The notes beneath the pieces were generated by a model. It was not told the origin of the DNA, ran no database searches, and was given only the letters and a program-made list of their open reading frames with translations. This document shows positions 1 to 64,000 of a DNA stretch of 64,000 nt, piece by piece. The stretch's first letter is position 1, and each line of letters begins with the position of its first letter. Position numbers and translations under genes: made by a program. This DNA is from an uncultured Comamonas sp. (GTDB lineage Bacteria; Pseudomonadota; Gammaproteobacteria; Burkholderiales; Burkholderiaceae_C): assembly GCA_947306475.1 (NCBI GenBank), contig CAMZGS010000001.1:310001-374000 (forward strand). Reading direction: 5' to 3'.

Positions 1-1
1 C

Positions 2-1999
2 GACATCACGCTGGACGAGCCGGACAACGCCCGCTTGCTGCCGTTTTACGAGCAGTACGGTTTCAAAAGCCTGGCGCGGGCGCTGGGTGGCACGGCCGCA
101 CCGGAGGCATTGGCCAAGCCTGCCGCCGTGCAGGGCGATATGTTCGACAGCGACGATGCCGCCGCGACCACGGCTGCCGTGCAGGCCCAGCAGCGCGAAG
201 TGGTGTACACCACCATCCTGACCGAAGACCAGTTCAACAGCTGGCTGGCCAGGATCAACGAGGCTACGCTCACCGCCATCGACACCGAAACCGATTCGCT
301 CGACGAGATGCGTGCGCAGATCGTCGGCATCAGCTTCAGCGTCCAGGTGGGGGAGGCGGCCTACATCCCGCTGCGTCACGAAGGCATGGATGTGCCCGAG
401 CAGCTTCCCATGGACTGGGTGCTGGCGCAGCTCAAGCCGTGGCTGGAAGATGCCACCAAGAAAAAGCTCGGCCAGCACGTCAAATACGACCAGCATGTGT
501 TTGCCAACCACGGCATCACCGTGCGCGGTTATGCGCATGACACCATGCTGCAAAGCTATGTGCTGGAAGTGCACCGCCCGCACAACCTGACCAGTCTTGC
601 GCTGCGCCACACGGGCCGCACCGGCATCAGCTACGAAGACCTGTGCGGCAAGGGCAAGAACCAGATTCCGTTTGCCCAGGTGCCCGTGGACAAGGCCGCG
701 GCCTATTCCTGCGAGGACTCGGACCAGACGCTGAACGTGCATGAGGTGCTGTGGCCGCAGATCGAAGCCGACGCCAGGCTGCGCCATATCTATGAACTGG
801 AAATCGCCACCAGCGAGGCGCTGTTTCGCATTGAGCGCAACGGCGTGGCCATCGACGCGCAGGAGCTGGCGCGACAAAGCAACGACCTGGGCACGCGCAT
901 CGTGGCGCTGGAGCAGGCCGCCTACGAACTGGCGGGCCAGCCCTTCAACCTGGCGTCTCCGAAGCAGCTGGGCGAAATCTTTTTCGACAAGCTCGGCCTG
1001 CCGGTGGTGAAAAAGACCGCGACCGGCGCGCGCAGCACTGACGAAGAAGTCCTGGAAAAGCTGGCCGAGGATTACCCGCTGCCCGCCAAGATTCTGGAGC
1101 ACCGCAGTCTCTCCAAACTCAAGGGCACCTACACCGACAAGCTGGCGCAGATGGCGCTGCCGCGCACGGGCCGCGTGCACACGCACTACGCGCAGGCCGT
1201 GGCGGTGACGGGGCGCCTGTCGAGCAACGAGCCCAACCTGCAAAACATCCCCGTGCGCACGCCCGAAGGCCGGCGCATCCGCCAGGCCTTTGTGGCCCCG
1301 TCGGGGCGGGTGATTGCCAGCGCCGACTACTCGCAGATCGAGCTGCGCATCATGGCCCACCTGTCGGGCGACGAGGCCCTGCTCAAGGCCTTCCACGAAG
1401 GCCAGGACATCCACCGCGCCACCGCCGCCGAAGTGTTTGGCGTGGCGCTGGATCAGGTCAGCAGCGAGCAGCGCCGCTTTGCCAAGGTGATCAACTTCGG
1501 CCTGATCTACGGCATGAGCAGCTATGGTCTGGCCAAGAACCTGGGCATCGACAACCAGGCGGCAGCGGCCTATATCGACCGCTATTTCCAGCGCTATCCC
1601 GGCGTCAAGCGCTACATGGACGAGACCGTGGCCCTGGCCCACGCCCAGGGGTATGTGGAAACCGTGTTTGGCCGGCGTCTGTACCTGCCCGATATCAACG
1701 GCGGTAGCGGCCCGCGCAAGAAGGCCGCCGAGCGCGCAGCCATCAACGCCCCCATGCAGGGCACGGCGGCCGACCTGATCAAGAAGGCCATGGTGGCCGT
1801 GCAGGCCCGGCTGGACGCCGAGCAGCCCGACATCCTGCTCATCATGCAGGTGCACGATGAACTGGTGTTTGAGCTGCCCGCTGACAAGGCTGACTGGCTG
1901 CGTCAGCAGGTACCGGCCCTGATGGCTGGTGTCGCGCAGTTGCGAGTGCCCTTGCTGGCCGAGGTGGGCGTGGGCGCCAACTGGGAGCAGGCGCATTGA
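2..1999 (+). CDS. polA: DNA polymerase I, 3' part (5' end outside window)
   Basis: Replicative gap-filling and repair polymerase. The frame is open from base 2, and the ORF-track start at 35 is only an internal TTG, so the gene begins upstream. What remains is the tail of the 5'-3' exonuclease domain (ITLDEPDNARLLPFYEQYGF), the 3'-5' exonuclease-like domain (DTETDSLD, and a later YSCEDSDQT segment) and the full polymerase domain. Polymerase motif A is DYSQIELR, motif B is RRFAKVINFGLIYG and motif C is QVHDELVFE, so the catalytic Asp residues of A and C are present. It ends at TGA 1997-1999. It is followed by a palindromic repeat and then by the unrelated azlCD pair. Identification is secure; only the missing N-terminal third cannot be judged. 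Confidence 0.97.
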   Translation, partial: DITLDEPDNARLLPFYEQYGFKSLARALGGTAAPEALAKPAAVQGDMFDSDDAAATTAAVQAQQREVVYTTILTEDQFNSWLARINEATLTAIDTETDSLDEMRAQIVGISFSVQVGEAAYIPLRHEGMDVPEQLPMDWVLAQLKPWLEDATKKKLGQHVKYDQHVFANHGITVRGYAHDTMLQSYVLEVHRPHNLTSLALRHTGRTGISYEDLCGKGKNQIPFAQVPVDKAAAYSCEDSDQTLNVHEVLWPQIEADARLRHIYELEIATSEALFRIERNGVAIDAQELARQSNDLGTRIVALEQAAYELAGQPFNLASPKQLGEIFFDKLGLPVVKKTATGARSTDEEVLEKLAEDYPLPAKILEHRSLSKLKGTYTDKLAQMALPRTGRVHTHYAQAVAVTGRLSSNEPNLQNIPVRTPEGRRIRQAFVAPSGRVIASADYSQIELRIMAHLSGDEALLKAFHEGQDIHRATAAEVFGVALDQVSSEQRRFAKVINFGLIYGMSSYGLAKNLGIDNQAAAAYIDRYFQRYPGVKRYMDETVALAHAQGYVETVFGRRLYLPDINGGSGPRKKAAERAAINAPMQGTAADLIKKAMVAVQARLDAEQPDILLIMQVHDELVFELPADKADWLRQQVPALMAGVAQLRVPLLAEVGVGANWEQAH

Positions 2000-2020
2000 T
2001 GCGTGCTTCGGAGTAAAGCA

Positions 2021-2111
2021 AAAACTATAGCTGTTTGCGCTTGATATCAAATAATTTCAAATGATTTTTATTGTGAAATCCTTGATTCATCAGCGCAAAA
2101 AGCTATAAAAA
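2021..2111. repeat. Palindromic interspersed repeat between polA and azlC
   Basis: An AT-rich stretch carries an inverted repeat: left arm TATAGCTGTTTGCGCTTGAT (2026-2045) and right arm ATCAGCGCAAAAAGCTATA (2089-2107), differing by one mismatch and one bulge. It belongs to the repeat family found at many intergenic sites in this window. Lying after the polA stop, it could form a terminator-like hairpin. It ends just before the azlC ribosome binding site. Confidence 0.8.
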
Positions 2112-2125
2112 ATATTGAGGACCAT

Positions 2126-2809
2126 GTGATCCAACCATCCTCCTGGACGCCCGCTGTACGCATGGGCCTGTCCATTTCCGTGGCCACGGGGCTGTATGGC
2201 ATTTCCTTTGGGGCGCTGGCCGTGGCGGCAGGACTGTCCATCTGGCAGGCGCAGGCGCTGAGTTTGCTGATGTTTACCGGCGGCTCGCAGTTTGCCTTTG
2301 TCGGCGTGCTCGCTGGCGGTGGCAGTGGCGCAGCAGCCGTGAGCGCTGCCAGCTTGCTGGGCGTGCGCAACGCCGTCTATGGCATGCAGATGCAGCGCCT
2401 GCTGGGCCTGCGTGGCTGGCGCAAATGGCTGGCCGCGCAGATCACCATCGATGAATCGGCCGCCACCGCGCTGGCGCAAACCCAAGCCGACGAGCAGCAG
2501 CGCGGCTTTTGGGTGGCAGGCCTGGGCGTGTTTGTGCTGTGGAACGCCTGCACCTTGCTGGGTGCGTGGCTGGGCGATGCGCTGGGCAACCCCGCGCAGT
2601 GGGGCCTCGATGGCGCGGCGGTGGCCGCATTTTTGGGCTTGCTCTGGCCTCGCCTGCAGCAGCGCGAGCCGCTGGCGCTGGCCGTGCTGGCTGGGCTGCT
2701 GACGGCCAGCTTGGTGCCCTGGCTGCCGCCGGGCCTGCCGATTGTGCTGGCCGCAGGGGTGGGCGTGCTGTGGGGCTGGTGGCAGGCGGCCATCAGGAGC
2801 CGGGCATGA
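2126..2809 (+). CDS. azlC: AzlC family branched-chain amino acid exporter, large subunit
   Basis: Inner-membrane protein of 227 residues resembling AzlC/YgaZ, which with AzlD/YgaH exports branched-chain amino acids. The N-terminus (GLYGISFGALAVAAGLSIWQ) followed by TGGSQFAFVGV and a conserved LGVRNAVYGM block is typical of the family, with further hydrophobic segments to the C-terminus. The start is GTG 2126: the ATG two bases earlier runs straight into TGA, and GAGG lies at 2117-2120. The stop overlaps the azlD start (ATGA at 2806-2809), indicating translational coupling. The substrate in this organism is inferred from the family only. Confidence 0.88.
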   Translation: MIQPSSWTPAVRMGLSISVATGLYGISFGALAVAAGLSIWQAQALSLLMFTGGSQFAFVGVLAGGGSGAAAVSAASLLGVRNAVYGMQMQRLLGLRGWRKWLAAQITIDESAATALAQTQADEQQRGFWVAGLGVFVLWNACTLLGAWLGDALGNPAQWGLDGAAVAAFLGLLWPRLQQREPLALAVLAGLLTASLVPWLPPGLPIVLAAGVGVLWGWWQAAIRSRA

Positions 2810-3126
2810 ACGGGTGGCTGGAATCCTGGTGGGGCTGGCTGCTGCTGGCCTGCGCCCTGGCGTTCGTGACCAAGCGGCTGGGCTATGCGGTGCCCGAGCG
2901 CTGGCTGCAGCACCCGCGCATGGGGCAGATCGCCGCCAGCATGACGGTGGCCCTGCTGGCGGCGCTGGTGGTGATGAACACGTTTTCTGCCGGACAGCAG
3001 CTGGTGCTGGATGCGCGCTTGGTCGCCCTGGCCGTTGCCGCCTTGGCGCTGTGGCGGCGCTTGCCTTTTTTGCTGGTGGTGGTGCTGGGGTCTGCGGCGG
3101 CTGCTTTGGTACGCGCCTGGGGCTAG
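2806..3126 (+). CDS. azlD: AzlD family small subunit of amino acid exporter
   Basis: A 106-residue, four-segment hydrophobic protein (AFVTKRLGYAVPERWLQ; MTVALLAALVVMN; VALAVAALALWRRLPFLLVVVLGSAAAALVR). Length, the position directly after azlC and the 4-base overlap identify it as the AzlD/YgaH-type partner. The ORF track shows it only as the end of a longer spurious ORF beginning at 2509; the coupled ATG at 2806 is the real start. It would act with AzlC in the inner membrane. It ends 168 bases before the convergent hipA stop, with a bidirectional hairpin between them. Confidence 0.85.
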   Translation: MNGWLESWWGWLLLACALAFVTKRLGYAVPERWLQHPRMGQIAASMTVALLAALVVMNTFSAGQQLVLDARLVALAVAALALWRRLPFLLVVVLGSAAAALVRAWG

Positions 3127-3227
3127 AGCAGCGGGCAAGACCGTTGTATTGGTATTGGAAAACAGCCATCAACGGCAGCATTGCTTGGATGAAGCATGTA
3201 AAGCTTTCCTAAGTGAAGGTGCAAAAC

Positions 3228-3262
3228 AAAAGCCCACACGGCGCGATGCCGGGTGGACTTTT
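3228..3262. terminator. Bidirectional terminator between azlD and hipA
   Basis: Imperfect stem AAAAGCCCACACGGC (3228-3242) and GCCGGGTGGACTTTT (3248-3262) around a 5-base loop, with two mismatched positions. A/T runs flank the stem on both strands. It sits between the convergent azlD and hipA stops. Confidence 0.65.
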
Positions 3263-3294
3263 GGGTGGGTGAAGAAGCAGGCTTTCTCGGATTG

Positions 3295-4275
3295 CTATAG
3301 GTAGGCTTTTCTTTGCAGCCGCAGCGCATCGCGGTCAATGCTGGCGGCCAGCAGCTCCATATCTGATGCGCTGACGCCCAGTGCAATGAAGTGCGCAGCC
3401 CAACGATCAACAACGCTGGCCACCTGCCGCACCAGCTCAACGGCACGGGGTTTTTTGATGCCGTATTCGTTGATCTGGGTGAGGGCGTTTTCAATGCTGG
3501 ACTCTGCGCCCATGGTGCCGACGATCAGTTGCTGATAGCCCAGGTTTTGCAGGCTGGGCACGATGTCGTACGCGGGAGTGAGGTCGTAGTAGCCGTCAGC
3601 AAGGTTGAGGCTGATGCTGTGGTTGCGCTCGTGGTCGTCGGTGTTGTCCATAAGGATGTTGAAAACCATGCGTTTGAACAGTTCTTCGCGCATGGCGGTG
3701 TTGGCAGACAGGCAATGCACGCGGTAGGGGCCCAGGCGGTCAAACCGCTCAATGGTCAGGGCATGGCGCAACTTGCCGTGGCGTATGGGCAGCGGCAGCA
3801 CGGCGGTGTTGGCAACATGCAGGCCCGCTTGGGCGGCCAGCGTCATGGTGGCGTGTTCGATGAGCGGGGTGTCCACGGGGTCGTCCAGCTCGCTGAACTT
3901 AATCACGCAGGGGCCGCTGTCCGTTTGCAGCAGCGCTTTGGGGCGTGCGCCGCCAAGGCTGACCCCGGGCTGGATGAGGCGCTGTATCTCTGCCGTGATG
4001 GGGGCTTGCGTTTGTACATCTTCCACCGCTGCCGTTAGCTGTGCCAGATCTGCCAGTTGTGGATAGGGGCGGAAGTAGCGCGGTGTGTATTGCTCTGCCG
4101 AGGTGGAGATGCCCAGCGCGCCAAAGCGGTCATCGCCGGCGAAGAGCAGCATTTCCAGTATCGACAGGCCCACCTCCCCCACCAATGTGGGGGCTACGGG
4201 GTTGACCATGGCCCAGACGTAGAGCCGGTCTTGGGGTACATAGGTGCGGGGCGATACGGTGTTGGGTTGGGTCAT
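3295..4275 (-). CDS. hipA: HipA-family serine/threonine kinase toxin, short N-terminus
   Basis: Toxin kinase of a HipBA-type toxin-antitoxin pair; E. coli HipA phosphorylates glutamyl-tRNA synthetase, while the target here is unknown. Visible motifs are GDDRFGALG (about 47-55), the phosphorylatable-loop type SLGGARPKA (about 106-114), ATP-binding VIKFS (about 124-128), ERFDR (about 176), catalytic NILMDNTDDHERNHS (about 206-220, presumed base D214) and metal-binding YDIVP (about 236-240). The protein has 326 residues against about 440 for E. coli HipA. The GDDRFGALG block, which I expect near residue 100 in relatives, comes only some 47 residues in, directly after LVGEVGLSILEMLL. Part of the N-terminal subdomain therefore seems deleted in frame. 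The start ATG overlaps the hipB stop by 4 bases. Confidence 0.85.
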   Translation of the reverse strand: MTQPNTVSPRTYVPQDRLYVWAMVNPVAPTLVGEVGLSILEMLLFAGDDRFGALGISTSAEQYTPRYFRPYPQLADLAQLTAAVEDVQTQAPITAEIQRLIQPGVSLGGARPKALLQTDSGPCVIKFSELDDPVDTPLIEHATMTLAAQAGLHVANTAVLPLPIRHGKLRHALTIERFDRLGPYRVHCLSANTAMREELFKRMVFNILMDNTDDHERNHSISLNLADGYYDLTPAYDIVPSLQNLGYQQLIVGTMGAESSIENALTQINEYGIKKPRAVELVRQVASVVDRWAAHFIALGVSASDMELLAASIDRDALRLQRKAYL

Positions 4276-4898
4276 TGCTTTTTAGGCGCTGATTTGGCGA
4301 GGAGGGCGGCGAGGCCTTTGGCGGTGCTGGAGCTGAGCGGATCAGCGATGCTTTCCAAAGACTTCCGGGCATGCGCTGCAGGGTCTAGGCCCAATCGTGC
4401 TATGTCAGCTGCAGTAAGAACACCGCTCAGGTGCTTCTGTATTTCTGCTGTGCCAGGAGATAGTCCCATTCCAGCTATGTCAGCGGCCGTAAGAGCCCCG
4501 CTTAGGGGCTTTTGAGTCTTTGCTGCGCTAGGGTCTAGCGCTAGTCCAGCTATGTCCGAAACCTTTTTGGTGCTTACTGACGTTTCAACGCCAAATGGCA
4601 GAGCCGGGGAAGTCTCATTTTTTTTCTGCTTGCGCTTGCTCTTCACCCTGGCCACTTCCTTCTCCAACGCCGTATGGTCGTGCTGCGGCGCGATCAGGTC
4701 GGCCAGTCCTGCATTGGGGTTGATCAGCCACATGCACATCACGTATGAAGCCATAGCCACGGATGGGTCGCCACGCTCGATGCGCACCATGGTGGGTTGT
4801 GAGATGCCCAGCTTTTGGGCCCATTGCGCCTGCGACTCTCCACGCCGCTTGCGGGCGATGGCGATGTTTTGCGCCAGCTGCTCAATTTGCTGGAGCAC
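4272..4898 (-). CDS. hipB: HipB-type Xre antitoxin with a tandem-repeat C-terminal tail
   Basis: DNA-binding antitoxin and likely autorepressor of the hipBA operon. Residues about 1-70 form an Xre helix-turn-helix (RKRRGESQAQWAQKLGISQP, then TMVRIERGDPSVAM). A basic linker (VKSKRKQKK) follows. Residues about 113-185 then contain a roughly 25-residue repeat beginning DIAGLALDP, DIAGMGLSP and DIARLGLDP, with SGALTAAD/SGVLTAAD between. At DNA level the copies are exactly 75 bases apart (TATGTC at 4401, 4476, 4551). HipB proteins are usually about 90-110 residues, so this 208-residue form is atypical. The start is taken as GTG 4898; no clear ribosome binding site is visible, so it is uncertain. 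It overlaps hipA by 4 bases in the usual antitoxin-first order. Confidence 0.8.
   Translation of the reverse strand: MLQQIEQLAQNIAIARKRRGESQAQWAQKLGISQPTMVRIERGDPSVAMASYVMCMWLINPNAGLADLIAPQHDHTALEKEVARVKSKRKQKKNETSPALPFGVETSVSTKKVSDIAGLALDPSAAKTQKPLSGALTAADIAGMGLSPGTAEIQKHLSGVLTAADIARLGLDPAAHARKSLESIADPLSSSTAKGLAALLAKSAPKKQ
4366..4560 (-). repeat. 75-bp tandem repeat inside hipB
   Basis: Three in-frame copies with an exact 75-base period; the shared core on the plus strand is GCTATGTCAGC(T/G)GC(A/C)GTAAGA, the third copy being truncated to GCTATGTC. It encodes the DIAG/LGLDP repeats in the antitoxin tail. Copies have diverged in sequence but not in spacing, which indicates expansion in whole-codon units and retention of the frame. 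Confidence 0.85.
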
Positions 4899-4938
4899 GG
4901 CTTGCGGGTAGTCGGCAGGGGAAGTGGTTTGGCGTGGG

Positions 4939-5442
4939 CTACTGCAGCACCCACAAAATGGCGCTGGTCATGACCACATAGCGCAGGAACTTGCCAATGG
5001 CCATATAGCCCACGCAGGGCCAAAACGGCAAATGCAGCCAGCCGGCGACGGCGCATAGAGGGTCGCCCACCACGGGCAGCCAGCTGAGCAGACAGGTCTT
5101 GGCACCCCAGCGGCGCAGCCAGATGCGCGCGCGCCGCTCGCGGCGGCTGAGGGTGCGCGGGGGGCGGTGGTGCACCGGGCGCTGCCGGTGCGTGGCCTGC
5201 CAGGCGCGCTGCGCGCCCCGGCCCATCCACCAGCTGATGGTGCCACCCACCGTGTTGCCCGCCGTGGCCACCAGCACGGTGGGCCAGAACAGGTCGGGAT
5301 GCAGTTGCAGCAGCCCGACCACTGCCGGCTCCGACCCCATGGGCAGCAGCGTGGCCGAGAGCAGCGCAATCACAAACACCGTGGTCAGGCCGAACTCCGG
5401 CAGCGCCAGCCAGTGCAGCAGGGTGGGTATCCAGGCATCCAT
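4939..5442 (-). CDS. YqaA-like/DedA-superfamily (VTT domain) membrane protein
   Basis: Integral membrane protein of 167 residues resembling E. coli YqaA, in the SNARE-associated/VTT superfamily. The segment GNTVGGTISWWMGRG is the conserved re-entrant loop signature. Hydrophobic helices surround it (LTTVFVIALLSATLLPMGSEPAVVGLLQ; CLLSWLPVVGDPLCAVAGWLHLPFWPCVGYMAIGKFLRYVVM). The longer ORF (5556) has a hydrophilic N-terminus without family character, so ATG 5442 (MDAWIPTLLHWL) is preferred. It is transcribed divergently from dusB. DedA relatives are implicated in lipid-carrier or phospholipid flipping and membrane homeostasis; the specific role here is unknown. Confidence 0.78.
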   Translation of the reverse strand: MDAWIPTLLHWLALPEFGLTTVFVIALLSATLLPMGSEPAVVGLLQLHPDLFWPTVLVATAGNTVGGTISWWMGRGAQRAWQATHRQRPVHHRPPRTLSRRERRARIWLRRWGAKTCLLSWLPVVGDPLCAVAGWLHLPFWPCVGYMAIGKFLRYVVMTSAILWVLQ

Positions 5443-5541
5443 GCGGCAAGTGTAGGTGGATTGCGGCAGTGGCCGGCTGCACAAAAAATGGGCAGCTACA
5501 ATACGCGCCCTGCTTCGTTCTTGCCGCCACCGTTTCTCCCC

Positions 5542-6618
5542 ATGTCCGCCCTTCATGTGCCCGATGCGCTGCGCATTGGGCCGTACGCTTTATCCAACGC
5601 ACTGATGGTTGCCCCGATGGCCGGGGTGACCGACAGGCCGTTTCGCCAGCTGTGCAAGCGGCTGGGGGCGGGCTATGCGGTCAGCGAGATGGTCACCTCG
5701 CGCAAGGACCTGTGGGACAGCCTCAAGACCAGCCGCCGCGCCGACCATGCCGGCGAGCCCGGGCCGATTGCCGTGCAGATTGCTGGTACCGATGCGGCCA
5801 TGATGGCCGAAGCGGCCGTGTACAACGTGCAGCGCGGCGCGCAGATCATCGACATCAACATGGGCTGCCCGGCCAAGAAGGTGTGCAACAAATGGGCCGG
5901 CTCGGCGCTGATGCAAAACGAGGCGCTGGCCGAGGCCATTGCCGCTGCGGTGGTGCAGGCCTGCGCGCCGCACGGCGTGCCGGTGACGCTGAAGATGCGC
6001 ACCGGCTGGTGCAACACCCACAAAAACGCGGTGCAGCTGGCCCGGCGCTTTGAGGCCGTAGGCGTGCAGATGCTCACCGTGCATGGCCGCACGCGCGAGC
6101 AGGGCTACAAGGGAGAGGCCGAATACGACACGGTGGCCGCCGTCAAGCAGGCGGTGCGCATTCCGGTGGTGGCCAATGGCGACATCACCAGTCCGGAAAA
6201 GGCCCTGGCGGTCCTGCGGGCCACCGGGGCGGATGCCCTGATGGTGGGACGTGCAGCCCAGGGGCGGCCCTGGATCTTTCGGGAAATCGGGCACTACCTG
6301 GCCACGGGCACGCATCTGGCGCCGCCTCTGGTCGAAGAGGTGCGTCAGCTGTTGCTGGAGCACTTGCAGGACCACTACAGCCTGTACGGCCAGGCCAGCG
6401 GCGTGCGCAGCGCGCGCAAGCACATCGCCTGGTACGTGCGCGACCTGCCCGGTGGCGAGCAACTGCGCCGCCACATCAATACCCTGGAGGACTGCCAGGC
6501 TCAGTACCAGGCAGTCGCTGATTATTTCTTGCGGCTGGGCCAGAGCATGGAGCGCCTGCCCCAGCCGCCCAATGTCATGGAGTCCGAGTTGGATCGTCTT
6601 GCAGAGGTGGCAGCATGA
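5542..6618 (+). CDS. dusB: tRNA-dihydrouridine synthase B
   Basis: FMN-dependent enzyme that reduces specific uridines in the tRNA D-loop. The TIM-barrel N-terminus has MVAPMAGVTDRPFRQ, followed by the catalytic-cysteine motif NMGCPAKKVCNK. KMRTGW, LTVHGRTREQGY, VVANGDI and DALMVGRAAQGRPWIF, all characteristic of DusB, come after it. The start is ATG 5542 (MSALHVPDALRIGPY), giving 358 residues; the ORF-track extension to 5167 overlaps the divergent gene. The stop overlaps the fis ATG by 4 bases, the classic proteobacterial dusB-fis operon. A TACAAT -10-like hexamer lies at 5497-5502. Confidence 0.96.
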   Translation: MSALHVPDALRIGPYALSNALMVAPMAGVTDRPFRQLCKRLGAGYAVSEMVTSRKDLWDSLKTSRRADHAGEPGPIAVQIAGTDAAMMAEAAVYNVQRGAQIIDINMGCPAKKVCNKWAGSALMQNEALAEAIAAAVVQACAPHGVPVTLKMRTGWCNTHKNAVQLARRFEAVGVQMLTVHGRTREQGYKGEAEYDTVAAVKQAVRIPVVANGDITSPEKALAVLRATGADALMVGRAAQGRPWIFREIGHYLATGTHLAPPLVEEVRQLLLEHLQDHYSLYGQASGVRSARKHIAWYVRDLPGGEQLRRHINTLEDCQAQYQAVADYFLRLGQSMERLPQPPNVMESELDRLAEVAA

Positions 6619-6920
6619 GCCAGTCCTTTCCCCCCCCATTGCAGCAGCACGCCCGCACGCCGGCGGCCAGCGCCGGCGCGGTCAGTGCCGCCAGTACCGA
6701 TTTGCAGGCCTGTGTGCGCGCCAGCCTGCAGGCCTATTTTGATGACCTGGACGGGGAGACCCCGGCCAACATGTACGACATGGTGCTGCGTCTGATGGAG
6801 CTGCCCCTGCTGGAGACCGTCATGGCCCATGCCGACTACAACCAGTCGCGCGCCGCGCAATGGCTGGGGCTGAACCGCAACACCCTGCGCAAGAAGCTGC
6901 TGGAGCACGATCTGCTCTGA
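6615..6920 (+). CDS. fis: Fis family nucleoid/transcription regulator
   Basis: A 101-residue Fis-type DNA-binding protein translationally coupled to dusB. The C-terminal helix-turn-helix is clear (LLETVMAHADYNQSRAAQWL, then GLNRNTLRKKLLEHDLL), preceded by the dimerisation region (LQACVRASLQAYFDDLDGE). In enterobacteria Fis bends DNA and activates rRNA promoters; in betaproteobacteria the role is inferred from homology. The residues after the start are low-complexity (SFPPPLQQHARTPAASAGA) and encoded over a run of eight C at 6630-6637. Such a run is a possible slippage site, noted as a finding. A strong terminator hairpin follows at once. Confidence 0.93.
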   Translation: MSQSFPPPLQQHARTPAASAGAVSAASTDLQACVRASLQAYFDDLDGETPANMYDMVLRLMELPLLETVMAHADYNQSRAAQWLGLNRNTLRKKLLEHDLL

Positions 6921-6932
6921 AGGAAATAGCTG

Positions 6933-6968
6933 CCAGCGCTTGCCCAGCAAGCGCTGGGGCCACTTTTT
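6933..6968 (+). terminator. Rho-independent terminator of dusB-fis
   Basis: Perfect 10-bp stem CCAGCGCTTG (6933-6942) / CAAGCGCTGG (6948-6957) with loop CCCAG, followed by a T-rich stretch. The arms are also a short version of the family repeat (AATAGCTGCCAGCGCTTG), suggesting an interspersed element that serves as the operon terminator. Confidence 0.85.
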
Positions 6969-6997
6969 ATTCATAACTCTCTACGAGAAAAATCACC

Positions 6998-8584
6998 ATG
7001 AACGCCCTGCTTTCCGTCTCCGACAAAACCGGCATCGTTGAATTTGCCCAGGCCCTGCATGCGCTGGGCATCAAGCTGCTGTCCACCGGTGGCACCGCCA
7101 AGCTGCTGGCCGATGCCGGCCTGCCCGTCACCGAGGTGGCAGAAGTCACGCAATTTCCGGAAATGCTGGATGGCCGTGTCAAAACCCTGCACCCCAAGGT
7201 CCACGGTGGCCTGCTGGCGCGCCGCGATGTGCCCGCGCACATGGCCGCTTTGGCCGAGCACGGCATCGACACCATCGACCTGCTGGTGGTGAACCTGTAC
7301 CCGTTTGAAGCCACTGTGGCCAAGCCCGGCTGCACCCTGGCCGACGCGATTGAAAACATCGACATCGGCGGCCCGGCCATGGTGCGCTCGGCGGCCAAGA
7401 ACTGGAAGGACGTGGGCGTGGTCACCGCTGCCGACCAGTACGACGCCGTGCTGGCCGAACTCAAGGCCAACGGCAAGCTGTCGGATGCGCTGCGCTTCAA
7501 CCTGGCCGTGGCCGCCTTCAACCGCATCAGCCAGTACGACGGCGCGATCAGTGACTACCTCTCCAGCGTGCAGCTGGAAGCCGACAAGCTTTCGGAAAGC
7601 TACGTGCCCGCCCGCGCCCAGTTCCCCGACCAGTTCAACGCCCAGTACGTCAAGGTGCAGGAGCTGCGTTACGGCGAAAACAGCCACCAGCAGGCCGCCT
7701 GGTACCGCGACCTGGCCCCCGCTGCCGGCAGCCTGGCCACCGGCGTGCAGCTGCAGGGCAAGGAACTGTCCTACAACAACATTGCCGATGCCGATGCCGC
7801 CTGGGAATGCGTCAAGAGCTTTGAACAGCCGGCTTGTGTGATCGTCAAGCACGCCAACCCCTGCGGTGTGGCTGTGGGCAAGGACGCGCACGAAGCCTAC
7901 GCCAAGGCCTTCCGGACCGACCCCACCAGCGCCTTTGGCGGCATCATCGCCTTCAACCGCGTGGTCGATAAGGCCGCCGCTGAAGCCGTGGTCAAGCAGT
8001 TTGTCGAAGTGCTGATGGCCCCGGGCTTCACCGCTGAAGCCCTGGAAATCTTCAAGCCCAAGGTCAATGTGCGCCTGATGCAAATCACCCTACCCGACAA
8101 CTACGCCCAGGCACGCAACGTGCTGGAGACCAAGCGCGTGGGTTCGGGCCTGCTGGTGCAATCGGCCGACAACCACGAGCTGGCGCTCAGCGATCTGAAG
8201 GTGGTCACCGTCAAGCAGCCTACGCCTGAAGAACTGCAAGACCTGCTGTTTGCCTGGAAGGTGGCCAAGTACGTCAAGTCCAACGCCATCGTGTTCTGCA
8301 AGAACGGCATGACCATGGGCGTGGGCGCAGGCCAAATGTCGCGTCTGGACTCGGCACGTATTGCTTCCATCAAGGCCCAGGCTGCGAACCTGAGCCTGCA
8401 AAACACCGTGGTGGCATCGGATGCCTTCTTCCCCTTCCGCGATGGTCTGGATGTGGTGGTCGATGCGGGCGCGACCTGCGTGGCCCAGCCCGGCGGTTCC
8501 ATGCGCGACCAGGAAGTGATCGATGCCGCCAACGAGCGCGGCGTGGCCATGGTCTTTACCGGCGTGCGTCACTTCCGCCATTGA
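6998..8584 (+). CDS. purH: Bifunctional AICAR transformylase / IMP cyclohydrolase
   Basis: Catalyses the last two steps of de novo IMP synthesis. The N-terminal cyclohydrolase (MGS-like) domain begins [18 protein letters not shown] and contains [14 protein letters not shown]-type [16 protein letters not shown] and NLYPFE. The C-terminal transformylase domain shows [59 protein letters not shown] (the folate/AICAR site) and the terminal FPFRDGLD and GVRHFRH. Length 528 is the full family length. The start is ATG 6998 with a weak purine-rich stretch (GAGAAAA) upstream. It is transcribed alone, between the fis terminator and its own terminator. Confidence 0.98.
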
Positions 8585-8641
8585 TGCATGGCGTGCGTTC
8601 GTGGCTTGAGGCGCCATAGCCCGCAAGCTGCGGCCACCAGC

Positions 8642-8678
8642 AAAAAATCCCCGCAACCTGGTGTTGCGGGGATTTTTT
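8642..8678. terminator. Strong bidirectional terminator between purH and thiolase gene
   Basis: Perfect 16-bp stem: AAAAAATCCCCGCAAC (8642-8657), loop CTGGT, GTTGCGGGGATTTTTT (8663-8678). The A/T ends provide a T-tract on either strand, serving the convergent purH and thiolase genes. A half-copy of the interspersed repeat (GCTAGCTGCTTGCCCTTG) follows at about 8685-8740. Confidence 0.95.
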
Positions 8679-8684
8679 ATTTTT

Positions 8685-8745
8685 GCTAGCTGCTTGCCCT
8701 TGCTGGGTAAGGGCTAGAGGCCAAAAAGACCGAAAATTTTTAGCG
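8685..8745. repeat. Partial interspersed repeat downstream of thiolase gene
   Basis: GCTAGCTGCTTGCCCTTGCT resembles the left arm of the window's palindromic repeat family. It is followed by a short hairpin GCCCTT/AAGGGC and an AT-rich end. Only one arm is recognisable. Confidence 0.5.
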
Positions 8746-8757
8746 CTTTTTCAGTGC

Positions 8758-9945
8758 TTACACGCGCTCAAAAATCGCAGCAATGCCCTGGCCGCCGCCA
8801 ATGCACATGGTCACCAGTGCGTAGCGTCCGCCTGTGCGGTGCAGCTCGGCAATGGCCTTGGTGGTGATGATGGCGCCGGTAGCGCCCACAGGGTGGCCCA
8901 GCGAGATGCCCGAGCCATTGGGGTTGACCTTGGCCGGATCAAAACCCAGCTCCTGCGCCACGGCGCAGGCCTGGGCGGCAAAGGCTTCATTGGCTTCGAT
9001 GACGTCGATATCCTGCAGCTTCAGGCCGGTGCGCTGCAGCACCTTTTGCGTGGCAGGCACCGGGCCAATGCCCATGTAGGCCGGCTCCACGCCCGCGTGG
9101 GCATAGCCGACCAGACGCGCCACGGGTTTCAGGCCCAGGGCGTTGACGCGCTCGCCGCTGGCCAGCAGCACTGCGCCCGCGCCGTCGTTGATGCCCGAGG
9201 CATTGCCCGCCGTCACCGTGCCACCTTCCTTCTTGAAGGCCGGTTTCATGGCCGCCAGCGCTTCCAGCGTGGTGTTGGGGCGCACGTGCTCATCTTCCTG
9301 GAACAGCACCGTGCCTTTGCGCGTGGCAATTTCCACGGGCACGATCTGCTCCTTGAAGTAGCCGGCGGCAATGGCTGCAGCGGCGCGCTGCTGGCTCACC
9401 AGGGCCAGCTGGTCTTGCATCTCGCGCGAGATCTTGTAGCGCTCGGCCACGTTCTCTGCCGTCATGCCCATGTGCAGTTTTTGCCAGGGGTCGTGCAGGA
9501 TGCCCAGCATGTAGTCGATGCTCTTGGCATCGCCCATACGCGCGCCCCAGCGGGCGGCCATGTCGAAATAGGGGCCACGACTCATGGATTCGGAGCCGCC
9601 GCCAATGGCCACATCGCAATCGCCCAGGGCAATTGCCTGGGCCGCGCTGACGATGGCCTGCAGGCCCGAGCCGCACAAGCGGTTGACGTTGAAGGCCGGG
9701 GTCTCGATCGGGCAACCGGCATCGACGGCGGCCACGCGCGAGAGGTAGGCGTCCCTGGTGTCGGTGGGAATCACATTGCCCATGACCACATGCCCCACGG
9801 CATCCGGGGCAATGCCCGCGCGCTCGATGGCGGCCTTGACCACGGTGGTGGCCAGCTGGGTGTTGGGCACGTCCTTCAGGCTGCCACCAAAGGTGCCGAT
9901 GGCGGTGCGGGCGGTGCTGAGGACAAAAATTTCGCGGGTGCTCAT
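8758..9945 (-). CDS. bktB: Acetyl-CoA C-acyltransferase (beta-ketothiolase, BktB-like)
   Basis: Thiolase II family enzyme condensing or cleaving acyl-CoA units, 395 residues. It has the nucleophilic cysteine motif NRLCGSGLQAIVSAAQ, IGGGSESMSR, the substrate loop histidine region EANEAFAAQACA, NPNGSGISLGHPVGATGA (catalytic His) and the C-terminal CIGGGQGIAA with the second catalytic Cys. From memory it closely resembles Ralstonia BktB throughout (RTAIGTFGGSLKDV, ARWGARMGDA, GYAHAGVEPAYMGIGPVPAT). The start ATG 9945 (MSTREIFVLS) has GGAG eight bases upstream; the track's longer ORF adds a non-homologous leader. It may serve beta-oxidation or polyhydroxyalkanoate precursor supply; no phaB or phaC neighbour is present to decide. 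Confidence 0.93.
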   Translation of the reverse strand: MSTREIFVLSTARTAIGTFGGSLKDVPNTQLATTVVKAAIERAGIAPDAVGHVVMGNVIPTDTRDAYLSRVAAVDAGCPIETPAFNVNRLCGSGLQAIVSAAQAIALGDCDVAIGGGSESMSRGPYFDMAARWGARMGDAKSIDYMLGILHDPWQKLHMGMTAENVAERYKISREMQDQLALVSQQRAAAAIAAGYFKEQIVPVEIATRKGTVLFQEDEHVRPNTTLEALAAMKPAFKKEGGTVTAGNASGINDGAGAVLLASGERVNALGLKPVARLVGYAHAGVEPAYMGIGPVPATQKVLQRTGLKLQDIDVIEANEAFAAQACAVAQELGFDPAKVNPNGSGISLGHPVGATGAIITTKAIAELHRTGGRYALVTMCIGGGQGIAAIFERV

Positions 9946-10194
9946 GAGATCTCCTTCTTCCATTGCGAGTGATGCGAGTGACGAATGGTGGCTGGCTGGT
10001 CGTGGTGCCCAGGACGCAAGCCCCGTGAGCATATCGACCACGCAGGCGCGTGCGGCCAGGATGGCAGCCTCAGCGTGCAAATGTGCCGGTAAATCGTGCG
10101 CCGGGCTGTCGCACAGCAGACTTTGTGCGCAAAAAGCCGTTTGCAGGATGCCATCCTGCGGGAACAGGGGCAAAACACATGGTCTGTGCTTCTA

Positions 10195-10288
10195 AATCAA
10201 TAGCTGGTTGCGCTTGTTTTTCATGGATTTCAAGTGTTTTTAGACTTGAAATGCTTGGTGCATAATCGGTTGCAGCTATGAAAAATAT
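10195..10288. repeat. Palindromic interspersed repeat upstream of thiolase gene
   Basis: Left arm AATAGCTGGTTGCGCTTG and right arm CGGTTGCAGCTATGAAAA enclose an AT-rich centre that itself contains a smaller inverted repeat (TTTCAAGTGTTTTTAGACTTGAAA, 24 bases, abbreviated arms TTTCAAGT/ACTTGAAA). It is of the same family as the copies at 2021, 23021, 29062, 58688 and 63153. Confidence 0.75.
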
Positions 10289-10330
10289 GAAATTGGTGGC
10301 CGCAAAAGGGTGGACAGGCACACAAAACAA

Positions 10331-10359
10331 AACCCGCTGATGGGGCGCATCAGCGGGTT
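10331..10359 (-). terminator. Rho-independent terminator of hemL
   Basis: Perfect 12-bp stem AACCCGCTGATG (10331-10342) / CATCAGCGGGTT (10348-10359) with a 5-base loop. Read on the minus strand it is followed by TTTGTTTTGTG, a T-rich tract. It lies 46 bases past the hemL stop. Confidence 0.9.
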
Positions 10360-10405
10360 GCCGGTGGGATTGGCGGCGCGCGGTGGCGCCGTCCTGTGCC
10401 GTGGC

Positions 10406-11710
10406 TTACAGCGTCCTGAACACGGCACGGGCCGCTTCAATGGTGCGGTCGATGTCTTCCTGGGTGTGCGCGGCGCTCATAAAACCAGCTTCGTACAGCG
10501 CTGGGGCAAAGTACTCGCCTTGCTGCAGCATGCCGTGGTAGAACTTGTTGAAGCGTGCCAAGTCGGTGGTCATCACCTGCGGGTAGTTGCAGGGCAACTC
10601 GGGCAGGAAGAAGAAGCCAAACAGGCCGCCTTGCCAGTCCACGCTGAAGGGAATGCCGGCGGCATCGGCCTCGGACTTGAGGCCCTGCATCAGCTGGCCG
10701 GTTTTCAGGTGCAGCTCGGCGTGGAAGCCGGGCTGGCTGATCAGCTCCAAGGTTTTCAGGCCGCAGGCCGTGGCAATCGGGTTGCCCGAGAGCGTGCCCG
10801 CCTGGTACACGCCGCCGGTGGGCGAGAGCTTTTCCATGATGTCGCGGCGGCCACCAAAAGCGGCCAGCGGCATGCCGCCGCCAATGACCTTGCCCATAAC
10901 GGTGATGTCGGGCCTGAAGCCTTCAATCTTTTGCGCGTACAGGCTCTGGGCGCCGCCCAGGGCGACACGAAAGCCGGTCATCACCTCGTCGTAGATCATG
11001 AGGGCGCCGTGCTCTTGCGTCAGCTCACGAATGCGGCGTGTGAATTCGACGTTGGCGCGCACAAAGTTCATGTTGCCCGCAATCGGCTCCATGATCACGC
11101 AGGCAATTTCCTGGCCCATCCTGGCAAAGGCTTCTTCGAGCTGGGCCACGTCGTTGTACTCCAGCACGATGGTGTCCTTGACCACATCGGCCGGCACGCC
11201 CGCCGAGGACGAGCTGCCAAACGTGGCCAAGCCCGAGCCAGCTTTCACCAGCAGCGCATCGGCGTGGCCGTGGTAGCAGCCGTTGAACTTGATGATCTTG
11301 TTGCGGCCGGTAAAGCCACGCGCCAGGCGCAGGGCGGTCATGCCCGCTTCGGTGCCCGAGCTGACCAGGCGCACCATGTCCATGCCGGGCATGAGTGAAA
11401 GGATTTTTTCAGCCAGATCCACTTCGCGCTCGGTGGGCGCGCCGTAGCTGAAGCCCTGATCGACGGCGGCGTGTACGGCAGCCACCACCTCGGGGTGGCC
11501 GTGGCCCAGGATCATCGGGCCCCAGCTGCCGATGTAGTCGGTAAAGCGCTGGCCGTTCCTGTCCCAGAAGTACGCACCCTGCGCGCGTTCAACAAAACGC
11601 GGTACGCCGCCAACGGCGTTGAACGCACGCACGGGCGAATTCACGCCGCCAGGGATGACGCGCTGGGCACGGGTCAGCAAATCTTGATTCAGGTCAATGT
11701 TCTGTGTCAT
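10406..11710 (-). CDS. hemL: Glutamate-1-semialdehyde 2,1-aminomutase
   Basis: PLP enzyme of the C5 haem pathway, making 5-aminolevulinate. It has [19 protein letters not shown] at the N-terminus, [47 protein letters not shown] and the PLP-lysine motif [16 protein letters not shown], then [12 protein letters not shown]. Full length at 434 residues. The start ATG 11710 ([11 protein letters not shown]) lies inside the 3' end of thiD: the two genes overlap by 17 bases in different frames, so hemL is probably translated from the thiD-hemL transcript by coupling. The track extension to 11773 is the thiD overlap. A strong terminator follows. Confidence 0.97.
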
Positions 11711-12755
11711 TGGAAGAAATGGCAAAACCCGCCGGTGGCGGGCGGTGGTTGGACAAGTCCGGATCATCGGCATCGGTCGAAGGGGCGGGCTCCGGGGCAG
11801 CGCTGTCCTGCGGTTCAGGTTCGGCGGGCGAGGTCTCCTCCTCGGGCTGCGCCCAGAACATGCGGTCCGGAATCCAGCGGCCCATGCCTGGCCGAAAGGC
11901 GTTGTTCAGGCTGTGGTCTGCGTATTCCAGGGCTTCCTGGGCCGACTTGGCCAGATCGTTGCCGGCGGCCAGCAGGGCTGTCAGGGCGGCAGAGATGGTA
12001 TCGCCTGCACCAAGGAACTGTTCGCTGAACAGCTCAAACTTGCAGCTGGCCAGCACGGATTCGGTGCTGGCCAGCACGTTGTCCACAAAGTCGCCCGCCA
12101 GGGGCACGCCCGTGAGCAGCACAAAGGGCACGTTGCGCGCTTCGGCCGCCTGGGCGATGTCGCGCGGCCTGGGCGGGCGACTGCCCTGCCAGTCGGGCAG
12201 CAGCCAGCGCGCCAGCGTGCCATAGTTGCCCACCAGAACCGAGGTCTGCGGCAGCATCAGCTCTTCGAAGGCGTCCAGGTATTCCTCCAGCGCGTCGCCT
12301 TCCTGCCACCAGGACAGGTCGGGCATGTAGCTGATGACGGGAATGTGCGGGTAGTCGCTGCAGATCTCGGCAATGCTGCTCAGGTTGGCCGGAGAGCCGG
12401 CAAAGCCGAGTTTGATGGCGGTGATCGGCATGTCCTCCAGCAGCGTACGGGCCTGGTCGGTGACCAGCTCGTCGTCCAGGGCCGTGTGGCTGAACACGCG
12501 GCTGGTGTCGCTGACGTACACCCCGCAGGCCACGGCAACCGGGTGCGCACCCACGCTGGCGATGGTGATGACATCGGCCCCGAGCCCGCAACCGTTGCAC
12601 GGGTCCAGCACGTTGATGCTCATGACGCACAGCGCGCGCAGCTCGGCGCTGTCCTGGGCAGCGTCTTCACCGTCCGAAAGTGAGGGGGAAATGGGGGAGG
12701 GAGAGGGGGCTGCTGCTTGTGCAGCCAGAGAGTGCTTCGCCATGTACGCAGCCAT
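11694..12755 (-). CDS. thiD: Hydroxymethylpyrimidine/phosphomethylpyrimidine kinase (ThiD family)
   Basis: Ribokinase-fold kinase of thiamine biosynthesis. Visible are an N-terminal [22 protein letters not shown] (family SGGAGIQADL position, here divergent as [10 protein letters not shown]), [17 protein letters not shown] (family IKiGmlgs), VISYMPDL and the anion-hole/catalytic motif [17 protein letters not shown]. The length (353 residues from ATG 12755) exceeds the usual 260-280. Low-complexity Ser/Pro and Glu/Pro tails ([31 protein letters not shown]) explain the excess. Start alternatives are GTG 12767 and ATG 12743; none has a clear ribosome binding site. The divergent substrate-loop residues make the exact substrate less certain than the family. 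It overlaps hemL. Confidence 0.8.
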
Positions 12756-12962
12756 GACCGTTGGCACGCCAGAGTCAAGGTTTAGGGTAAAAGTCTAGAT
12801 AGAATCCAATTGCATTCTATTGGAAGCCGTTTTAAGCTGCGCCGGGCGCTGCAATTGGTGTAGGGTACGCCGGTATTTGGGTGGGGTCGGGCACCCGGCT
12901 ATTCGGTTGTGCTCGGCTTGCTGCGTGACAAGTTACAACAACACAACAGGGGAGCTCTTACG

Positions 12963-13349
12963 TTGAGTACAACCAGCCAATCGTTCAAGGTGTTGGTCAT
13001 TGACGACAGCAACACCATTCGACGCAGCGCCGAAATTTTTCTCAAGCAAGGCGGCCACGAAGTTCTGCTGGCCGAGGATGGCTTCGATGCACTGGCCAAA
13101 GTCAACGATTTTCAGCCACAGTTGATTTTTTGCGACATTCTGATGCCGCGCCTGGACGGCTATCAGACCAGTGCCATCATCAAGCGCAACGCGCGTTTTG
13201 CAGATACGCCCATCGTCATGCTTTCCTCCAAGGATGGTGTGTTCGACAAGGCGCGCGGCCGCATGGTCGGCTGTCAGGAATATCTGACCAAGCCTTTCAC
13301 CAAGGATCAGCTGCTGCAAACCGTGCAAAAGTTTGGCAAGCCCGCCTGA
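12963..13349 (+). CDS. pilG: PilG-type twitching motility response regulator
   Basis: Single-domain CheY-like receiver of the type IV pilus Chp chemosensory system, 128 residues. The acidic pocket is VIDDSNTIRR, the phospho-acceptor is in LIFCDILMPRLDGYQ, with MLSSKDG (switch Thr/Ser) and EYLTKPF (Lys). The track's ORF starts at 12909, but a strong AGGGGAG (12948-12954) lies eight bases before TTG 12963 (then STTSQSFKVLVIDD), so TTG is taken as the start. It heads the operon pilG-pilH-pilI-pilJ-chpA. In Pseudomonas PilG acts on the pilus extension/retraction machinery and on cAMP signalling. Confidence 0.92.
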   Translation: MSTTSQSFKVLVIDDSNTIRRSAEIFLKQGGHEVLLAEDGFDALAKVNDFQPQLIFCDILMPRLDGYQTSAIIKRNARFADTPIVMLSSKDGVFDKARGRMVGCQEYLTKPFTKDQLLQTVQKFGKPA

Positions 13350-13389
13350 TCGTTTTTCTTCGCTTTGCCTCCTCTCACGGGAAGTAACC

Positions 13390-13755
13390 ATGCCTATACA
13401 AACCGTTCTCGTCGTTGACGATTCCAAAACCGAATTGATGTTTCTGACCGATGTGCTGCAAAAGCGTGGTCTTACCGTGCGCACCGCAGAAAATGCCGAG
13501 CAGGCCATGCAGTCGCTGTCGGAGGCCAGGCCCGACCTGATCCTGATGGACGTGGTCATGCCCGGTCAGAACGGCTTTCAACTCACGCGCACCATCTCGC
13601 GCATGCCCGAATACGCTGGCATCCCGATCATCATGTGCACCAGCAAGAACCAGGAGACCGACAAGGTCTGGGGGCTGCGCCAGGGGGCCCGCGACTACAT
13701 CACCAAGCCAGTCAACCCCGCTGAGCTGTGGTCCAAAATTTCAGCGCTGGAATAA
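13390..13755 (+). CDS. pilH: PilH-type twitching motility response regulator
   Basis: Second CheY-like receiver, 121 residues: VVDDSKTELMF acidic pair, phospho-acceptor in LILMDVVMPGQNGFQ, MCTSKNQ and DYITKPV. PilH in Pseudomonas affects retraction or acts as a phosphate sink for the Chp system. The start ATG 13390 has a GGGAAG-like sequence upstream. It is 40 bases after pilG and 3 before pilI, all in one transcription unit. Confidence 0.93.
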   Translation: MPIQTVLVVDDSKTELMFLTDVLQKRGLTVRTAENAEQAMQSLSEARPDLILMDVVMPGQNGFQLTRTISRMPEYAGIPIIMCTSKNQETDKVWGLRQGARDYITKPVNPAELWSKISALE

Positions 13756-13758
13756 GTT

Positions 13759-14295
13759 ATGGCTGTCGGGCGTTCCAAACAATCGTTACAAGAGTTACAA
13801 GCCCGTTTGGCGGAGCGCCTGCTGGCAGCACGAACCGACGGGGTAGATTCTGCACAATGGCTGGCTGTGCAGGCAGGCGGGAGGAATTACCTGGTGCCCT
13901 TGGCGCAGGCGGGTGAGATCTTCCCCTGGTCCGGTGTGCAGACCGTGCCTTATGCCCAGGCCTGGTTCTGGGGGGTGGCCAGCCTGCGCGGTAACTTGGT
14001 GGGGGTCATTGATCTGGCCGCTTTGCTCGGTCACCCGGTGGAGCGTTCCCAACAATCGCTGGCAGAAACCAGCCTGTTGGTGATCAATCCGGCCCTGCAA
14101 GTGAATGCGGCTTTGGTGGTTGACCGACTGTTGGGCTTGCGCAGTGGCGATGCCTTGCAGGCTGTGCCCGGTGAGGTGCCTGACGGCACACGCGGTCTGG
14201 GTCGCTTGTGGAGCGACGACCGAGGGCTGCAGTGGCAAGAGTTGAACTTGCAAGTCCTGGTGCAAACACCAGAGTTTTTGCGTGTTTCGCAGTGA
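13759..14295 (+). CDS. pilI: PilI CheW-like adaptor of type IV pilus chemosensory system
   Basis: CheW-domain adaptor of 178 residues that couples PilJ receptors to ChpA. CheW features are [34 protein letters not shown] (the conserved lrG.l.pviDL core) and a C-terminal [18 protein letters not shown]. It starts at ATG 13759, three bases after the pilH stop, and ends 23 bases before pilJ. Identification rests on domain plus position between pilH and pilJ. Confidence 0.92.
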
Positions 14296-14318
14296 CTGAA
14301 TTCCAAAAAGAGGTACCA

Positions 14319-16550
14319 ATGTCTTTTCTCCAGCAGTTTGGCGCTTTGCTCGGTCGTCGCAGTCCAGCCAAGGAAGCTTCTTCAGGCGACACCACGACCA
14401 TGGGTAGCGAGTCCTTGCTTCAGCAGACCCTGCAGAGCGTGCAAAACTCCGAGCTCCTGGATGGCAGCGCTTTGCTGGAGCAGGACAAGATTTCATTGCC
14501 TCTGTTGGGCACGGCGCCAGCGGCGTCGCACCAGCGCAAGCTGCTGGCCGTGCTGGCCATCGGCGGGGTGGCACTGGCACTGACCTCTGCCTGGGTGCTG
14601 CAGCAGTCGGACCGTGCGGCCAAGCAGGTGGCGGCAACGGGTCAGGCACTGATGCAGGCGCAGCGCATGGCCAAGTCGGGTACTCAGGCCTTGCTGGGTG
14701 TGCCGCACGCATTCCTGGAGCTCAAGAGCAGTACGACGGTGTTTGGCAACAACGTGCGCGCCCTGGCCCATGGTGATGAGGGCGCAGGTATCGTGGCCGT
14801 GAAAGAGGAATATCAGGAGGATGTGCAGGCCATGCTGAAGGTGGCCGAGCGCTCCGAAAAGAACGCCAAGGCCGTGTATGCGCAGGAAGATGTGCTGATC
14901 AAGGTGGCCGGCGCCCTGCGTGACGTCAATCAGCAGTCGGCATCGCTGCTGGATCTGTCCGAGACCGTGGCTTCCATGATCATGCAGAACAGCCAGCGCC
15001 GCTCGGAGCTGGAAGCCGTCAGTCAACTGGCCATGCTGACACAGCGCATCGGCAAGTCGGCCAATGAATTCCAGTCGCTCGAAGGTGTGAACCCCGAGGC
15101 GGTGTTCCTGCTGGGCAAGGACTTGAACACCTTCCAGGAGATTGCCCAGGGGCTGCTCACCGGCAATGAGGAACTGGGACTGGTGGGTACGGAAAACGCC
15201 CAGGTGCGTGAGCAATTGACCACCTTGCTGGCACAGTACGAGGCCACGCGCTCGGATGCCGAAGCCATTCTGAGCAACCTGCAGGGGCTGGTGTCGGCGC
15301 GTGAAGCCCAAAGCGTCGTGATTGGCGACAGCGAGACCTTGCGCACGCAGCTGGAGTCCCTGCAGACACGCCTGTCGGGCGATGCGGGTGTCAGCTGGGG
15401 GCAGCTGGCCTTGCTGCTGGGCCTGGGTATCTTTGTGCTGTTGTGCGGTATCGGCATTGCACGTGTGGCGCTGCTGGACAGCCGTCTGCGTCAGCAACAG
15501 GCCGAGCAGCAGCAGCGTGAAGCCCGCCTGCAGGAGCAGGAGGCCAAGCGTATCAACGACGCCAACCAGGCCGCCATTTTGCGTTTGATGAACGAACTGC
15601 AGAACCTGGCCGAAGGTGACCTGACGCAGGAAGCCACGGTGACCGAGGACATCACGGGCGCAATTGCCGACTCGGTGAACTACACGGTGGAAGAGCTGCG
15701 CCTGCTGGTGGGCAACGTGCAGAAGACGGCCACGCAGGTGGTGGACACCACCTCGCAGGTGGACGCTACGTCGGCCCAACTGCTGGCAACATCGACCGAG
15801 CAGCTGCGCGAGATTCGCGAAACTGGCCAGGCGATTCTGGACATGGCAGCGCGCATCACGGCGGTTTCCGCACAGGCCCAGGCATCTGCCGATGTGGCCA
15901 ACAAGTCGCTGCGTGCTGCCGAGCAAGGTCAGCAGGCGGTGCAGGACACGATTGGCGGTATGAATGCCATCCGTGACCAGATGCAGGAAACCTCCAAGCG
16001 AATCAAACGCCTGGGTGAGTCTTCCCAGGAAATTGGTGAAATCACCGAGCTGATTTCCGACATTACCGAGCAAACCAACGTGCTGGCTCTGAATGCGGCC
16101 ATCCAGGCCGCCTCGGCTGGTGAGGCAGGACGAGGCTTCTCTGTGGTGGCCGAGGAAGTGCAGCGTCTGGCGGAACGCTCGGCAGACGCAACGCGCCAGA
16201 TTGCCACCCTGGTGAAGACCATTCAGACGGACACGCAAGACACGGTTGCTGCCATGGAGCGCGCCACCTTGGGTGTGGTGGAGGGGGCGCGTCTGTCCGA
16301 CTCTGCGGGCGCTGCGCTGGCACAGATCCACGAGGTGTCGCGCCAGTTGGCAGAGCTGATTGAGGAAATCTCCCGCACCACGCAGGCCGAAGCCGGCCTG
16401 GCCAACGAGGTGGCTGACAGCATTCAGCACATCTTTGTGGTGACGGAGCAGACCGGCGAGAGCACGCGCACTACTGCACAGCAGGTGCGCGATCTGGCCC
16501 GCATGGCCCAAGAGTTACGCCAGTCGGTGGCACGTTTCAGAATTGCATAA
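14319..16550 (+). CDS. pilJ: PilJ methyl-accepting chemoreceptor for twitching motility
   Basis: Membrane receptor of 743 residues. It has a cytoplasmic N-terminus, a first transmembrane helix ([20 protein letters not shown], about 72-92) and a periplasmic PilJ-type sensing region of about 280 residues. The second transmembrane helix ([24 protein letters not shown], about 365-388), HAMP and linker ([19 protein letters not shown]) and a long MCP signalling coiled coil follow. The hairpin tip is [20 protein letters not shown]-like ([20 protein letters not shown], then [20 protein letters not shown]). The start ATG 14319 ([14 protein letters not shown]) follows AGAGGTACCA, and the longer track ORF overlaps pilI. 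In Pseudomonas it detects pilin/surface contact and signals to ChpA. Confidence 0.95.
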
Positions 16551-16602
16551 CAAAGATCTGGCCTTGGGCACGCAGGTGGCCGAGTAAGGTCAAGGATGAA
16601 GC

Positions 16603-19600
16603 ATGTCGGTGAATCAAGACACTTCTACGCACACGGCCCGTATGGGTGCTCATGAGCAGGATCTGGGGCCTCTGGCCTGGGTACGCGAAGAGCTGCGCAA
16701 ATCATTAGAGGGCGCTGTGCGCACCATGCGCCGCTTCGTACTGGAGGCACAAGAGGCTCGCGAATCGGACTTGGCCGCCCTGGACAGTAGTCCGCTGCGC
16801 ATGGCCAAGCAGCAGCTGCACCAGTCGGCCGGTGCTCTGGACATGGTGGGGCAGCCGCAGGCGGCATTGCTGTTGCAAGCCATGGAAGCGGCGGTTCAGC
16901 ACTACGTGCAGACCCCCAACGACTGCACCGATGCCGCCGTGCAAACGCTGGAGAAAACCAGTTTTGCGCTGCTGGAGTATCTGGACGTGGTGCTGGCGGG
17001 CAAGCAGGTGCTGCCTGTGGCGCTGTTTCCGCAATACCGCGATGTCCAGGCCTTGTACGGGCAGGAGAGCAAGGTGCACCCGGCCGACCTGTGGCCTGTG
17101 GAGCGCAGCCTGCGTGAGCCGGTCATTGCCGCCAATGTGCCGGCCTTGCCGTACGGGCCGGAGGCGCGCGCCGTGCTGGATGCCGCGGTGCTGCAAATCG
17201 TCAAGGGCGCTGACCCTGGGGCCTGCGCCCGCCTGCGCAACCTGAGCCTGGCTTTGGCACAGCAACATGCACCTGGAGTGTTGCGTATCTTCTGGAAGGT
17301 GTCCGCTGGCTTTTTCGATGCCATGGCATATGGTCTGGTGGCGCCGGACGTCTATGCCAAGCGGGTTGCCTCGCGGGTGCTGATGATCTACGCCAACCTG
17401 GCCAAGGGGCAGGAGGTGGCGACCGATCGCCTGATGCAGGACATGCTGTTCTTCTGCTCCCAGGCCACCGCTGCCCCGGCAGGCAAGGCCCAGGTGCTTC
17501 AGGCCGTGCGGGAGAGCTTTGACCTGCAGCGCTACCCGCGCATCGATTACGAAAAACCCTATTTCGGCCGTTTCGACCCCGCGCATCTGGCTCTGGCGCG
17601 CAAGCGCATGGCTGCGGCTGCGGAGTTGTGGTCGGCTTTGGCAGGTGGCGACAAGCAGAAGATCAAGCAGGTTGTGGACCAGTTCTCGCTGGTGTCCGAA
17701 TCGCTGGTGCAGCTGCATCCTTCCAGCCAGCCCCTGGCCCTGGCCCTGACGCATGTCATGCGTCGCCTTGAGCAGACGGGCCAGCCGCCTTCCGCCGAGG
17801 TGGGCATGGAAGTGGCCACGGCGGTGTTGTACTTGCAGGCAGCCTTTGTGTCTCTGGACATCTCGGAAGCCGACATGGCCGCGCATACCCATACGTTGGC
17901 AGAGCGGCTGGTGCGTGTGCTCAGCGGCAAGGAACCTGCGCCGCTGGAGCCCTGGATGGAGCAGCTGTATCGCCGGGTGAGCGATCAGCAGACCATGGGC
18001 AGCGTGGTGGGCGAGTTGCGCCAGACCCTGAGCGAGGCAGAAAAGTACCTCGACCAGTATTTCCGCGCCCCCGACGATGTGCAGCCCCTGCAGCCCGTAG
18101 GTGGTTTGCTGGCGCAGATGCGCGGTGTGCTGTCGGTGCTGGGCCTGGATCCGGCATCGCAGGCCATGGGGCAGATGCGCCGTTACGTGGAGAGCCTGCA
18201 GGTGGGGGCCGTCCCCACCGAGGAGCGCCAGACGGTGTTCGACAAGCTGGGCAACAGTCTGGGGGTGCTGGGCTTTTTGATCGATATGCTCAGCTACCAG
18301 CCCAGCATGGCGCGCAAGCTCTACATCTACGACGATGTAGCCGGTGAGCTCAAGCTCATCATGGGCCGCAGCCGCCAGCGCCAGGAGGAAGCACCGGTGC
18401 CTGCAGCGGTGGAGGAGGCTCCTGCAACGGCAGCACCACCGGCAGCACAACCTGTCGCGCCGCAGGCCAAGGTGGAAGAGGCTGCGCCCAAGGCTGCAGA
18501 GCCCCAGCCTGCGCCGGGGTCGGACGCGGCGCTGCCGGTGCTCGACGCACCGCCCCAGACACCAGCCGCCGCCCCCAGCGCGCCAGTACAGGAGCACGTT
18601 GCCACAGCCGCTGTGCAGCCGGCAGCGCCTGCTGCACCGCCGTCCGCCCCTGCATCAACACCTGCTCCTGCATCAACACCTGCTCCTGCATCAACACCTG
18701 CTCCTGCCGCGGCGCTGCAGGCCGAAGAAGAGGATTCGGACGAAGAGCTGCTCGAAATCTTCCTGGAGGAGGCCACGGAGGTCATCGGCAATGGCGAGGC
18801 TGCCTTGCAGAACCTGGCGCACGATGCTGGCGACCTGGGCGAGCAGACCGTGCTGCGTCGTGCCTTCCACACCCTGAAGGGCAGCTCGCGCATGGTGGGG
18901 CTGGACGAATTTGGCGAAGCTGCGTGGGCAATGGAGCAAATGCTCAACGCCTGGCTGGCAGAGCAAAAGCCCATGCCCGATGCCATGCAGACCCTGGCCT
19001 CTCAGGCCATGCGGGGGTTTGCCCAATGGGTGCAGGCCATTCGCGACAAGGCCGCTGGTTCGTGGCAGGCCACACCCTTCCGGGCCAGCGCCGATGCCAT
19101 GCGCCTGCAAAACAAGCTGGTCGATCTGGACCTGGCCGCTGCCAGCGGTCAGGCGGTGGCGCAGCCCGTGGCCGAGCTCCAGCCAGAGCAACTGCAGGCG
19201 ATGGAGACGCTGGATCTGGCGGCTCCTGCACAGGAGCCTGCTGCGCCGTCGGCACCTGAGCCGCAGGTGGCGCCCGAAGTGCCCACAGAGGCGGCAGAGG
19301 CAGCAGCAGAGCCCGTGGCAGCAGCCGAGACGCTGTTCTCCGTTACACCAACACAGGCTGAAGCACTGGCCGAGACGCCAGCACCCGCGCAGCCCGAAAC
19401 GCCAGTGCTGGACGCGGGCCTGGACCTGTCCTTTGCGCCTGTGACGGAAGAAGCGGCGGCGCCTGCCGCCGAGCCGGAGACACCAGCCAGCACCGAAACG
19501 GATCTTGGCCTGAACTTCGAGCTGGACTTCTCCGGCTTCGAGGCGCCGGCGGCCGAAGCGCCTGCAGAAGAAGCCGCCCCAGCCGTCCAGGACGAAGTTG

Positions 19601-22600
19601 CAGCACCGCAGCTGTCTGAGTTTGGTCTGGATCTGCCCGAGCTGAGCCTGGATCTGGGCCCAGTGGCAGAGCAGGCGCCCGCGCAGGAGCAACCCGAACC
19701 GCAACCTGTGGTCGAGCCAGAGCCGGTCCTGGCACTGGATGCCGCAGAGACCAAGGTGGTGGGCGATTTGAGCATCCCGCTGCCGCTGTTCAACGTGTAC
19801 CTGGCCGAGGCCGAAGTCTGGTCGCAGAACCTGTGCGACAGCCTGCGCGCCTGGTGCGAGGATGTGTCGCAACCTCAGCCTGCGTCGGCCCACGCCTGGG
19901 CGCACTCGCTGGCCGGCAGTTCGGCCACGGTGGGCTTTACCGCACTGTCGTCGCTGGCCCGCTTGCTGGAAAACGCCTTGCTGCACCTGCAGCCGCTGCC
20001 GCAAGGGCAGCAGGAACATGCCCAGGTGCTCAGCGCTGCAGCCGACGAAATCCGCCGCATGCTGCACCAGTTTGCTGCTGGCTTTCTGGCACAGCCCCAG
20101 GCCGATCTGCTGCCGCGCCTGCAGGCGCTGCTGGACGTGCGTGTGCTTGAGGAAACCCCGGCGGCCGCGCAAGAGCCTGCACCCGCAGTGGAGCAGGACA
20201 CCATCCTGAATCTGGACGACTTCCTGGATGTTGCCGAGCCCGCCCAGGAAAGCGAGGCCGCGCCAGCGCCGGCCGACACTCCGGAACCGACTGCGTCCCT
20301 GGAGCCTGCGGAGCCGCTGGAGCCGACCTTGCAGATCGAGCTGCCCGAACTGGAGGCGGAGCTTGCCCCCATTCAGGAGCAGGAGGCTGCTTCCGAGCCA
20401 GAGCCTGTGGCCGAACCGGCGCAGCAGCCGCAAGCGCAGTCCGCTTCGGCTGCCGATCCCGAAGCCGCAACAGCCCCGGCCACGCGCCCCGAGCCCAGCC
20501 AGCAGGTGCTGCAGGCCCTGCAGGCACAGCAGGAGCTGGATGCCGCCATGGCGCGTGCCATGGCCATCGAGGACGATGAGGACGACGACATCGATGCACT
20601 GGACATGGTCGATCCCGACCTGTTCCCGATCTTCGAAGAGGAAGCGCTGGATCTGCTGCCCACCCTGAGCGCCTCGCTGCGTGAGTGGAGTGCACATCCG
20701 CAGCGTACCCAGGCGCGCGCAGTCCTGCTGCGTGCCCTGCACACCCTGAAGGGCAGTGCTCGCCTGGCTGGCGCCATGCGTCTGGGCGAAATGGCACACC
20801 GCCTGGAGTCGTTCCTGGAGCAGTTCGACATCGAAACGGTCACCTCCGATGACCTGGAGCCGGTGTTCGTCAAGCTCGACGCCATGGAGGCCGCCTTCCA
20901 CGTGCTGCGCGCCGTGCACACGCAGGAGCAGGTGGAGCAACTCGCATCCCCCGTGGTGCCGCTGGCCGATCCTGTTGCGTCTGCAGCGACACCGGAGGCT
21001 GCACCCGCCGCCGCGCCGGAGTCTGCTGCCACCACACCGGCTGCCGCCCCCGTTGCCGCACCCCTGACGCCGATGCCGCCCACCACGGTGGCGCCGCGCG
21101 CCGGCAGCCAGGCGCTGGTGCGCGTGCGTGCGCAGCTGCTGGACCGTCTGGTGAACGATGCGGGTGAGGTGATGATCACGCGCTCGCGCCTGGAAGCGCG
21201 CGTGGCGCAGCTGAAGAACTTCCTGAGCGAGCTGTCGAACAACCTGGAGCGTCTGCGCCACCAGCTGCGCGACATGGAAGTGCAGGCCGAATCGCAGATG
21301 CAGTCGCGCCAGCAGCAGGCCAAGGACAACAGCGCCGAGTTCGACCCGCTGGAGTTCGACCGCTTCACCCGGGTGCAGGAGCTCACCCGCATGCTGGCCG
21401 AATCGGTGGACGACGTGGCCACGGTGCAGCGCAACCTGCAGCGGCAGGTGACGGGCGCCGAAGACGAGCTGCATACCCAGGCCCGCCTGACGCGCGAGCT
21501 GCAGCGCGACCTGCTGCGCACGCGAATGGTGGAGTTCGATGCCGTCGCCGAGCGCCTGTACGCCGTGGTGCGTCAGACCGCCAAGGACGTGGGCAAGCAG
21601 GTCAAGCTGGAGGTGCTGGGCGGCACGATCGAAATGGACCGTGGCGTGCTGGAGCGCATGACCCCGGCGTTCGAGCACCTGCTGCGCAACTGCGTGGGCC
21701 ACGGCATCGAGCTGCCCGAGCAGCGCCAGGCTGCCGGCAAGGCAGCCGCAGGCCGCATCCGCATCCAGGTGCAGCAGTCGGGCAATGAAGTGTCGGTGCG
21801 CGTCGAGGACGATGGCGCCGGCCTGAACATCGAACGCATCCGCGCCAAGGCGCTGGAGCGTGGCCTGATCGACGCCGACACGGTGGTTGATGCCGCGCGC
21901 GCCGCGCAGCTCATCTTCATGCCGGGCTTCAGCACGGCAGAGCAGCTTTCGGGCATTTCGGGCCGGGGCGTGGGCATGGATGTGGTGCGCTCCGAAGTGC
22001 TGGCACTGGGTGGTCGTATCGAGACCACGACCGAACCCGGCAAGGGCTCCACGTTCGAGCTGGTGCTGCCCCTGACCACGGCTGTGACCCAGGTGGTGCT
22101 GCTGCGTGCAGGCGACTTCATTGTGGGCATCCCCGCCAGCCTGGTGGAGATCGTGCGCCGCGTGCCCCTGGCCGATCTGGAGCTGGCCTACCGCAGCGGT
22201 CAGCTGTTGCAGGCCGATGGCAGCCAGCTGCCCTTCTTCTGGGCCGGTGCGGTGTGGAGCCATTCGCCGCGCAGCACCGAAACCTCGGGGGGCAAGACCC
22301 GTCCCGTGGTGGTGGTCAACAGTGCCTCGCAGCGCCTGGCGCTGCACGTCGATGAAGTGCTGGGCAACCAGGAAGTGGTGGTCAAGAACCTGGGCCCGCA
22401 GCTGGCACGTCTGCCGGGTCTGGCCGGCATGTCGCTGCTGGCCTCCGGTGCCGTGGTGCTGATTTACAACCCGGTGGCGCTGGTGGCTGTGCACGGCGAC
22501 AAGATCCGCGCTCTGGGCCAGGGCCTGCCCGCCATCCTGGACGAGGCACAGGCCAGGCAGCTGCGCCAGAAGGAGGCCGAAGGCGCCAACGCCGCCGAAG

Positions 22601-23004
22601 CTGGCCGCCCGATCGTGCAGGCGCCGCTGGTCATGGTGGTGGACGATTCCATCACCGTGCGCCGTGTCACCCAGCGTCTGTTGCAGCGCGAAGGCTTCCG
22701 CGTCAGCACCGCAGCCGATGGTCTGCTGGCACTGGAAAAGCTGCAGGAAGAGCTGCCCGATGTGGTGCTCTCGGACATCGAGATGCCGCGCATGGACGGC
22801 TTCGACCTGCTGCGCAACATCCGCTCGTCCGACCGCCTGCGGGACCTGCCCATCATCATGATCACCTCGCGCATTGCCCAGAAGCACCGCGATCTGGCCA
22901 TGCAGCTGGGCGCCAACCACTACCTGGGCAAGCCCTATGGCGACGAGGAGCTGCTGCGCCTGATCCGCAGCTACACCGAAGCCAAGGCACCTGCTGCGGT
23001 CTAG
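16603..23004 (+). CDS. chpA: ChpA/PilL hybrid histidine kinase with multiple Hpt domains
   Basis: CheA-type kinase of the type IV pilus chemosensory pathway, 2133 residues. The N-terminal 600 residues are helical and FimL/Hpt-like without a clear phospho-His. Three recognisable Hpt domains follow at H756 (FHTLKGSSRMVG), H1101 (AHSLAGSSATVGF) and H1380 (LHTLKGSARLAG), separated by very Ala/Pro/Glu-rich linkers. Next come the CheA dimerisation helices (about 1503-1665), the ATPase (NCVGHGIELPEQR, VEDDGAGLN, GRGVGMDVVRS, GSTFELVLPL; about 1675-1825), CheW (VTQVVLLRAGDFIVGIPAS; from 1827) and a C-terminal receiver (MVVDDSITVRRV, VVLSDIEMPRMDGF, YLGKPYG; about 2007-2125). Pseudomonas ChpA is larger and carries more phosphotransfer sites. 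A hairpin terminator follows. Confidence 0.96.
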   Translation: MSVNQDTSTHTARMGAHEQDLGPLAWVREELRKSLEGAVRTMRRFVLEAQEARESDLAALDSSPLRMAKQQLHQSAGALDMVGQPQAALLLQAMEAAVQHYVQTPNDCTDAAVQTLEKTSFALLEYLDVVLAGKQVLPVALFPQYRDVQALYGQESKVHPADLWPVERSLREPVIAANVPALPYGPEARAVLDAAVLQIVKGADPGACARLRNLSLALAQQHAPGVLRIFWKVSAGFFDAMAYGLVAPDVYAKRVASRVLMIYANLAKGQEVATDRLMQDMLFFCSQATAAPAGKAQVLQAVRESFDLQRYPRIDYEKPYFGRFDPAHLALARKRMAAAAELWSALAGGDKQKIKQVVDQFSLVSESLVQLHPSSQPLALALTHVMRRLEQTGQPPSAEVGMEVATAVLYLQAAFVSLDISEADMAAHTHTLAERLVRVLSGKEPAPLEPWMEQLYRRVSDQQTMGSVVGELRQTLSEAEKYLDQYFRAPDDVQPLQPVGGLLAQMRGVLSVLGLDPASQAMGQMRRYVESLQVGAVPTEERQTVFDKLGNSLGVLGFLIDMLSYQPSMARKLYIYDDVAGELKLIMGRSRQRQEEAPVPAAVEEAPATAAPPAAQPVAPQAKVEEAAPKAAEPQPAPGSDAALPVLDAPPQTPAAAPSAPVQEHVATAAVQPAAPAAPPSAPASTPAPASTPAPASTPAPAAALQAEEEDSDEELLEIFLEEATEVIGNGEAALQNLAHDAGDLGEQTVLRRAFHTLKGSSRMVGLDEFGEAAWAMEQMLNAWLAEQKPMPDAMQTLASQAMRGFAQWVQAIRDKAAGSWQATPFRASADAMRLQNKLVDLDLAAASGQAVAQPVAELQPEQLQAMETLDLAAPAQEPAAPSAPEPQVAPEVPTEAAEAAAEPVAAAETLFSVTPTQAEALAETPAPAQPETPVLDAGLDLSFAPVTEEAAAPAAEPETPASTETDLGLNFELDFSGFEAPAAEAPAEEAAPAVQDEVAAPQLSEFGLDLPELSLDLGPVAEQAPAQEQPEPQPVVEPEPVLALDAAETKVVGDLSIPLPLFNVYLAEAEVWSQNLCDSLRAWCEDVSQPQPASAHAWAHSLAGSSATVGFTALSSLARLLENALLHLQPLPQGQQEHAQVLSAAADEIRRMLHQFAAGFLAQPQADLLPRLQALLDVRVLEETPAAAQEPAPAVEQDTILNLDDFLDVAEPAQESEAAPAPADTPEPTASLEPAEPLEPTLQIELPELEAELAPIQEQEAASEPEPVAEPAQQPQAQSASAADPEAATAPATRPEPSQQVLQALQAQQELDAAMARAMAIEDDEDDDIDALDMVDPDLFPIFEEEALDLLPTLSASLREWSAHPQRTQARAVLLRALHTLKGSARLAGAMRLGEMAHRLESFLEQFDIETVTSDDLEPVFVKLDAMEAAFHVLRAVHTQEQVEQLASPVVPLADPVASAATPEAAPAAAPESAATTPAAAPVAAPLTPMPPTTVAPRAGSQALVRVRAQLLDRLVNDAGEVMITRSRLEARVAQLKNFLSELSNNLERLRHQLRDMEVQAESQMQSRQQQAKDNSAEFDPLEFDRFTRVQELTRMLAESVDDVATVQRNLQRQVTGAEDELHTQARLTRELQRDLLRTRMVEFDAVAERLYAVVRQTAKDVGKQVKLEVLGGTIEMDRGVLERMTPAFEHLLRNCVGHGIELPEQRQAAGKAAAGRIRIQVQQSGNEVSVRVEDDGAGLNIERIRAKALERGLIDADTVVDAARAAQLIFMPGFSTAEQLSGISGRGVGMDVVRSEVLALGGRIETTTEPGKGSTFELVLPLTTAVTQVVLLRAGDFIVGIPASLVEIVRRVPLADLELAYRSGQLLQADGSQLPFFWAGAVWSHSPRSTETSGGKTRPVVVVNSASQRLALHVDEVLGNQEVVVKNLGPQLARLPGLAGMSLLASGAVVLIYNPVALVAVHGDKIRALGQGLPAILDEAQARQLRQKEAEGANAAEAGRPIVQAPLVMVVDDSITVRRVTQRLLQREGFRVSTAADGLLALEKLQEELPDVVLSDIEMPRMDGFDLLRNIRSSDRLRDLPIIMITSRIAQKHRDLAMQLGANHYLGKPYGDEELLRLIRSYTEAKAPAAV
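18648..18707 (+). repeat. 18-bp tandem repeat in chpA linker
   Basis: CCTGCATCAACACCTGCT is repeated about three times in tandem with no visible divergence and encodes ASTPAP units in the Ala/Pro linker just before the first clear Hpt domain. The near-identical copies suggest recent length change by slippage in multiples of six codons, which would keep the frame. Confidence 0.85.
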
Positions 23005-23020
23005 ACAAGCTGCAAAAACA

Positions 23021-23107
23021 AGAGCTGCCTGCGCTGATTGCTCAAAGGTTTCATGCCGATAAATGGCTGAAATCCTTGACAATCCAGCGCAGGCAGCTCT
23101 TTTTTTA
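23021..23107 (+). terminator. Palindromic repeat acting as chpA terminator
   Basis: Arms AGAGCTGCCTGCGCT (23021-23035) and AGCGCAGGCAGCTCT (23086-23100) are perfectly complementary over 15 bp; the pairing continues over GATTG/CAATC with one bulged base. A T7 run follows the right arm. The arms match the window's interspersed repeat family, so this is a repeat copy placed as an operon terminator. Confidence 0.85.
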
Positions 23108-23178
23108 AGCAAAGCAGCGCATGGGGCTGCTTGCCCCGGCCATGGGATGGGTGGGCGGGGCGCATAAAATCCCCCTCC

Positions 23179-23772
23179 ATGTCTGAAGCTGCCATCAACC
23201 TCTCGCACCATTTTCTGATTGCCATGCCGCAATTGGAGGATGAGTTCTTTGCCCGCAGCGTGGTGTACGTGTGTGAACACAACGCACGTGGCTCCCTGGG
23301 GCTGGTGATCAACAAGCCCGGCAGCCTCACCCTCAAGGGCTTGCTGGAGAAAATCGATTTACCTCTGGGGCGCACGGATCTGGCCGAGCAGCCCGTGTTT
23401 CGCGGCGGGCCGGTGCAGGTCGATCGCGGCTTTGTGCTGCACGACCCGGTGGTGCTGGATGCGCCCCATACCGAAGAATCCGCCTATGCCTCCACCCTCA
23501 GTGTGCCGGGCGGGCTGGAGATGACCACCTCCAAGGACGTGCTCGAAGCCGTGGCCCACGGCGCCGGCCCCAGGCGCCTGCTGGTCAGCCTGGGCTATGC
23601 CTCCTGGGGCGCTGGCCAGCTGGAGTCGGAGCTGCGCGAGAACGCCTGGCTCACCGTCGATGCCGACACCCGCATCGTCTTTGACGTTCCCCCCGAAGAG
23701 CGCTACGCCGCTGCGTTGCAGCTGCTGGGCCTGCAGCCCTGGATGCTGCATACCGAGGCTGGCAACGCATGA
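23179..23772 (+). CDS. yqgE: YqgE/AlgH family protein
   Basis: UPF0301 family protein of unknown biochemical function, 197 residues. Family hallmarks are LSHHFLIAMPQLEDEFFARSVVYVCEHN, GSLGLVINKP, VFRGGPVQVDRGFVLH, MTTSKDVLEAVA and LVSLGYASWGAGQLESELRENAWL. The start ATG 23179 replaces the track's 23131, which runs into the intergenic region; a TAAAAT hexamer lies just upstream at about 23165. The stop overlaps the ruvX ATG, and gene order yqgE-ruvX-pyrR-pyrB-pyrC' is the standard one in beta- and gammaproteobacteria. Confidence 0.95.
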   Translation: MSEAAINLSHHFLIAMPQLEDEFFARSVVYVCEHNARGSLGLVINKPGSLTLKGLLEKIDLPLGRTDLAEQPVFRGGPVQVDRGFVLHDPVVLDAPHTEESAYASTLSVPGGLEMTTSKDVLEAVAHGAGPRRLLVSLGYASWGAGQLESELRENAWLTVDADTRIVFDVPPEERYAAALQLLGLQPWMLHTEAGNA

Positions 23773-24194
23773 GCGGCTCAGGCACTGCCGCACCGCAGGT
23801 GCCGGCACACCAGCAGCAGTTTCTGGCGCTGGACTTTGGCGCCAAGCGCACCGGTGTGGCCAGTGGCAACCGCCTGCTGGGCACCGCCACCCCCCTGACC
23901 ACCATTCGTGCCGAGGGCGCTGCTGCGCGCCTGGATGCCGTGCAGCGCCTGGTGGCCGAGTGGCAGCCCGATGCCCTGGTCATTGGCGTGCCCTACCACC
24001 CCGATGGCGCCCCCCACGAGAACACCGTGCGCGCGCTGAAGTTTGGTCGCCAGCTGCGCGCGCGTTTTGCATTGCCGGTGTACGAAGTCGATGAACGCTA
24101 CACCACCACCGAAGCCCTGTCCCAGGGTGCCAAGGATGCCGACGCCGCCGCCGCCTGCATCATCCTGGAGCAATTTTTAAGGAGTCTTGCATGA
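23769..24194 (+). CDS. ruvX: Holliday junction resolvase-like YqgF / pre-16S rRNA nuclease
   Basis: RNase H-fold protein of 141 residues. It has LALDFGAKRTGVASGNRLLG (first catalytic Asp), ALVIGVPYHPDGAPHENTVRALKFG, VYEVDERYTTTEA (second acidic) and the final DADAAAACIILEQFL helix (third acidic). The family is required for processing the 5' end of 16S rRNA in E. coli and has been linked to resolvase activity. The start ATG overlaps the yqgE stop (ATGA), and the stop overlaps the pyrR ATG (24191), so translation through the cluster is coupled. Confidence 0.94.
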   Translation: MSGSGTAAPQVPAHQQQFLALDFGAKRTGVASGNRLLGTATPLTTIRAEGAAARLDAVQRLVAEWQPDALVIGVPYHPDGAPHENTVRALKFGRQLRARFALPVYEVDERYTTTEALSQGAKDADAAAACIILEQFLRSLA

Positions 24195-24721
24195 GTGCCC
24201 CCCCCGAAGCCAATGCCGCCGCAGGCACCAGTCTGGTGCTGGATGCCGAAGCCCTGTACCGCGAACTGTTGCGCGGTGTGCGCAGCCTCATGGGGCCCGA
24301 GACCCGGCTGGCGGGCATCACCTCCGGTGGTGCCTGGCTGGTGGAGCGCCTGCACCAGGACCTGGGCCTGAGCGAGCCGGTCAGCGTGCTGTCCTCGGCC
24401 CTGCACCGCGACGACTTTGCCCAGCGCGGCATGGCCAGCAGCGCACAGACGCAGTTGCACTTCGATGTCAACGGCGCCGACGTGCTGGTGCTGGACGACG
24501 TGCTGTACACCGGCCGCACCGTGCGCGCCGTGATCAATGAGCTGTACGACTATGGCCGCCCTGGCCGCGTGCGTCTGGCCGTGCTGGTCGATCGCGGCGG
24601 GCGCCAGCTGCCCTACGCGGCCGATTTTGCTGCCGCCCGCGTGGCCCTGCCCGCCAGCCAGGTGCTGGCCCTGGCGCGAGCGGAAGATGGCGGTTTTCAC
24701 TTTGCAATCAAAGAAGCGTAA
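24191..24721 (+). CDS. pyrR: PyrR-like phosphoribosyltransferase/pyr regulator
   Basis: Type I phosphoribosyltransferase fold, 176 residues. The PRPP-binding motif is [18 protein letters not shown], with [25 protein letters not shown] (loop) and [22 protein letters not shown] good AAGGAG (24179-24184) precedes ATG 24191. In Gram-positives PyrR attenuates pyr mRNA and has uracil phosphoribosyltransferase activity. In proteobacteria with this gene order its role is less clear, and I saw no attenuator hairpin between genes here. It sits directly before pyrB. Confidence 0.9.
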
Positions 24722-24735
24722 GAAGAGGCCTTACC

Positions 24736-25698
24736 GTGCTGGATAAGCGCAACCCCCAACTGAACAAAAACGGCGAGCTGATTCACCTGCTCTCCACCGA
24801 AGGACTGTCGCGCGACATCCTGACCCACATCCTGGATACCGCCAGCAACTTCGTCAGTGTCAACGACCGCGAGGTCAAGAAGCTGCCCCTGCTGCGTGGC
24901 AAGAGCGTGTTCAACCTGTTCTTCGAGAACAGCACGCGCACGCGCACCACGTTCGACATTGCCGCCAAGCGCCTGTCGGCCGACGTGTTCACGCTCGATA
25001 TTGGCCGCAGCTCCACCGCCAAGGGCGAGACGCTGCTGGACACCATCGACAACCTCTCGGCCATGGCCGCCGACATCTTCGTCGTGCGCCACAGCGAATC
25101 GGGCGCGCCTTACCTGATTGCCAAGCATGTCGCCCCGCATGTGCACGTGGTCAATGCCGGTGATGGCCGCCATGCCCACCCCACGCAGGGCCTGCTGGAC
25201 GCCTACACCATCCGCCACTACAAGAAAGACTTCACGCAGCTGCGCGTAGCCATCGTGGGCGACGTGCTGCACTCGCGCGTGGCGCGCTCGGACATCCACG
25301 CGCTGCTGGCGCTGGGCTGCCCCGAAGTGCGCGTAGTCGGCCCGCGCACCCTGGTACCGTCGGACCTGGCGCACATGGGCGTGCGCGTCTTCCACAACCT
25401 GGAAGAGGGCATCAAGGACTGCGACGTGGTCATCATGCTGCGCCTGCAGAACGAGCGCATGAGCGGCGCGCTGCTGCCCTCCAGCCAGGAATATTTCAAG
25501 AAATTCGGCCTGACCGAAGCGCGCCTGCGGCTGGCCAAGCCCGATGCCATCGTCATGCACCCCGGCCCGATCAACCGGGGCGTGGAGATCGAATCGGCCG
25601 TGGCCGATGGGCCGCAGTCGGTCATTCTTTCGCAGGTCACTTTCGGCATTGCCGTGCGCATGGCGGTGATGTCCATCGTGGCGGGGAATGAGGCCTGA
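24736..25698 (+). CDS. pyrB: Aspartate carbamoyltransferase catalytic subunit
   Basis: Second step of pyrimidine synthesis, 320 residues. The carbamoyl-phosphate motif is [19 protein letters not shown], followed by [25 protein letters not shown] (catalytic His region), [25 protein letters not shown] and [12 protein letters not shown]. The start is GTG 24736 (LDKRNPQ); an AAGAAGAGG purine run precedes it. The next gene encodes a dead dihydroorotase homologue, which in Pseudomonas-type enzymes forms a dodecamer with PyrB, so this is expected to be the class A (PyrB-PyrC') ATCase. No pyrI-like regulatory subunit is present. Confidence 0.97.
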
Positions 25699-25705
25699 GG
25701 TCCAG

Positions 25706-25768
25706 AACCATAATTTTTGATAGCTACAGGCGCTTTCTGGATAAGGGTTTGCGCCCTGTTTGACCCAT
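25706..25768. repeat. Half-copy of interspersed repeat between pyrB and pyrC'
   Basis: AATTTTTGATAGCTACAGGCGCTTTCTGGATAAGGGTTTG is similar to the left arm plus core of the repeat family (compare GTTTTTGATAGCTGCTGGCGCTT at 63146). The right arm is not recognisable. It lies within an operon, which shows these elements are not only terminators. Confidence 0.65.
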
Positions 25769-25780
25769 AAGTTGGTTACC

Positions 25781-27076
25781 ATGAACATTCTTCTACGCAA
25801 TGGCCGGGTGATGGACCCGGCATCGGGCCTTGACCAAGTGGGTGATATCGCCATCGCCGCTGGCAAGGTGCTCGCCATTGGCCAGGCACCCAGCGACTTC
25901 GTGCCCGACCAGACCATCGATGCCAGCGGCTGCTGGGTGCTGCCCGGTCTGGTGGATCTGGCCGTGCGCCTGCGCGAACCCGGCCACGAGCACGAAGGCA
26001 TGCTGCAAACCGAAATGCAGGCAGCTGTGGCCGGTGGCGTCACCAGCCTGGTCTGCCCGCCCGACACCGATCCCGTGCTCGACGAGCAAGGCCTGGTGGA
26101 AATGCTCAAGTTCCGCGCCCAGAAGCTGCGCAAGGCACGCCTGTTCCCCATGGGCGCGCTCACCGTGGGCCTCAAAGGCGAAGTGCTCACCGAAATGGCC
26201 GAGCTGACCGAGTCCGGCTGCGTCGCCTTTGGTCAGGCCGAAGTGCCCATGCAAAGCACCCAGGCCCTGCTGCGTGCCCTGAATTACGCCAACACCTTCG
26301 GCTATGCCGTGTGGCTGCGCCCGCAGGACAAGGACCTGGGCAAGGGCGTGGCCGCCAGCGGTGCCCTGGCCACGCGCATGGGCCTGCCCGGCATCCCCGT
26401 GTCGGCAGAAACCATTGCCCTGCACACCATTTTCGAGCTGATCCGTGGCTCGCAGACGCGCGTGCACCTGTGCCGCCTCTCCAGCGCCGCCGGGGTGGAA
26501 CTGCTGCGCCAGGCCAAGGCCCAGGGCCTGAACGTGACGGCGGATGTCTCCATCCACTCCCTGCTGCTCACCGAAGAGGACATTGGCTACTTCGACAGCA
26601 GCGCACGCCTGATCCCGCCGCTGCGCCAGCAGCGCGACCGCGATGCCCTGTCGGCCGCCCTGGCTGACGGCACCATCGATGCCCTGGTCTCCGACCACAC
26701 CCCGGTGGAAGAGGACGCCAAGGTCAAGCCCTTCTCCGAAGCCGAAGCCGGCGCCAGCGCCGTGGAGCTGCTGCTCTCCGCCGCCATCCACTGGAGCCAG
26801 AGCGAGAACGTGTCCCTCACGCGCGCCTTGCAGACCGTGACCAGCGCCCCCGTGGGCGTGCTGGGCAGCGCCCTGGGCGGCTTGCAGGAGCAACTGGGCC
26901 GCCTGAGTGTGGGCGGTGTGGCCGACCTGTGCGTGGTCGATCCCCGGCAGTCCTGGCTGGTGGAACCCGCTGCCCTGTACAGCCAGGCCAAGAGCACCCC
27001 CTTTGCCGGTGGCCAGCTGCCGGCACGCGTGCGCCATACCCTGGTGGATGGCCAGATCGTGTTCAGCCGCGACTGA
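25781..27076 (+). CDS. pyrC': Non-catalytic dihydroorotase-like subunit PyrC' (PyrX)
   Basis: Amidohydrolase-fold homologue of class I dihydroorotase, 431 residues. The active-site residues are gone: the zinc HxH motif (family DxHVHLREPG) reads DLAVRLREPG, the metal-binding Asp motif is FGQAEVPM, and the HVST-type His motif is LCRLSSAAG. The late DHAPH motif reads SDHTPVEED, keeping Asp and His but losing the last His. This is the pattern of Pseudomonas PyrC', a structural partner needed for ATCase assembly. A separate active pyrC must lie elsewhere. The start ATG 25781 (MNILLRNGRVMDPASG) is preferred over the track's 25760. The fold is certain; the loss of catalysis is inferred from the motifs. 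Confidence 0.9.
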   Translation: MNILLRNGRVMDPASGLDQVGDIAIAAGKVLAIGQAPSDFVPDQTIDASGCWVLPGLVDLAVRLREPGHEHEGMLQTEMQAAVAGGVTSLVCPPDTDPVLDEQGLVEMLKFRAQKLRKARLFPMGALTVGLKGEVLTEMAELTESGCVAFGQAEVPMQSTQALLRALNYANTFGYAVWLRPQDKDLGKGVAASGALATRMGLPGIPVSAETIALHTIFELIRGSQTRVHLCRLSSAAGVELLRQAKAQGLNVTADVSIHSLLLTEEDIGYFDSSARLIPPLRQQRDRDALSAALADGTIDALVSDHTPVEEDAKVKPFSEAEAGASAVELLLSAAIHWSQSENVSLTRALQTVTSAPVGVLGSALGGLQEQLGRLSVGGVADLCVVDPRQSWLVEPAALYSQAKSTPFAGGQLPARVRHTLVDGQIVFSRD

Positions 27077-27089
27077 GCGGGCAGGCCGC

Positions 27090-27488
27090 ATGCGCACCAC
27101 CTGGATGCTGCTGGCCGCCGCCCTGCTGGGCTGCACGGGTGTGGGCATGGCCGCCTACGCCAGCCACGGCCTGGGCTTCATCACCGACCCCGCCGTGCGC
27201 GAGGCCACACGCGCCAGCCTGCAACAGGCCGTGCAGCAGCAACTGCTGCACGCCATCGTCCTGCTGGCACTGGGGGTGTGGGCACGCCTGGGCGCAGCAA
27301 GTGGCACGCGCTGGCTGCACATCGCCGGGGCGCTGATCGCCCTGGGTGTGCTGCTGTTCAGTGGCCTGATCCATCTGCGCACCTTCACCGGCATTGAAGC
27401 GCTGCGCCCCCTGGTGCCCTGGGGCGGCACCAGTCTGATGCTGGGGTGGCTGGCCATCGGCATCGCCGCACTGCGCAGCAAGAACTGA
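27090..27488 (+). CDS. DUF423 family small membrane protein
   Basis: A 132-residue, four-helix membrane protein with the DUF423/YwdK pattern: a first helix with glycines (LLAAALLGCTGVGMAAYASHGL), a central QQQLLHAIVLLALGV, WLHIAGALIALGVLLFSGLIHL (family conserved GxxLFSGxLY region) and the end PWGGTSLMLGWLAIGIAAL. The function of the family is unknown. It begins 13 bases after the pyrC' stop and is probably the last gene of that transcription unit. Start ATG 27090; the track's longer ORF overlaps pyrC'. Confidence 0.85.
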   Translation: MRTTWMLLAAALLGCTGVGMAAYASHGLGFITDPAVREATRASLQQAVQQQLLHAIVLLALGVWARLGAASGTRWLHIAGALIALGVLLFSGLIHLRTFTGIEALRPLVPWGGTSLMLGWLAIGIAALRSKN

Positions 27489-27494
27489 CGCTGC

Positions 27495-27848
27495 TTACAG
27501 CTGCAGCCCCAGCAAATCGCTTTCCACGTACACGCCGTTGTCCAGCTGCACGCGCACGACAAAACCGTCGTCCAGCGCAACCAGCAGGGCGCTTTCCACG
27601 TTGTAGCCCTCGTTGACCTGCTCGCCCCTGAAGGCAAAGTAGCCGCGCAGGGGCAGCTCGGCGGCACATTCCATATCGATATCGGCATGCTGCTCGGTCA
27701 GCCACTGGCGGGCCGATTGCAGCGTGGCGGCCACGGGCAGGCACTCGGCGGGCACATCGATGTGCGTCGTGCGCGTGACGCTCTCGTCGCTCAGGCCCTC
27801 GAATTCGCCGACGGTGAAAAACTCAACTGCAAAGCTTTGCTGGCTCAT
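27495..27848 (-). CDS. Conserved hypothetical small acidic protein
   Basis: I do not recognise a named family. The protein has 117 residues, is acidic and soluble (MSQQSFAVEFFTVGEFEG; ECAAELPLRGYFAFRGEQ; VVRVQLDNGVYVESDLLGLQL), with no membrane segment or signal peptide. Start ATG 27848 is preferred; the upstream in-frame start at 27890 would add MHNAPFFIANLKTI. It is convergent with the DUF423 gene (6 bases between stops) and divergent from the arsC-like gene. Codon usage and GC resemble the neighbours, supporting a real gene. Confidence 0.6.
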   Translation of the reverse strand: MSQQSFAVEFFTVGEFEGLSDESVTRTTHIDVPAECLPVAATLQSARQWLTEQHADIDMECAAELPLRGYFAFRGEQVNEGYNVESALLVALDDGFVVRVQLDNGVYVESDLLGLQL

Positions 27849-27961
27849 GATGGTCTTCAGGTTTGCTATGAAAAAAGGTGCATTGTGCATGCTTGCGCGG
27901 CAGACCTGATCTCCCGGCCGTTTGCCCGTACGGCCGGGCCAATTTCTTACACTAGCGCCCT

Positions 27962-28318
27962 ATGACCACCAGCAACATCACCATCTTCCACAACGCCCGC
28001 TGCAGCAACTCGCGCGGCGCCCTGCAACTGCTGCGCGAGCGCGGCATCGAGCCCAACATCATCGACTATCTGGCTACCCCGCTCACCGCCCCCGAGCTGG
28101 CCGAGCTGGTCGCCCACATCGGCCAGCCCGTGCGCAGCCTGCTGCGCAGCAAGGAGCCCGAGTACCAGCAGCTCGACATCGACAACCCGGCCCTGAGCGA
28201 CGCCGACATCTTTGCCCTGGTGGCCGCGCATCCGCAGCTGCTCAACCGCCCCATCGTCGTCACCCCCAAGGGTGCCGCGCTGTGCCGCCCGCCGGAAAAA
28301 GTGCTGGAGCTGCTCTGA
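27962..28318 (+). CDS. arsC: ArsC-family glutaredoxin-dependent arsenate reductase-like protein
   Basis: Thioredoxin-fold protein of 118 residues with the glutaredoxin-type ArsC signature ITIFHNARCSNSRGAL (catalytic Cys14), then RSLLRSKEPEYQQL (the conserved Arg and LxR...E block), HPQLLNRPIVVTPKGAALCRPPEKVLELL. Known members reduce arsenate; the YfgD-type branch is often not in an ars operon, as here, so an arsenic role is not assured. Start ATG 27962, divergent from the hypothetical gene; the next gene follows after 21 bases. Confidence 0.88.
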   Translation: MTTSNITIFHNARCSNSRGALQLLRERGIEPNIIDYLATPLTAPELAELVAHIGQPVRSLLRSKEPEYQQLDIDNPALSDADIFALVAAHPQLLNRPIVVTPKGAALCRPPEKVLELL

Positions 28319-28339
28319 ACTTCGCATCGTCTGCCTGCC

Positions 28340-29023
28340 ATGACCCAATCCACCACATCCGGCTTTGCCGAACAACTGCGCCAGGCCAACTGGGCCGACT
28401 GGAGCGCCTGCATCCAGCACCGCTTTGTCGATGAGATCTTTGACGGCAGCCTGAGCGACGCCGTGCTGCGCCGCTATCTGGTGCAGGACTACCAGTTCAT
28501 CAACCGCTTTGTTGCCCTGCTGGGCGCGGCCATTGCCAGCGCCGACGTGTTCGCCCCGCGCGTCACCCTGGCGCAGTTCGCCGCCATGATCACCAGCGAC
28601 GAGAACACCTACTTTCTGCGCTGCTTCGACGCCCTGGGCGTGCCCGAGTCCGAGCGCCTGAACCCCGTGCTGACCGAACCCACCCGCGCCTTTCAGCAGC
28701 TGATGCACGACGCTGCCGACAGCCGCAGCTACGCCAACTGCATCGCCGTGCTGGCCGTGGCCGAAGGCCTGTACCTGGACTGGGCCGACCAGAGCGCCAA
28801 AAAGCACCTGCCTCTGCCCGCGCGTTTTGAGCATGCCGAGTGGATCACGCTGCACGCCAACGACTTCTTCCGGGGTTTTGTCGCCTGGCTGCGCAGCGAG
28901 CTGGATCGCATTGGGCCGACGCTCACCGACGCTCAGCGCGCCGAGGCGGCCAGCTACTTTGGCCGTGCCGTACAGCTGGAGCGGCAGTTTTTTGACCATG
29001 TGTATGCGGAGGAAGCAGCGTAA
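28340..29023 (+). CDS. TenA/PqqC-like (haem-oxygenase fold) protein
   Basis: A 227-residue all-helical TenA family protein, related to aminopyrimidine aminohydrolases of thiamine salvage. Visible are YLVQDYQFINRFVALLGAAIASA (family conserved yl.qdy.y), a central ENTYFLRCFDAL, and SYANCIAVLAVAEGLYLDWA. The conserved Glu of VAEGLYLDW is present. The catalytic Cys normally found two helices along (TenA_C type) is not obvious, so it more resembles the TenA_E class, which acts on related pyrimidines. It is likely co-transcribed with the arsC-like gene. The substrate cannot be stated. Confidence 0.78.
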   Translation: MTQSTTSGFAEQLRQANWADWSACIQHRFVDEIFDGSLSDAVLRRYLVQDYQFINRFVALLGAAIASADVFAPRVTLAQFAAMITSDENTYFLRCFDALGVPESERLNPVLTEPTRAFQQLMHDAADSRSYANCIAVLAVAEGLYLDWADQSAKKHLPLPARFEHAEWITLHANDFFRGFVAWLRSELDRIGPTLTDAQRAEAASYFGRAVQLERQFFDHVYAEEAA

Positions 29024-29061
29024 CGGCTGCTGGTTGCCGCACGGTGCGGCTTTGCTTCATT

Positions 29062-29149
29062 AAAAAGAGCTGCTGGCGCTTGCTATTTCTTGGTTTTATG
29101 GTTGTTTGTCTGTGAAACCTTGTAGTGGTAGGTGCCAGCAGCTCTTTTT
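29062..29149. terminator. Palindromic repeat/terminator after TenA-like gene
   Basis: Arms AAAAAGAGCTGCTGGC (29062-29077) and GCCAGCAGCTCTTTTT (29134-29149) are perfectly complementary over 16 bp, giving a T-tract after the hairpin on either strand. It belongs to the interspersed repeat family; the loop is about 56 bases. Confidence 0.85.
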
Positions 29150-29219
29150 TTGTGAGTTCTGCTGAATTGTGGGCCCGGGTCCCGGCCCGATAGCCGAGGA
29201 ACACTACCCCAGCGCCGCA

Positions 29220-29492
29220 CGCGGGCGCCATGCTGATTACGGCGCTGGCTTACGGTTACGCCCGCAAGAACGTCCACAACCCGCGCTTTACCTTTGGCAC
29301 TGGCAAGCTGGGGGATCTGGTGGGCTTTGCCAGTGCGGTGGTGCTGGCGCTGGTGGTCAACCTGCTGTCGGCGTGGCTGCTATCGCCCTGGCCGCCAGCG
29401 ATCCGCAGGACGGCCAGGCCTACCGGGCCATGCTGGCCCATATCCATGAGCTGTCGCACATCACGGTGGAGACGCACAGGCTTCCGGGCTGA
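29220..29492 (+). pseudogene. Remnant of a cation diffusion facilitator (DmeF-like) gene
   Basis: Two pieces of a CDF transporter lie in different frames. Frame 1 encodes MLITALAYGYARKNVHNPRF, then TFGTGKLGDLVGFASAVVLAL, matching the conserved ARF.FGTGKLGDLAGFASA stretch of DmeF-type transporters. After about 29380 the frame changes to DPQDGQAYRAMLAHIHELSHITVETHRLPG, ending TGA at 29492, which matches the extreme C-terminus of the same family. The four or so transmembrane helices and metal sites between them are missing, as is the N-terminus. The gene has thus lost most of its length and cannot encode a transporter. It lies just upstream of the tRNA gene. Confidence 0.75.
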
Positions 29493-29511
29493 GCTAGAAT
29501 GTCCGGCTTTC

Positions 29512-29586
29512 GTCCCTATAGTTCAATGGATAGAACGGATTCCTCCTAAGAATCAAATCCAGGTTCGATTCCTGGTGGGGACGCCA
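29512..29586 (+). tRNA. tRNA-Arg (anticodon CCU)
   Basis: A 75-nt cloverleaf: acceptor GTCCCTA pairs with TGGGGAC, anticodon stem GATTC/GAATC encloses loop CTCCTAA (anticodon CCT, reading AGG), T-arm CCAGG-TTCGATT-CCTGG, discriminator G and encoded CCA. TAGAAT at 29495-29500 is a -10-like hexamer just upstream. A terminator follows nine bases after CCA. Confidence 0.97.
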
Positions 29587-29594
29587 GACGCAAG

Positions 29595-29626
29595 GCCCGC
29601 ATCGTCCCAAACGGTGCGGGCTTTTT
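29595..29626 (+). terminator. Terminator of tRNA-Arg
   Basis: Stem GCCCGCATCGT (29595-29605) / ACGGTGCGGGC (29611-29621), 11 bp including one wobble, loop CCCAA, then TTTTT. It also lies 21 bases beyond the convergent tamB stop. Confidence 0.9.
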
Positions 29627-29647
29627 CGTTTTTCAGGTGCCGGGTGT

Positions 29648-32600
29648 TCAGTCCTTGCTGCGCCGGGTGTAGATCAGGTCCATGGCCGTCTGCTCGCCGG
29701 TCTGGCCGCGCAGGGTCAGGCGTTTGGTCAGGTCGTAGAAGATGAACAGGGTGCCCATGGCGCCGTCCAGGCTTTGTTCGTAGGCCAGGTACAGGTCCTG
29801 CGAGATGCGCTTGCCCAGGGTCAGGGCCGAGCCTTCGGCGCCGTTGCCGCCCTTGAAACCGATTTCGTCCAGCCCCAGGTTGCCGGCAATGTTGCCGGCG
29901 CCGCTGCCGCCGCTGAGCAGCGCCAGCGCTGCCTGTTGCAGCAGGGCAGTTTCGGCACCGCCTTCGGCTGGATCGCGCCCCATGACGACCCAGGAAAGGC
30001 GCTCGGCATCGGGCATCACCGGGTCGGAGTAGAGCTGCACGCGCGGGGCGCTGGCGCTGCCGGCCACCTTGACGCCAGCACGCACGGGGATGTTGGGGCG
30101 CAGGGCGATGATGTCCAGGCTGGGGTTGTCGTAGGGGCCGCTGAAGCGGATGGTGCCTTGCTCGATGTCCAGCGACTGGCCCCAGGCGCGGTAGCGTCCT
30201 TCCTGGGTGTGGATTTCACCGGTGACGCGTGGGCCGCCCTGGATGGTGAGCTGGCCGTTCAGGCGCGTGGTCAGGCCGTAGCCTTGCAGGGCAAAGTCCG
30301 GGCCCAGGTCCAGGGTGAGGTGGATGTCGGGCTTGAGCGCGGCGCGCACCGAGCCTTCGGGCGCCGGGGTGCGCGCGGCCTTGCGTGCTTCCAGGGCCTT
30401 GCGCTGGGCTTCCTGCTTGCGCAGCGCAGCCGATTGCACATGCACATCGCCATCGAGGCGCGGCGCCGAAACATCGGCCAGCAGCAGGGCGGCGCGGTTG
30501 ACGGTCAGCGCCCCGTCCAGGTGCAGCTGCTCGTCTTCCATGCGTGCGTGGAGGTTGCCGCTGATGCCCATTTGCCGGTCGGCACGCACCAGCACTTGCA
30601 GATTGTTCAGCTGAGCGCGCACGTCCATCTGGATGCCGCTGCCGCCCGATTCCGGGTCATAGACGATGAAGCCGCTGCCGTTGAGGTTGCCCCCTTCCCT
30701 GGGTGCGTCGGTGAGGTTGCCGCTGCGCCCCGGAACGCGCGCCTGGTTGGCGGTGCCGCCTTCCAGGTACAGGCGTTCGATGTCCAGGCGGTTGCCGGCA
30801 AAGTGCGCCAGCAGCTGGCCGTTCTTGAGGTTGACGCCTTCCAGCAGGGAGGACAGCGCCAGCTCCTCGGCGCGCACTTCACCCTTCCAGGTGGGGGCGC
30901 TGCGCGTGCCGCCCAGCAGCACATCGCCACGCAGGTTGCCTTCCACGCGCCAGCCCGGCGGCGCAAACGAGGCCCATACGCCAATGTTGGGCAGCAGCAG
31001 CTGCACCGAGCCGCTCAGCGGTGCATGCTCGGGCCATTGCCAGCCCTGGCGGGTGCGCTGGATGGGGCTTTGCACGCTGGCGTGGATGGTGCCCGCGCGT
31101 TCCGAGGCCCACAGCACCTGGGCGGTGAGGTCTTTTCCCTCCAGGCCCAGTTGCGCCTGAAAGTGTTGCAGCCGCACGCGTCGGCCCTGGTTGGGCTGGC
31201 GCAGCCGCTGTTGTGTGCTGTCGGCACTGCCGCTGCTGCGCACGACGGTGACGGGGGCGGCATTCTCGTCGGCCACGGCAATGCGCACGTCGCCGCTGGC
31301 GCGCTCCAGCAGGGCATGCACCTTGGGGGTGCGCACCAGGGTGTCGATGTCCCATTCGCCCTGCAACACCAGGTCGCCGCTGACGCCGGCGCGCCCCAGC
31401 ACCGGGTCGTTGGGGGTGAGGGCATCGGCCCAGGCCAGGGGCAGGCCGCTCAGGTGTCCCTGGCTGCGCAGCCCCAGGGTGGCGAGGTTCAGCTCCAGTG
31501 GCTCCCACCGCACCTTGGCGCTGGCCGAGGCGGTGGCATTGCCGCCGGTGGCCGATGTGCTTGTCGGGGGGGTGACGCTCAGCTGTCCGGCGCTGGCGTG
31601 GATGCGCTCACCCTGCTGGCCGAAGGTGACCGGCTCGGCCAGGGCCAGCAGCCAGTCGGCCTTCTGCCCCTGGGGGCGGGCGTGCAGCGTCAGCGATTCC
31701 AGGCGTGCCTGCCAGGATTGGGGGGCCCAGTGTGCCTGCACGGCGGCATCAAGGCGCAGGTGTTGTACCCCGCGGAGGACTTCGGCGCTCAGGCGGGCGT
31801 CCAGCTGGTCGGGCGGCCCCTGTAGCTGGAGCGCCAGATTCTTGATTTCTGTAGCGTTTGCCGCAGGCGGGCTGTACAAAAGATGGGGAATCTCCACGAA
31901 ACCCTTGATATTCAAAGCGGTAGGAGCTATGGATTTTGTAGTTTCTGCGTTCTGTGCGGTGGTTTCAGCGGCAGGTGCATCGGCGTCCGCTCCAGGCTTG
32001 GCCGCGGGGGCTGGTGGCAGCAGGCTGGCCCAGCCACCCTGCCAGTCCAGTTGCGCGCGGGCCTGGCCTTGCAGGGCCGGGGCGGCGCCGCCCACACCGG
32101 GCAGCTGGGCCAGCCAGCGCGACAGTTGCTCGGCCTGGGTGATGCTGGCTTGCAGCTGGCCCTGGCCGTTGTCGCGGCCCAGCGTGCCTTGCAGTTGGGC
32201 GCGTGCGCCGGGCAGCTCCAGGCGGGTGTCCTGTTCGCTGGTGAGCAGCTGGGTGTCCTGGTTCCACGACAGTTGCGGGCTGTGCAGCTGCGCGCCCCAG
32301 GCGTCGATGGCGATGTCGTGCAGTTGCAGCAGCGGTGCCTGCCACTGGCCCTGGGCGCGTGCCTGGCGCAGGCCGGGAGCGCTGGTGGGTTGGTCCGGTT
32401 GCAGGTTCAGGGTGAATTGCACCTGCTGATCGGCATCGGCCTGTGCCTCCAGACGGCCGCTGATGCTTTGTCTGGGCAGGCTGGCCAGGGCGCGTTGCGG
32501 GTTGATCTGCTCCAGCTGCAGTTGCGCTTCCAGCGTGTGCTGCTGCGTGTCAAAACGCCCTTGCGCCTGCAGCTGGCCGCCGTCGTTGCCGGGCAGTTGC

Positions 32601-33841
32601 AGCAGCAGCTCCTCCAGCAGCCAGTGCGCACCACTTTGCTGGGCGCGCGCTTGCAGGTGGCGCAGGGGCAGGGCGCCTTGATCCCAGGCCCCGGCCAGGG
32701 CGTTGTCCAGCTCGGCCTGTACGCTCCACAGGCCCTGGTCGTCGGTGTGTATGCGCACCTGGCCGTGGATGTCGCTGGGCGGCAGCGCTGCGGTCAGCAG
32801 CGCCAGGTTGAGCTGCTTGAAGCGGGCCTGCGCTTCGGGCAGGGGCTGGGTCTGCCAGGGGCGGATGGTGGCCTGGATGTGGGCGTTCAGACCAGCGGTT
32901 TCATCGGCCTCGGCAGCGGTACCGACATCAATCGTCTTTGGGGGAACAGCCTGGGCCCTGGCCGCCACCTCATCGGGGTGCAGGGCGCGAGCATGGGCGC
33001 GTAGTTGCAGCTGTGCGTTCTTGCCGGCCAGGGTGCCGGTGATGCTGGCCAGGGTATCGACGGTGATGGGCTGCTCAATCTGCGGCGGTGCCGGCAGGCT
33101 GGCCTGCACGCTGCCTTTGAGTTGCATGGGGGCGGCGCCCTGCAGTTGCACTTGCGCGTGCAGCTGGGCGGGGGCGCTGTCGGCGCCATTGAGCGGATAG
33201 TCCAGGCCCAGCAGTTGCAACTGGTGCTGGCTGCCGTTGTAGTCGTAGCGGGCCTTGAGGTGCTGCAGCTGGGCGTTGGGCGTATCGCCCCAGGTAAGCA
33301 GGTCAATCTGCACCGGCAGGGCGATGCGTACCGGCAGGTCCAGGCTTTGCAGGGGTTCGGTCGGCGTATCGTCCGGCTTGGGGTCAGGCTGGGTGCGGAT
33401 ATGCACAGCGGCCATGCGCAGCATCTCGACCTGCACTTGCTGGCGCAGCAGCTGGCCCAGGCTCCAGTTCAGGGAAAGCTCCTGAATATCTAGCTGCAAA
33501 CGCTCGCTGGTAAAGCGCAAATGGCCGATTTGGCCACCATGGCGCAGGCTGCCTTTGGCGTTCTGGAACTCCAGTGCATACCCCGCCGGCAGCCAGCGCT
33601 GCACCAGTGCCAGGGTTTGCGGCAGCGATTGCGGGCGCCCGGTCCACCACCACAGGCCAGCCAGTGCCAGGTTCAGCAGGACGGCCAGCGCCACCAGACC
33701 CAGCAGCAGGCGCCGCAGCCAGCGCCGCTTGCCGCTGGGGGCGGGCGGCGGGCTGGGCGGGCGACCACCCGGTGCGTTGCTGGCGCCGTCGGGCGACAGG
33801 GCTGTGAGGGGATCCAGCGTGGGCTCTTGGCGCTCGTGCAT
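29648..33841 (-). CDS. tamB: Translocation and assembly module protein TamB
   Basis: Inner-membrane anchored AsmA-like bridge protein of 1397 residues that works with TamA in outer-membrane protein insertion and lipid transport. A single N-terminal membrane anchor (LLLGLVALAVLLNLALAGLWWW, about 46-67) is followed by a long beta-rich periplasmic region and the C-terminal DUF490/TamB domain (GEIHTQEGRYRAWGQSLDIE, IRFSGPYDNPSLDIIALRPN, YSDPVMPDAERLSWVVMGRD, LAYEQSLDGAMGTLFIFYDL). Around residues 634-673, after an Ala-rich linker, the coding sequence contains a copy of the window's interspersed palindromic repeat kept in frame. Start ATG 33841, 10 bases after the tamA stop, indicating a tamA-tamB operon. 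Confidence 0.92.
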   Translation of the reverse strand: MHERQEPTLDPLTALSPDGASNAPGGRPPSPPPAPSGKRRWLRRLLLGLVALAVLLNLALAGLWWWTGRPQSLPQTLALVQRWLPAGYALEFQNAKGSLRHGGQIGHLRFTSERLQLDIQELSLNWSLGQLLRQQVQVEMLRMAAVHIRTQPDPKPDDTPTEPLQSLDLPVRIALPVQIDLLTWGDTPNAQLQHLKARYDYNGSQHQLQLLGLDYPLNGADSAPAQLHAQVQLQGAAPMQLKGSVQASLPAPPQIEQPITVDTLASITGTLAGKNAQLQLRAHARALHPDEVAARAQAVPPKTIDVGTAAEADETAGLNAHIQATIRPWQTQPLPEAQARFKQLNLALLTAALPPSDIHGQVRIHTDDQGLWSVQAELDNALAGAWDQGALPLRHLQARAQQSGAHWLLEELLLQLPGNDGGQLQAQGRFDTQQHTLEAQLQLEQINPQRALASLPRQSISGRLEAQADADQQVQFTLNLQPDQPTSAPGLRQARAQGQWQAPLLQLHDIAIDAWGAQLHSPQLSWNQDTQLLTSEQDTRLELPGARAQLQGTLGRDNGQGQLQASITQAEQLSRWLAQLPGVGGAAPALQGQARAQLDWQGGWASLLPPAPAAKPGADADAPAAETTAQNAETTKSIAPTALNIKGFVEIPHLLYSPPAANATEIKNLALQLQGPPDQLDARLSAEVLRGVQHLRLDAAVQAHWAPQSWQARLESLTLHARPQGQKADWLLALAEPVTFGQQGERIHASAGQLSVTPPTSTSATGGNATASASAKVRWEPLELNLATLGLRSQGHLSGLPLAWADALTPNDPVLGRAGVSGDLVLQGEWDIDTLVRTPKVHALLERASGDVRIAVADENAAPVTVVRSSGSADSTQQRLRQPNQGRRVRLQHFQAQLGLEGKDLTAQVLWASERAGTIHASVQSPIQRTRQGWQWPEHAPLSGSVQLLLPNIGVWASFAPPGWRVEGNLRGDVLLGGTRSAPTWKGEVRAEELALSSLLEGVNLKNGQLLAHFAGNRLDIERLYLEGGTANQARVPGRSGNLTDAPREGGNLNGSGFIVYDPESGGSGIQMDVRAQLNNLQVLVRADRQMGISGNLHARMEDEQLHLDGALTVNRAALLLADVSAPRLDGDVHVQSAALRKQEAQRKALEARKAARTPAPEGSVRAALKPDIHLTLDLGPDFALQGYGLTTRLNGQLTIQGGPRVTGEIHTQEGRYRAWGQSLDIEQGTIRFSGPYDNPSLDIIALRPNIPVRAGVKVAGSASAPRVQLYSDPVMPDAERLSWVVMGRDPAEGGAETALLQQAALALLSGGSGAGNIAGNLGLDEIGFKGGNGAEGSALTLGKRISQDLYLAYEQSLDGAMGTLFIFYDLTKRLTLRGQTGEQTAMDLIYTRRSKD
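31822..31942 (-). repeat. Interspersed repeat captured in frame inside tamB
   Basis: On the tamB sense strand the sequence contains CCATAGCTCCTACCGCTTTG then AATATCAAGGGTTTC, matching the repeat's left arm and core (TAGCTGCT-GCGCTTGATATATAAGGGTTTC). It ends with GGCGCTCCAGCTAC, similar to the right arm. The copy is open in the tamB frame and encodes IAPTALNIKGFVEIP and nearby residues. Confidence 0.7.
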
Positions 33842-33851
33842 AGGCTAAAGG

Positions 33852-35702
33852 TCAGAAGGTGAAGCCCAGGCGCAGGTGCAGGCGGATCTTCTGGGTCTTG
33901 AAGCCATAGGCCAGATCGGCCTGCAGGGGACCGACGGGGCTGTTCCAGCGGATGCCGGTGCCAGCGCCGACAAACAGTGCCATGGCGGTGAAATCGTCGG
34001 CCACGGTGCCGACATCGACGAACACGGTGTGCTCCCAGTCGCGGCGGTTGCCGGCCAGCAGCATGGGGCGTTGCCACTCCAGGCTGCCTGCGGCCATGTA
34101 ACGCCCGCCGATCAGGGTGTCGTATTCGGTGTGGGTGCCGATGCTCTGATAGCTGTAGCCGCGCACGGTGGTGTCGCCGCCGGAGAGGAACAGCAGCGTC
34201 AGCGGCATGTCGGCGCTCTTGCGCGCCAGCAGGGCGCCGCCCTGTGCGCGCCAGACCAGGCGAGCACGGCGTTTGGTGGCAGCATCGCGCTCGCCCATGG
34301 GCTGAAAGTACTGCCAGCGCAGCAGGGTGCGCACAAAGGGCGAGCGCTCTGGCGTGAGGGTGGTGCCCAGGCCCACCTCCGCGGCCAGACCATGGCCGCG
34401 TGTGGGGTTGGTGGGGCTGTTGAAGTAGCGCCCGGTCCAGCCGTAGTTCACGCTCAGCGCCGAGCTCTTGGGGGGGGCATGGTCACCTTGCGGGTTGGCC
34501 AGATCGTAGCGCACGAAGTAGGAGCGGTCGATCTGATCACTGCTCTTGCTGCGCCCGCCGCTGATGGCGACGCTGTTGGACTGGTAGTCGGCCAGCTCGG
34601 CGCGCTGGGCTTCGGCGCTGGCAAACCAGTTCCAGCCGGTGTAGTCGGGCATGGACTGCAGGCGGGTGGAGACCAGGGGGTTCTCCCGGTCCAGCTGCAG
34701 CCGGCTTCGCGCCTGCCAGCCCAGGCCGGGCACGCGGTTGTGCGTGTGGTCCAGCGACAGGCGCGCGCCGGTGTCGGTGCTGATGCCTACGCCGTAAACC
34801 CACTTTTGCAGGGGCGCCTCGCGCACCTGGGCCAGCACCGGCACCTGCACTTCGGCCTGGCCCTCGGGGGCGGCATCGGTCATCAGGGTCAGGAACACTG
34901 AGTCGTACAGGCCCGTGGCGGCGATGCGCTGCTGCACGTCCAGCAGGGTCGATTGGCGGTATTCCTCGCCCACCGGCAGGCGGGCCAGGCGGATGATGCC
35001 TGCGGGGTTGTAGCGCTCGGCGCCTTCAATGACCAGGGGGCCAAAGCGGTACAGCGCCCCGGTATCGTAGGTCAGGCGCAGCTGCGCCTGGTGCGTGTCG
35101 GCATCGATGTCGGCACGGCTTTCGCTCAGCGTGGCGGTGGGGTAGCGGCGGGCCTGCAGACTGCGGATGCCTTCGGCCTTGGCATTGGCCCAGGCGTCCT
35201 GGGTGAAGGGCATGCCCACTTCCAGCGGCCAGTTGTTGGCAATGGCCTGGCGTTGCCAGCGGCCAGCCTCGTTGTTGCCTTGGGGGCTTTTGACCTGGAT
35301 GTCCACCGACGCCACGGTGGTGGGCGTGCCGGGATCGACCTGAATGCGCACCGTGCGCAGCGCATCCGACCCTTGGGGCGGGTCGATGAGATGCAGCTCG
35401 ATGGTTGGGGCAAAGTAGCCCAGGGTGGCCAGCAGGGCGCGGATGTCGGCATCGGCCACGCTGATCAGGCGCGTGAGCTCCTGGCGGCGCAGGCCTTCCA
35501 GATGCTGGTAGCGCTTGAGCTCCAGATGCTCTGAGAGCAGCTTGTGCACGGCATCGGGCTGGGCGACGATTTCCAGCTCGAAATTGGCCGGGGCATTGTC
35601 CACGGAGCCTGGTTTGGCCAGCAGGCCGCAGCCGCTCAGCAGCAGGCTGCAGAGCCAGCCCAGCAGCCACAGGCGCAGCACACGGAAGTGGGCGGCGTGC
35701 AT
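33852..35702 (-). CDS. tamA: Autotransporter assembly factor TamA (BamA family)
   Basis: Outer-membrane protein of 616 residues: a lipobox-like N-terminus (WLLGWLCSLLLSGC), three POTRA-like domains (about 45-270; LKRYQHLEGLRRQELTRLI, RTVRIQVDPGTPTTVASVDI, GPLVIEGAERYNPAGIIRLARLP) and a 16-strand barrel (bacterial surface antigen domain) with LSGGDTTVRGYSYQSIG and the terminal DLAYGFKTQKIRLHLRLGFTF, ending in Phe. The start is ATG 35702, giving a proper export signal; the track's TTG 35726 adds eight residues. Neither has a clear ribosome binding site. A run of eight G lies at 34470-34477. It forms an operon with tamB. Confidence 0.92.
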   Translation of the reverse strand: MHAAHFRVLRLWLLGWLCSLLLSGCGLLAKPGSVDNAPANFELEIVAQPDAVHKLLSEHLELKRYQHLEGLRRQELTRLISVADADIRALLATLGYFAPTIELHLIDPPQGSDALRTVRIQVDPGTPTTVASVDIQVKSPQGNNEAGRWQRQAIANNWPLEVGMPFTQDAWANAKAEGIRSLQARRYPTATLSESRADIDADTHQAQLRLTYDTGALYRFGPLVIEGAERYNPAGIIRLARLPVGEEYRQSTLLDVQQRIAATGLYDSVFLTLMTDAAPEGQAEVQVPVLAQVREAPLQKWVYGVGISTDTGARLSLDHTHNRVPGLGWQARSRLQLDRENPLVSTRLQSMPDYTGWNWFASAEAQRAELADYQSNSVAISGGRSKSSDQIDRSYFVRYDLANPQGDHAPPKSSALSVNYGWTGRYFNSPTNPTRGHGLAAEVGLGTTLTPERSPFVRTLLRWQYFQPMGERDAATKRRARLVWRAQGGALLARKSADMPLTLLFLSGGDTTVRGYSYQSIGTHTEYDTLIGGRYMAAGSLEWQRPMLLAGNRRDWEHTVFVDVGTVADDFTAMALFVGAGTGIRWNSPVGPLQADLAYGFKTQKIRLHLRLGFTF

Positions 35703-35752
35703 GGAAGAGGAGGGGGGAGTTTGCAAGGGCCAGTCGTTCGTAAAGGGTTTGC

Positions 35753-36940
35753 CTACTTAGAGAGCTGGCGCATGCATTGTTCCAGTCCCTGTACCGTCAG
35801 CGGGTACATCCTGCCGCCCATCAGCTGGTGGATGATGTCGATGCTCTGGCGGTACTGCCACACGCCCTGGGGCTCGGGGTTGATCCAGGCGTAGTGGCTG
35901 AAGGCATCGGTCAGGCGCTGCAGCCAGACGGCACCGGGTTCTTCGTTCATGTATTCCACGCTGCCGCCAGGTTGCAGGATTTCGTAGGGGCTCATGGTGG
36001 CATCGCCCACAAAGATCAGTTTGTAGTCCTGGTTGTACTTGCGGATGATGTCCCAGGTGTCGAACTTCTCGGCAAAGCGGCGGCGGTTGTTCTTCCAGAC
36101 AAAGTCGTACACGCAGTTGTGGAAGTAATAGAACTCCAGGTGCTTGAACTCGGCCTTGGCCGCTGAGAACAGCTCCTCCACGCGCTGGATGTGGTCGTCC
36201 ATGGTGCCGCCCACGTCCATCAGCAGCAGCACTTTGACGTTGTTGTGCCGCTCGGGAATCATCTGAATGTCCAGCCAGCCGGCATTGGCGGCGGTGTTGC
36301 GGATGGTGCCGGGCAGATCCAGTTCCAGTTCACCGCCCTGGCGCGCAAACTTGCGCAGCCGCCGCAGTGCCACCTTGATGTTGCGCGTGCCCAGCTCCTG
36401 CGTGTCGTCGTAGTCGCGGTAGGCGCGCTGCTCCCAGACCTTGACGGCGCTGCGGTTGCGCCCGGCGCCGCCAATGCGGACGCCCGCCGGGTTGTAGCCA
36501 CCATGCCCGAAGGGGCTGGTGCCGCCGGTGCCAATCCACTTGTTGCCGCCCTGGTGGCGCTCCTTTTGCTCCTCCAGGCGCTTGCGCAGGGTCTCCATCA
36601 GCTCGTCCCAGCCCATGGCCTTGAGGGCAGCCTTCTCTTCCGGGGAGAGCTCGCGCTCCAGCATCTTGCGCAGCCAGTCGGCGGGGATCTCCTGCGTCAG
36701 GTCGGTCAGCATCTCCACCCCCTTGAAGTAGGCAGCAAAGGCGCGGTCGAACTTGTCGAAGTGCTTCTCGTCCTTGACCAGGATGAGGCGGGCCAAGTAG
36801 TAAAAGTCGTCCAGGCTCCAGCCGTCCTCGGACTTGGGGCCGACCACGCCCTCTTGCAGGGCTTCGAGCAGGGCCAGAAACTCCTTGACCGAAACCGGCA
36901 GCTTGGCCGCACGCAGGGTGTAGAAAAAATCAATCAGCAT
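35753..36940 (-). CDS. VWA domain (CoxE-like) protein paired with MoxR ATPase
   Basis: A 395-residue soluble protein. The C-terminal half is a von Willebrand A domain with MIDAS motif LLLMDVGGTMDDH (D-x-G-x-M variant of DxSxS, an atypical metal site) and a later FVGDATMSPYEI. The N-terminal half is helical (LIDFFYTLRAAKLPVSVKEFLALLEAL) and typical of the CoxE/YehP-like partners of MoxR ATPases. Such pairs act as chaperone or metal-insertion systems; the client here is unknown. It lies 18 bases downstream of the GNAT gene and 155 bases after nothing else on its strand, forming moxR-GNAT-VWA. The substrate of the system cannot be inferred from the neighbours. Confidence 0.87.
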   Translation of the reverse strand: MLIDFFYTLRAAKLPVSVKEFLALLEALQEGVVGPKSEDGWSLDDFYYLARLILVKDEKHFDKFDRAFAAYFKGVEMLTDLTQEIPADWLRKMLERELSPEEKAALKAMGWDELMETLRKRLEEQKERHQGGNKWIGTGGTSPFGHGGYNPAGVRIGGAGRNRSAVKVWEQRAYRDYDDTQELGTRNIKVALRRLRKFARQGGELELDLPGTIRNTAANAGWLDIQMIPERHNNVKVLLLMDVGGTMDDHIQRVEELFSAAKAEFKHLEFYYFHNCVYDFVWKNNRRRFAEKFDTWDIIRKYNQDYKLIFVGDATMSPYEILQPGGSVEYMNEEPGAVWLQRLTDAFSHYAWINPEPQGVWQYRQSIDIIHQLMGGRMYPLTVQGLEQCMRQLSK

Positions 36941-36958
36941 GAAATCGGCCTCCAGCGC

Positions 36959-37561
36959 TTATGTGGCGGGCGGATGCAGCTCTAAAAGATGAAGTAAATG
37001 GGCGCGAACATCAGGCCATTCACCGTGGTGCAGGCTGTACATCACCGTGTCGCGGATGGTGCCGTCGCGGCGCAGGGCGTTACCGCGGATGACGCCGTCC
37101 TTTTTGGCACCCAGGCGCTCGATGGCGCGCTGGCTGGCATGGTTGTAGATGTCGGTGCGCCAGCCCACCACGTTGCAGTTCAGCGTCTCGAAGGCGTGGC
37201 TGAGCAACAGCAGCTTGCAGGTGGTGTTGACGTGGCTGCGCTGCACGCTCCTGGCGTACCAGGTGTAGCCAATCTCCACGCGGCGCACCGCTGGCAGGAT
37301 GTCGTGGTAGCTGGTCGAGCCCAGTACACGGTCGTTGCCCTCGTCGATGACGGCAAAGGCAAGGCGGTTGCCGTCGCGGCGCTGCTGCAAGGCCGTCTCG
37401 ATGTAGGCGCGGGTGTTGTGCGGTTCAGGCACGCTGGTGACGCGCAGCTTCCACAGCTGCCCGTCGGCTGCGGCGGCACGCAGGCCGTCCTCATGCTCCA
37501 GCCCCAAAGGTTCCAGGCGCAAGCCATGCAGGTGCAGGGTGACAGGTTGGACGAAAGACAT
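36959..37561 (-). CDS. GNAT family N-acetyltransferase (RimJ/RimL-like)
   Basis: A 200-residue acetyltransferase of the RimJ/RimL type: LRLEPLGLEHEDGLRAAA, RLAFAVIDEGNDRVLGSTSYHDI, RRVEIGYTWYARSVQRSHVNTTCKLLLLSHAFE (acetyl-CoA motif A), WRTDIYNHASQRAIERLGAKKDGVIR and GTIRDTVMYSL. It is embedded between the MoxR ATPase gene (19-base gap) and the VWA gene (18-base gap), an unusual position that suggests functional linkage. The last codons (ELHPPAT) overlap a GAGCTGCATCCGCC stretch resembling an arm of the interspersed repeat. The target is unknown. Confidence 0.85.
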   Translation of the reverse strand: MSFVQPVTLHLHGLRLEPLGLEHEDGLRAAAADGQLWKLRVTSVPEPHNTRAYIETALQQRRDGNRLAFAVIDEGNDRVLGSTSYHDILPAVRRVEIGYTWYARSVQRSHVNTTCKLLLLSHAFETLNCNVVGWRTDIYNHASQRAIERLGAKKDGVIRGNALRRDGTIRDTVMYSLHHGEWPDVRAHLLHLLELHPPAT

Positions 37562-37580
37562 GGGCCCGCCCCTGCGTTGT

Positions 37581-38426
37581 CTAGCGGTTGCGCTGGTTCA
37601 TGAACACCAGCTTCTCGAACAGGGAGATGTCCTGCTCGTTCTTCAGGAGCGCACCCACCAGCGGCGGCACGCTGAGCTTCTGGTCGTCGCCTTGCAGGGC
37701 CTCGGGCGGGATTTCCTCGGCCAGCAGCAGGCGCAGCCAGTCCACCAGCTCGCTGGTGGAGGGCTTTTTCTTGAGGCCGGGCAGCTTGCGGATTTCATAG
37801 AACACGCGCATGGCAGCATCGAGCAGCTCGCCCTTGAGGTGGGGAAAGTGCACGTCCACGATCTGGCGCATGGTCTCCGGCTCGGGGAACTTGATGTAGT
37901 GGAAGAAGCAGCGGCGCAGGAAGGCGTCGGGCAGCTCCTTTTCGTTGTTGGAGGTGATGAACACCAGCGGGCGGTGCCTGGCGCGGATGAGCTGGCGCGT
38001 CTCGTAGCAGTAGAACTCCATGCGGTCCAGTTCGCGCAGCAGGTCGTTGGGGAACTCGATGTCGGCCTTGTCGATTTCATCGATCAGCAGCGCCACCGGC
38101 TGTTCCGAGGTGAAGGCCTGCCACAGCACGCCCTGGACGATGTAGTTGTCGATCACCTGCGCGCGCGCATCGCCCAGCTGGCTGTCGCGCAGGCGGTTCA
38201 CTGCATCGTACTCATACAGGCCCTGCTGCGCCTTGGTGGTGGACTTGATGTGCCATTGCAGCAGCGGCATGCCCAGCGCGCGTGCGGCCTCTTCGGCCAG
38301 CAGGGTCTTGCCGGTGCCCGGCTCGCCCTTGACCAGCAAGGGGCGTTGCAGCTGGATGGCGGCATTGACGGCCAGCATCAGATCGGGGGTGGCGACGTAG
38401 TGGTCGGAACCTTGGAATTTCTTCAT
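37581..38426 (-). CDS. MoxR family AAA+ ATPase
   Basis: AAA+ ATPase of 281 residues: Walker A GEPGTGKTLLAEEAARALG, Walker B ALLIDEIDKAD, sensor 1 VFITSNNEKELPDAFLRRCFFHYIKFP with the arginine finger region, and a C-terminal lid (LLAEEIPPEAL). It starts ATG 38426 (MKKFQGSDHYVATPDLMLAV). The MoxR/CoxD type works with VWA proteins, here encoded two genes downstream. The MoxR-VWA pair is often used to activate metalloenzymes such as CO dehydrogenase, but none is encoded in the window. Confidence 0.9.
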   Translation of the reverse strand: MKKFQGSDHYVATPDLMLAVNAAIQLQRPLLVKGEPGTGKTLLAEEAARALGMPLLQWHIKSTTKAQQGLYEYDAVNRLRDSQLGDARAQVIDNYIVQGVLWQAFTSEQPVALLIDEIDKADIEFPNDLLRELDRMEFYCYETRQLIRARHRPLVFITSNNEKELPDAFLRRCFFHYIKFPEPETMRQIVDVHFPHLKGELLDAAMRVFYEIRKLPGLKKKPSTSELVDWLRLLLAEEIPPEALQGDDQKLSVPPLVGALLKNEQDISLFEKLVFMNQRNR

Positions 38427-38492
38427 GACGGTGCAACAGAGAAAGGTGAGAAAACGTGAGCTGCCTGTGTGGGCGCGGTCAGGCGCTTGCCA

Positions 38493-38930
38493 TCAGTCGC
38501 GCGTGGCGCGGCGCTGCACGGCGGCGACGTAGCTGGCGCCATCGGGTGGCAGGCCGCTGCGCTGACTGTCGGCCAGCATCTGGCCCAGGCATTCCATGGT
38601 GACGTGGTGGGCGGCGTGCAGGCCGCCATCAAGGCGCTTGGCCAGCAGTTCCACCGCCTGACGAATGCCGCGCGGCTGGTCGATGCTGCACTGCTCGCTG
38701 ATCGACAGGTGCATCGACAGGTGCAGGAACGGGTTGGTGCGCCCTGGTTCCAGATCGTAGTTGCGCGCAATGGCGGCCTCGACGTCGTCCAGTTCGGCAA
38801 AGTATTCGGGGTGTTCGGCAATCCACAGGCTGGCCAGGGTCTCGATGGCTTCCATGGGGGCCTGCGTCTGCATCTTGGAGCGTACGCCGCAGAAGAAGCG
38901 ACGCACATCGGCTTGACTGGGTTGAAACAT
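38493..38930 (-). CDS. DUF1841 family protein
   Basis: A 145-residue cytoplasmic protein with the DUF1841 pattern (MFQPSQADVRRFFCGVRSK; LDDVEAAIARNYDLEPGRTNPFLHLSMHLSISEQ; HVTMECLGQMLADSQRSGLPPDGASYVAAVQRRA). HLSMHLSISEQ and the late MECLGQML are the most conserved parts. Function unknown. The start ATG 38930 is chosen over the 233-residue ORF, whose extra residues belong to a shadow of the kinase gene. It lies 73 bases after the histidine kinase stop and 66 before moxR, all on the minus strand. Confidence 0.83.
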   Translation of the reverse strand: MFQPSQADVRRFFCGVRSKMQTQAPMEAIETLASLWIAEHPEYFAELDDVEAAIARNYDLEPGRTNPFLHLSMHLSISEQCSIDQPRGIRQAVELLAKRLDGGLHAAHHVTMECLGQMLADSQRSGLPPDGASYVAAVQRRATRD

Positions 38931-39003
38931 AGCCCGCCAGCGTAGCATGAGCCGAAGGGCCGGCGCAGCTGCGGGCGTTTGCTTGTGGTGTGGCTGCAGG
39001 CGC

Positions 39004-40404
39004 TCAGGGGACGCTGGGGCTGGGGGGTGGTTCTGAAAACACCAGCATGGCCTGCAGGCCATCGCTGCGCCCGGGCACCGGGCTGGTGAGCACCAGCTGC
39101 GCCCCATGCTGCTGGGCGATGCTGCCCACGATGGACAGGCCCAGCCCGTAGCCCAGGCGCGAGGCGTCGGCGCGCACATGGCGCTGCTGCACATCGGTCA
39201 GCGCCGCGCTGGGGATACCGGGGCCGTGGTCGCGCACGATCAGCGCGGGCGGCTGGGTTTGCACGGCCAGCTCGACCGGGCCGCTGCTGTAGGTCAGGGC
39301 GTTGTCGATCAGGTTGCGCAGGGCAATCGCCAGGGTGTCGATGTCGCCCCGCACTGGCACGGGCTGGTCGGGGGGGTCCCAGTCCAGGCGCTTGTGGGCC
39401 TGGGGGTTGTGCCAGAACTCTTGCGCCAAGGTGGTGCCCAGTTGCACCAGATCGACGCTGTGGTGCAGCAGCGGGTGCGCGGCCTCAGCGCGCGAGAGCT
39501 GCAGCAGGCGCTCGGTGCGGTGGCTCAGGGTGTGTAGGGCCTGCAGGATGGGCTGGATTTGCTCCAGCGCAATCTGGTTGCTGCCCGCATCGCGCGCCTG
39601 ATCGAGCGCGGTCTGCAGGCGCAGGCGCACCGAGGCCAAGGGCGTGCGCAGCTCGTGCGCGGCGTTGGCGGCCAGGGCGCGCTCCACATCCAGCGCATGG
39701 TGCAGGCGCTGCAGCAGTTGGTTGACGTCGTGCGCCACCTGCTGCAGTTCGCGCGGCAGGCCTTCTAGGGGCATGGGCTGTAGGTGCTCGCTGCTGCGTG
39801 CTTGGATTTGCGCCTGTAGCCAGTGCAGCGAGCGCAGCTCGTGCCGGGCGATGGCGTGGATCAGCCACAGCAGCAACGGCAGCATCAGCAGCAGCACGGC
39901 AATCAGGCCGCTGGCGGTGCGCCAGCGGGCCTGGGTGCGCTCGTCCAGCGGGTCGGCCAGTTGCAGCCAGACACCGCTTTCAGGCTCTTCCAGGGTGTAG
40001 ATGCGGTGCTGCTCGGTGTCGTAAAAGCCCTCTTGCAGCGGGGCGGCAAATGCTTGCTCAGGCGCGGCGCGCGAGCGCAGCAGCAAGCGGCCCTGGGCAT
40101 TGCGCAGTTGCAGCGAGAGCGGCTCGGTGTAGTCGGAGCCAGGTACTTCGCCCAGGATGCGCACAGCCTGCGCCTGCGCCGGTTCGGGGGTGGGGGTGGC
40201 GACATCGAGCAGCGCGGGGTAGAGCTGGCGGTGGGCGCTTTCGACCAGTTCGGTATCGAAGTTGTGCTGAATTTGCGTGTCCACATACCAAGCCACCAGG
40301 GCCGTGCTGATGCTCCAGACCAGCACCACGGCAGCCACCAGCGGGCGCGCCAGGCGTGAGGCCAGACTGCGCGCGCGCTGGATGGAGGCCGCCGGGGTGC
40401 TCAT
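39004..40404 (-). CDS. QseC/PmrB-like sensor histidine kinase
   Basis: Membrane sensor of 466 residues: transmembrane helix 1 (LVAAVVLVWSISTALVAWYV), periplasmic domain of about 120 residues, transmembrane helix 2 (LIAVLLLMLPLLLWLIHAI), HAMP, H-box AANAAHELRTPLASVRLRLQ, N-box ALRNLIDNALTY, G1 VRDHGPGIPSAA and G2 LGYGLGLSIVGSIAQQHGA. Start ATG 40404 overlaps the response regulator stop by 4 bases. The divergent eptA gene and shared operator region suggest a PmrB role controlling lipid A modification; QseC proteins look similar, so the name is left open. Confidence 0.88.
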   Translation of the reverse strand: MSTPAASIQRARSLASRLARPLVAAVVLVWSISTALVAWYVDTQIQHNFDTELVESAHRQLYPALLDVATPTPEPAQAQAVRILGEVPGSDYTEPLSLQLRNAQGRLLLRSRAAPEQAFAAPLQEGFYDTEQHRIYTLEEPESGVWLQLADPLDERTQARWRTASGLIAVLLLMLPLLLWLIHAIARHELRSLHWLQAQIQARSSEHLQPMPLEGLPRELQQVAHDVNQLLQRLHHALDVERALAANAAHELRTPLASVRLRLQTALDQARDAGSNQIALEQIQPILQALHTLSHRTERLLQLSRAEAAHPLLHHSVDLVQLGTTLAQEFWHNPQAHKRLDWDPPDQPVPVRGDIDTLAIALRNLIDNALTYSSGPVELAVQTQPPALIVRDHGPGIPSAALTDVQQRHVRADASRLGYGLGLSIVGSIAQQHGAQLVLTSPVPGRSDGLQAMLVFSEPPPSPSVP

Positions 40405-41063
40405 GCCGGCTCCAGCCGGTAGCCGGTGCCGCGCACGGTCTGGATCAGGTTGCTGCCCAGCTTGCGGCGCAGGCGGCTGATGAACACCTCCAGCGTGTTG
40501 CTGTCGCTGCTGGCATCCCACTGGTACAGCGCTTCTTGCAGGCGCTCGCGCGTAAAAATTTGCGCCGGGCGGCTGGCCAGCACGCGCAGCAAGGCCCATT
40601 CTTTGGGGGTCAGCACCACGGGCAGGCCTGCCACCTGCACCATCTCGCGCGCCAGGTCGATGTGCACCTGGCCACGCACCACGCGCGCGCCCGCCGCGTC
40701 CTGATGGCGGCGGCGCTCAATGGCACGCAGGCGTGCCAGCAGCTCTTCGGGGTCGTAGGGCTTGACCAGGTAATCGTCGGCCCCGGCATCCAGCCCCCGG
40801 ATGCGGTCGCTGACCTGATCGCGCGCCGTCACGGCAATCACCGTCGGGCTGTCTTTGACGGCGCGCAGCTGGGGCAGCAGCGCCAGGCCATCGCCATCGG
40901 GCAGGTTCAAATCCAGCAGCACCGCCCAGTAGTGGTTGCACTGCACCAGGGTGCGCGCTTGCTCCAGGCTCTCGGCCCAGTCCACTTGGTAGTGCTTGGT
41001 GTGCAGGTAGCTCAGTACGGCCGCCGCCAGGGTGCGGTCGTCTTCGAGAAGCAGGATGTGCAT
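40401..41063 (-). CDS. OmpR-family response regulator (QseB/PmrA-like)
   Basis: A 220-residue regulator: receiver with LLLEDD acidic pair, phospho-acceptor in LLDLNLPDGDGL, VTARD and DYLVKPYD; winged-helix DNA-binding domain with LTPKEWALLRVLASRPAQIFTRERL and SRLRRKLGSNLIQTVRGTGYRL. Start ATG 41063 (MHILLLEDDRTL) is chosen; the longer ORF adds a leader overlapping the operator region. It is the first gene of the RR-HK operon and is presumed to bind the repeats at 41101-41143. Confidence 0.9.
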   Translation of the reverse strand: MHILLLEDDRTLAAAVLSYLHTKHYQVDWAESLEQARTLVQCNHYWAVLLDLNLPDGDGLALLPQLRAVKDSPTVIAVTARDQVSDRIRGLDAGADDYLVKPYDPEELLARLRAIERRRHQDAAGARVVRGQVHIDLAREMVQVAGLPVVLTPKEWALLRVLASRPAQIFTRERLQEALYQWDASSDSNTLEVFISRLRRKLGSNLIQTVRGTGYRLEPA

Positions 41064-41100
41064 GGTGGGTGCAGTGTAGGTGCTGCGATGCTGCAAGCGC

Positions 41101-41143
41101 CAGCTGAACGGCAGCTGAACGGCGACTTCAGCCAACGTTCAGC
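41101..41143. promoter_or_regulatory. Opposed 11-bp-period hexamer repeats (response-regulator operator) between RR gene and eptA
   Basis: GCTGAA occurs at 41103-41108 and 41114-41119 with a 5-base spacer (perfect 11-mer direct repeat CAGCTGAACGG x2). The opposite orientation, TTCAGC-N5-TTCAGC, sits at 41127-41132 and 41138-41143. Hexamer-N5-hexamer is the usual OmpR/PmrA box layout. One pair faces each divergent gene. Confidence 0.8.
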
Positions 41144-41165
41144 ACGCAGGCGCACAGTGCGCTCC

Positions 41166-42914
41166 ATGCCTCAAATCTCTGCTTCTTTATTGCCCCAGTG
41201 GGCGTGGCCCGTGCGCTTGCAGCGCGCTTCGCGTTGGTGGTCGGGCTGGTCGCTGGCCCCGCGCACGGTGGCCTTGCTGCTGGCGTTGTGGTGCATAGCG
41301 CTGCTCAACCAGCCGCTGTGGCACACCTTGTCCGAGCTGGCCGGTGCGACCGAGCTGACCGACCCCTGGGCGCTCAAGCGCCTGGCACTGGGGGCGCTGC
41401 TGGTGTGTGCCACCTTCTTGTGGTTCATGCTCTGGTCGTGGCCCGGCGTGCGCCGTCCGGTGTGGAGCGTGCATCTGGTGCTGGCCGCCAGCGTGCAGCA
41501 TTTCATGCTCAGCTACGGCGTGGTGATGGACAGCTCCATGGTGCAAAACAGCCTGCAGACCAACTGGACAGAGGCCCTGGCCTTGCTGACCCCCGGACTG
41601 CTGCTGCATGTGCTGCTGTACGCCGGGCTGCCCATCGCCTGGCTGTACACCGGAGTGGACATGCCCGCGCAGCGCCGGGGCTGGCTGCGCTCGGCCTTGT
41701 GGCTGCTGGCCGCGCTGGGCGTGCTGGTGGTGGGCGGCATGCGCCTGTACCGCGATCTGGCACCGCTGCTGCGCAACCACACCGAAATCCGCTACCAGGT
41801 CAACCCGCTGGCCACCGTGGTGTCGTGGAGCAACGTCACCCTCAAACCCATCCTGAAGCCGAAAAAACCTTTTCAGCCAGTGACTGCAGGCGCGGCCCTG
41901 GGGGCCACCTACCGCGCCCAGGCCGCAGGCCAGGTCAAGCCGCCGCTGCTGGTGCTGGTGGTGGGTGAGACCGCCCGTGCCGACCACTTTGGCCGCATGT
42001 ACGGCTATGCACGCGACACCACACCGCAACTGCAGGCGCGCCAGGTGCTCAGCTGGCAGCAGGTGCAGTCCTGCGGCACCAACACCATTGCCTCGGTGCC
42101 CTGCATGTTCTCGCCCGTGGGCAAAGAAGGCTACGAAGGGCGCAAAGTCGAATACGGCAACCTGCTGGACATCGTGCAGGCCGCCGGTCTTGCCGTGCGC
42201 TGGCTGGACAACCAGTCGGGCTGCAAAGGCGTGTGCGCGCGCATTCCCAGCGCCGAGGCACAGGCCATCGCCACCCCAGAGCAGCGCGCGCAATGGTGCC
42301 GCGATGGCGAATGCCTGGACCGCCTGATGGTGGCGCAGCTGGACGCGCAGCTGGCCGCCATCCCCGCCGCCCAGCGCCAGCAGGGCGTGGTGCTGGTGCT
42401 GCACCAGATGGGCAGCCACGGCCCGGCGTACTACCGCCGCTCAGCCCCCGACACCAAGCGCTTCACGCCCGAATGCGCCACGCACGTCACCTCGGACTGC
42501 AGCCAGCAAGACCTGATCAACGTGTACGACAACAGCATAGTGGAAACCGATGCCTTCCTGGCCCAGACCATCGACTGGCTGCAAACGCAGCAGCAGGGCT
42601 TTGCCACCTCCATGCTCTATGTCAGTGACCACGGCGAATCGCTGGGCGAAAACGGCCTGTACCTGCACGGCCTGCCGTACCGCATTGCCCCCCAGGCGCA
42701 AAAGCATGTGCCCTGGGTGCTGTGGCCCGGCACCCTGCAAGCGCGCACCGGCTGGCGCGAAGACTGCGCCCGCACCCAGCTGAACCAGCCGCTGACGCAC
42801 GACGCCTACTTCCACACCGTGCTGGGCATGCTCGATGTCTCCAGCCCCTACTACCAGCCCCAGCAAGACGCCATGGCCAGCTGCCGCACGCAGCGCGTGG
42901 CGGGTGTGGGTTGA
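41166..42914 (+). CDS. eptA: Lipid A phosphoethanolamine transferase, EptA/MCR family
   Basis: Inner-membrane enzyme adding phosphoethanolamine to lipid A, 582 residues. Five N-terminal helices (ALLLALWCIALLNQPLW; ALLVCATFLWFMLWSW; SVHLVLAASVQHFML; LLLHVLLYAGLPIAWLY; ALWLLAALGVLVVGG) are followed by the periplasmic sulfatase-like domain. Its motifs are VVGETARADHFG, the Thr nucleophile in QSCGTNTIASVPCMFS, HQMGSHGPAYYRR and zinc-binding YVSDHGESLGENGLYLHGLPY. Cysteines consistent with disulfides (SGCKGVCAR, CRDGEC, CATH...SDC) are present. Start ATG 41166. The divergent two-component system probably regulates it. It is chromosomal and intrinsic-looking, with no mobile flank, despite the gene fragments downstream. 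Confidence 0.93.
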   Translation: MPQISASLLPQWAWPVRLQRASRWWSGWSLAPRTVALLLALWCIALLNQPLWHTLSELAGATELTDPWALKRLALGALLVCATFLWFMLWSWPGVRRPVWSVHLVLAASVQHFMLSYGVVMDSSMVQNSLQTNWTEALALLTPGLLLHVLLYAGLPIAWLYTGVDMPAQRRGWLRSALWLLAALGVLVVGGMRLYRDLAPLLRNHTEIRYQVNPLATVVSWSNVTLKPILKPKKPFQPVTAGAALGATYRAQAAGQVKPPLLVLVVGETARADHFGRMYGYARDTTPQLQARQVLSWQQVQSCGTNTIASVPCMFSPVGKEGYEGRKVEYGNLLDIVQAAGLAVRWLDNQSGCKGVCARIPSAEAQAIATPEQRAQWCRDGECLDRLMVAQLDAQLAAIPAAQRQQGVVLVLHQMGSHGPAYYRRSAPDTKRFTPECATHVTSDCSQQDLINVYDNSIVETDAFLAQTIDWLQTQQQGFATSMLYVSDHGESLGENGLYLHGLPYRIAPQAQKHVPWVLWPGTLQARTGWREDCARTQLNQPLTHDAYFHTVLGMLDVSSPYYQPQQDAMASCRTQRVAGVG

Positions 42915-42997
42915 GGCAGCGCGCCCTGCCATGCCAGCCCGTCAAACCCCTCTAAGATGCCGCCCTTTGGGCTGTAAGGCAGCAAGAGGGTAGCGGT

Positions 42998-43189
42998 ATG
43001 GAATTTCACACCTGGGTGGCATTTTTGGTGGCCAGCATTTTTATTGCGATCTCGCCCGGCTCGGGGGCGGTGCTGTCCATGAGCCACGGCCTGGCCTATG
43101 GCGTGCGCCAGACGTCGATGACGATTTTGGGCCTGCAGCTGGGGCTGGTGATGATTTTGCTCATCGCAGGCGGCGGCGCGTGCCGGTGA
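42998..43189 (+). pseudogene. Truncated LysE-family exporter (5' fragment)
   Basis: Encodes only the first 60 residues of a LysE/RhtB exporter (MEFHTWVAFLVASIFIAISP, then GSGAVLSMSHGLAYGV), then ACR and a stop. The protein is identical to the intact paralogue at 58030-58665 over nearly its whole length, with one substitution (TILG against TIFG). At DNA level it differs at many third positions, so it is an old duplicate, not a recent copy. Similarity also covers about 30 bases upstream. It breaks off at GGCGGCGGCG, where the mcp fragment begins. Confidence 0.85.
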
Positions 43190-43625
43190 GCTGGGCCGTG
43201 GCTTTGCCGTGGTGGCAGCTGAAGTGCGGCAGCTGGCGCAGCGCAGCGCCGATGCGGCCAAGCAGATCAAGCAACTGATTGCACACAGCATCCAGCAGGT
43301 GGATGCTGGCTCTGCCCAGGCCCATCAGGTGGGTCGCACCATTGATGACGTGGTGCAGGTCATTGCCAAGGTGGCCAGCCTGATGAACGAAGTCAGCGAA
43401 GCCAGCGACGAGCAAAGCGCCGGGGTTGGACAGGTGAGTGAAGCCGTGGTGCACATGGACAACAGCACACAAAAGAATGCCGCCCTGGTGGAGGAGATGG
43501 CTGCTGCCGCGACCAGCCTGAGCCAGCAGGCGCAAGAGCTGGTCAGGCTGGTGGCCATCTTCCAGTTGCCGGATGCCGCCGAACAGCTGCCGGCACAGCC
43601 CCGCGCATTGCCGCCTGTGGCCTGA
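43174..43625 (+). pseudogene. 3' fragment of a methyl-accepting chemotaxis protein gene
   Basis: In a frame different from lysE' the sequence reads AAARAGELGRGFAVVAAEVR, QLAQRSADAAKQIKQLI and on to the C-terminus (VSEASDEQSAGVGQVSEAVV; EEMAAAATSLSQQAQELV), ending TGA 43625. This is the distal half of an MCP signalling domain of Tsr/Tar type, about 147 residues. The receptor N-terminus and hairpin tip are absent, and it does not match pilJ of this window. No start with a ribosome binding site is visible, so the fragment is presumably silent. Confidence 0.85.
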
Positions 43626-43637
43626 CGGGGGCATGCA

Positions 43638-43668
43638 AAGGCCCGCAGGAGCAAATCCTGTGGGCCTT
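43638..43668 (+). terminator. Terminator belonging to the mcp fragment
   Basis: Stem AAGGCCCGCAGGA (43638-43650) / TCCTGTGGGCCTT (43656-43668), 13 bp with one wobble, loop GCAAA. It lies 12 bases after the mcp' stop, implying the original mcp gene end was carried over intact. Confidence 0.8.
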
Positions 43669-43704
43669 CGGGTTTGCCAGAGGGCGTGTGCCAGGGACTT
43701 TTTT

Positions 43705-43806
43705 TTGGCCGCTGCGACCGAACTGACCGCCCCCTGGGCGCTCAGGCGTCTGGCGTTGGGGGCGCTGCTGGTGTGCGCCACGTTTCTGTGGCCCATGTTC
43801 TGGTTC
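43705..43806 (+). pseudogene. Internal fragment of an eptA-like gene
   Basis: Encodes LAAATELTAPWALRRLALGA then LLVCATFLWPMFW, matching residues of the intact EptA in this window (LAGATELTDPWALKRLALGA, LLVCATFLWFMLW). DNA identity is high but not complete, with mostly third-position differences. Only about 34 codons are recognisable and no start, catalytic domain or flanking eptA sequence is present. It ends just before the convergent kinase stop. Confidence 0.8.
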
Positions 43807-43822
43807 GGTACCCTGCATACCT

Positions 43823-45226
43823 TCACACCAGCGCTGCCCAGGGCCCCAGCGTCGCAGTGAGGCGCTGATTGGTCAGCGAGAAGCGCAGAGGTAGTTCGAT
43901 GGCCTGTGCCAGCGCCAAGGCCAGGGCAATCCCCAGGCCGGCGTGGTGCACCGTACCTCCTTCCGAGTCCTTGCGCCAGAACCGCACCCCCAGATGCTCC
44001 AGATCGGCGGCCTGCAGATTGGGCGCGGTATTGGTGATGGAGAGCAGCCAGCCAGCGTCGCTACGCTCCAGGCAGCAGTCGATGGTATCCCCCGCCGGGG
44101 CATATTCCATGGCATTGCGCAGCAAGTTGGAGATGATGCGCTCCAGGATGCCCTGATCGCTTTGAATCCAGGCCGCCGCAGGCAACCGGGCCTGGATGGT
44201 GGTCAAGGCCTGTCCGGTCTGCGGTGGCAGCAGTTCTTGCACCAGGGCCGCTAGATCCAGCGGCTCCAGGGTCGGGACATGCTGCCCGGACTCCAGACGC
44301 GCCACCAGCAGCAACGTGTCTACACTGCGCTGCATGCGCAGGCAGGACTGAATGGCCACCTGCAGCGCCTGCTGTGCGTGCTCAGGGTCGGGGTCGTGCA
44401 ATGCGCTTTCCGCGCTGGTGCGAATTTCTGTCAATGGCGTGCGCAGCTCATGTGCAACGTTGCTGGCAAAGCGGCGTTCGCGCTCGATGGCACTGTACAG
44501 GTGGTGCAGCCCCAGGTTGAACGCATCCACGAAAGGGCGCAGCTCGCGCGGATAGTCCCCGCCCAGCGGCTGCAGTGGGCGGTCGGCGCGCAGATTACCC
44601 ACCACCGTGCCGGCCTGTTCCAGAAAAGCCACCGCGCGGCGTACCAGATACAGCGCCAGGCAAGTGGCCAGCAGGGTGGCCAGGGCGATGCCCCCCACCA
44701 GGGCAAAGTGCACGCGCCGCTCGGTACGGTCCCAGTCTTCGCGCTCGGTGGCCACCACCAGGATTTTGGACTCCCCACCGGCTACCGGGATGCGCGTGGC
44801 CAGCGCTCGCCCGGCATGGCCGTCGGGCAACGTAACGTCGTAGTAGCGAGGCGTGCCCTGCTCGATGGGCCCCAGCGGCAAAGTGGCCCCCGCACTGCTG
44901 GGCGAGCGCAGCACGGCCATGCCCCGTTCCTGGTCAAAGACCGTAAAAAACTCGGTGTGTCCGCCGGGCTCGTACTCCGGCATGAGGGTCTGCAGCGCTT
45001 TGATGTCCTGCGCCTGCAGCACCCGTGTCACGGCTGCCGAACGCTGCATCAGCGATGTGTCCATGCGCTGGTAGATGGCATGGTCGATCCAGTACTCAAG
45101 CGCCAGAAACAGCACGGCAAACGTGCCGCCAATGCACAGCACCAGCCCCAGTGCCAGACGGCGTTGCAGTGACCAGGGAGCAGGCTCTGGCGTGGGTGGC
45201 GACGGTGGGGTGGGGGATAATTGCAT
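43823..45226 (-). CDS. Heavy-metal-type sensor histidine kinase (CusS/CopS-like)
   Basis: A 467-residue membrane kinase: helix 1 (LALGLVLCIGGTFAVLFLALEYW), periplasmic sensor, helix 2 (FALVGGIALATLLATCLALYLV), HAMP, H-box FASNVAHELRTPLTEIRTSA, N-box ISNLLRNAMEYAPAG and G2 HAGLGIALALALAQ. The G1 position reads ITNTAPNLQAADL, lacking the usual DxGxG Asp and Gly, so ATP binding could be altered, although CusS relatives also vary here. Start ATG 45226 is three bases past the regulator stop. It is divergent from the RND operon that it is inferred to control. Confidence 0.87.
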   Translation of the reverse strand: MQLSPTPPSPPTPEPAPWSLQRRLALGLVLCIGGTFAVLFLALEYWIDHAIYQRMDTSLMQRSAAVTRVLQAQDIKALQTLMPEYEPGGHTEFFTVFDQERGMAVLRSPSSAGATLPLGPIEQGTPRYYDVTLPDGHAGRALATRIPVAGGESKILVVATEREDWDRTERRVHFALVGGIALATLLATCLALYLVRRAVAFLEQAGTVVGNLRADRPLQPLGGDYPRELRPFVDAFNLGLHHLYSAIERERRFASNVAHELRTPLTEIRTSAESALHDPDPEHAQQALQVAIQSCLRMQRSVDTLLLVARLESGQHVPTLEPLDLAALVQELLPPQTGQALTTIQARLPAAAWIQSDQGILERIISNLLRNAMEYAPAGDTIDCCLERSDAGWLLSITNTAPNLQAADLEHLGVRFWRKDSEGGTVHHAGLGIALALALAQAIELPLRFSLTNQRLTATLGPWAALV

Positions 45227-45229
45227 GGA

Positions 45230-45895
45230 TCAGGGTACAACGTAGCCAAAGCCTCGGCGCGTCAGTATCACATCGTTCAGGCCCCGCTGGCCCAGCTTGG
45301 TGCGCAGGGTGCTGACGATCACTTCCACTACCTTGTCCGAGGCATCGCTGCTGCTGTCGTACAGGTGCTCAAAAATCTGCGCCCGCGAGAACGTGGTGCC
45401 CCGGCGGCGCAGCAGCAACTCCAGCAAGGCGTATTCCTTGGGTGTCAGCCCCAGATCGCCCGCCCCGCATTTGGCAGTGCGCGAGCGTGGATCGAGCTCC
45501 AGCTCCCCCAGGCGCAGCACTGGGACATCGCGCTGTGGCGGGCGGCGCACCAGCGCGCGCAGACGCGCCAGCAGTTCGGCCAGCTCAAAGGGTTTGGTCA
45601 GATAGTCATCGGCCCCGGCATCCAGGGCATGCACGCGGTCATCCAGCGCCTCGCGTGCCGATAGCAGCAGCACCGGGGCGGCATGTGGTTTCTGGTTCAG
45701 TTCGCGCAGCACTCCCATGCCATCCAGGCGGGGCAGCATCCAGTCCAGGATGATGGCGTCGTAGTGGTAGCTGTTCAGGAAGGTCAGCGCCATCTGCCCA
45801 TCGGTCGCAACGTCGCAGGCATAGCCTTCCAGCTGCAGGCTGCGGCTCAAGGCATTCGCCAGGGTTTCTGAATCTTCAACAATCAGTACACGCAT
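45230..45895 (-). CDS. OmpR-family response regulator of the metal-efflux cluster
   Basis: A 221-residue regulator: receiver (VLIVEDSETL, ILDWMLPRLDGMG, LLSAREALDDR, DYLTKPFE) and winged helix (LGLTPKEYALLELLLRRRGTTFSRAQIFEHLYD, VSTLRTKLGQRGLNDVILTRRGFGYVV). ATG 45895 starts it (MRVLIVEDS); the longer ORF adds residues from the repeat-bearing leader. Co-transcribed with the kinase and divergent from czcB. Confidence 0.9.
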   Translation of the reverse strand: MRVLIVEDSETLANALSRSLQLEGYACDVATDGQMALTFLNSYHYDAIILDWMLPRLDGMGVLRELNQKPHAAPVLLLSAREALDDRVHALDAGADDYLTKPFELAELLARLRALVRRPPQRDVPVLRLGELELDPRSRTAKCGAGDLGLTPKEYALLELLLRRRGTTFSRAQIFEHLYDSSSDASDKVVEVIVSTLRTKLGQRGLNDVILTRRGFGYVVP

Positions 45896-45902
45896 GGGAT
45901 TT

Positions 45903-45962
45903 ATATAAAAAATGGCCTCCAAGGCTTATATGGCAAGCGCTGGAAGCTACAAAAAATAATCC
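45903..45962. repeat. Partial interspersed repeat in the RR/czcB promoter region
   Basis: Read on the minus strand, TTGTAGCTTCCAGCGCTTGC then CATATAAGCC matches the left arm and core of the repeat family. It is located immediately upstream of the response regulator start, where it could form part of the regulator's leader. Confidence 0.65.
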
Positions 45963-46049
45963 TGAAGCAATGCCAGTATAGCGGTCACCGGCAGTGGGGC
46001 GGTGGCACAGGAGCGCACCTGCTGCGGCCCATCCACTGCCCGGGCGGCC

Positions 46050-46067
46050 AAAGCTTTCTCAAAGCTT
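46050..46067. promoter_or_regulatory. Candidate response-regulator box upstream of czcB
   Basis: AAAGCTT-N4-AAAGCTT, a perfect 7-mer direct repeat with an 11-base period, about 57 bases before the czcB start. The 11-base period fits OmpR-family tandem sites; assignment to the adjacent regulator is inference. AAGCTT is itself palindromic, so the orientation is not determined. Confidence 0.55.
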
Positions 46068-46123
46068 GGCTACCCAGAATTCGGGGAGATGCCAATTGAA
46101 ACCTTCCCGTTGACTGTACTGCC

Positions 46124-47368
46124 ATGACCGACCCCCATATCTCTCCCCACCCAGGATCGAACGGGCACACCAAGGCGCTGGTGCTGGCCGCAGCGGTGGT
46201 TATTGCCACTGCTGCCGGCTATGGCTGGTGGGCCACTTCCTCACGTCCAACGACCACCGATACATCCACTACGGCGACACAGGAGTATCAGACGGGCCAG
46301 GACGGCAGCGTGGTACTCAGTACCGTACAGCTGCGCGCCCAGGGTGTGGAGATGGCACCCGTTGGTGCCACCGATGTCCTGATGGTGGAGGGCCTGATGG
46401 CCCAGGCCATGGTGCCCCTGGCCGCCAGTGCGCAGGTGGTGGCCCCTTACGGGGGGGTGGTCACGCGCCTGCTGGTTGATGAAGGAACGCAGGTGCGCCA
46501 AGGACAGGCGCTGGCGCGCATTCAGAGCCAGGATGTGTTGAGCGCCGAGGCTGAACTGGCCCGAGCCCGCACCGAGGCGAACACCGCCAGGTTGCAGGCT
46601 CAGCGCGATGCGGCGCTGCTGGCAGAAGGCATCATCGCTGCGGCTCGCCATGAACAATCCCAGGCCCGTGCGGCTGCCGCCCAGAGTACGCTGCAGCAGG
46701 CCCAGGGCGCGCTGGCCCGCTTGCGCCCCGTAGCGGGTGGCAGCGCGGGCGAGTATGAGCTGCTTGCCCCCATCTCTGGCCAGGTGGTACGGCGCCAGGT
46801 CGGCCCCGGCCAGGCCGTGGCCGCGCTGGAAGCGGCCTTTGTGCTGGCCGCGCCCGGGCAGCTGGATATTTTCTTTTCGGTCCCCCTGCGTCTGCGCAGC
46901 GATTTGCATCCCGGCCTGAACGTGCGTTTGCCCGATGGCTCTTTGGCCTTGGTGCAGGCAGTGGGGGCCGATGCCGATGCTTCCAGCCAAAGCCTGCGCG
47001 TGCGCGCACGCCTGCAGGCGGCTGAAGGGGAGGCGTTGCCCTATGCGGCAGGGCAGCAGATGCGTGTCAGCCTGCTGCTGCCTGCGCCAGCCCATACGCT
47101 GGTCGTGCCCACGTCGGCGCTGTTGCCCGTCGGTGCTGGACATGTGCTGTTTGTGGCGCAGTCCCAGGCCGATACCCAGCCTGCCCAGGTGCGCATTCGC
47201 GCCGTAGCGGTGCAGTTGCTGGGCGAAAGTACGGCCGGCAGTGCCGTGCGTGCGCTCCCGGCTGCAGATGTTGGCGGTAGCGCGCCACCTTTGGCGGCGG
47301 GCATGCAGGTGGTCACGCGGGGAACGGCGTTGCTCAAGTCCATGATCCCCATGCCTCCGGTACTGTAA
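46124..47368 (+). CDS. czcB: Periplasmic adaptor of heavy-metal RND efflux system (CzcB/CusB-like)
   Basis: Membrane-fusion protein of 414 residues: an N-terminal anchor (ALVLAAAVVIATAAGYGWW), a barrel-sandwich half-motif with VVAPYGGVVTRLLVDEGTQVRQGQALARI, a helical hairpin (about 140-210, Ala/Gln-rich), second lipoyl half with YELLAPISGQVVRRQVGPGQAV and a C-terminal region with VVPTSALLPVG. No His- or Met-rich metal-binding extension is obvious. It is the first gene of the operon B-A-DUF3240-C, 13 bases before the permease gene. Metal specificity is undetermined. Confidence 0.88.
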   Translation: MTDPHISPHPGSNGHTKALVLAAAVVIATAAGYGWWATSSRPTTTDTSTTATQEYQTGQDGSVVLSTVQLRAQGVEMAPVGATDVLMVEGLMAQAMVPLAASAQVVAPYGGVVTRLLVDEGTQVRQGQALARIQSQDVLSAEAELARARTEANTARLQAQRDAALLAEGIIAAARHEQSQARAAAAQSTLQQAQGALARLRPVAGGSAGEYELLAPISGQVVRRQVGPGQAVAALEAAFVLAAPGQLDIFFSVPLRLRSDLHPGLNVRLPDGSLALVQAVGADADASSQSLRVRARLQAAEGEALPYAAGQQMRVSLLLPAPAHTLVVPTSALLPVGAGHVLFVAQSQADTQPAQVRIRAVAVQLLGESTAGSAVRALPAADVGGSAPPLAAGMQVVTRGTALLKSMIPMPPVL

Positions 47369-47381
47369 GGAGAGACTGCAC

Positions 47382-50300
47382 ATGTTGTCTCGCCTGATTG
47401 AATTTTCCCTGCGCCAGCGCGCGCTGGTGTTGCTGGCGGTGCTGGCCTTGGCCGGTGCAGGCATCGCCTCGTTCCTGAAGCTGCCCATCGACGCTTACCC
47501 GGACATCTCGCCTACCCAGGTCAAGTTGATCCTCAAAGCCCCCGGCATGACGCCGGAAGAGGTGGAGTCGCGCGTCATCGCGCCGCTGGAGATGGAGTTG
47601 CTGGGCGTGCCCCGGGGAGTGATGCTGCGCTCTACCGCCAAGTACGCCATTGCCGACATCACGCTGGACTTTGCCGAAGGCAGCGATATCTACTGGGCAC
47701 GCCAGCAGGTGGCCGAGCGCTACGCCAGCGTTTCGGACAACCTGCCCGCAGGTGTGAGCGGTGGCCTGGCGCCGATTTCCACTCCGCTGTCGGACGTTTT
47801 CATGTTCACTCTGGAAGGCGGCGGCCTGAGCCTGGAAGAACGCCGTACCCTGTTGGACTGGACCTTGCGTCCCGCCCTGCGCACGCTGCCCGGCGTGGCC
47901 GATGTCAACGTGCTGGGCGGGCAGGCCAAGAGCTTCACCGTCGTGCCCGACCGCGCGCGGCTGTCCGCTGCAGGGCTGAGCTTTGCCGACATCGCCACCG
48001 CCATTGGCCAGAACAACCGCAACGATGGCGCAGGCCGCCTGGAGGCTGGCGAAAACACCCTGATCGTCCGCGCCGAAGGTGCCATTCGCAACCTGCAGGA
48101 CCTGCAGCAGGTGGTGTTGCGCCCAGGCACGGCCACAACGCCTCCCATCTTGCTGAGTGATGTGGCCAGCGTGCGCACTGAGGGCCTGACGCGCTACGGT
48201 GCTGTCAGTCGCGATGGCACCGGAGAAACCGTGCAGGGTATTGTGGTGGCACTGCGCGGTGCCGATGCCTCTACCCTGGTGCAGGCCATCCGCACCCGCC
48301 TGGACGAACTGGCCCCCAGCCTGCCACCAGGCGTGCAGGTGGTGCCGTTTTACGACCGCAGCACGCTGATTGCTCGCGCCGTGGGCACAGTGGAAAGTGC
48401 GCTGATGGAAGCAACCGCGTTGGTTGTCGTGCTGCTGTTGTTGTTTCTGGGTGAGTTGCGAGCAGCCTTGGTGGTGGCTCTGATGCTGCCGTTGGCCGCC
48501 CTGGGCACCTTTCTGCTGATGCGCCTGACTGGCATGAGCGCCAATCTGATGAGTCTGGGCGGACTGGCCATTGCCATCGGCATGCTGGTGGACGCGGCGG
48601 TGGTGGTGGTGGAAAACGCCGTCAGCCGACTCGACCCCACAGCCCCAGGAGCACAGCTGCCGCGTCTGCACCGTATTTTTGCAGCGGCGCGTGAGGTGGC
48701 CGTGCCGGTGACTTCGGGCATTCTCATCATCTGTCTGACGTTCATGCCTTTGCTCACCCTGCAGGGGCTGGAGGGCAAGTTGTTTGTCCCGGTGGCGTTG
48801 ACGATCGTGTTTGCGCTGGCGGTATCGTTGCTGCTGTCGCTCACCCTGGTGCCGGTCTTGGCATCGCTGCTGCTTAAGGAGCATGCGCACAGCGAGCCTT
48901 GGGTCATGCGCGGTGCCCTGCGCCTGTACACACCGCTGCTGGAATCGGCACTGCGCCACCCACAGCGCGCATCGGCTGTGGCCCTGGCCGCGTTGGCACT
49001 GGGCGTGGCCGCCTACTTGGGCACCGGCAAAGCCTTTATGCCCACGATGGATGAGGGCGACATCCTGCTGCAGTTGCAAAAGCCCCCTTCCATCGGCTTG
49101 CAGCGTTCGCTGGAGATCGATTTGGCGGTGCAACGCGCTGTGGGCGCTGCCGTACCCGAGGTGCAGCACAGCATTGCCCGCGTGGGCTCGGACGAGCTGG
49201 GCCTGGACCCCATGGGCCTGAACGAGACCGACATGTTCATGCAGCTGGCACCGCACCAAGAGTGGCGCGTGGCCGACAAAGAAGCCCTGAGCACCGAGAT
49301 CCGCAAGGTGATGGAGGACTTCCCCGGCCTGGAGTTTGGCTTCACCCAACCCATCGAGATGCGCATTTCTGAAATGCTCACCGGCAGCCGTGGCGATGTG
49401 GCCGTCAAACTGTTTGGCCCCGATCTGCACACCCTGGGCGACCTGGCACAACGCATGGCCGCCAGCATCGAGAAAGTGCCCGGCGCGCGCGATGTACTCA
49501 CCCAGGCCAGCGACACCGTGGAATACCTGCAGGTACAGGTCGATACCCAGGCTGCGGGCCGCGCCGGACTGGCTGTGACGCAGATTCAGGATGAGCTGCG
49601 CGCCCAACTGGAAGGCGTGCCTGCCGGTGTGGTGATTGAGCCCGACCGGCGCACCCCCATCGTGGTGCGTGGCGATGCCCCACTGCGCACCTCGGCCGAG
49701 CGCTTTCAGGATCTGCGCTTGGCGCGTGGCGACCAGGGCGACATCCCCCTTACGGCACTGGCCAGCATCGGCATCACCGACGGCCCCGTGCTGGTGCGCC
49801 GCGAAAACGGCTCGCGCTTTGCCCTGATTCAAGCCAGCGTCAGCGGTCGCGACCTGGTTGGCTTTGTGGCCGAAGCCCGCGCCGCCGTCGCCCGCGATGT
49901 GCCCCTGCCCCCCGGCTACCGCGTGGAATGGGGCGGCCAGTTCGAGAACCAGCAACGCGCCGCCGCCCGCCTGGGGCTGGTGGTGCCCGTGGCCTTGGCG
50001 CTGATCTTTTTTGTGCTGTTTATGACCTTTGGCTCGGTACGCCAAGCCACGCTCATTTTGGGCAATGTGCCCTTTGCCATGGTGGGCGGCATGGCCGCAC
50101 TGTGGCTGTCCGGGCAGTACCTGTCGGTGCCCGCATCGGTCGGTTTCATCGCGCTGCTGGGGATTGCCGTGCTCAATGGCTTGGTGCTGGTGACGCACTT
50201 CAACCACCTGCACGCGCTGGGCTTGCCCATGGAGCAAGTGGTGCGCGAAGGCTCGCTGCGCCGCTTGCGCCCCGTGCTGATGACGGCCTCCATCACCGCC

Positions 50301-50495
50301 TTTGGTCTGGTGCCACTGCTGCTGGCCACCGGCCCAGGCTCGGAAATCCAGCGCCCCCTGGCGATTGTGGTGATCGGTGGTCTGGTCAGCTCCACCGCGC
50401 TGACGCTGGTGCTGCTGCCCGTGCTGTACCGCCGTTTTGGTCAAACCCACGCCACCCCCTCCACGCCACACCTGTCCCAAGGAGGTGCCGCATGA
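47382..50495 (+). CDS. czcA: Heavy-metal efflux RND permease (CzcA/CusA family)
   Basis: Inner-membrane proton-driven pump of 1037 residues, with about 12 helices. N-terminus IEFSLRQRALVLLAVLALAG and KLPIDAYPDISPTQVKLI are the HME-RND signature. Helix 4 carries LGGLAIAIGMLVDAAVVVVENAV, in which Asp and Glu are the proton-relay residues; it lacks the DFGxxxDGA form of divalent CzcA, so it resembles other HME subgroups. Periplasmic repeats (TGSRGDVAVKLFGPDL; GVVIEPDRRTPIVVRG) and the C-terminal FIALLGIAVLNGLVLVTHFN follow. A SD-like GGAGAG precedes ATG 47382. Exact metal (Cu/Ag, Ni/Co or Zn) cannot be decided from sequence inspection. Overlaps the DUF3240 gene by 4 bases. Confidence 0.93.
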   Translation: MLSRLIEFSLRQRALVLLAVLALAGAGIASFLKLPIDAYPDISPTQVKLILKAPGMTPEEVESRVIAPLEMELLGVPRGVMLRSTAKYAIADITLDFAEGSDIYWARQQVAERYASVSDNLPAGVSGGLAPISTPLSDVFMFTLEGGGLSLEERRTLLDWTLRPALRTLPGVADVNVLGGQAKSFTVVPDRARLSAAGLSFADIATAIGQNNRNDGAGRLEAGENTLIVRAEGAIRNLQDLQQVVLRPGTATTPPILLSDVASVRTEGLTRYGAVSRDGTGETVQGIVVALRGADASTLVQAIRTRLDELAPSLPPGVQVVPFYDRSTLIARAVGTVESALMEATALVVVLLLLFLGELRAALVVALMLPLAALGTFLLMRLTGMSANLMSLGGLAIAIGMLVDAAVVVVENAVSRLDPTAPGAQLPRLHRIFAAAREVAVPVTSGILIICLTFMPLLTLQGLEGKLFVPVALTIVFALAVSLLLSLTLVPVLASLLLKEHAHSEPWVMRGALRLYTPLLESALRHPQRASAVALAALALGVAAYLGTGKAFMPTMDEGDILLQLQKPPSIGLQRSLEIDLAVQRAVGAAVPEVQHSIARVGSDELGLDPMGLNETDMFMQLAPHQEWRVADKEALSTEIRKVMEDFPGLEFGFTQPIEMRISEMLTGSRGDVAVKLFGPDLHTLGDLAQRMAASIEKVPGARDVLTQASDTVEYLQVQVDTQAAGRAGLAVTQIQDELRAQLEGVPAGVVIEPDRRTPIVVRGDAPLRTSAERFQDLRLARGDQGDIPLTALASIGITDGPVLVRRENGSRFALIQASVSGRDLVGFVAEARAAVARDVPLPPGYRVEWGGQFENQQRAAARLGLVVPVALALIFFVLFMTFGSVRQATLILGNVPFAMVGGMAALWLSGQYLSVPASVGFIALLGIAVLNGLVLVTHFNHLHALGLPMEQVVREGSLRRLRPVLMTASITAFGLVPLLLATGPGSEIQRPLAIVVIGGLVSSTALTLVLLPVLYRRFGQTHATPSTPHLSQGGAA

Positions 50496-50845
50496 GCACA
50501 TCCCAATACCCCACCGATACCGCAACCAATCCCTACCCCCCTACCGAATGGGTGCGTCTGAACCTGGTCTTCCCCCCCGCTTTGGAAGACGCCATCACCG
50601 ATGCCCTGATTGCCGATCCTTCCCTGCCCGGCTTCACCTTGCTGCAGGCCGAAGGGCACAGCAGCGACTTTGCCAACGCCACCATCCGCGAGCAGGTGCG
50701 TGGCCGCGTTGATAAGCGCCTGCTCTGGATCGTCACCGAACGCCAGCGTGTGGACGATCTGCTTGCTACCTTGCGCCAGCGCATCAACTCACGCGATGTG
50801 CGCTGGTGGCTGGAGCCTGTGCTTGCCGGAGGACGATTGGTATGA
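50492..50845 (+). CDS. DUF3240 family protein of the metal-efflux operon
   Basis: A 117-residue soluble protein with the DUF3240 pattern: VRLNLVFPPALEDAITDALIADPSLPGFTLLQAEGHS, IREQVRGRVDKRLLWIVTERQRVDDLLATLRQRI and VRWWLEPVLAGGRLV. The family has a PII-like ferredoxin fold and usually accompanies CzcA genes; a regulatory or metal-sensing role is suspected. Overlaps czcA (ATGA, 50492-50495) and czcC (50842-50845), so all four genes are translationally coupled. A strong AAGGAGG lies at 50479-50485. Confidence 0.88.
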   Translation: MSTSQYPTDTATNPYPPTEWVRLNLVFPPALEDAITDALIADPSLPGFTLLQAEGHSSDFANATIREQVRGRVDKRLLWIVTERQRVDDLLATLRQRINSRDVRWWLEPVLAGGRLV

Positions 50846-52107
50846 AGTTTTTCCCCTCTCTGAGCACCCTGGTGCTGGTCTGCGTTGCCACCTGCACCTC
50901 CTGGTCGGCCCTGGCGCAAGATGCCACTGCGCCCTGGCTGCCTGCACCTGCGCAGGTCGAGGCAGCCCTGCAGGCACATCCCCTGGTGCGAGCCGCCGCC
51001 GAGCGTGTGCAGGCAGCCAGAGCTACTAGGCATGCCCTGGACGTGGGCAGCCACGAGTTCCAGGCCGATGCAGTCCTGCAACGGCGCAATGTGCGCGACG
51101 AGCAGCGGCGCTTCAACGAATGGGAGCTGGGGCTGAGCCGCACCATCCGCCTGCCGCGCAAGGCCGCACTGGATCGGCAGATCGGCGACGGCACCTACCA
51201 CCTGGCTAGCTTGCGTCTGAAAGATGCCGAGCACCAGGTCGCACGGAGCCTGCTCGATGCCTGGACCAGCTGGCTGCGTGCCAGCGCCATGGCCGCCGAA
51301 GCCGCTGCGCAAAGTCAGCTGCTGGAGCGCGAGCGCGCAGCCCTGGCGCGTCGCCTGGCCCTGGGGGATGCCGCGCAGCGTGATATGGATGTGCTGGGGG
51401 CAGAATGTGCCGCTCAGGCAGCTCAGGTCCTGATGGCCCGCGATGCCCGGGAGGTCGCACGCCAGGCGCTGGTGTCGGGCTTTGCCCCGATTGCCGTGCC
51501 CGAGCAGCCCGCACCTTTGCCCGATCCGACCGATTGGCTGGACGACACCCAGGACTGGCGCGCGCGCATCGTTTCGGAAAGCGCCGCAGTGGCCATTGCC
51601 CAAGGCGTTAGCCATTTGCAGGCACGTACCGCCGAGCGGGCACGGGCCGAGCGCGCCCCGGATCCCACCGTTGGTGTGCGCGTCCTGTCCGACCGGGGCG
51701 GGCGCGAACGCACCGTGGGCGTGGTGCTGTCCGTCCCTCTGGGAACTTCATACCGCAGTGCCATTGCCAGCGCAGAAAGCGCCAACGCCCTTGCTGCCGA
51801 AGCCGAGGCTGCCAACATGCAACGCACCATCGAGCAGGAGGCATGGATGGCTGTGCAGGCAGCCCACAGCAAGCGCGCCCAGTGGCAGGCCCTGCAACAG
51901 GCACTGATGGCACAGAGCGCCGCCAGCCAGCGTACACGCACTGCCTGGGAATTGGGTGAAGCGCCGCTAAGCGAATACCTGCAGGCATTGCGCACCCTGC
52001 ACCAGACCCGTCTGGCGGCTGCCCAGGCCCAGGTGGATGCGCTGCAGGCTGCGTTGCGTGTGCGCATTGATGCCCATGCGCTGTGGCACTCCGGAGCTGA
52101 TATGTGA
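50842..52107 (+). CDS. czcC: Outer-membrane efflux protein (CzcC/TolC-like)
   Basis: A 421-residue TolC-superfamily channel. Signal peptide KFFPSLSTLVLVCVATCTSWSALAQ with cleavage near Ala-Gln; then two repeats of OEP helices (QVEAALQAHPLVRAAAERVQAARATR; LDVGSHEFQADAVLQRRN; a second repeat SAAVAIAQGVSHLQARTAER, DPTVGVRVLSDRGGRERTVGVVLSVPL) as in CzcC. Start ATG 50842 is chosen for the signal peptide; the ORF-track start at 50806 overlaps the previous gene. An unusual last position in the operon: CzcC is often first. The IS element begins about 22 bases after its stop. Confidence 0.88.
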   Translation: MKFFPSLSTLVLVCVATCTSWSALAQDATAPWLPAPAQVEAALQAHPLVRAAAERVQAARATRHALDVGSHEFQADAVLQRRNVRDEQRRFNEWELGLSRTIRLPRKAALDRQIGDGTYHLASLRLKDAEHQVARSLLDAWTSWLRASAMAAEAAAQSQLLERERAALARRLALGDAAQRDMDVLGAECAAQAAQVLMARDAREVARQALVSGFAPIAVPEQPAPLPDPTDWLDDTQDWRARIVSESAAVAIAQGVSHLQARTAERARAERAPDPTVGVRVLSDRGGRERTVGVVLSVPLGTSYRSAIASAESANALAAEAEAANMQRTIEQEAWMAVQAAHSKRAQWQALQQALMAQSAASQRTRTAWELGEAPLSEYLQALRTLHQTRLAAAQAQVDALQAALRVRIDAHALWHSGADM

Positions 52108-52128
52108 ATCGACTTTCCTAGATAGTCG

Positions 52129-53384
52129 GCCCTGAAATATTCATTTCAAGCCTGAGAGAGCCTGCCAGCGCCAAAGGTCAGCCGGTTGGCCAGGGTTGAT
52201 CGGCCATCAGCAGCCCAAGAGCGCATGCCCATCACAGCGGCCAGCCAAGAACGCCCCTGCGTGCTGGCCTGCTGCAGGCACAACAAAATGGTTGTGAGGA
52301 AGGTAACCCCCTTCCTGGCGATCATGCGCAGCAGCCACTTGATGTTGTAGCCGGCCGCGCACAGCACCGCGTGCAGGCGGTCGCCCTGTTCGCCCTTGAG
52401 GTGGCAGCGACCCATGCGGTGATCGGCCTTGAGGTGCCCGATGATGGGTTCAATAGCCTGGCGCCGCCTGAGCAGCTTTCTTTCCTGCTCACTGATCCGC
52501 TTGGCCTTGCCTTTGCTGATGCAGTCCACCTCCGGGGCATGCCAGGCATACAGCTTGGGCTGTCCATCCACCGCCTTGCGCTGGCCGCTCTGGGCCACGA
52601 TGCGCGCGGCCTTGCGGCCCAGCTCCTTGCCTTCCTTGGCAAAGGTCTGCTTCAAGTCGATGCCGGCACCCTTGGCTGCTTCGACCAGCTTGACCCTGGC
52701 TGTCTCCAGCAGGCGGCTGTCGGTGGGGTGCGCAATCGCCTTGTGCTGCACCGTGCTGTCCACGATCACGCGGGTCAGCTCCTGCGGCTTGATCAGCTTG
52801 ATCTCAAGCGCCACGTTGATCGTCTGTGCCAGAAGTTCTTCCACGCCTTCTTCGCCGAGCAACTGGCGGAACTTGACCAGGGTGGTGGCGTCGCAGGGAC
52901 GCTGGTGTTCAAAGTACGCCTGGCCTGAGAAGAACTGCCAGGTCGGCGTCTCGCCCCAGCGGTCAACGACACCTTCATCGGACTCGTTGAACGCGTGCTT
53001 GAGGTACAGCAGCGAGACCATGATGCGCAGCGCCACGCGCGGGCGCCCGGCCTTGCTGGCCGCAGCCTGGCGCTGGGGCTTCTCGCCGAACAAATCCAGA
53101 TCGGGCATGGCCTGCCCGGCGTGGGCCTTGCGCACCAGCAGGTGGGCCACCCGCGCCTCGATCTCCTGCCAGGGCATGCGCGAAGACAGCACCGCCAGCG
53201 GATGGCGCAGATCGATCATCTGGTCGATGCGCGAGCGGAAGAAATCGTCGGTGGCGGGGCAGGTGAACATCACGGCACGAAACTCCCAGAAATCAAGGCG
53301 GATGCGCTATCAGAACGGGAGAAATTATACGCCGGAATGAAGAAAATATTCAGCAAAATCAATGGCTTACGAATAAATCAGGGG
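52129..53384 (-). mobile_element. IS5-family insertion sequence
   Basis: An element of about 1.26 kb. Terminal inverted repeats are imperfect: left GCCCTGAAATATTCATTT (52129-52146) and right, read inwards, CCCCTGATTTATTCGTAA (53384 back to 53367), agreeing at about 13 of 18 bases. The outer four-base target duplication could not be identified. It is shorter than full IS5-group elements because the transposase has internal deletions. It lies between the czcC stop and the GGDEF/EAL gene stop without disrupting either. Confidence 0.75.
52146..53270 (-). CDS. IS5-family transposase, internally deleted and probably inactive
   Basis: A 374-residue DDE-type transposase starting at ATG 53270 (the GTG just before it would add one residue). 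Intact N-terminal parts are RVALRIMVSLLYLKHAFNES, YFEHQRPCDATTLVKFRQLL and the first catalytic Asp in RVIVDSTVQHKAIAHPTDS; the C-terminal catalytic Glu motif RRRQAIEPIIGHLKADHRM, then LHAVLCAAGYNIKWLLR, is present. Between them relatives have about 140 more residues, including the second catalytic Asp (DLGYRG-like). Here the text jumps from KELGRKA to ARIVAQSGQRK and from CISKGKAKR to ISEQERKLL. The second Asp is missing, so it should not transpose unaided. The comparison is from memory of relatives. Confidence 0.8.
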   Translation of the reverse strand: MFTCPATDDFFRSRIDQMIDLRHPLAVLSSRMPWQEIEARVAHLLVRKAHAGQAMPDLDLFGEKPQRQAAASKAGRPRVALRIMVSLLYLKHAFNESDEGVVDRWGETPTWQFFSGQAYFEHQRPCDATTLVKFRQLLGEEGVEELLAQTINVALEIKLIKPQELTRVIVDSTVQHKAIAHPTDSRLLETARVKLVEAAKGAGIDLKQTFAKEGKELGRKAARIVAQSGQRKAVDGQPKLYAWHAPEVDCISKGKAKRISEQERKLLRRRQAIEPIIGHLKADHRMGRCHLKGEQGDRLHAVLCAAGYNIKWLLRMIARKGVTFLTTILLCLQQASTQGRSWLAAVMGMRSWAADGRSTLANRLTFGAGRLSQA

Positions 53385-53387
53385 CAG

Positions 53388-55964
53388 CTACGCATCCCCT
53401 TGCCTGGCCAGCCAGCCCGGCAGATCCTGTGGCGCCATGGGTTTGGCAAACCAGTAACCCTGCACCACGTGGTAGCCCTGGGCTTGCAGAATGTCCTTTT
53501 GTGCAGCGGTTTCCACCCCTTCAGCAACCACCTTCAACCCCAGGCTGGTGCCAATCCCCAGGATGGCCGCGCTGAGCGAGCGTGCTGCTGGCGCATGTTC
53601 CAGGTCGGCCACAAAACTACGGTCAAGCTTGAGCTCCGTAATGGGCAGGCGCCGCAGATAGCTCAGGCTGGAGTAGCCCGTACCAAAATCGTCCATGGAC
53701 AGACGCACGCCCAGGGCATGCAGCCGCTCGATGGTTTGCAGGGTGAAGTTGTCGCTGTCGAGCAGAATGCTTTCGGTCAGCTCCACCATCAGGTCCGCTG
53801 CCTGCAGGCCATGGCGCTCCAGCGCCTGCGCCACGATGGCGGGCAACTCCGGATTGTGGAAGTTGGAAGCGGAGAGGTTGACCGCCACCACCGGCACTTG
53901 CACCCCTTCCCGACGCCATTGCGCCAGTTGCCGGCAAGCCTCGTCCAGTGCCCAGCGGCTCAAGGTACCCATCAGGCCGCATTCTTCGGCCAGGGGGATG
54001 AAGCGGGCCGGTGAAATGAATCCCAGAGCTGGATGCTGCCAGCGCGCAAGTGCTTCCAGGCCGTACAGCTTGCCTGTCGCCAGTTCGATCTGTGGCTGGT
54101 AGTACAGCTGCAAGCCTCCAGTCTGCAAGGCTTCTCGCAATGCCTTTTCCAGGGCGAGGCGTTCCTCGGCGGTGCGGCTCAGTTCCAGGCTGAAAAAGCC
54201 GATCCGGCCCGGGCCTTCCCCTTTGACCTGCTGCAAGGCTATTTCGGCACGATGCAGCAGGCTGGTCATGGTGGTGCCGTCTTGCGGGTACATGGCCACC
54301 CCCATGCTGACGCTCAGATCCACCTGGGCATGCGATAGCTGCAGCGGTCGCATCAAACGGGCCTGCCAGCGCTCGATCAGGGCATTGACTTCTTCTTCGG
54401 GGCCTAGTGGCAACGCCACGATGAACTCATCCCCAGGCAGACGCCCTGCCACACCACTTTGGCGCACCAGTTTCTGGATGCGCGCGGCCACTTCGCGCAG
54501 GAGCGCATCGCCTGTGGCATGCCCCAGGGAATCGTTGATGTGCTTGAAGTGGTCCAGATCCGCATGCAGGACCGCCACGCGCAGGCCTGTCTGTTGTGCC
54601 GAGTCCAGCAGCTGCGCCATCCTGGTCTCGAACAGGCTGCGATTGGGCAGGCCGGTGACGGTGTCATAAAACGCCAGTTGCTGGATGCGCTGGCGCGACT
54701 GCTCCCGCTCCATGGCCAGGGCGCACAGGTCCGTACACGCCTGCACCAGCTGTTGATGAAAGCTGGATGCCACAAACGGCCCATTTTCGCGGTAGTAGAA
54801 GGCAAAGGTTCCCAGCACCTTGCCGTCCGGCTGCAGGATGGGTGTGGACCAGCAGACGTTGAAGCCCAGCGGCAGGATCAGATGCTTGAAATCTGCCCAC
54901 AACGGATCGGTCGAAATATCGGTGACCAGGACCGGGCTCTTGCGCCAGGCAGCAGTGCCGCAGGAGCCCACCTGCGGGCCAATGGCCACGCCATCGAGCT
55001 GCGAGGAGTAGCTGAACGGCAGACTGGGGCTGGACAGGGGGTGCAGCAGCCCTTGCTCGTCCACCGCCAGAATGGAGGCGGCCACTTCCGGGGCCAGGCG
55101 CTCGACTTCCTCACACACCACCTCCAGCACCTGCACCAACGGCAGGTCCCGCGACATGGCCTGCAGCGCACGGTGGTGCAGCACTTCGTGGATTTTGGTT
55201 TTGGTGATGTCCAGCAGCACCGACACCGTATAGGCCCATTGCCCCTGGGCATCCATCACGGGGTTGCACATGATCTTGCACCAGTAACGTCGGCCGCCCT
55301 TGCCTGTCACAACCTCTTCCATCTGGGCAGGTCGCCCCTGGCGCATATCGCTGCGTAAGCGCTCAAACAGCTCTACCGGGGTCTGCTGCACGAGCAGTTC
55401 CAACATCTTCTGGTTCCGGATTTCGTGCAACGCCCAGCCAAACATGCGTTGAAATCCGTCATTGCTGTAAACCACCCGCGACTGCGCGTTGGTGATCACA
55501 ATCGCTGCATCGGTGGTATCCGCCACCAGGGACAGGCGCCACAGATGGTCCTGCCGGGCCAGCTCCGTACGCTTGCTCTGCGTGACATCGGTAGCCACCA
55601 TCATGATGCGTGTGACAACGCCCTGCTGGTTGCTTACCGGGGCATACAGCACCTCCAGCCAGCAGCGATTGCCGTTGCCGCACACACGCTCCACCACCCC
55701 CGAAAACTCGTGGCCTGCACACAGCGACTGCCACATGGCGGCGTAGGCCGGACTTTGCACCAATCCTTCCGGGCACAACTGGGCATGCTGCAGGGTGCTC
55801 AGTTGCGCCGGTGCCAAATGCAGCAGCGTCTGGTATTTGGCATTGGCAAAGAGGAGCTGTCCATCCAGCGCAAATTCCGCCAGTGCCATGGCATTGTCAA
55901 AGGCGCTTCGCCGATCTTCCTGCTGTGCAGCAGTTTCGGAGTGGCTGACGAAGGATGAAGGCAT
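53388..55964 (-). CDS. PAS-PAS-GAF-GGDEF-EAL c-di-GMP signalling protein
   Basis: A soluble 858-residue signalling protein. Two PAS domains (about 15-140 and 150-260; ALDGQLLFANAKYQTLL; TDAAIVITNAQSRVVYSNDG), a GAF domain (about 285-430; LDGVAIGPQVGSCGTAAWRK), then GGDEF (about 440-600) and EAL (about 615-855). The cyclase motif is degenerate, GRLPGDEF instead of GGDEF, so cyclase activity is doubtful. The EAL part keeps LEALARWQHP, VNLSASNF, ELTES, MDDFGTGYSSLSYL, KLDRSFV and AEGVET, so phosphodiesterase activity is plausible. The start ATG 55964 has AGGAG seven bases upstream; the track's longer start is unsupported. The stop is just outside the IS. Confidence 0.92.
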   Translation of the reverse strand: MPSSFVSHSETAAQQEDRRSAFDNAMALAEFALDGQLLFANAKYQTLLHLAPAQLSTLQHAQLCPEGLVQSPAYAAMWQSLCAGHEFSGVVERVCGNGNRCWLEVLYAPVSNQQGVVTRIMMVATDVTQSKRTELARQDHLWRLSLVADTTDAAIVITNAQSRVVYSNDGFQRMFGWALHEIRNQKMLELLVQQTPVELFERLRSDMRQGRPAQMEEVVTGKGGRRYWCKIMCNPVMDAQGQWAYTVSVLLDITKTKIHEVLHHRALQAMSRDLPLVQVLEVVCEEVERLAPEVAASILAVDEQGLLHPLSSPSLPFSYSSQLDGVAIGPQVGSCGTAAWRKSPVLVTDISTDPLWADFKHLILPLGFNVCWSTPILQPDGKVLGTFAFYYRENGPFVASSFHQQLVQACTDLCALAMEREQSRQRIQQLAFYDTVTGLPNRSLFETRMAQLLDSAQQTGLRVAVLHADLDHFKHINDSLGHATGDALLREVAARIQKLVRQSGVAGRLPGDEFIVALPLGPEEEVNALIERWQARLMRPLQLSHAQVDLSVSMGVAMYPQDGTTMTSLLHRAEIALQQVKGEGPGRIGFFSLELSRTAEERLALEKALREALQTGGLQLYYQPQIELATGKLYGLEALARWQHPALGFISPARFIPLAEECGLMGTLSRWALDEACRQLAQWRREGVQVPVVAVNLSASNFHNPELPAIVAQALERHGLQAADLMVELTESILLDSDNFTLQTIERLHALGVRLSMDDFGTGYSSLSYLRRLPITELKLDRSFVADLEHAPAARSLSAAILGIGTSLGLKVVAEGVETAAQKDILQAQGYHVVQGYWFAKPMAPQDLPGWLARQGDA

Positions 55965-56119
55965 GCAAGGACTCCTGTTTGACCGTGCCCCAGCAAGAAT
56001 CCAGCGCAACGCTGGATCTGCATGGTTGATGGATTGTGCAGTCTTTGGAATTTCCCGGGCGTCGCCTCCCAAGAACGAGACACCGTGGTGCACTTTCAAG
56101 TGCCGCAGAGACCATCCCT

Positions 56120-56136
56120 CGCACCCGCTTGGTGCA
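56120..56136 (+). promoter_or_regulatory. NtrC-like binding site upstream of amtB
   Basis: CGCACC-N5-GGTGCA, one mismatch from the NtrC consensus TGCACC-N5-GGTGCA, centred about 65 bases upstream of the sigma54 -24 element, a usual enhancer spacing. A second, less perfect site (TGCAC-N6-GTGC, 56089-56103) lies upstream. Confidence 0.7.
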
Positions 56137-56186
56137 TCAGGATGCTTTCGCCCTTCAGGGCAAGCCCTTGGTTGTTGTGGATGTGT

Positions 56187-56202
56187 TGGCATGGTTTTTG
56201 CA
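56187..56202 (+). promoter_or_regulatory. Sigma54 (RpoN) promoter of amtB
   Basis: TGGCATGGTTTTTGCA fits TGGCAYG-N4-TTGCA exactly, with GG at -24 and GC at -12. Transcription would begin near 56214, and GGAGGG at 56228-56233 precedes the amtB ATG at 56243. Confidence 0.9.
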
Positions 56203-56242
56203 AGACCGGTGGCATTCGTAACAAACCGGAGGGTGCATCAGC

Positions 56243-57589
56243 ATGCGAGAGGCGCTACGCAACACAGGGTTGGTCGGAATATGGGGATGGGGGGCGCTGG
56301 CGCCGGCCTGGGCACAGGCGTCTGCCGATGCCGCGGCACAGGCGCTCAGCAAGCCATCGCTGGTGCCGCTGGATGCCATCGACTCGGCCCATACGGGCTG
56401 GATGCTGGTGGCCACCGTACTGGTGTTGCTGATGACGCTGCCCGGCATTGCACTGTTTTACGCCGGCATGGTGCGGCGCAAGAACGTGCTCAACACCATG
56501 GCCAGCGTGGTGGTGATTGCTGCGCTGGTGAGCGTGTGGTGGTTTGTTGCCGGTTACTCCTGGGCCTTCACGCCCGGCACGGCCTGGTTGGGCGGCATGG
56601 ACCGCATGGGGCTGAGCGGCATGGACTACGACATGAAGGCAGGTCTGGTGGCCGTGAGCCACATCGCCCCGCACCTGCCGGAGTCGGTGTACGCCATGTT
56701 CCAGCTGTCGTTTGCCATCATCACCGCCGCGCTGATCGTCGGTGCCTTTGTCGAGCGCATGCGCTTTTCGGCGCTGGTGATCTTCATCAGCCTGTGGACG
56801 CTGTTTGTCTATGCACCGATTGCCCACTGGGTCTGGGAGCCCGGCGGCTGGCTGGCACGGCTGGGCGCGCTGGACTACGCCGGTGGTGCCGTGGTGCACG
56901 TCAACGCCGGCATGGCCGGGCTGGCCTGTGCCTGGCTGCTGGGGCCGCGCCGTGGCTATGGCCGGGAGCCGTTTGCGCCCTACAACCTGGGCTGGACCAT
57001 GATGGGCTCGGCGCTGCTGTGGATTGGCTGGTTTGGCTTCAACGCCGGTTCGGCGCTGGTGGCCGATGGTCGCGCCGGCCTGGCCCTGCTGGTCACGCAC
57101 GTGGCCGCTGCGGCAGGTGCCATCGGCTGGATGGTGGCGGAACTGGTGGTGCGAGGCCGCGCCTCGCTGCTGGGGTTGTGCTCGGGCCTGGTGGCCGGTC
57201 TGGTGGCCATCACCCCCAGCGCCGGGTATGTGACGCCGCGTGCCGCACTGGTCATTGGTCTGGTGGCTGGCTTGGTGTGCTACTGGGGCGCCACGGGCCT
57301 CAAGCGCCTGCTGCGTGCGGACGACTCGCTCGATGTGTTTGGCGTGCACGGCATCGGTGGCGTGGTGGGCTCGCTGCTCACCGGCGTGTTTGCCAGCCGC
57401 TCCATTGGCGGCGTGGATGCCAGCGTGCTGACCCAGGCCGTGGGCGTGGGCGTGGTGATGGTCTTCAGTCTGGTGGGTACCGCCGTGCTGCTGTGCATCA
57501 CGGGGCTGGTGGTGAACCTGCGTGTGGACGAGGCCAGCGAATACGACGGTCTGGACATTGCGCAGCACCGGGAACATCTGAGCAGCTGA
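56243..57589 (+). CDS. amtB: Ammonium transporter AmtB
   Basis: An 11-helix ammonia channel, 448 residues with an N-terminal signal-like segment (GWGALAPAWA-QASA). Helix 1 WMLVATVLVLLMTLPGIALFYAGMVRRKN is diagnostic; the twin pore histidines lie in DYAGGAVVHVNAGMAGL and DVFGVHGIGGVVGSLLTG. FGFNAGSALV and the cytoplasmic tail VNLRVDEASEYDGLDIAQHREHL (typical PII-interacting region) follow. A sigma54 promoter with an NtrC-like site precedes it. No glnK gene is next to it, in contrast to the usual glnK-amtB pair, so the PII partner must be encoded elsewhere. Confidence 0.96.
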   Translation: MREALRNTGLVGIWGWGALAPAWAQASADAAAQALSKPSLVPLDAIDSAHTGWMLVATVLVLLMTLPGIALFYAGMVRRKNVLNTMASVVVIAALVSVWWFVAGYSWAFTPGTAWLGGMDRMGLSGMDYDMKAGLVAVSHIAPHLPESVYAMFQLSFAIITAALIVGAFVERMRFSALVIFISLWTLFVYAPIAHWVWEPGGWLARLGALDYAGGAVVHVNAGMAGLACAWLLGPRRGYGREPFAPYNLGWTMMGSALLWIGWFGFNAGSALVADGRAGLALLVTHVAAAAGAIGWMVAELVVRGRASLLGLCSGLVAGLVAITPSAGYVTPRAALVIGLVAGLVCYWGATGLKRLLRADDSLDVFGVHGIGGVVGSLLTGVFASRSIGGVDASVLTQAVGVGVVMVFSLVGTAVLLCITGLVVNLRVDEASEYDGLDIAQHREHLSS

Positions 57590-57617
57590 CACTCAGCTGA
57601 GAAAGTGGTGGCATTCG

Positions 57618-57926
57618 ATGGAAAAGAGATTGGCCATTGCCGCACATCTGCATGTGCTGCTGCGCCGCAAGGTCGGGCGCGTGACCGACACCGAATGGAT
57701 GGCCAGCAACAGCGAATACGCCCAGGCCATCGTGCGCCTGGCGCGTGAACACGGTCGTGAAGAAGGCATGCACGATCTGGTGGAGTGGGCCGACAGGCTG
57801 GAGCAGGCAATGGGCCTGGGCCAGCCCGAGCTGCGGGGGCAGCCACCGCAGGCGGATACCCCCCGGGCTGGCGAACCCGAGGCATCACGCCCCGAGGTGC
57901 TGCGCTACGTGGGCGGCATTCGCTAG
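57618..57926 (+). CDS. Hypothetical protein downstream of amtB
   Basis: I do not recognise the family. The 102-residue protein is soluble, helical in its first 65 residues (MEKRLAIAAHLHVLLRRKVG; IVRLAREHGREEGMHDLVEW) and Pro/Gly-rich afterwards, without membrane segments. It starts ATG 57618, 28 bases after the amtB stop. It could share the nitrogen-regulated transcript, but codon patterns alone are the support. Confidence 0.55.
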   Translation: MEKRLAIAAHLHVLLRRKVGRVTDTEWMASNSEYAQAIVRLAREHGREEGMHDLVEWADRLEQAMGLGQPELRGQPPQADTPRAGEPEASRPEVLRYVGGIR

Positions 57927-58029
57927 GCTGCAGGCATGGCGGTTGCACGGAGCCGTCGCTGATACGTCTGCACCGATTGCCCACGGCCACTAAGATGGCG
58001 TCCCTTACGTTGAGGGCGAAAGCAGCAGC

Positions 58030-58665
58030 ATGGAATTTCACACGTGGGTAGCGTTTCTGGTGGCCAGCATCTTTATTGCCATCTCACCGGGCTCGGGGGC
58101 GGTGCTGTCCATGAGCCACGGGCTGGCCTACGGTGTGCGCCAGACGTCGATGACGATTTTTGGTCTGCAACTGGGGCTGGTCATGATTTTGCTGATCGCC
58201 GGTGGCGGCGTGGGTGCGGTGCTGGTGGCCTCGGAGCTGGCCTTCACCGTGGTCAAGGTGCTGGGTGCGTGCTATCTGATGTACCTGGGCTGGTGCCAGT
58301 GGCGCAGCGCGGGCAATGCGCTGGATGTGGCGCATCTGCAGGGCGCCGCCAGTCTGCCCTGGCACCGGCGCGTGCTGGTGGGCTTTCTGACCAATGCCAC
58401 CAACCCCAAGGGCATCATCTTCATGGTGGCGGTACTGCCGCAGTTCATCGACCCGGCGCGCGCGCTGTGGCTGCAACTGGCGGTGATGTCGGCCACCATC
58501 GTCTTGGTGGACGTGCTGGTCATGCACAGCTATGCGCTGGGCGCCAGCGTCCTGCGCCGCTGGATGCGCAGCGCCACCGCCCAGCGCGCGCAAAACCGGG
58601 TGTTTGGCGGGCTGTTGATGGTCATGGGCATGGCGCTGTTCTTTGTGCGCCGACAGCCGGGGTGA
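58030..58665 (+). CDS. LysE/RhtB-family exporter
   Basis: Six-helix inner-membrane exporter of 211 residues: WVAFLVASIFIAISPGSGAVLSMSHGL (family PGPxxxxv region), GLQLGLVMILLIAGGGVGAVLV, VVKVLGACYLMYLGWCQWRS, VGFLTNATNPKGIIFMVAVLPQFIDPAR (hallmark NPK..lff.a.lPqFi) and two C-terminal helices. Substrates are amino acids or homoserine-type compounds in the family; the exact one is unknown. A truncated paralogue of its first 60 codons exists at 42998-43189. Confidence 0.9.
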   Translation: MEFHTWVAFLVASIFIAISPGSGAVLSMSHGLAYGVRQTSMTIFGLQLGLVMILLIAGGGVGAVLVASELAFTVVKVLGACYLMYLGWCQWRSAGNALDVAHLQGAASLPWHRRVLVGFLTNATNPKGIIFMVAVLPQFIDPARALWLQLAVMSATIVLVDVLVMHSYALGASVLRRWMRSATAQRAQNRVFGGLLMVMGMALFFVRRQPG

Positions 58666-58687
58666 TGGCCCAAAACATCAAATAAAG

Positions 58688-58770
58688 GAGCTGTATCCGC
58701 TGGATATATAAGGGTTTTAGGCAGAAAAATCGCTGAAAACCAGACAGATACAGCGGATATAGCTCTTTTT
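58688..58770. terminator. Palindromic repeat/terminator between lysE and trmL
   Basis: Arms GAGCTGTATCCGCT (58688-58701) and AGCGGATATAGCTC (58752-58765) complement each other with one wobble; TTTTTA follows on the plus strand and the reverse arm is preceded by AAAGGAG. It is a repeat-family copy located between the two convergent genes. Confidence 0.8.
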
Positions 58771-58780
58771 ATAGGAGTAA

Positions 58781-59257
58781 TCAGTCCAGCTTGGCGCCAC
58801 CAAAGCCGTTCTGGCGCCAGGCCTCGAACACCGTCACCGCCACGGCATTCGACAGGTTCAGGCTGCGCTGCCCGGGGCGCATGGGCAGGCGCAGGCGCTG
58901 CGCGGGGGGGAAGCTCTCGCGGATCTGCGGCGGCAGGCCCTTGGTCTCACAGCCAAAGACAAAGTAGTCGCCTGCCTGAAATTGCAGGCCGAAGGCATTG
59001 CTGCTGGCATGGGTGGTCATGGCAAACATGCGCGTGCGCTCGGGCTGCATGGTCTGCAGAAAATCTTCCCAACTGGCGTGGCGGCGCACGCTGGCGTACT
59101 CGTGGTAATCCAGTCCGGCGCGGCGCATGTGGCGGTCTTCCATGGAAAAGCCCAGCGGCTCGATCAGATGCAGGCTGCAGCCGGTGTTGGCCGCCAGGCG
59201 GATGACGTTGCCGGTGTTGGGCGGAATCTCAGGGTGAACAAGCACGATATGAAACAT
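58781..59257 (-). CDS. trmL: tRNA (cytidine/uridine-34-2'-O)-methyltransferase
   Basis: SPOUT-class methyltransferase of 158 residues that modifies wobble base 34 of leucine tRNAs in E. coli. Motifs: VLVHPEIPPNTGNVIRLAANTG, LIEPLGFSMEDRHMRRAGLDYHEY, FVFGCETKGLPP and the trefoil-knot end LPMRPGQRSLNLSNAVAVTVFEAWRQ, all matching TrmL. Start ATG 59257 (MFHIVLVHPE) is used; the track ORF to 59791 overlaps comF. It lies 29 bases downstream of comF. Confidence 0.95.
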   Translation of the reverse strand: MFHIVLVHPEIPPNTGNVIRLAANTGCSLHLIEPLGFSMEDRHMRRAGLDYHEYASVRRHASWEDFLQTMQPERTRMFAMTTHASSNAFGLQFQAGDYFVFGCETKGLPPQIRESFPPAQRLRLPMRPGQRSLNLSNAVAVTVFEAWRQNGFGGAKLD

Positions 59258-59286
59258 GGGGCGCGATTGTGCGCCTGTTCCCGGCA

Positions 59287-60030
59287 TCAGGGCGTGCGCG
59301 CCAGCGCCAGCACGCTGATGTGCTGTGCGCCCGCGGCCCGTAGCGCCGCGCAGGCCGCGCGCAAGGTGGCGCCGGTGGTGATGACGTCGTCGATCACCAG
59401 CAGGTGCAGGTCGGCCAGTTGTGCCTCTGGCGCCACGGCAAAGGCGGCATGCAGATTGCGCAGGCGCGCGCTGCGGCCCAGGCTGCGTTGGGCGGCGGTG
59501 TGCTGGGGGCGCAGCAGGATGTCGCTGCGCCAGCGTGGCCCGGGGGAGCCGGGCTGTCGTGCGAAGTGCTGTGCCCAGTAGCGCGCCAGCTGGGCGGCCT
59601 GGTTGAAGCCACGCTCGCGCAGGCGCTGGGGCGAGAGGGGCAGGGGCAGCAGCACATCGGCCTGTTGCAGTGCGGCGGCCAGGGGCGGGCTGCTCAGCAC
59701 CCAGCGGGCAATGTGCGCCGCCAGGGCCGGGTGTTGTTGCAGCTTCCAGCGCGTGATGATGTCGGCCCACGGGTAGCCGTAGTCCACCCACACGTGGCAG
59801 TGCTGCCAGGGCGGGGGCCGGCGCAGACAGGCGCCGCAGCGCGGGGGCTTTGCCGCATCGCCCGCTGTGGCCAGGGGCAGGCCGCAGCCGCTACAGCGCG
59901 TCTGCTGGGGCGCCGGAGCAAAGCGCTGCATGCAGGTCGGGCACAGCGGGCCGCCCGTCCTCCAGGCGTGGCAGGCCAGGCATTGGCTGGGCAGGTGGTG
60001 CGATAGCCATGCGGCAAGATGCGGCAGCAT
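59287..60030 (-). CDS. comF: ComF/GntX family phosphoribosyltransferase-like protein
   Basis: A 247-residue protein: N-terminal zinc-finger-like cysteines (CLACH...CPTC...CSGCGLPL...CGAC) and a C-terminal phosphoribosyltransferase fold with the PRPP motif LHLLVIDDVITTGATLRAACAALR. It also has LPLPLSPQRLRERGFNQAAQLAR and AQRSLGRSARLRNLHAAF, both typical of ComF/GntX. ComF aids DNA uptake in some bacteria; otherwise its role is unclear. Start ATG 60030 (MLPHLAAWL); the track's 620-residue ORF is a false extension over the divergent gene. It is followed by trmL. Confidence 0.9.
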   Translation of the reverse strand: MLPHLAAWLSHHLPSQCLACHAWRTGGPLCPTCMQRFAPAPQQTRCSGCGLPLATAGDAAKPPRCGACLRRPPPWQHCHVWVDYGYPWADIITRWKLQQHPALAAHIARWVLSSPPLAAALQQADVLLPLPLSPQRLRERGFNQAAQLARYWAQHFARQPGSPGPRWRSDILLRPQHTAAQRSLGRSARLRNLHAAFAVAPEAQLADLHLLVIDDVITTGATLRAACAALRAAGAQHISVLALARTP

Positions 60031-60081
60031 GGAGTCAATATACTGCGCGCGCCCTGTTGGGCTGTTTTTGTTTGAGATTGC

Positions 60082-60951
60082 ATGACCGATTTTTTGCCCC
60101 CGACCATCGATCCCGTCGCCGCCCGGCGCTGGCAGCACACGGCCCCCGCCGCCACGCCCTGGCTGCACGATGAAGTGGGCCAGCGCATGCAGGCACGCCT
60201 GGACTGGATCGCGCAGAAGCCGCGCATCTGGTACCACTGGGAGGCGGTGCGCGGTGGCTTGCAGACCCATGCCCTGATTGCCCAGCGCTATCCCGATGCC
60301 GCCTGCGTGGTGGTGGAGCCCTTTGCCCACACCCGCGCCGTGGCGCAGCAGCACTGGCGCCAGCCCTGGTGGCAACGCTGGCGCGGTGCGACCACCCAGG
60401 TGCTGGAGAGCGCGCCGCCGGAAGGGGCCGATCTGCTGTGGGCCAACATGCTGCTGCACACCCAGGCCGACCCGCTGGCCCTGCTGCGTCAGTGGCACAG
60501 CGCGCTGGCGCTGGAGGGGTGTTTGATGTTTTCCTGCCTGGGGCCGGACACGGTGCGCGAGCTGCGTGCCCTGTACCGGCAACTGGGCTGGCCGGAAGCC
60601 GGCCACAGCCTGACCGACATGCACGATTGGGGCGACATGCTGCTGCAGGCCGGGTTTGCGGATCCGGTGATGGACATGGAAACCATCACCCTGAGCTTTG
60701 CCTCCCCCCAGCGCCTGTTGCAGGAGCTGCGCGAGCTGGGACGCAACCTGCACCCGGCGCGTTTTGCGGGTCTGCGCGGGCGTGGCTGGCTGGCGCAGCT
60801 GCATGCGGCATTGCAGGAGCATGTGCGCCTGCTGGATGGGCAGCTCGGCCTGCGCTTTGAAATTGTGTATGGTCATGCCTTCAAGGCCGCGCCACGCGGT
60901 GCGCGCCAGTGGAAGAAAAGCCGTGCCGATCTGACAGGGCACAGGGAGTAG
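60082..60951 (+). CDS. BioC-like class I methyltransferase-like protein with degenerate SAM motif
   Basis: A 289-residue protein matching the BioC-type annotation used in this family of bacteria. It begins TIDPVAARRWQHTAPAATPWLHDEVGQRM (BioC-like start), and later ADLLWANMLLHTQADPLALLRQWHSAL (motif post-I), LMFSCLGPDTVRELRALY and GHSLTDMHDWGDMLLQAGFADPVMDMETITL, which are family blocks. SAM motif I, normally DxGxGxG, reads YHWEAVRGGLQ, lacking the glycine-rich loop, so catalysis is doubtful; the fold may serve another role. It is divergent from comF and 7 bases before the SCO gene. Confidence 0.72.
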   Translation: MTDFLPPTIDPVAARRWQHTAPAATPWLHDEVGQRMQARLDWIAQKPRIWYHWEAVRGGLQTHALIAQRYPDAACVVVEPFAHTRAVAQQHWRQPWWQRWRGATTQVLESAPPEGADLLWANMLLHTQADPLALLRQWHSALALEGCLMFSCLGPDTVRELRALYRQLGWPEAGHSLTDMHDWGDMLLQAGFADPVMDMETITLSFASPQRLLQELRELGRNLHPARFAGLRGRGWLAQLHAALQEHVRLLDGQLGLRFEIVYGHAFKAAPRGARQWKKSRADLTGHRE

Positions 60952-60958
60952 CAAGACA

Positions 60959-61561
60959 ATGACGATGCAACGCAGAACGGCCTTGCAGGGCTGCGCCGCC
61001 TTGGCCGTGGCCAGCCTGTTGGGCTGTGACATGGGTGGTGGCCAGAAATTTGCCGGCATGGACATGAGCGGCTCGGAGCAGGGCAGGGACTTTGCGCCCC
61101 TGCGCGATGTCAGCGGTCGTCCGCGCTCCATCGCCGACTTTGCCGGCAAGGTGGTGGTGGTGTTCTTTGGCTATGTGCAGTGCCCGGATGTGTGCCCGAC
61201 CACGTTGCAGGAGCTGGTCGATGCCAAGGCCTTGCTGGGCGGGCAGGGCAGCCGCTTGCAAGGTGTGTTCATCACCGTCGATCCAGAGCGCGATACGCCC
61301 GAGGTGCTCAAGGCCTACACCGAGGCGTTCTCTCCCGACATTGTCGGCCTGACCGGCACGGAGGAAGAAATTGCCGCCGTGGCTCGTGCCTTCAAGGTGT
61401 TCTACAAGAAGGTGCCCGGGCGCGAGCCGGGTTCGTACACCATGGACCATTCGGCGGGCATGTACATGTACGACCCGCATGGCAAGCTGCGCGTGTACCA
61501 CCGCTACGGGCAAGGCGCGCAGGCGCTGGCGCAGGACGCCAAGATTCTGCTCGGGGCGTAA
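60959..61561 (+). CDS. SCO family copper chaperone lipoprotein
   Basis: A 200-residue thioredoxin-fold protein for cytochrome c oxidase CuA assembly. It has a lipoprotein signal (LAVASLLGCDMGGG), copper-binding FFGYVQCPDVCPTTLQELV (CxxxC) and the distal His in YTMDHSAGMYMYDPHGKL, so all three copper ligands are present. FITVDPERDTPEVLKAYTEAF and FKVFYKKVPG are family blocks. Start ATG 60959, with a second ATG at 60965 possible. It ends 46 bases before a terminator and is convergent with rpoH. No cox genes are nearby. Confidence 0.92.
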   Translation: MTMQRRTALQGCAALAVASLLGCDMGGGQKFAGMDMSGSEQGRDFAPLRDVSGRPRSIADFAGKVVVVFFGYVQCPDVCPTTLQELVDAKALLGGQGSRLQGVFITVDPERDTPEVLKAYTEAFSPDIVGLTGTEEEIAAVARAFKVFYKKVPGREPGSYTMDHSAGMYMYDPHGKLRVYHRYGQGAQALAQDAKILLGA

Positions 61562-61606
61562 CTGCCACGCCGTCGGCACGCAACGCAACCCGCGTGCCCA
61601 AACAGA

Positions 61607-61627
61607 AACCCGGCGCAAGGCCGGGTT
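61607..61627. terminator. Terminator between SCO gene and rpoH
   Basis: Stem AACCCGGC (61607-61614) / GCCGGGTT (61620-61627) with loop GCAAG, followed by CCTTCT rather than a clean T-run on the plus strand and by TTTCTGTTT on the minus strand. It therefore seems to serve rpoH better than the SCO gene. Confidence 0.75.
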
Positions 61628-61663
61628 CCTTCTGGATGGAGGTCAGACGATTCGGGGCGCGGC

Positions 61664-62605
61664 TCAGGCAAATTCAGCCAGCGCTTTTTTCATCTTCTTC
61701 ATGGCCGCCACCTCGATCTGGCGGATGCGCTCGGCGCTCACGCCGTATTCGGCAGCCAGCTCGTGCAGCGTCTTGCCGCCCGAGCCATCGTCGTTGACCT
61801 GCAGCCAGCGCTGCTCGACGATGCGGCGGCTGCGGGCATCCAGCCCTTCCAGTGCGTGGGCGATGCCGTCGCTGGCCAGCACATCGCGCTGGCGCGACTC
61901 CAGCATGGCGGTGGGTTCGTGGCTGCTGTCGCTCAGGTAGGCGATGGGGCCAAAGGCAGCCTCGCCATCGTCGCTGGGGCTGGGGTCCAGCAGCACGTCG
62001 CCACCGGCCAGGCGTGCTTCCATCTCCATGACTTCCTCGGGCTTGACGCCGAGCTTGCTGGCCATGGTGTCGATCTGCTCGGGGGTGAGGCTCTCGCGCA
62101 GGGTGGCGTCATCGTCCAGGGCAGCATCGGCCTGCATGCCCTGCTTCATGGAGCGCAGGTTGAAGAACAGCTTGCGCTGTGCCTTGGTGGTGGCCACCTT
62201 GACCATGCGCCAGTTCTTGATGATGTATTCGTGGATCTCGGCCTTGATCCAGTGGATGGCGTAGCTGACCAGGCGCACGCCCTGATCGGGGTCGAAGCGG
62301 CGCACGGCCTTCATCAGGCCGATGTTGCCTTCCTGAATCAGATCGCCGTGGGGCAGGCCGTAGCCCAGGTACTGACGCGACAGCGAAATCACCAAGCGCA
62401 GGTGCGACAGGATCAGGCGCCCGGCGGCGTCCAGATCGTTGTCCTGACGGAGCTTGCGGGCGTATTCCTGCTCTTCTTCCAGCGTGAGCATGGGCATACG
62501 GTTGGCTGCGCTGATGTAGGCGTCCAGATTGCCAAGGGAGGGCAGCATGGCCCAGGGGTTGTTTGGCGCCAAGGTCGTTGCAGTGCAAGCGGGGGTGTGA
62601 TTCAT
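61664..62605 (-). CDS. rpoH: RNA polymerase heat-shock sigma factor RpoH (sigma32)
   Basis: Sigma-70-family factor of 313 residues. Region 1.2/2.1 MLTLEEEQEYARKLRQ, region 2 RLILSHLRLVISLSRQYLGYGLPHGDLIQEGNIGLMKAVRRFDP, VRLVSYAIHWIKAEIHEYIIKNWRMVK (2.4), the RpoH-specific region C TTKAQRKLFFNLRSMKQ and region 4 LHELAAEYGVSAERIRQIEVAAMKKMKKAL. The start is ATG 62605, served by AAAGGA eight bases upstream; ATG 62626 is seven codons earlier without a site. A perfect CIRCE element overlaps its promoter, predicting HrcA repression of the sigma factor itself. Confidence 0.97.
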   Translation of the reverse strand: MNHTPACTATTLAPNNPWAMLPSLGNLDAYISAANRMPMLTLEEEQEYARKLRQDNDLDAAGRLILSHLRLVISLSRQYLGYGLPHGDLIQEGNIGLMKAVRRFDPDQGVRLVSYAIHWIKAEIHEYIIKNWRMVKVATTKAQRKLFFNLRSMKQGMQADAALDDDATLRESLTPEQIDTMASKLGVKPEEVMEMEARLAGGDVLLDPSPSDDGEAAFGPIAYLSDSSHEPTAMLESRQRDVLASDGIAHALEGLDARSRRIVEQRWLQVNDDGSGGKTLHELAAEYGVSAERIRQIEVAAMKKMKKALAEFA

Positions 62606-62632
62606 TGCATTCGTCCTTTCATCCATCGCAGG

Positions 62633-62662
62633 ATATTAGCACTCGGTAGATGAGAGTGCTAA
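62633..62662 (-). promoter_or_regulatory. Predicted sigma70-type promoter of rpoH overlapping CIRCE
   Basis: On the minus strand: -35 TTAGCA (62657-62662), an 18-base spacer and -10 TAATAT (62633-62638). Both hexamers coincide with the CIRCE arms, so HrcA binding would block the promoter. The -35 matches TTGACA at four of six positions. Confidence 0.65.
62636..62662. promoter_or_regulatory. CIRCE element (HrcA operator) upstream of rpoH
   Basis: Perfect inverted repeat TTAGCACTC (62636-62644), nine-base spacer, GAGTGCTAA (62654-62662), identical to the canonical CIRCE consensus. It sits 31-57 bases upstream of the rpoH ATG. Confidence 0.96.
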
Positions 62663-62694
62663 TGCAGAAGTTCCTTGGCTGGTTCACTTTTTGC

Positions 62695-63054
62695 TTAAAA
62701 AGTCAGGACCTTGTCGGCGGTCATGATCCACTCGGTCAGTTCCGTCAGATTGCCGATGCTGATGCCGTCAAGCAGGGGCAGATGCAGCAAGCCCCGGTTC
62801 TGGGCGCAGGTGCGGCACACGCGCACGGTGGCCCCGGCTTGCAGCAGCATTTCCACGTGGTTTTGCAGGCCCTTGCCGCCCTGGCCATCGTCCTGCCCGG
62901 GCAGTGCCAGCACGGTGGCATCGGACATCAGGAAGACCGTCACCTCGGGCTGCTCGTCGTGTGCGGCCAGCATGTTGGCAATACGCAGGGCCGAGAGGCA
63001 GCGCTCGCTGCCGTAGGGCGCAGCGTGGATGACGATGGCGATTTTTTGCGGCAT
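62695..63054 (-). CDS. DsrE/DsrF-like family protein
   Basis: A 119-residue DsrE-superfamily protein: KIAIVIHAAPYGSERCLSALRIANMLAA, VTVFLMSDATVLALPGQDDG and a conserved CRTCAQNRGL cysteine pair near residue 90, then a C-terminal helix TEWIMTADKVLTF. The family includes sulfur-relay proteins; the CxxC pair suggests a thiol role. Start ATG 63054 with AAGGAG nine bases upstream; the longer ORF has no support. Its stop lies upstream of rpoH. It is probably an independent transcription unit after cysK. Confidence 0.8.
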   Translation of the reverse strand: MPQKIAIVIHAAPYGSERCLSALRIANMLAAHDEQPEVTVFLMSDATVLALPGQDDGQGGKGLQNHVEMLLQAGATVRVCRTCAQNRGLLHLPLLDGISIGNLTELTEWIMTADKVLTF

Positions 63055-63152
63055 GGGAAGGCTCCTTGGAATGGTGGTGCGGCAACAGCGGCACGGGTTG
63101 GTTGCTCCGAGGATACGGCAGCGCGCCCGCTGCCGCGCCAATCCTGTTTTTG

Positions 63153-63232
63153 ATAGCTGCTGGCGCTTATCTGATATGGGTTTCAGGCTATTTTTGCGCT
63201 GAAATCCAATCTTTTAAAGCGCAAGCAGCTAT
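63153..63232. repeat. Palindromic interspersed repeat between cysK and dsrE-like gene
   Basis: Arms ATAGCTGCTGGCGCTT (63153-63168) and AAGCGCAAGCAGCTAT (63217-63232) complement each other at 15 of 16 positions; the core GATATGGGTTTCAGGC contains the family's conserved GGGTTTCAGGC. This is the best-preserved complete copy in the window. Confidence 0.9.
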
Positions 63233-63233
63233 G

Positions 63234-63255
63234 AAAAAACCGCGCCGTGGCGGTT
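63234..63255 (-). terminator. Terminator of cysK
   Basis: Stem AACCGC/GCGGTT (63238-63243, 63250-63255), six-base loop, with a T-tract next to it on the minus strand. It lies 29 bases beyond the cysK stop and abuts the repeat element. Confidence 0.75.
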
Positions 63256-63283
63256 CTTTCAGGGTCAGGCTGTGTGCTGCCTG

Positions 63284-64000
63284 TCAGGCGGTGGGCAGGA
63301 AGCCTTCGACGGACAGATAGCGCTCGCCCGTGTCGTAGGCAAAGCCCAGCACGCGGCTGCCGGCGGGCAGGTCGGGCAGCTTTTGTGCAATCGCGGCCAG
63401 TGTGGCGCCGGAGGAGATGCCGACCAGCAGGCCTTCCTCACGCGCTGCGCGGCGGGCGTATTCGCGGGCATCCTCGGCTTCCACCTGGATGACGCCATCG
63501 AGCAGGCTGGTGTCCAGGTTCTTGGGGATGAAGCCAGCGCCAATGCCCTGGATGGCATGCGGGCCAGGGGCGCCGCCGGAGATCACGGGCGAGTCCTTGG
63601 GCTCCACGGCAAACACCTTGAGCTGCGGGTACCTGGCCTTGAGCACCTTGGCCACGCCGGACAGGTGGCCGCCGGTGCCCACGCCGGTGATCAGCACATC
63701 CAGCCCATCGGGGAAGTCGGCCAGCACTTCCTGCGCGGTGGTGTTGACGTGGGCCTCGATGTTGGCGGGGTTCTCAAACTGCTGGGGAATCCAGGCGCCA
63801 GGGATTTGTGCGGCCAGCTCTTCAGCACGGGCGATGGCGCCCTTCATGCCCTTTTCCTTGGGGGTGAGGTCGAACTTGGCACCGTAGGCCAGCATCAGGC
63901 GGCGGCGTTCGATGGACATGCTCTCGGGCATCACCAGGATCAGCTGGTAGCCCTTGACGGCAGCCACCAGTGCCAGGCCCACGCCCGTGTTGCCGCTGGT
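63284..64000 (-). CDS. cysK: Cysteine synthase A, 3' part (5' end outside window)
   Basis: PLP enzyme making cysteine from O-acetylserine and sulfide. The window holds 239 codons at the 3' end; the frame is open to 64000 and codes [18 protein letters not shown], whose TSGNTG is the substrate-binding loop. The PLP-phosphate motif [28 protein letters not shown] and [11 protein letters not shown] follow. The C-terminus is [19 protein letters not shown]. The PLP-lysine lies upstream and is not visible. The pattern favours CysK over CysM. The track's start at 63982 is internal. Confidence 0.95.

Follow-up and report, generated by a model that had tools for sequence, protein, structure and literature searches.

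The window, by which we mean the whole 64-kb stretch of DNA analysed, comes from a Comamonas genome near C. denitrificans. A two-component system and eptA are divergently transcribed in it, and the region between them carries a set of short repeats. The features of the locus are listed below.

39004..40404, minus strand: PmrB-like sensor histidine kinase, overlapping the stop codon of the regulator gene (ATGA); assigned from its open reading frame and model matches
40401..41063, minus strand: PmrA/BasR-like response regulator of the OmpR family, 220 aa; assigned from Pfam Response_reg and Trans_reg_C, NCBIfam and PDB matches
41073..41078, minus strand: predicted -10 of the regulator operon, TACACT; the nearest hexamer starts 31 nt away and the ATG follows after 9 nt
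41104..41142, no strand: candidate mirror-symmetric operator with four half-sites, CTGAAC-N5-CTGAAC-N5-CTTCAG-N5-GTTCAG (39 bp); identified from sequence and conservation
41104..41120, minus strand: direct repeat towards the response-regulator gene, GTTCAG-N5-GTTCAG; the better-conserved "mirror" pair
41126..41142, plus strand: direct repeat towards eptA, CTTCAG-N5-GTTCAG
41153..41158, plus strand: predicted -10 of eptA, CACAGT; the eptA-proximal hexamer starts 16 nt before it, a distance constant across the compared loci
41166..42914, plus strand: eptA, lipid A phosphoethanolamine transferase, 582 aa; assigned from P_eth_NH2_trans, Pfam EptA_B_N and Sulfatase, and start-codon spacing

The regulator contains a receiver domain (PF00072) and an OmpR-type winged helix (PF00486), both above cut-off. 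Its best match among 88 models was the NCBIfam PmrA equivalog (216.5 bits); as the cut-off of that model, 330, was not reached, the protein is called PmrA-like rather than PmrA. The nearest solved structures are those of BasR/PmrA (PDB 8jo2 and 4s04). The eptA product passes the cut-off of the NCBIfam P_eth_NH2_trans model (502.9 bits for a cut-off of 500) and carries both the EptA_B_N and the Sulfatase domain, its score with the narrower EptA equivalog model being 433.8, below the cut-off of 660. Domain and model matches therefore agree with the initial annotation, which had named the neighbours as a two-component system and eptA. Beyond eptA, a 99-bp eptA remnant (43706-43804; 85.9% identical to 41338-41436) is flanked by a short open reading frame (43209-43625) resembling the C-terminal part of a chemotaxis receptor and by a second two-component system; this remnant is probably a rearrangement scar.

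The hexamer repeats described in the initial annotation are present between the two divergent units: GCTGAA-N5-GCTGAA occupies positions 41103-41119 and TTCAGC-N5-TTCAGC positions 41127-41143, and the exact repeat of an 11-mer was found as CAGCTGAACGG at 41101-41111 and again at 41112-41122. The distance between the two sites, given there as 8 bases, is 7. When the frame is shifted by one base, to CTGAAC/GTTCAG hexamers, the central spacer also becomes N5. All three spacers then measure 5 bases, so that the four hexamers, two facing each way, lie in a single 11-bp register with the outer pairs as mirror images of each other. The repeats are real and do not reflect chance: in 20,000 rounds of dinucleotide shuffling, the 102-bp intergenic region never acquired both 17-mers at once, and the 39-bp pattern has one match in the window at up to 3 mismatches, for an expectation of 0.00. 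A scan of the 2.92-Mb genome for exact GCTGAA-N5-GCTGAA, suggested along with the repeats, returned only three sites, two of which are those of the eptA/regulator intergenic region. Single tandem sites elsewhere in the genome lie mostly within open reading frames and have no paired element, and no wider regulon is therefore claimed.

Conservation was assessed upstream of the regulator gene in 17 orthologue loci, chosen through the protein and regardless of their DNA, which together with the window make 18 protein-selected loci. The four-part pattern with a centre gap of 7 is present in all 18, with 0-2 of the 20 fixed bases changed, whereas the best score among 1,080 dinucleotide shuffles of these regions was 6 mismatches and the neighbouring centre gaps (3-6 and 8-11) never scored below 5. 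Widening the centre gap to 18 gives 2-5 mismatches, because one 11-bp step is then simply skipped. The initial annotation had named the loss of the hexamers from otherwise conserved surroundings as the observation that would count against it; the element is retained throughout this set. In a scan of 401 genomes of the family in which the centre was left free between 0 and 30, 17 genomes matched, 16 of them with a gap of exactly 7, and 12 of these 16 have the pattern at eptA. Matches linked neither to eptA nor to the PepSY system described below (L069, L072, L080, L090, L099, L102, L103 and L117) were left out. The 31 eptA loci used hereafter (class A), unlike the 18 protein-selected loci, were found by the pattern itself and for that reason add no independent evidence that the 20 fixed bases are conserved; independent evidence does come from the -10, from its distance and from the start codon, which lie outside the search pattern.

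The inverted symmetry is also what a repeat devoid of regulatory function, such as a terminator, a hairpin or an uptake sequence, would display, and in some genera the element overlaps the stop codon of a PAP2-family gene. Some matches to the pattern elsewhere moreover hold GCCGTCTGAA-like repeats, which we take to resemble Neisseria uptake sequences. Such an origin is nevertheless highly improbable for the element studied here, as the genome contains only two elements when up to 3 mismatches are allowed, the -10 lies at a fixed distance, and conservation resides in the hexamers rather than in the complementarity of the arms. Terminator or hairpin function was rejected because no terminator was found at the element, and three order-scan matches, L096-L098, which contain GCCGTCTGAA repeats and are probably uptake sequences of the Neisseria type, were excluded.

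The element follows the regulator. Among 53 genomes of the genus, it is present at eptA in all 19 that have an orthologue of the regulator and in none of the 34 that do not, eptA itself being present in 49 of the 53. At L157, L164, L165 and L167 the eptA element was missed owing to a short upstream slice; it does exist in those genomes. The element was absent from the 12 eptA loci inspected in regulator-less genomes, the best score being 4 mismatches in one locus and 8-10 in the others. Ten regulator-less Comamonas eptA loci read in detail (within L153-L169) have a single pair, TTCAG-N6-TTAAG, and no mirror pair. A mirror pair is thus not required at every eptA promoter, and since the element tracks the regulator and is absent from the regulator-less eptA loci inspected, the mirror pair goes with the PmrA-like regulator.

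The DNA-contacting residues of this regulator bear on the half-site sequence. In Klebsiella PmrA, Asn188 and Asn196 of the recognition helix read bases and Arg210 lies in the minor groove (PMC4660055). All 45 relatives of the window's regulator that were read have the recognition helix SNTLEVF(I/V)SRLR, with Asn188 unchanged and position 196 occupied by Arg; Arg210 is retained as well. An arginine in place of asparagine at position 196 would fit a G-C pair, that is, TTCA instead of TTAA, a correlation rather than a proof. Delftia retains one classic CTTAAG half-site.

The only other such element in the genome at up to 3 mismatches (C12:44744-44782, which is L065 1501-1539) has one mismatch; it is flanked on one side by a PepSY gene and a QseB-like two-component system and on the other by a gene resembling ferric reductases. 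PepSY-type loci of this kind (class B) numbered 21 and were found in several Burkholderiales families; on their PepSY side a -10-like hexamer lies at 17 nt from the pair, the opposite side also has conserved bases, and the regulators of the PepSY systems share the Asn188/Arg196 helix. PmrA and QseB cross-talk in E. coli. The QseB-like and PmrA-like regulators could likewise cross-talk here, with the QseB-like paralogue binding the eptA element too. In a stronger version, another regulator such as the QseB-like one would be the main binder at eptA and the adjacent PmrA-like regulator secondary or cross-talking; the near-identical element in the same genome and the common helix are in keeping with it. 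We consider this improbable, however: genomes of the genus that have a PepSY-type element and no PmrA-like regulator have no element at eptA, and the spacer and edge preferences differ between the eptA and PepSY classes. The adjacent PmrA-like regulator remains the more probable binder. In a genus of another family (G660, G718 and G746; L133-L139 and L092-L094), each genome has two to five such elements; a hexamer resembling CACAGT follows several of them at a similar spacing, and at least two lie ahead of a gene for a small predicted membrane protein (MTTQKP...); this suggests that the elements of these genomes form a regulon.

On the eptA side, the geometry of the promoter is fixed. When the 31 class A loci, which bear nine genus labels, were aligned on the element, they showed a -10-like hexamer at a distance of 16 nt, counted from where the hexamer next to eptA begins, with A as its second base and T as its last base in 31 of 31. 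The eptA start codon follows this -10 by 6-8 nt in all 31 loci (7 nt in the window); in L088 and L089 an earlier GTG was ignored and the ATG taken, at 6 and 7 nt respectively. As a sigma-70 start would be expected at the ATG or only a few bases away from it, the eptA mRNA is predicted to be leaderless, and this would be a conserved property across the 31 loci. A search for sigma-70 promoters at the locus found none in which both hexamers were good, in keeping with an activated promoter. Together with the co-occurrence described above, these data make it likely that eptA is controlled, by activation, by the adjacent PmrA-like regulator.

The regulator side is less regular. The TACACT hexamer is present in 15 of 20 compared regions upstream of the regulator and is missing in Delftia, and its distance, 31-32 nt in most relatives, is 19, 29, 41 or 51 nt elsewhere, in contrast to the constant 16 nt on the eptA side. 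These distances share approximately the same helical phase, a hint of autoregulation that is only suggestive, as few of the distances are independent. In the window and its close relatives the predicted -10 is just 9 nt from the ATG, and the regulator mRNA may thus be nearly leaderless as well, whereas distant relatives have longer leaders.

Loci of a different organisation bear on the purpose of the mirror pair. In four loci from other genera (L068, L075, L076 and L084), a PAP2-family gene, whose product matches a lipid A phosphatase model weakly, separates the regulator from eptA; it is transcribed in the eptA direction, and its end falls within the element. As this gene reads towards eptA, a divergent promoter is impossible there; yet all four half-sites are retained in the four PAP2 loci checked. 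The second eptA copy of another Comamonas genome, which is remote from its regulator, likewise carries a full element of its own, again with 16 nt to the -10. Retention of the mirror pair in these two situations argues that it most likely serves eptA itself, most likely through cooperation of two dimers on one face of the DNA. Autoregulation of the regulator operon, given a distance that varies on that side and is fixed at eptA, is plausible but weaker.

These observations bear directly on the idea of two independent tandem sites, one per divergent promoter, by which autoregulation and eptA control would be coordinated and the shared register would be incidental. In the window the genes are divergent and each pair does point at one promoter, as the initial annotation had it; the rough helical phase of the regulator-side distances suggests that the regulator promoter may be controlled, and the class B loci, with a -10-like hexamer on one side and conserved bases on the other, are compatible with two separate sites. 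The shared 11-bp register and the invariant N5 centre do not sit well with separate sites, and neither do the variable distance on the regulator side, the PAP2 loci and the distal eptA copy. We therefore regard independent sites as unlikely, and of the coordinated control by one regulator that had been predicted, the eptA part is well borne out (co-occurrence in 19/19 against 0/34 genomes and a fixed -10 distance) and the autoregulatory part less so. A repression or looping device, in which the opposed dimer would block the regulator promoter (negative autoregulation) while the other dimer activates eptA, finds some encouragement in the regulator-side pair, which lies immediately ahead of the predicted -35 of the regulator promoter and at a different phase (31 versus 16 nt). 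A dedicated repressor role is nonetheless hard to reconcile with the variable distance and with retention in loci that have no divergent promoter, and we hold this device to be quite improbable.

Taken together, the sequence data lead us to propose, as the probable explanation, that the adjacent PmrA-like response regulator uses the element at 41104-41142 as its operator, at which cooperating opposed dimers would activate a leaderless eptA. Phosphorylated dimers of the regulator would bind each tandem hexamer pair head to tail, in the manner of PmrA. The eptA-facing dimer, placed over the -35 region 16 nt before the -10, would recruit RNA polymerase and thereby yield the leaderless eptA mRNA, and the mirror dimer, on the stronger opposed pair and in the same helical register, would cooperate with it, the occupied form being a dimer of dimers on one face of the DNA. 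Where the regulator operon is divergent, as in the window, the same complex would probably tune the regulator's own promoter. More broadly, the element may be a rigid module of a kind not previously described, shared across genera of one family, in which mirror-image head-to-tail dimers cooperate as a tetramer to drive a leaderless mRNA for lipid A modification, and which a paralogous PepSY/QseB-like system has reused in other Burkholderiales families; we put this wider generalisation forward tentatively, at somewhat below an even chance.

If true, the proposal would provide a binding motif and a promoter geometry for how Comamonas, Acidovorax and Delftia relatives control the addition of phosphoethanolamine to lipid A, by which polymyxin tolerance can arise; our literature search found no published operator for them. 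It would also offer a clean test of cooperation between OmpR-family dimers beyond one tandem pair, a natural case in which regulator and operator changed together (Asn196 to Arg, TTAA to TTCA), and a leaderless eptA start that is conserved. The literature searches returned nothing on point for PmrA/eptA in Comamonas, Delftia or Burkholderiales, nor for QseB with PepSY, opposed OmpR-family sites or leaderless eptA.

The closest known system is the PmrA box, built of CTTAAG/CTTAAT-type hexamers with N5 between them (PMC3973317). As in the box of Salmonella and Klebsiella (CTTAAG-N5-NTTAAT at the pbgP promoter), the Comamonas element has tandem hexamers 5 bp apart with an 11-bp period, the regulator belongs to the OmpR/PhoB family and conserves Asn188, Val192 and Arg210, and the target modifies lipid A. 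However, the core is TTCA and not TTAA, the regulator has Arg196 and not Asn, there are four half-sites in a mirror arrangement instead of two, and the target is predicted to be leaderless. On its sequence, the element is thus a variant of the PmrA box, to be so called because the TTAA core and Asn196 are lacking, and predicted to function like one. The cre/blr tag TTCAC-N6-TTCAC, a single tandem pair bound by CreB/BlrA (PMC4689548), has a near-identical pentamer and the same 11-bp period, but the Comamonas half-site ends in G and not C, the target is eptA and not creD, and the regulator matches the CreB model less well than the PmrA model (136.6 versus 216.5 bits); identity with this tag was rejected on these grounds. 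The PhoB pho box (TGTCA direct repeats) shares the 11-bp period but has a different half-site and a different regulon. At pstS the pho box lies at a similarly short distance from the -10, and PhoB has an arginine at the equivalent helix position; we know of no mirror pair in a pho box. In the complex of PhoB, DNA and sigma, the -35 region is located at half-1 (PMC4660055). The type of switch seen in Comamonas is known, and its symmetric form and rigid geometry there appear to be undescribed. The CusR box, a single inverted repeat, is an operator common to divergent promoters in an OmpR-family system. The Comamonas element resembles such shared operators in that a single symmetric element separates the regulator operon from the target gene, but differs from them in that two opposed tandem dimers are proposed to occupy it and in that its symmetry is kept even where the promoters do not diverge.
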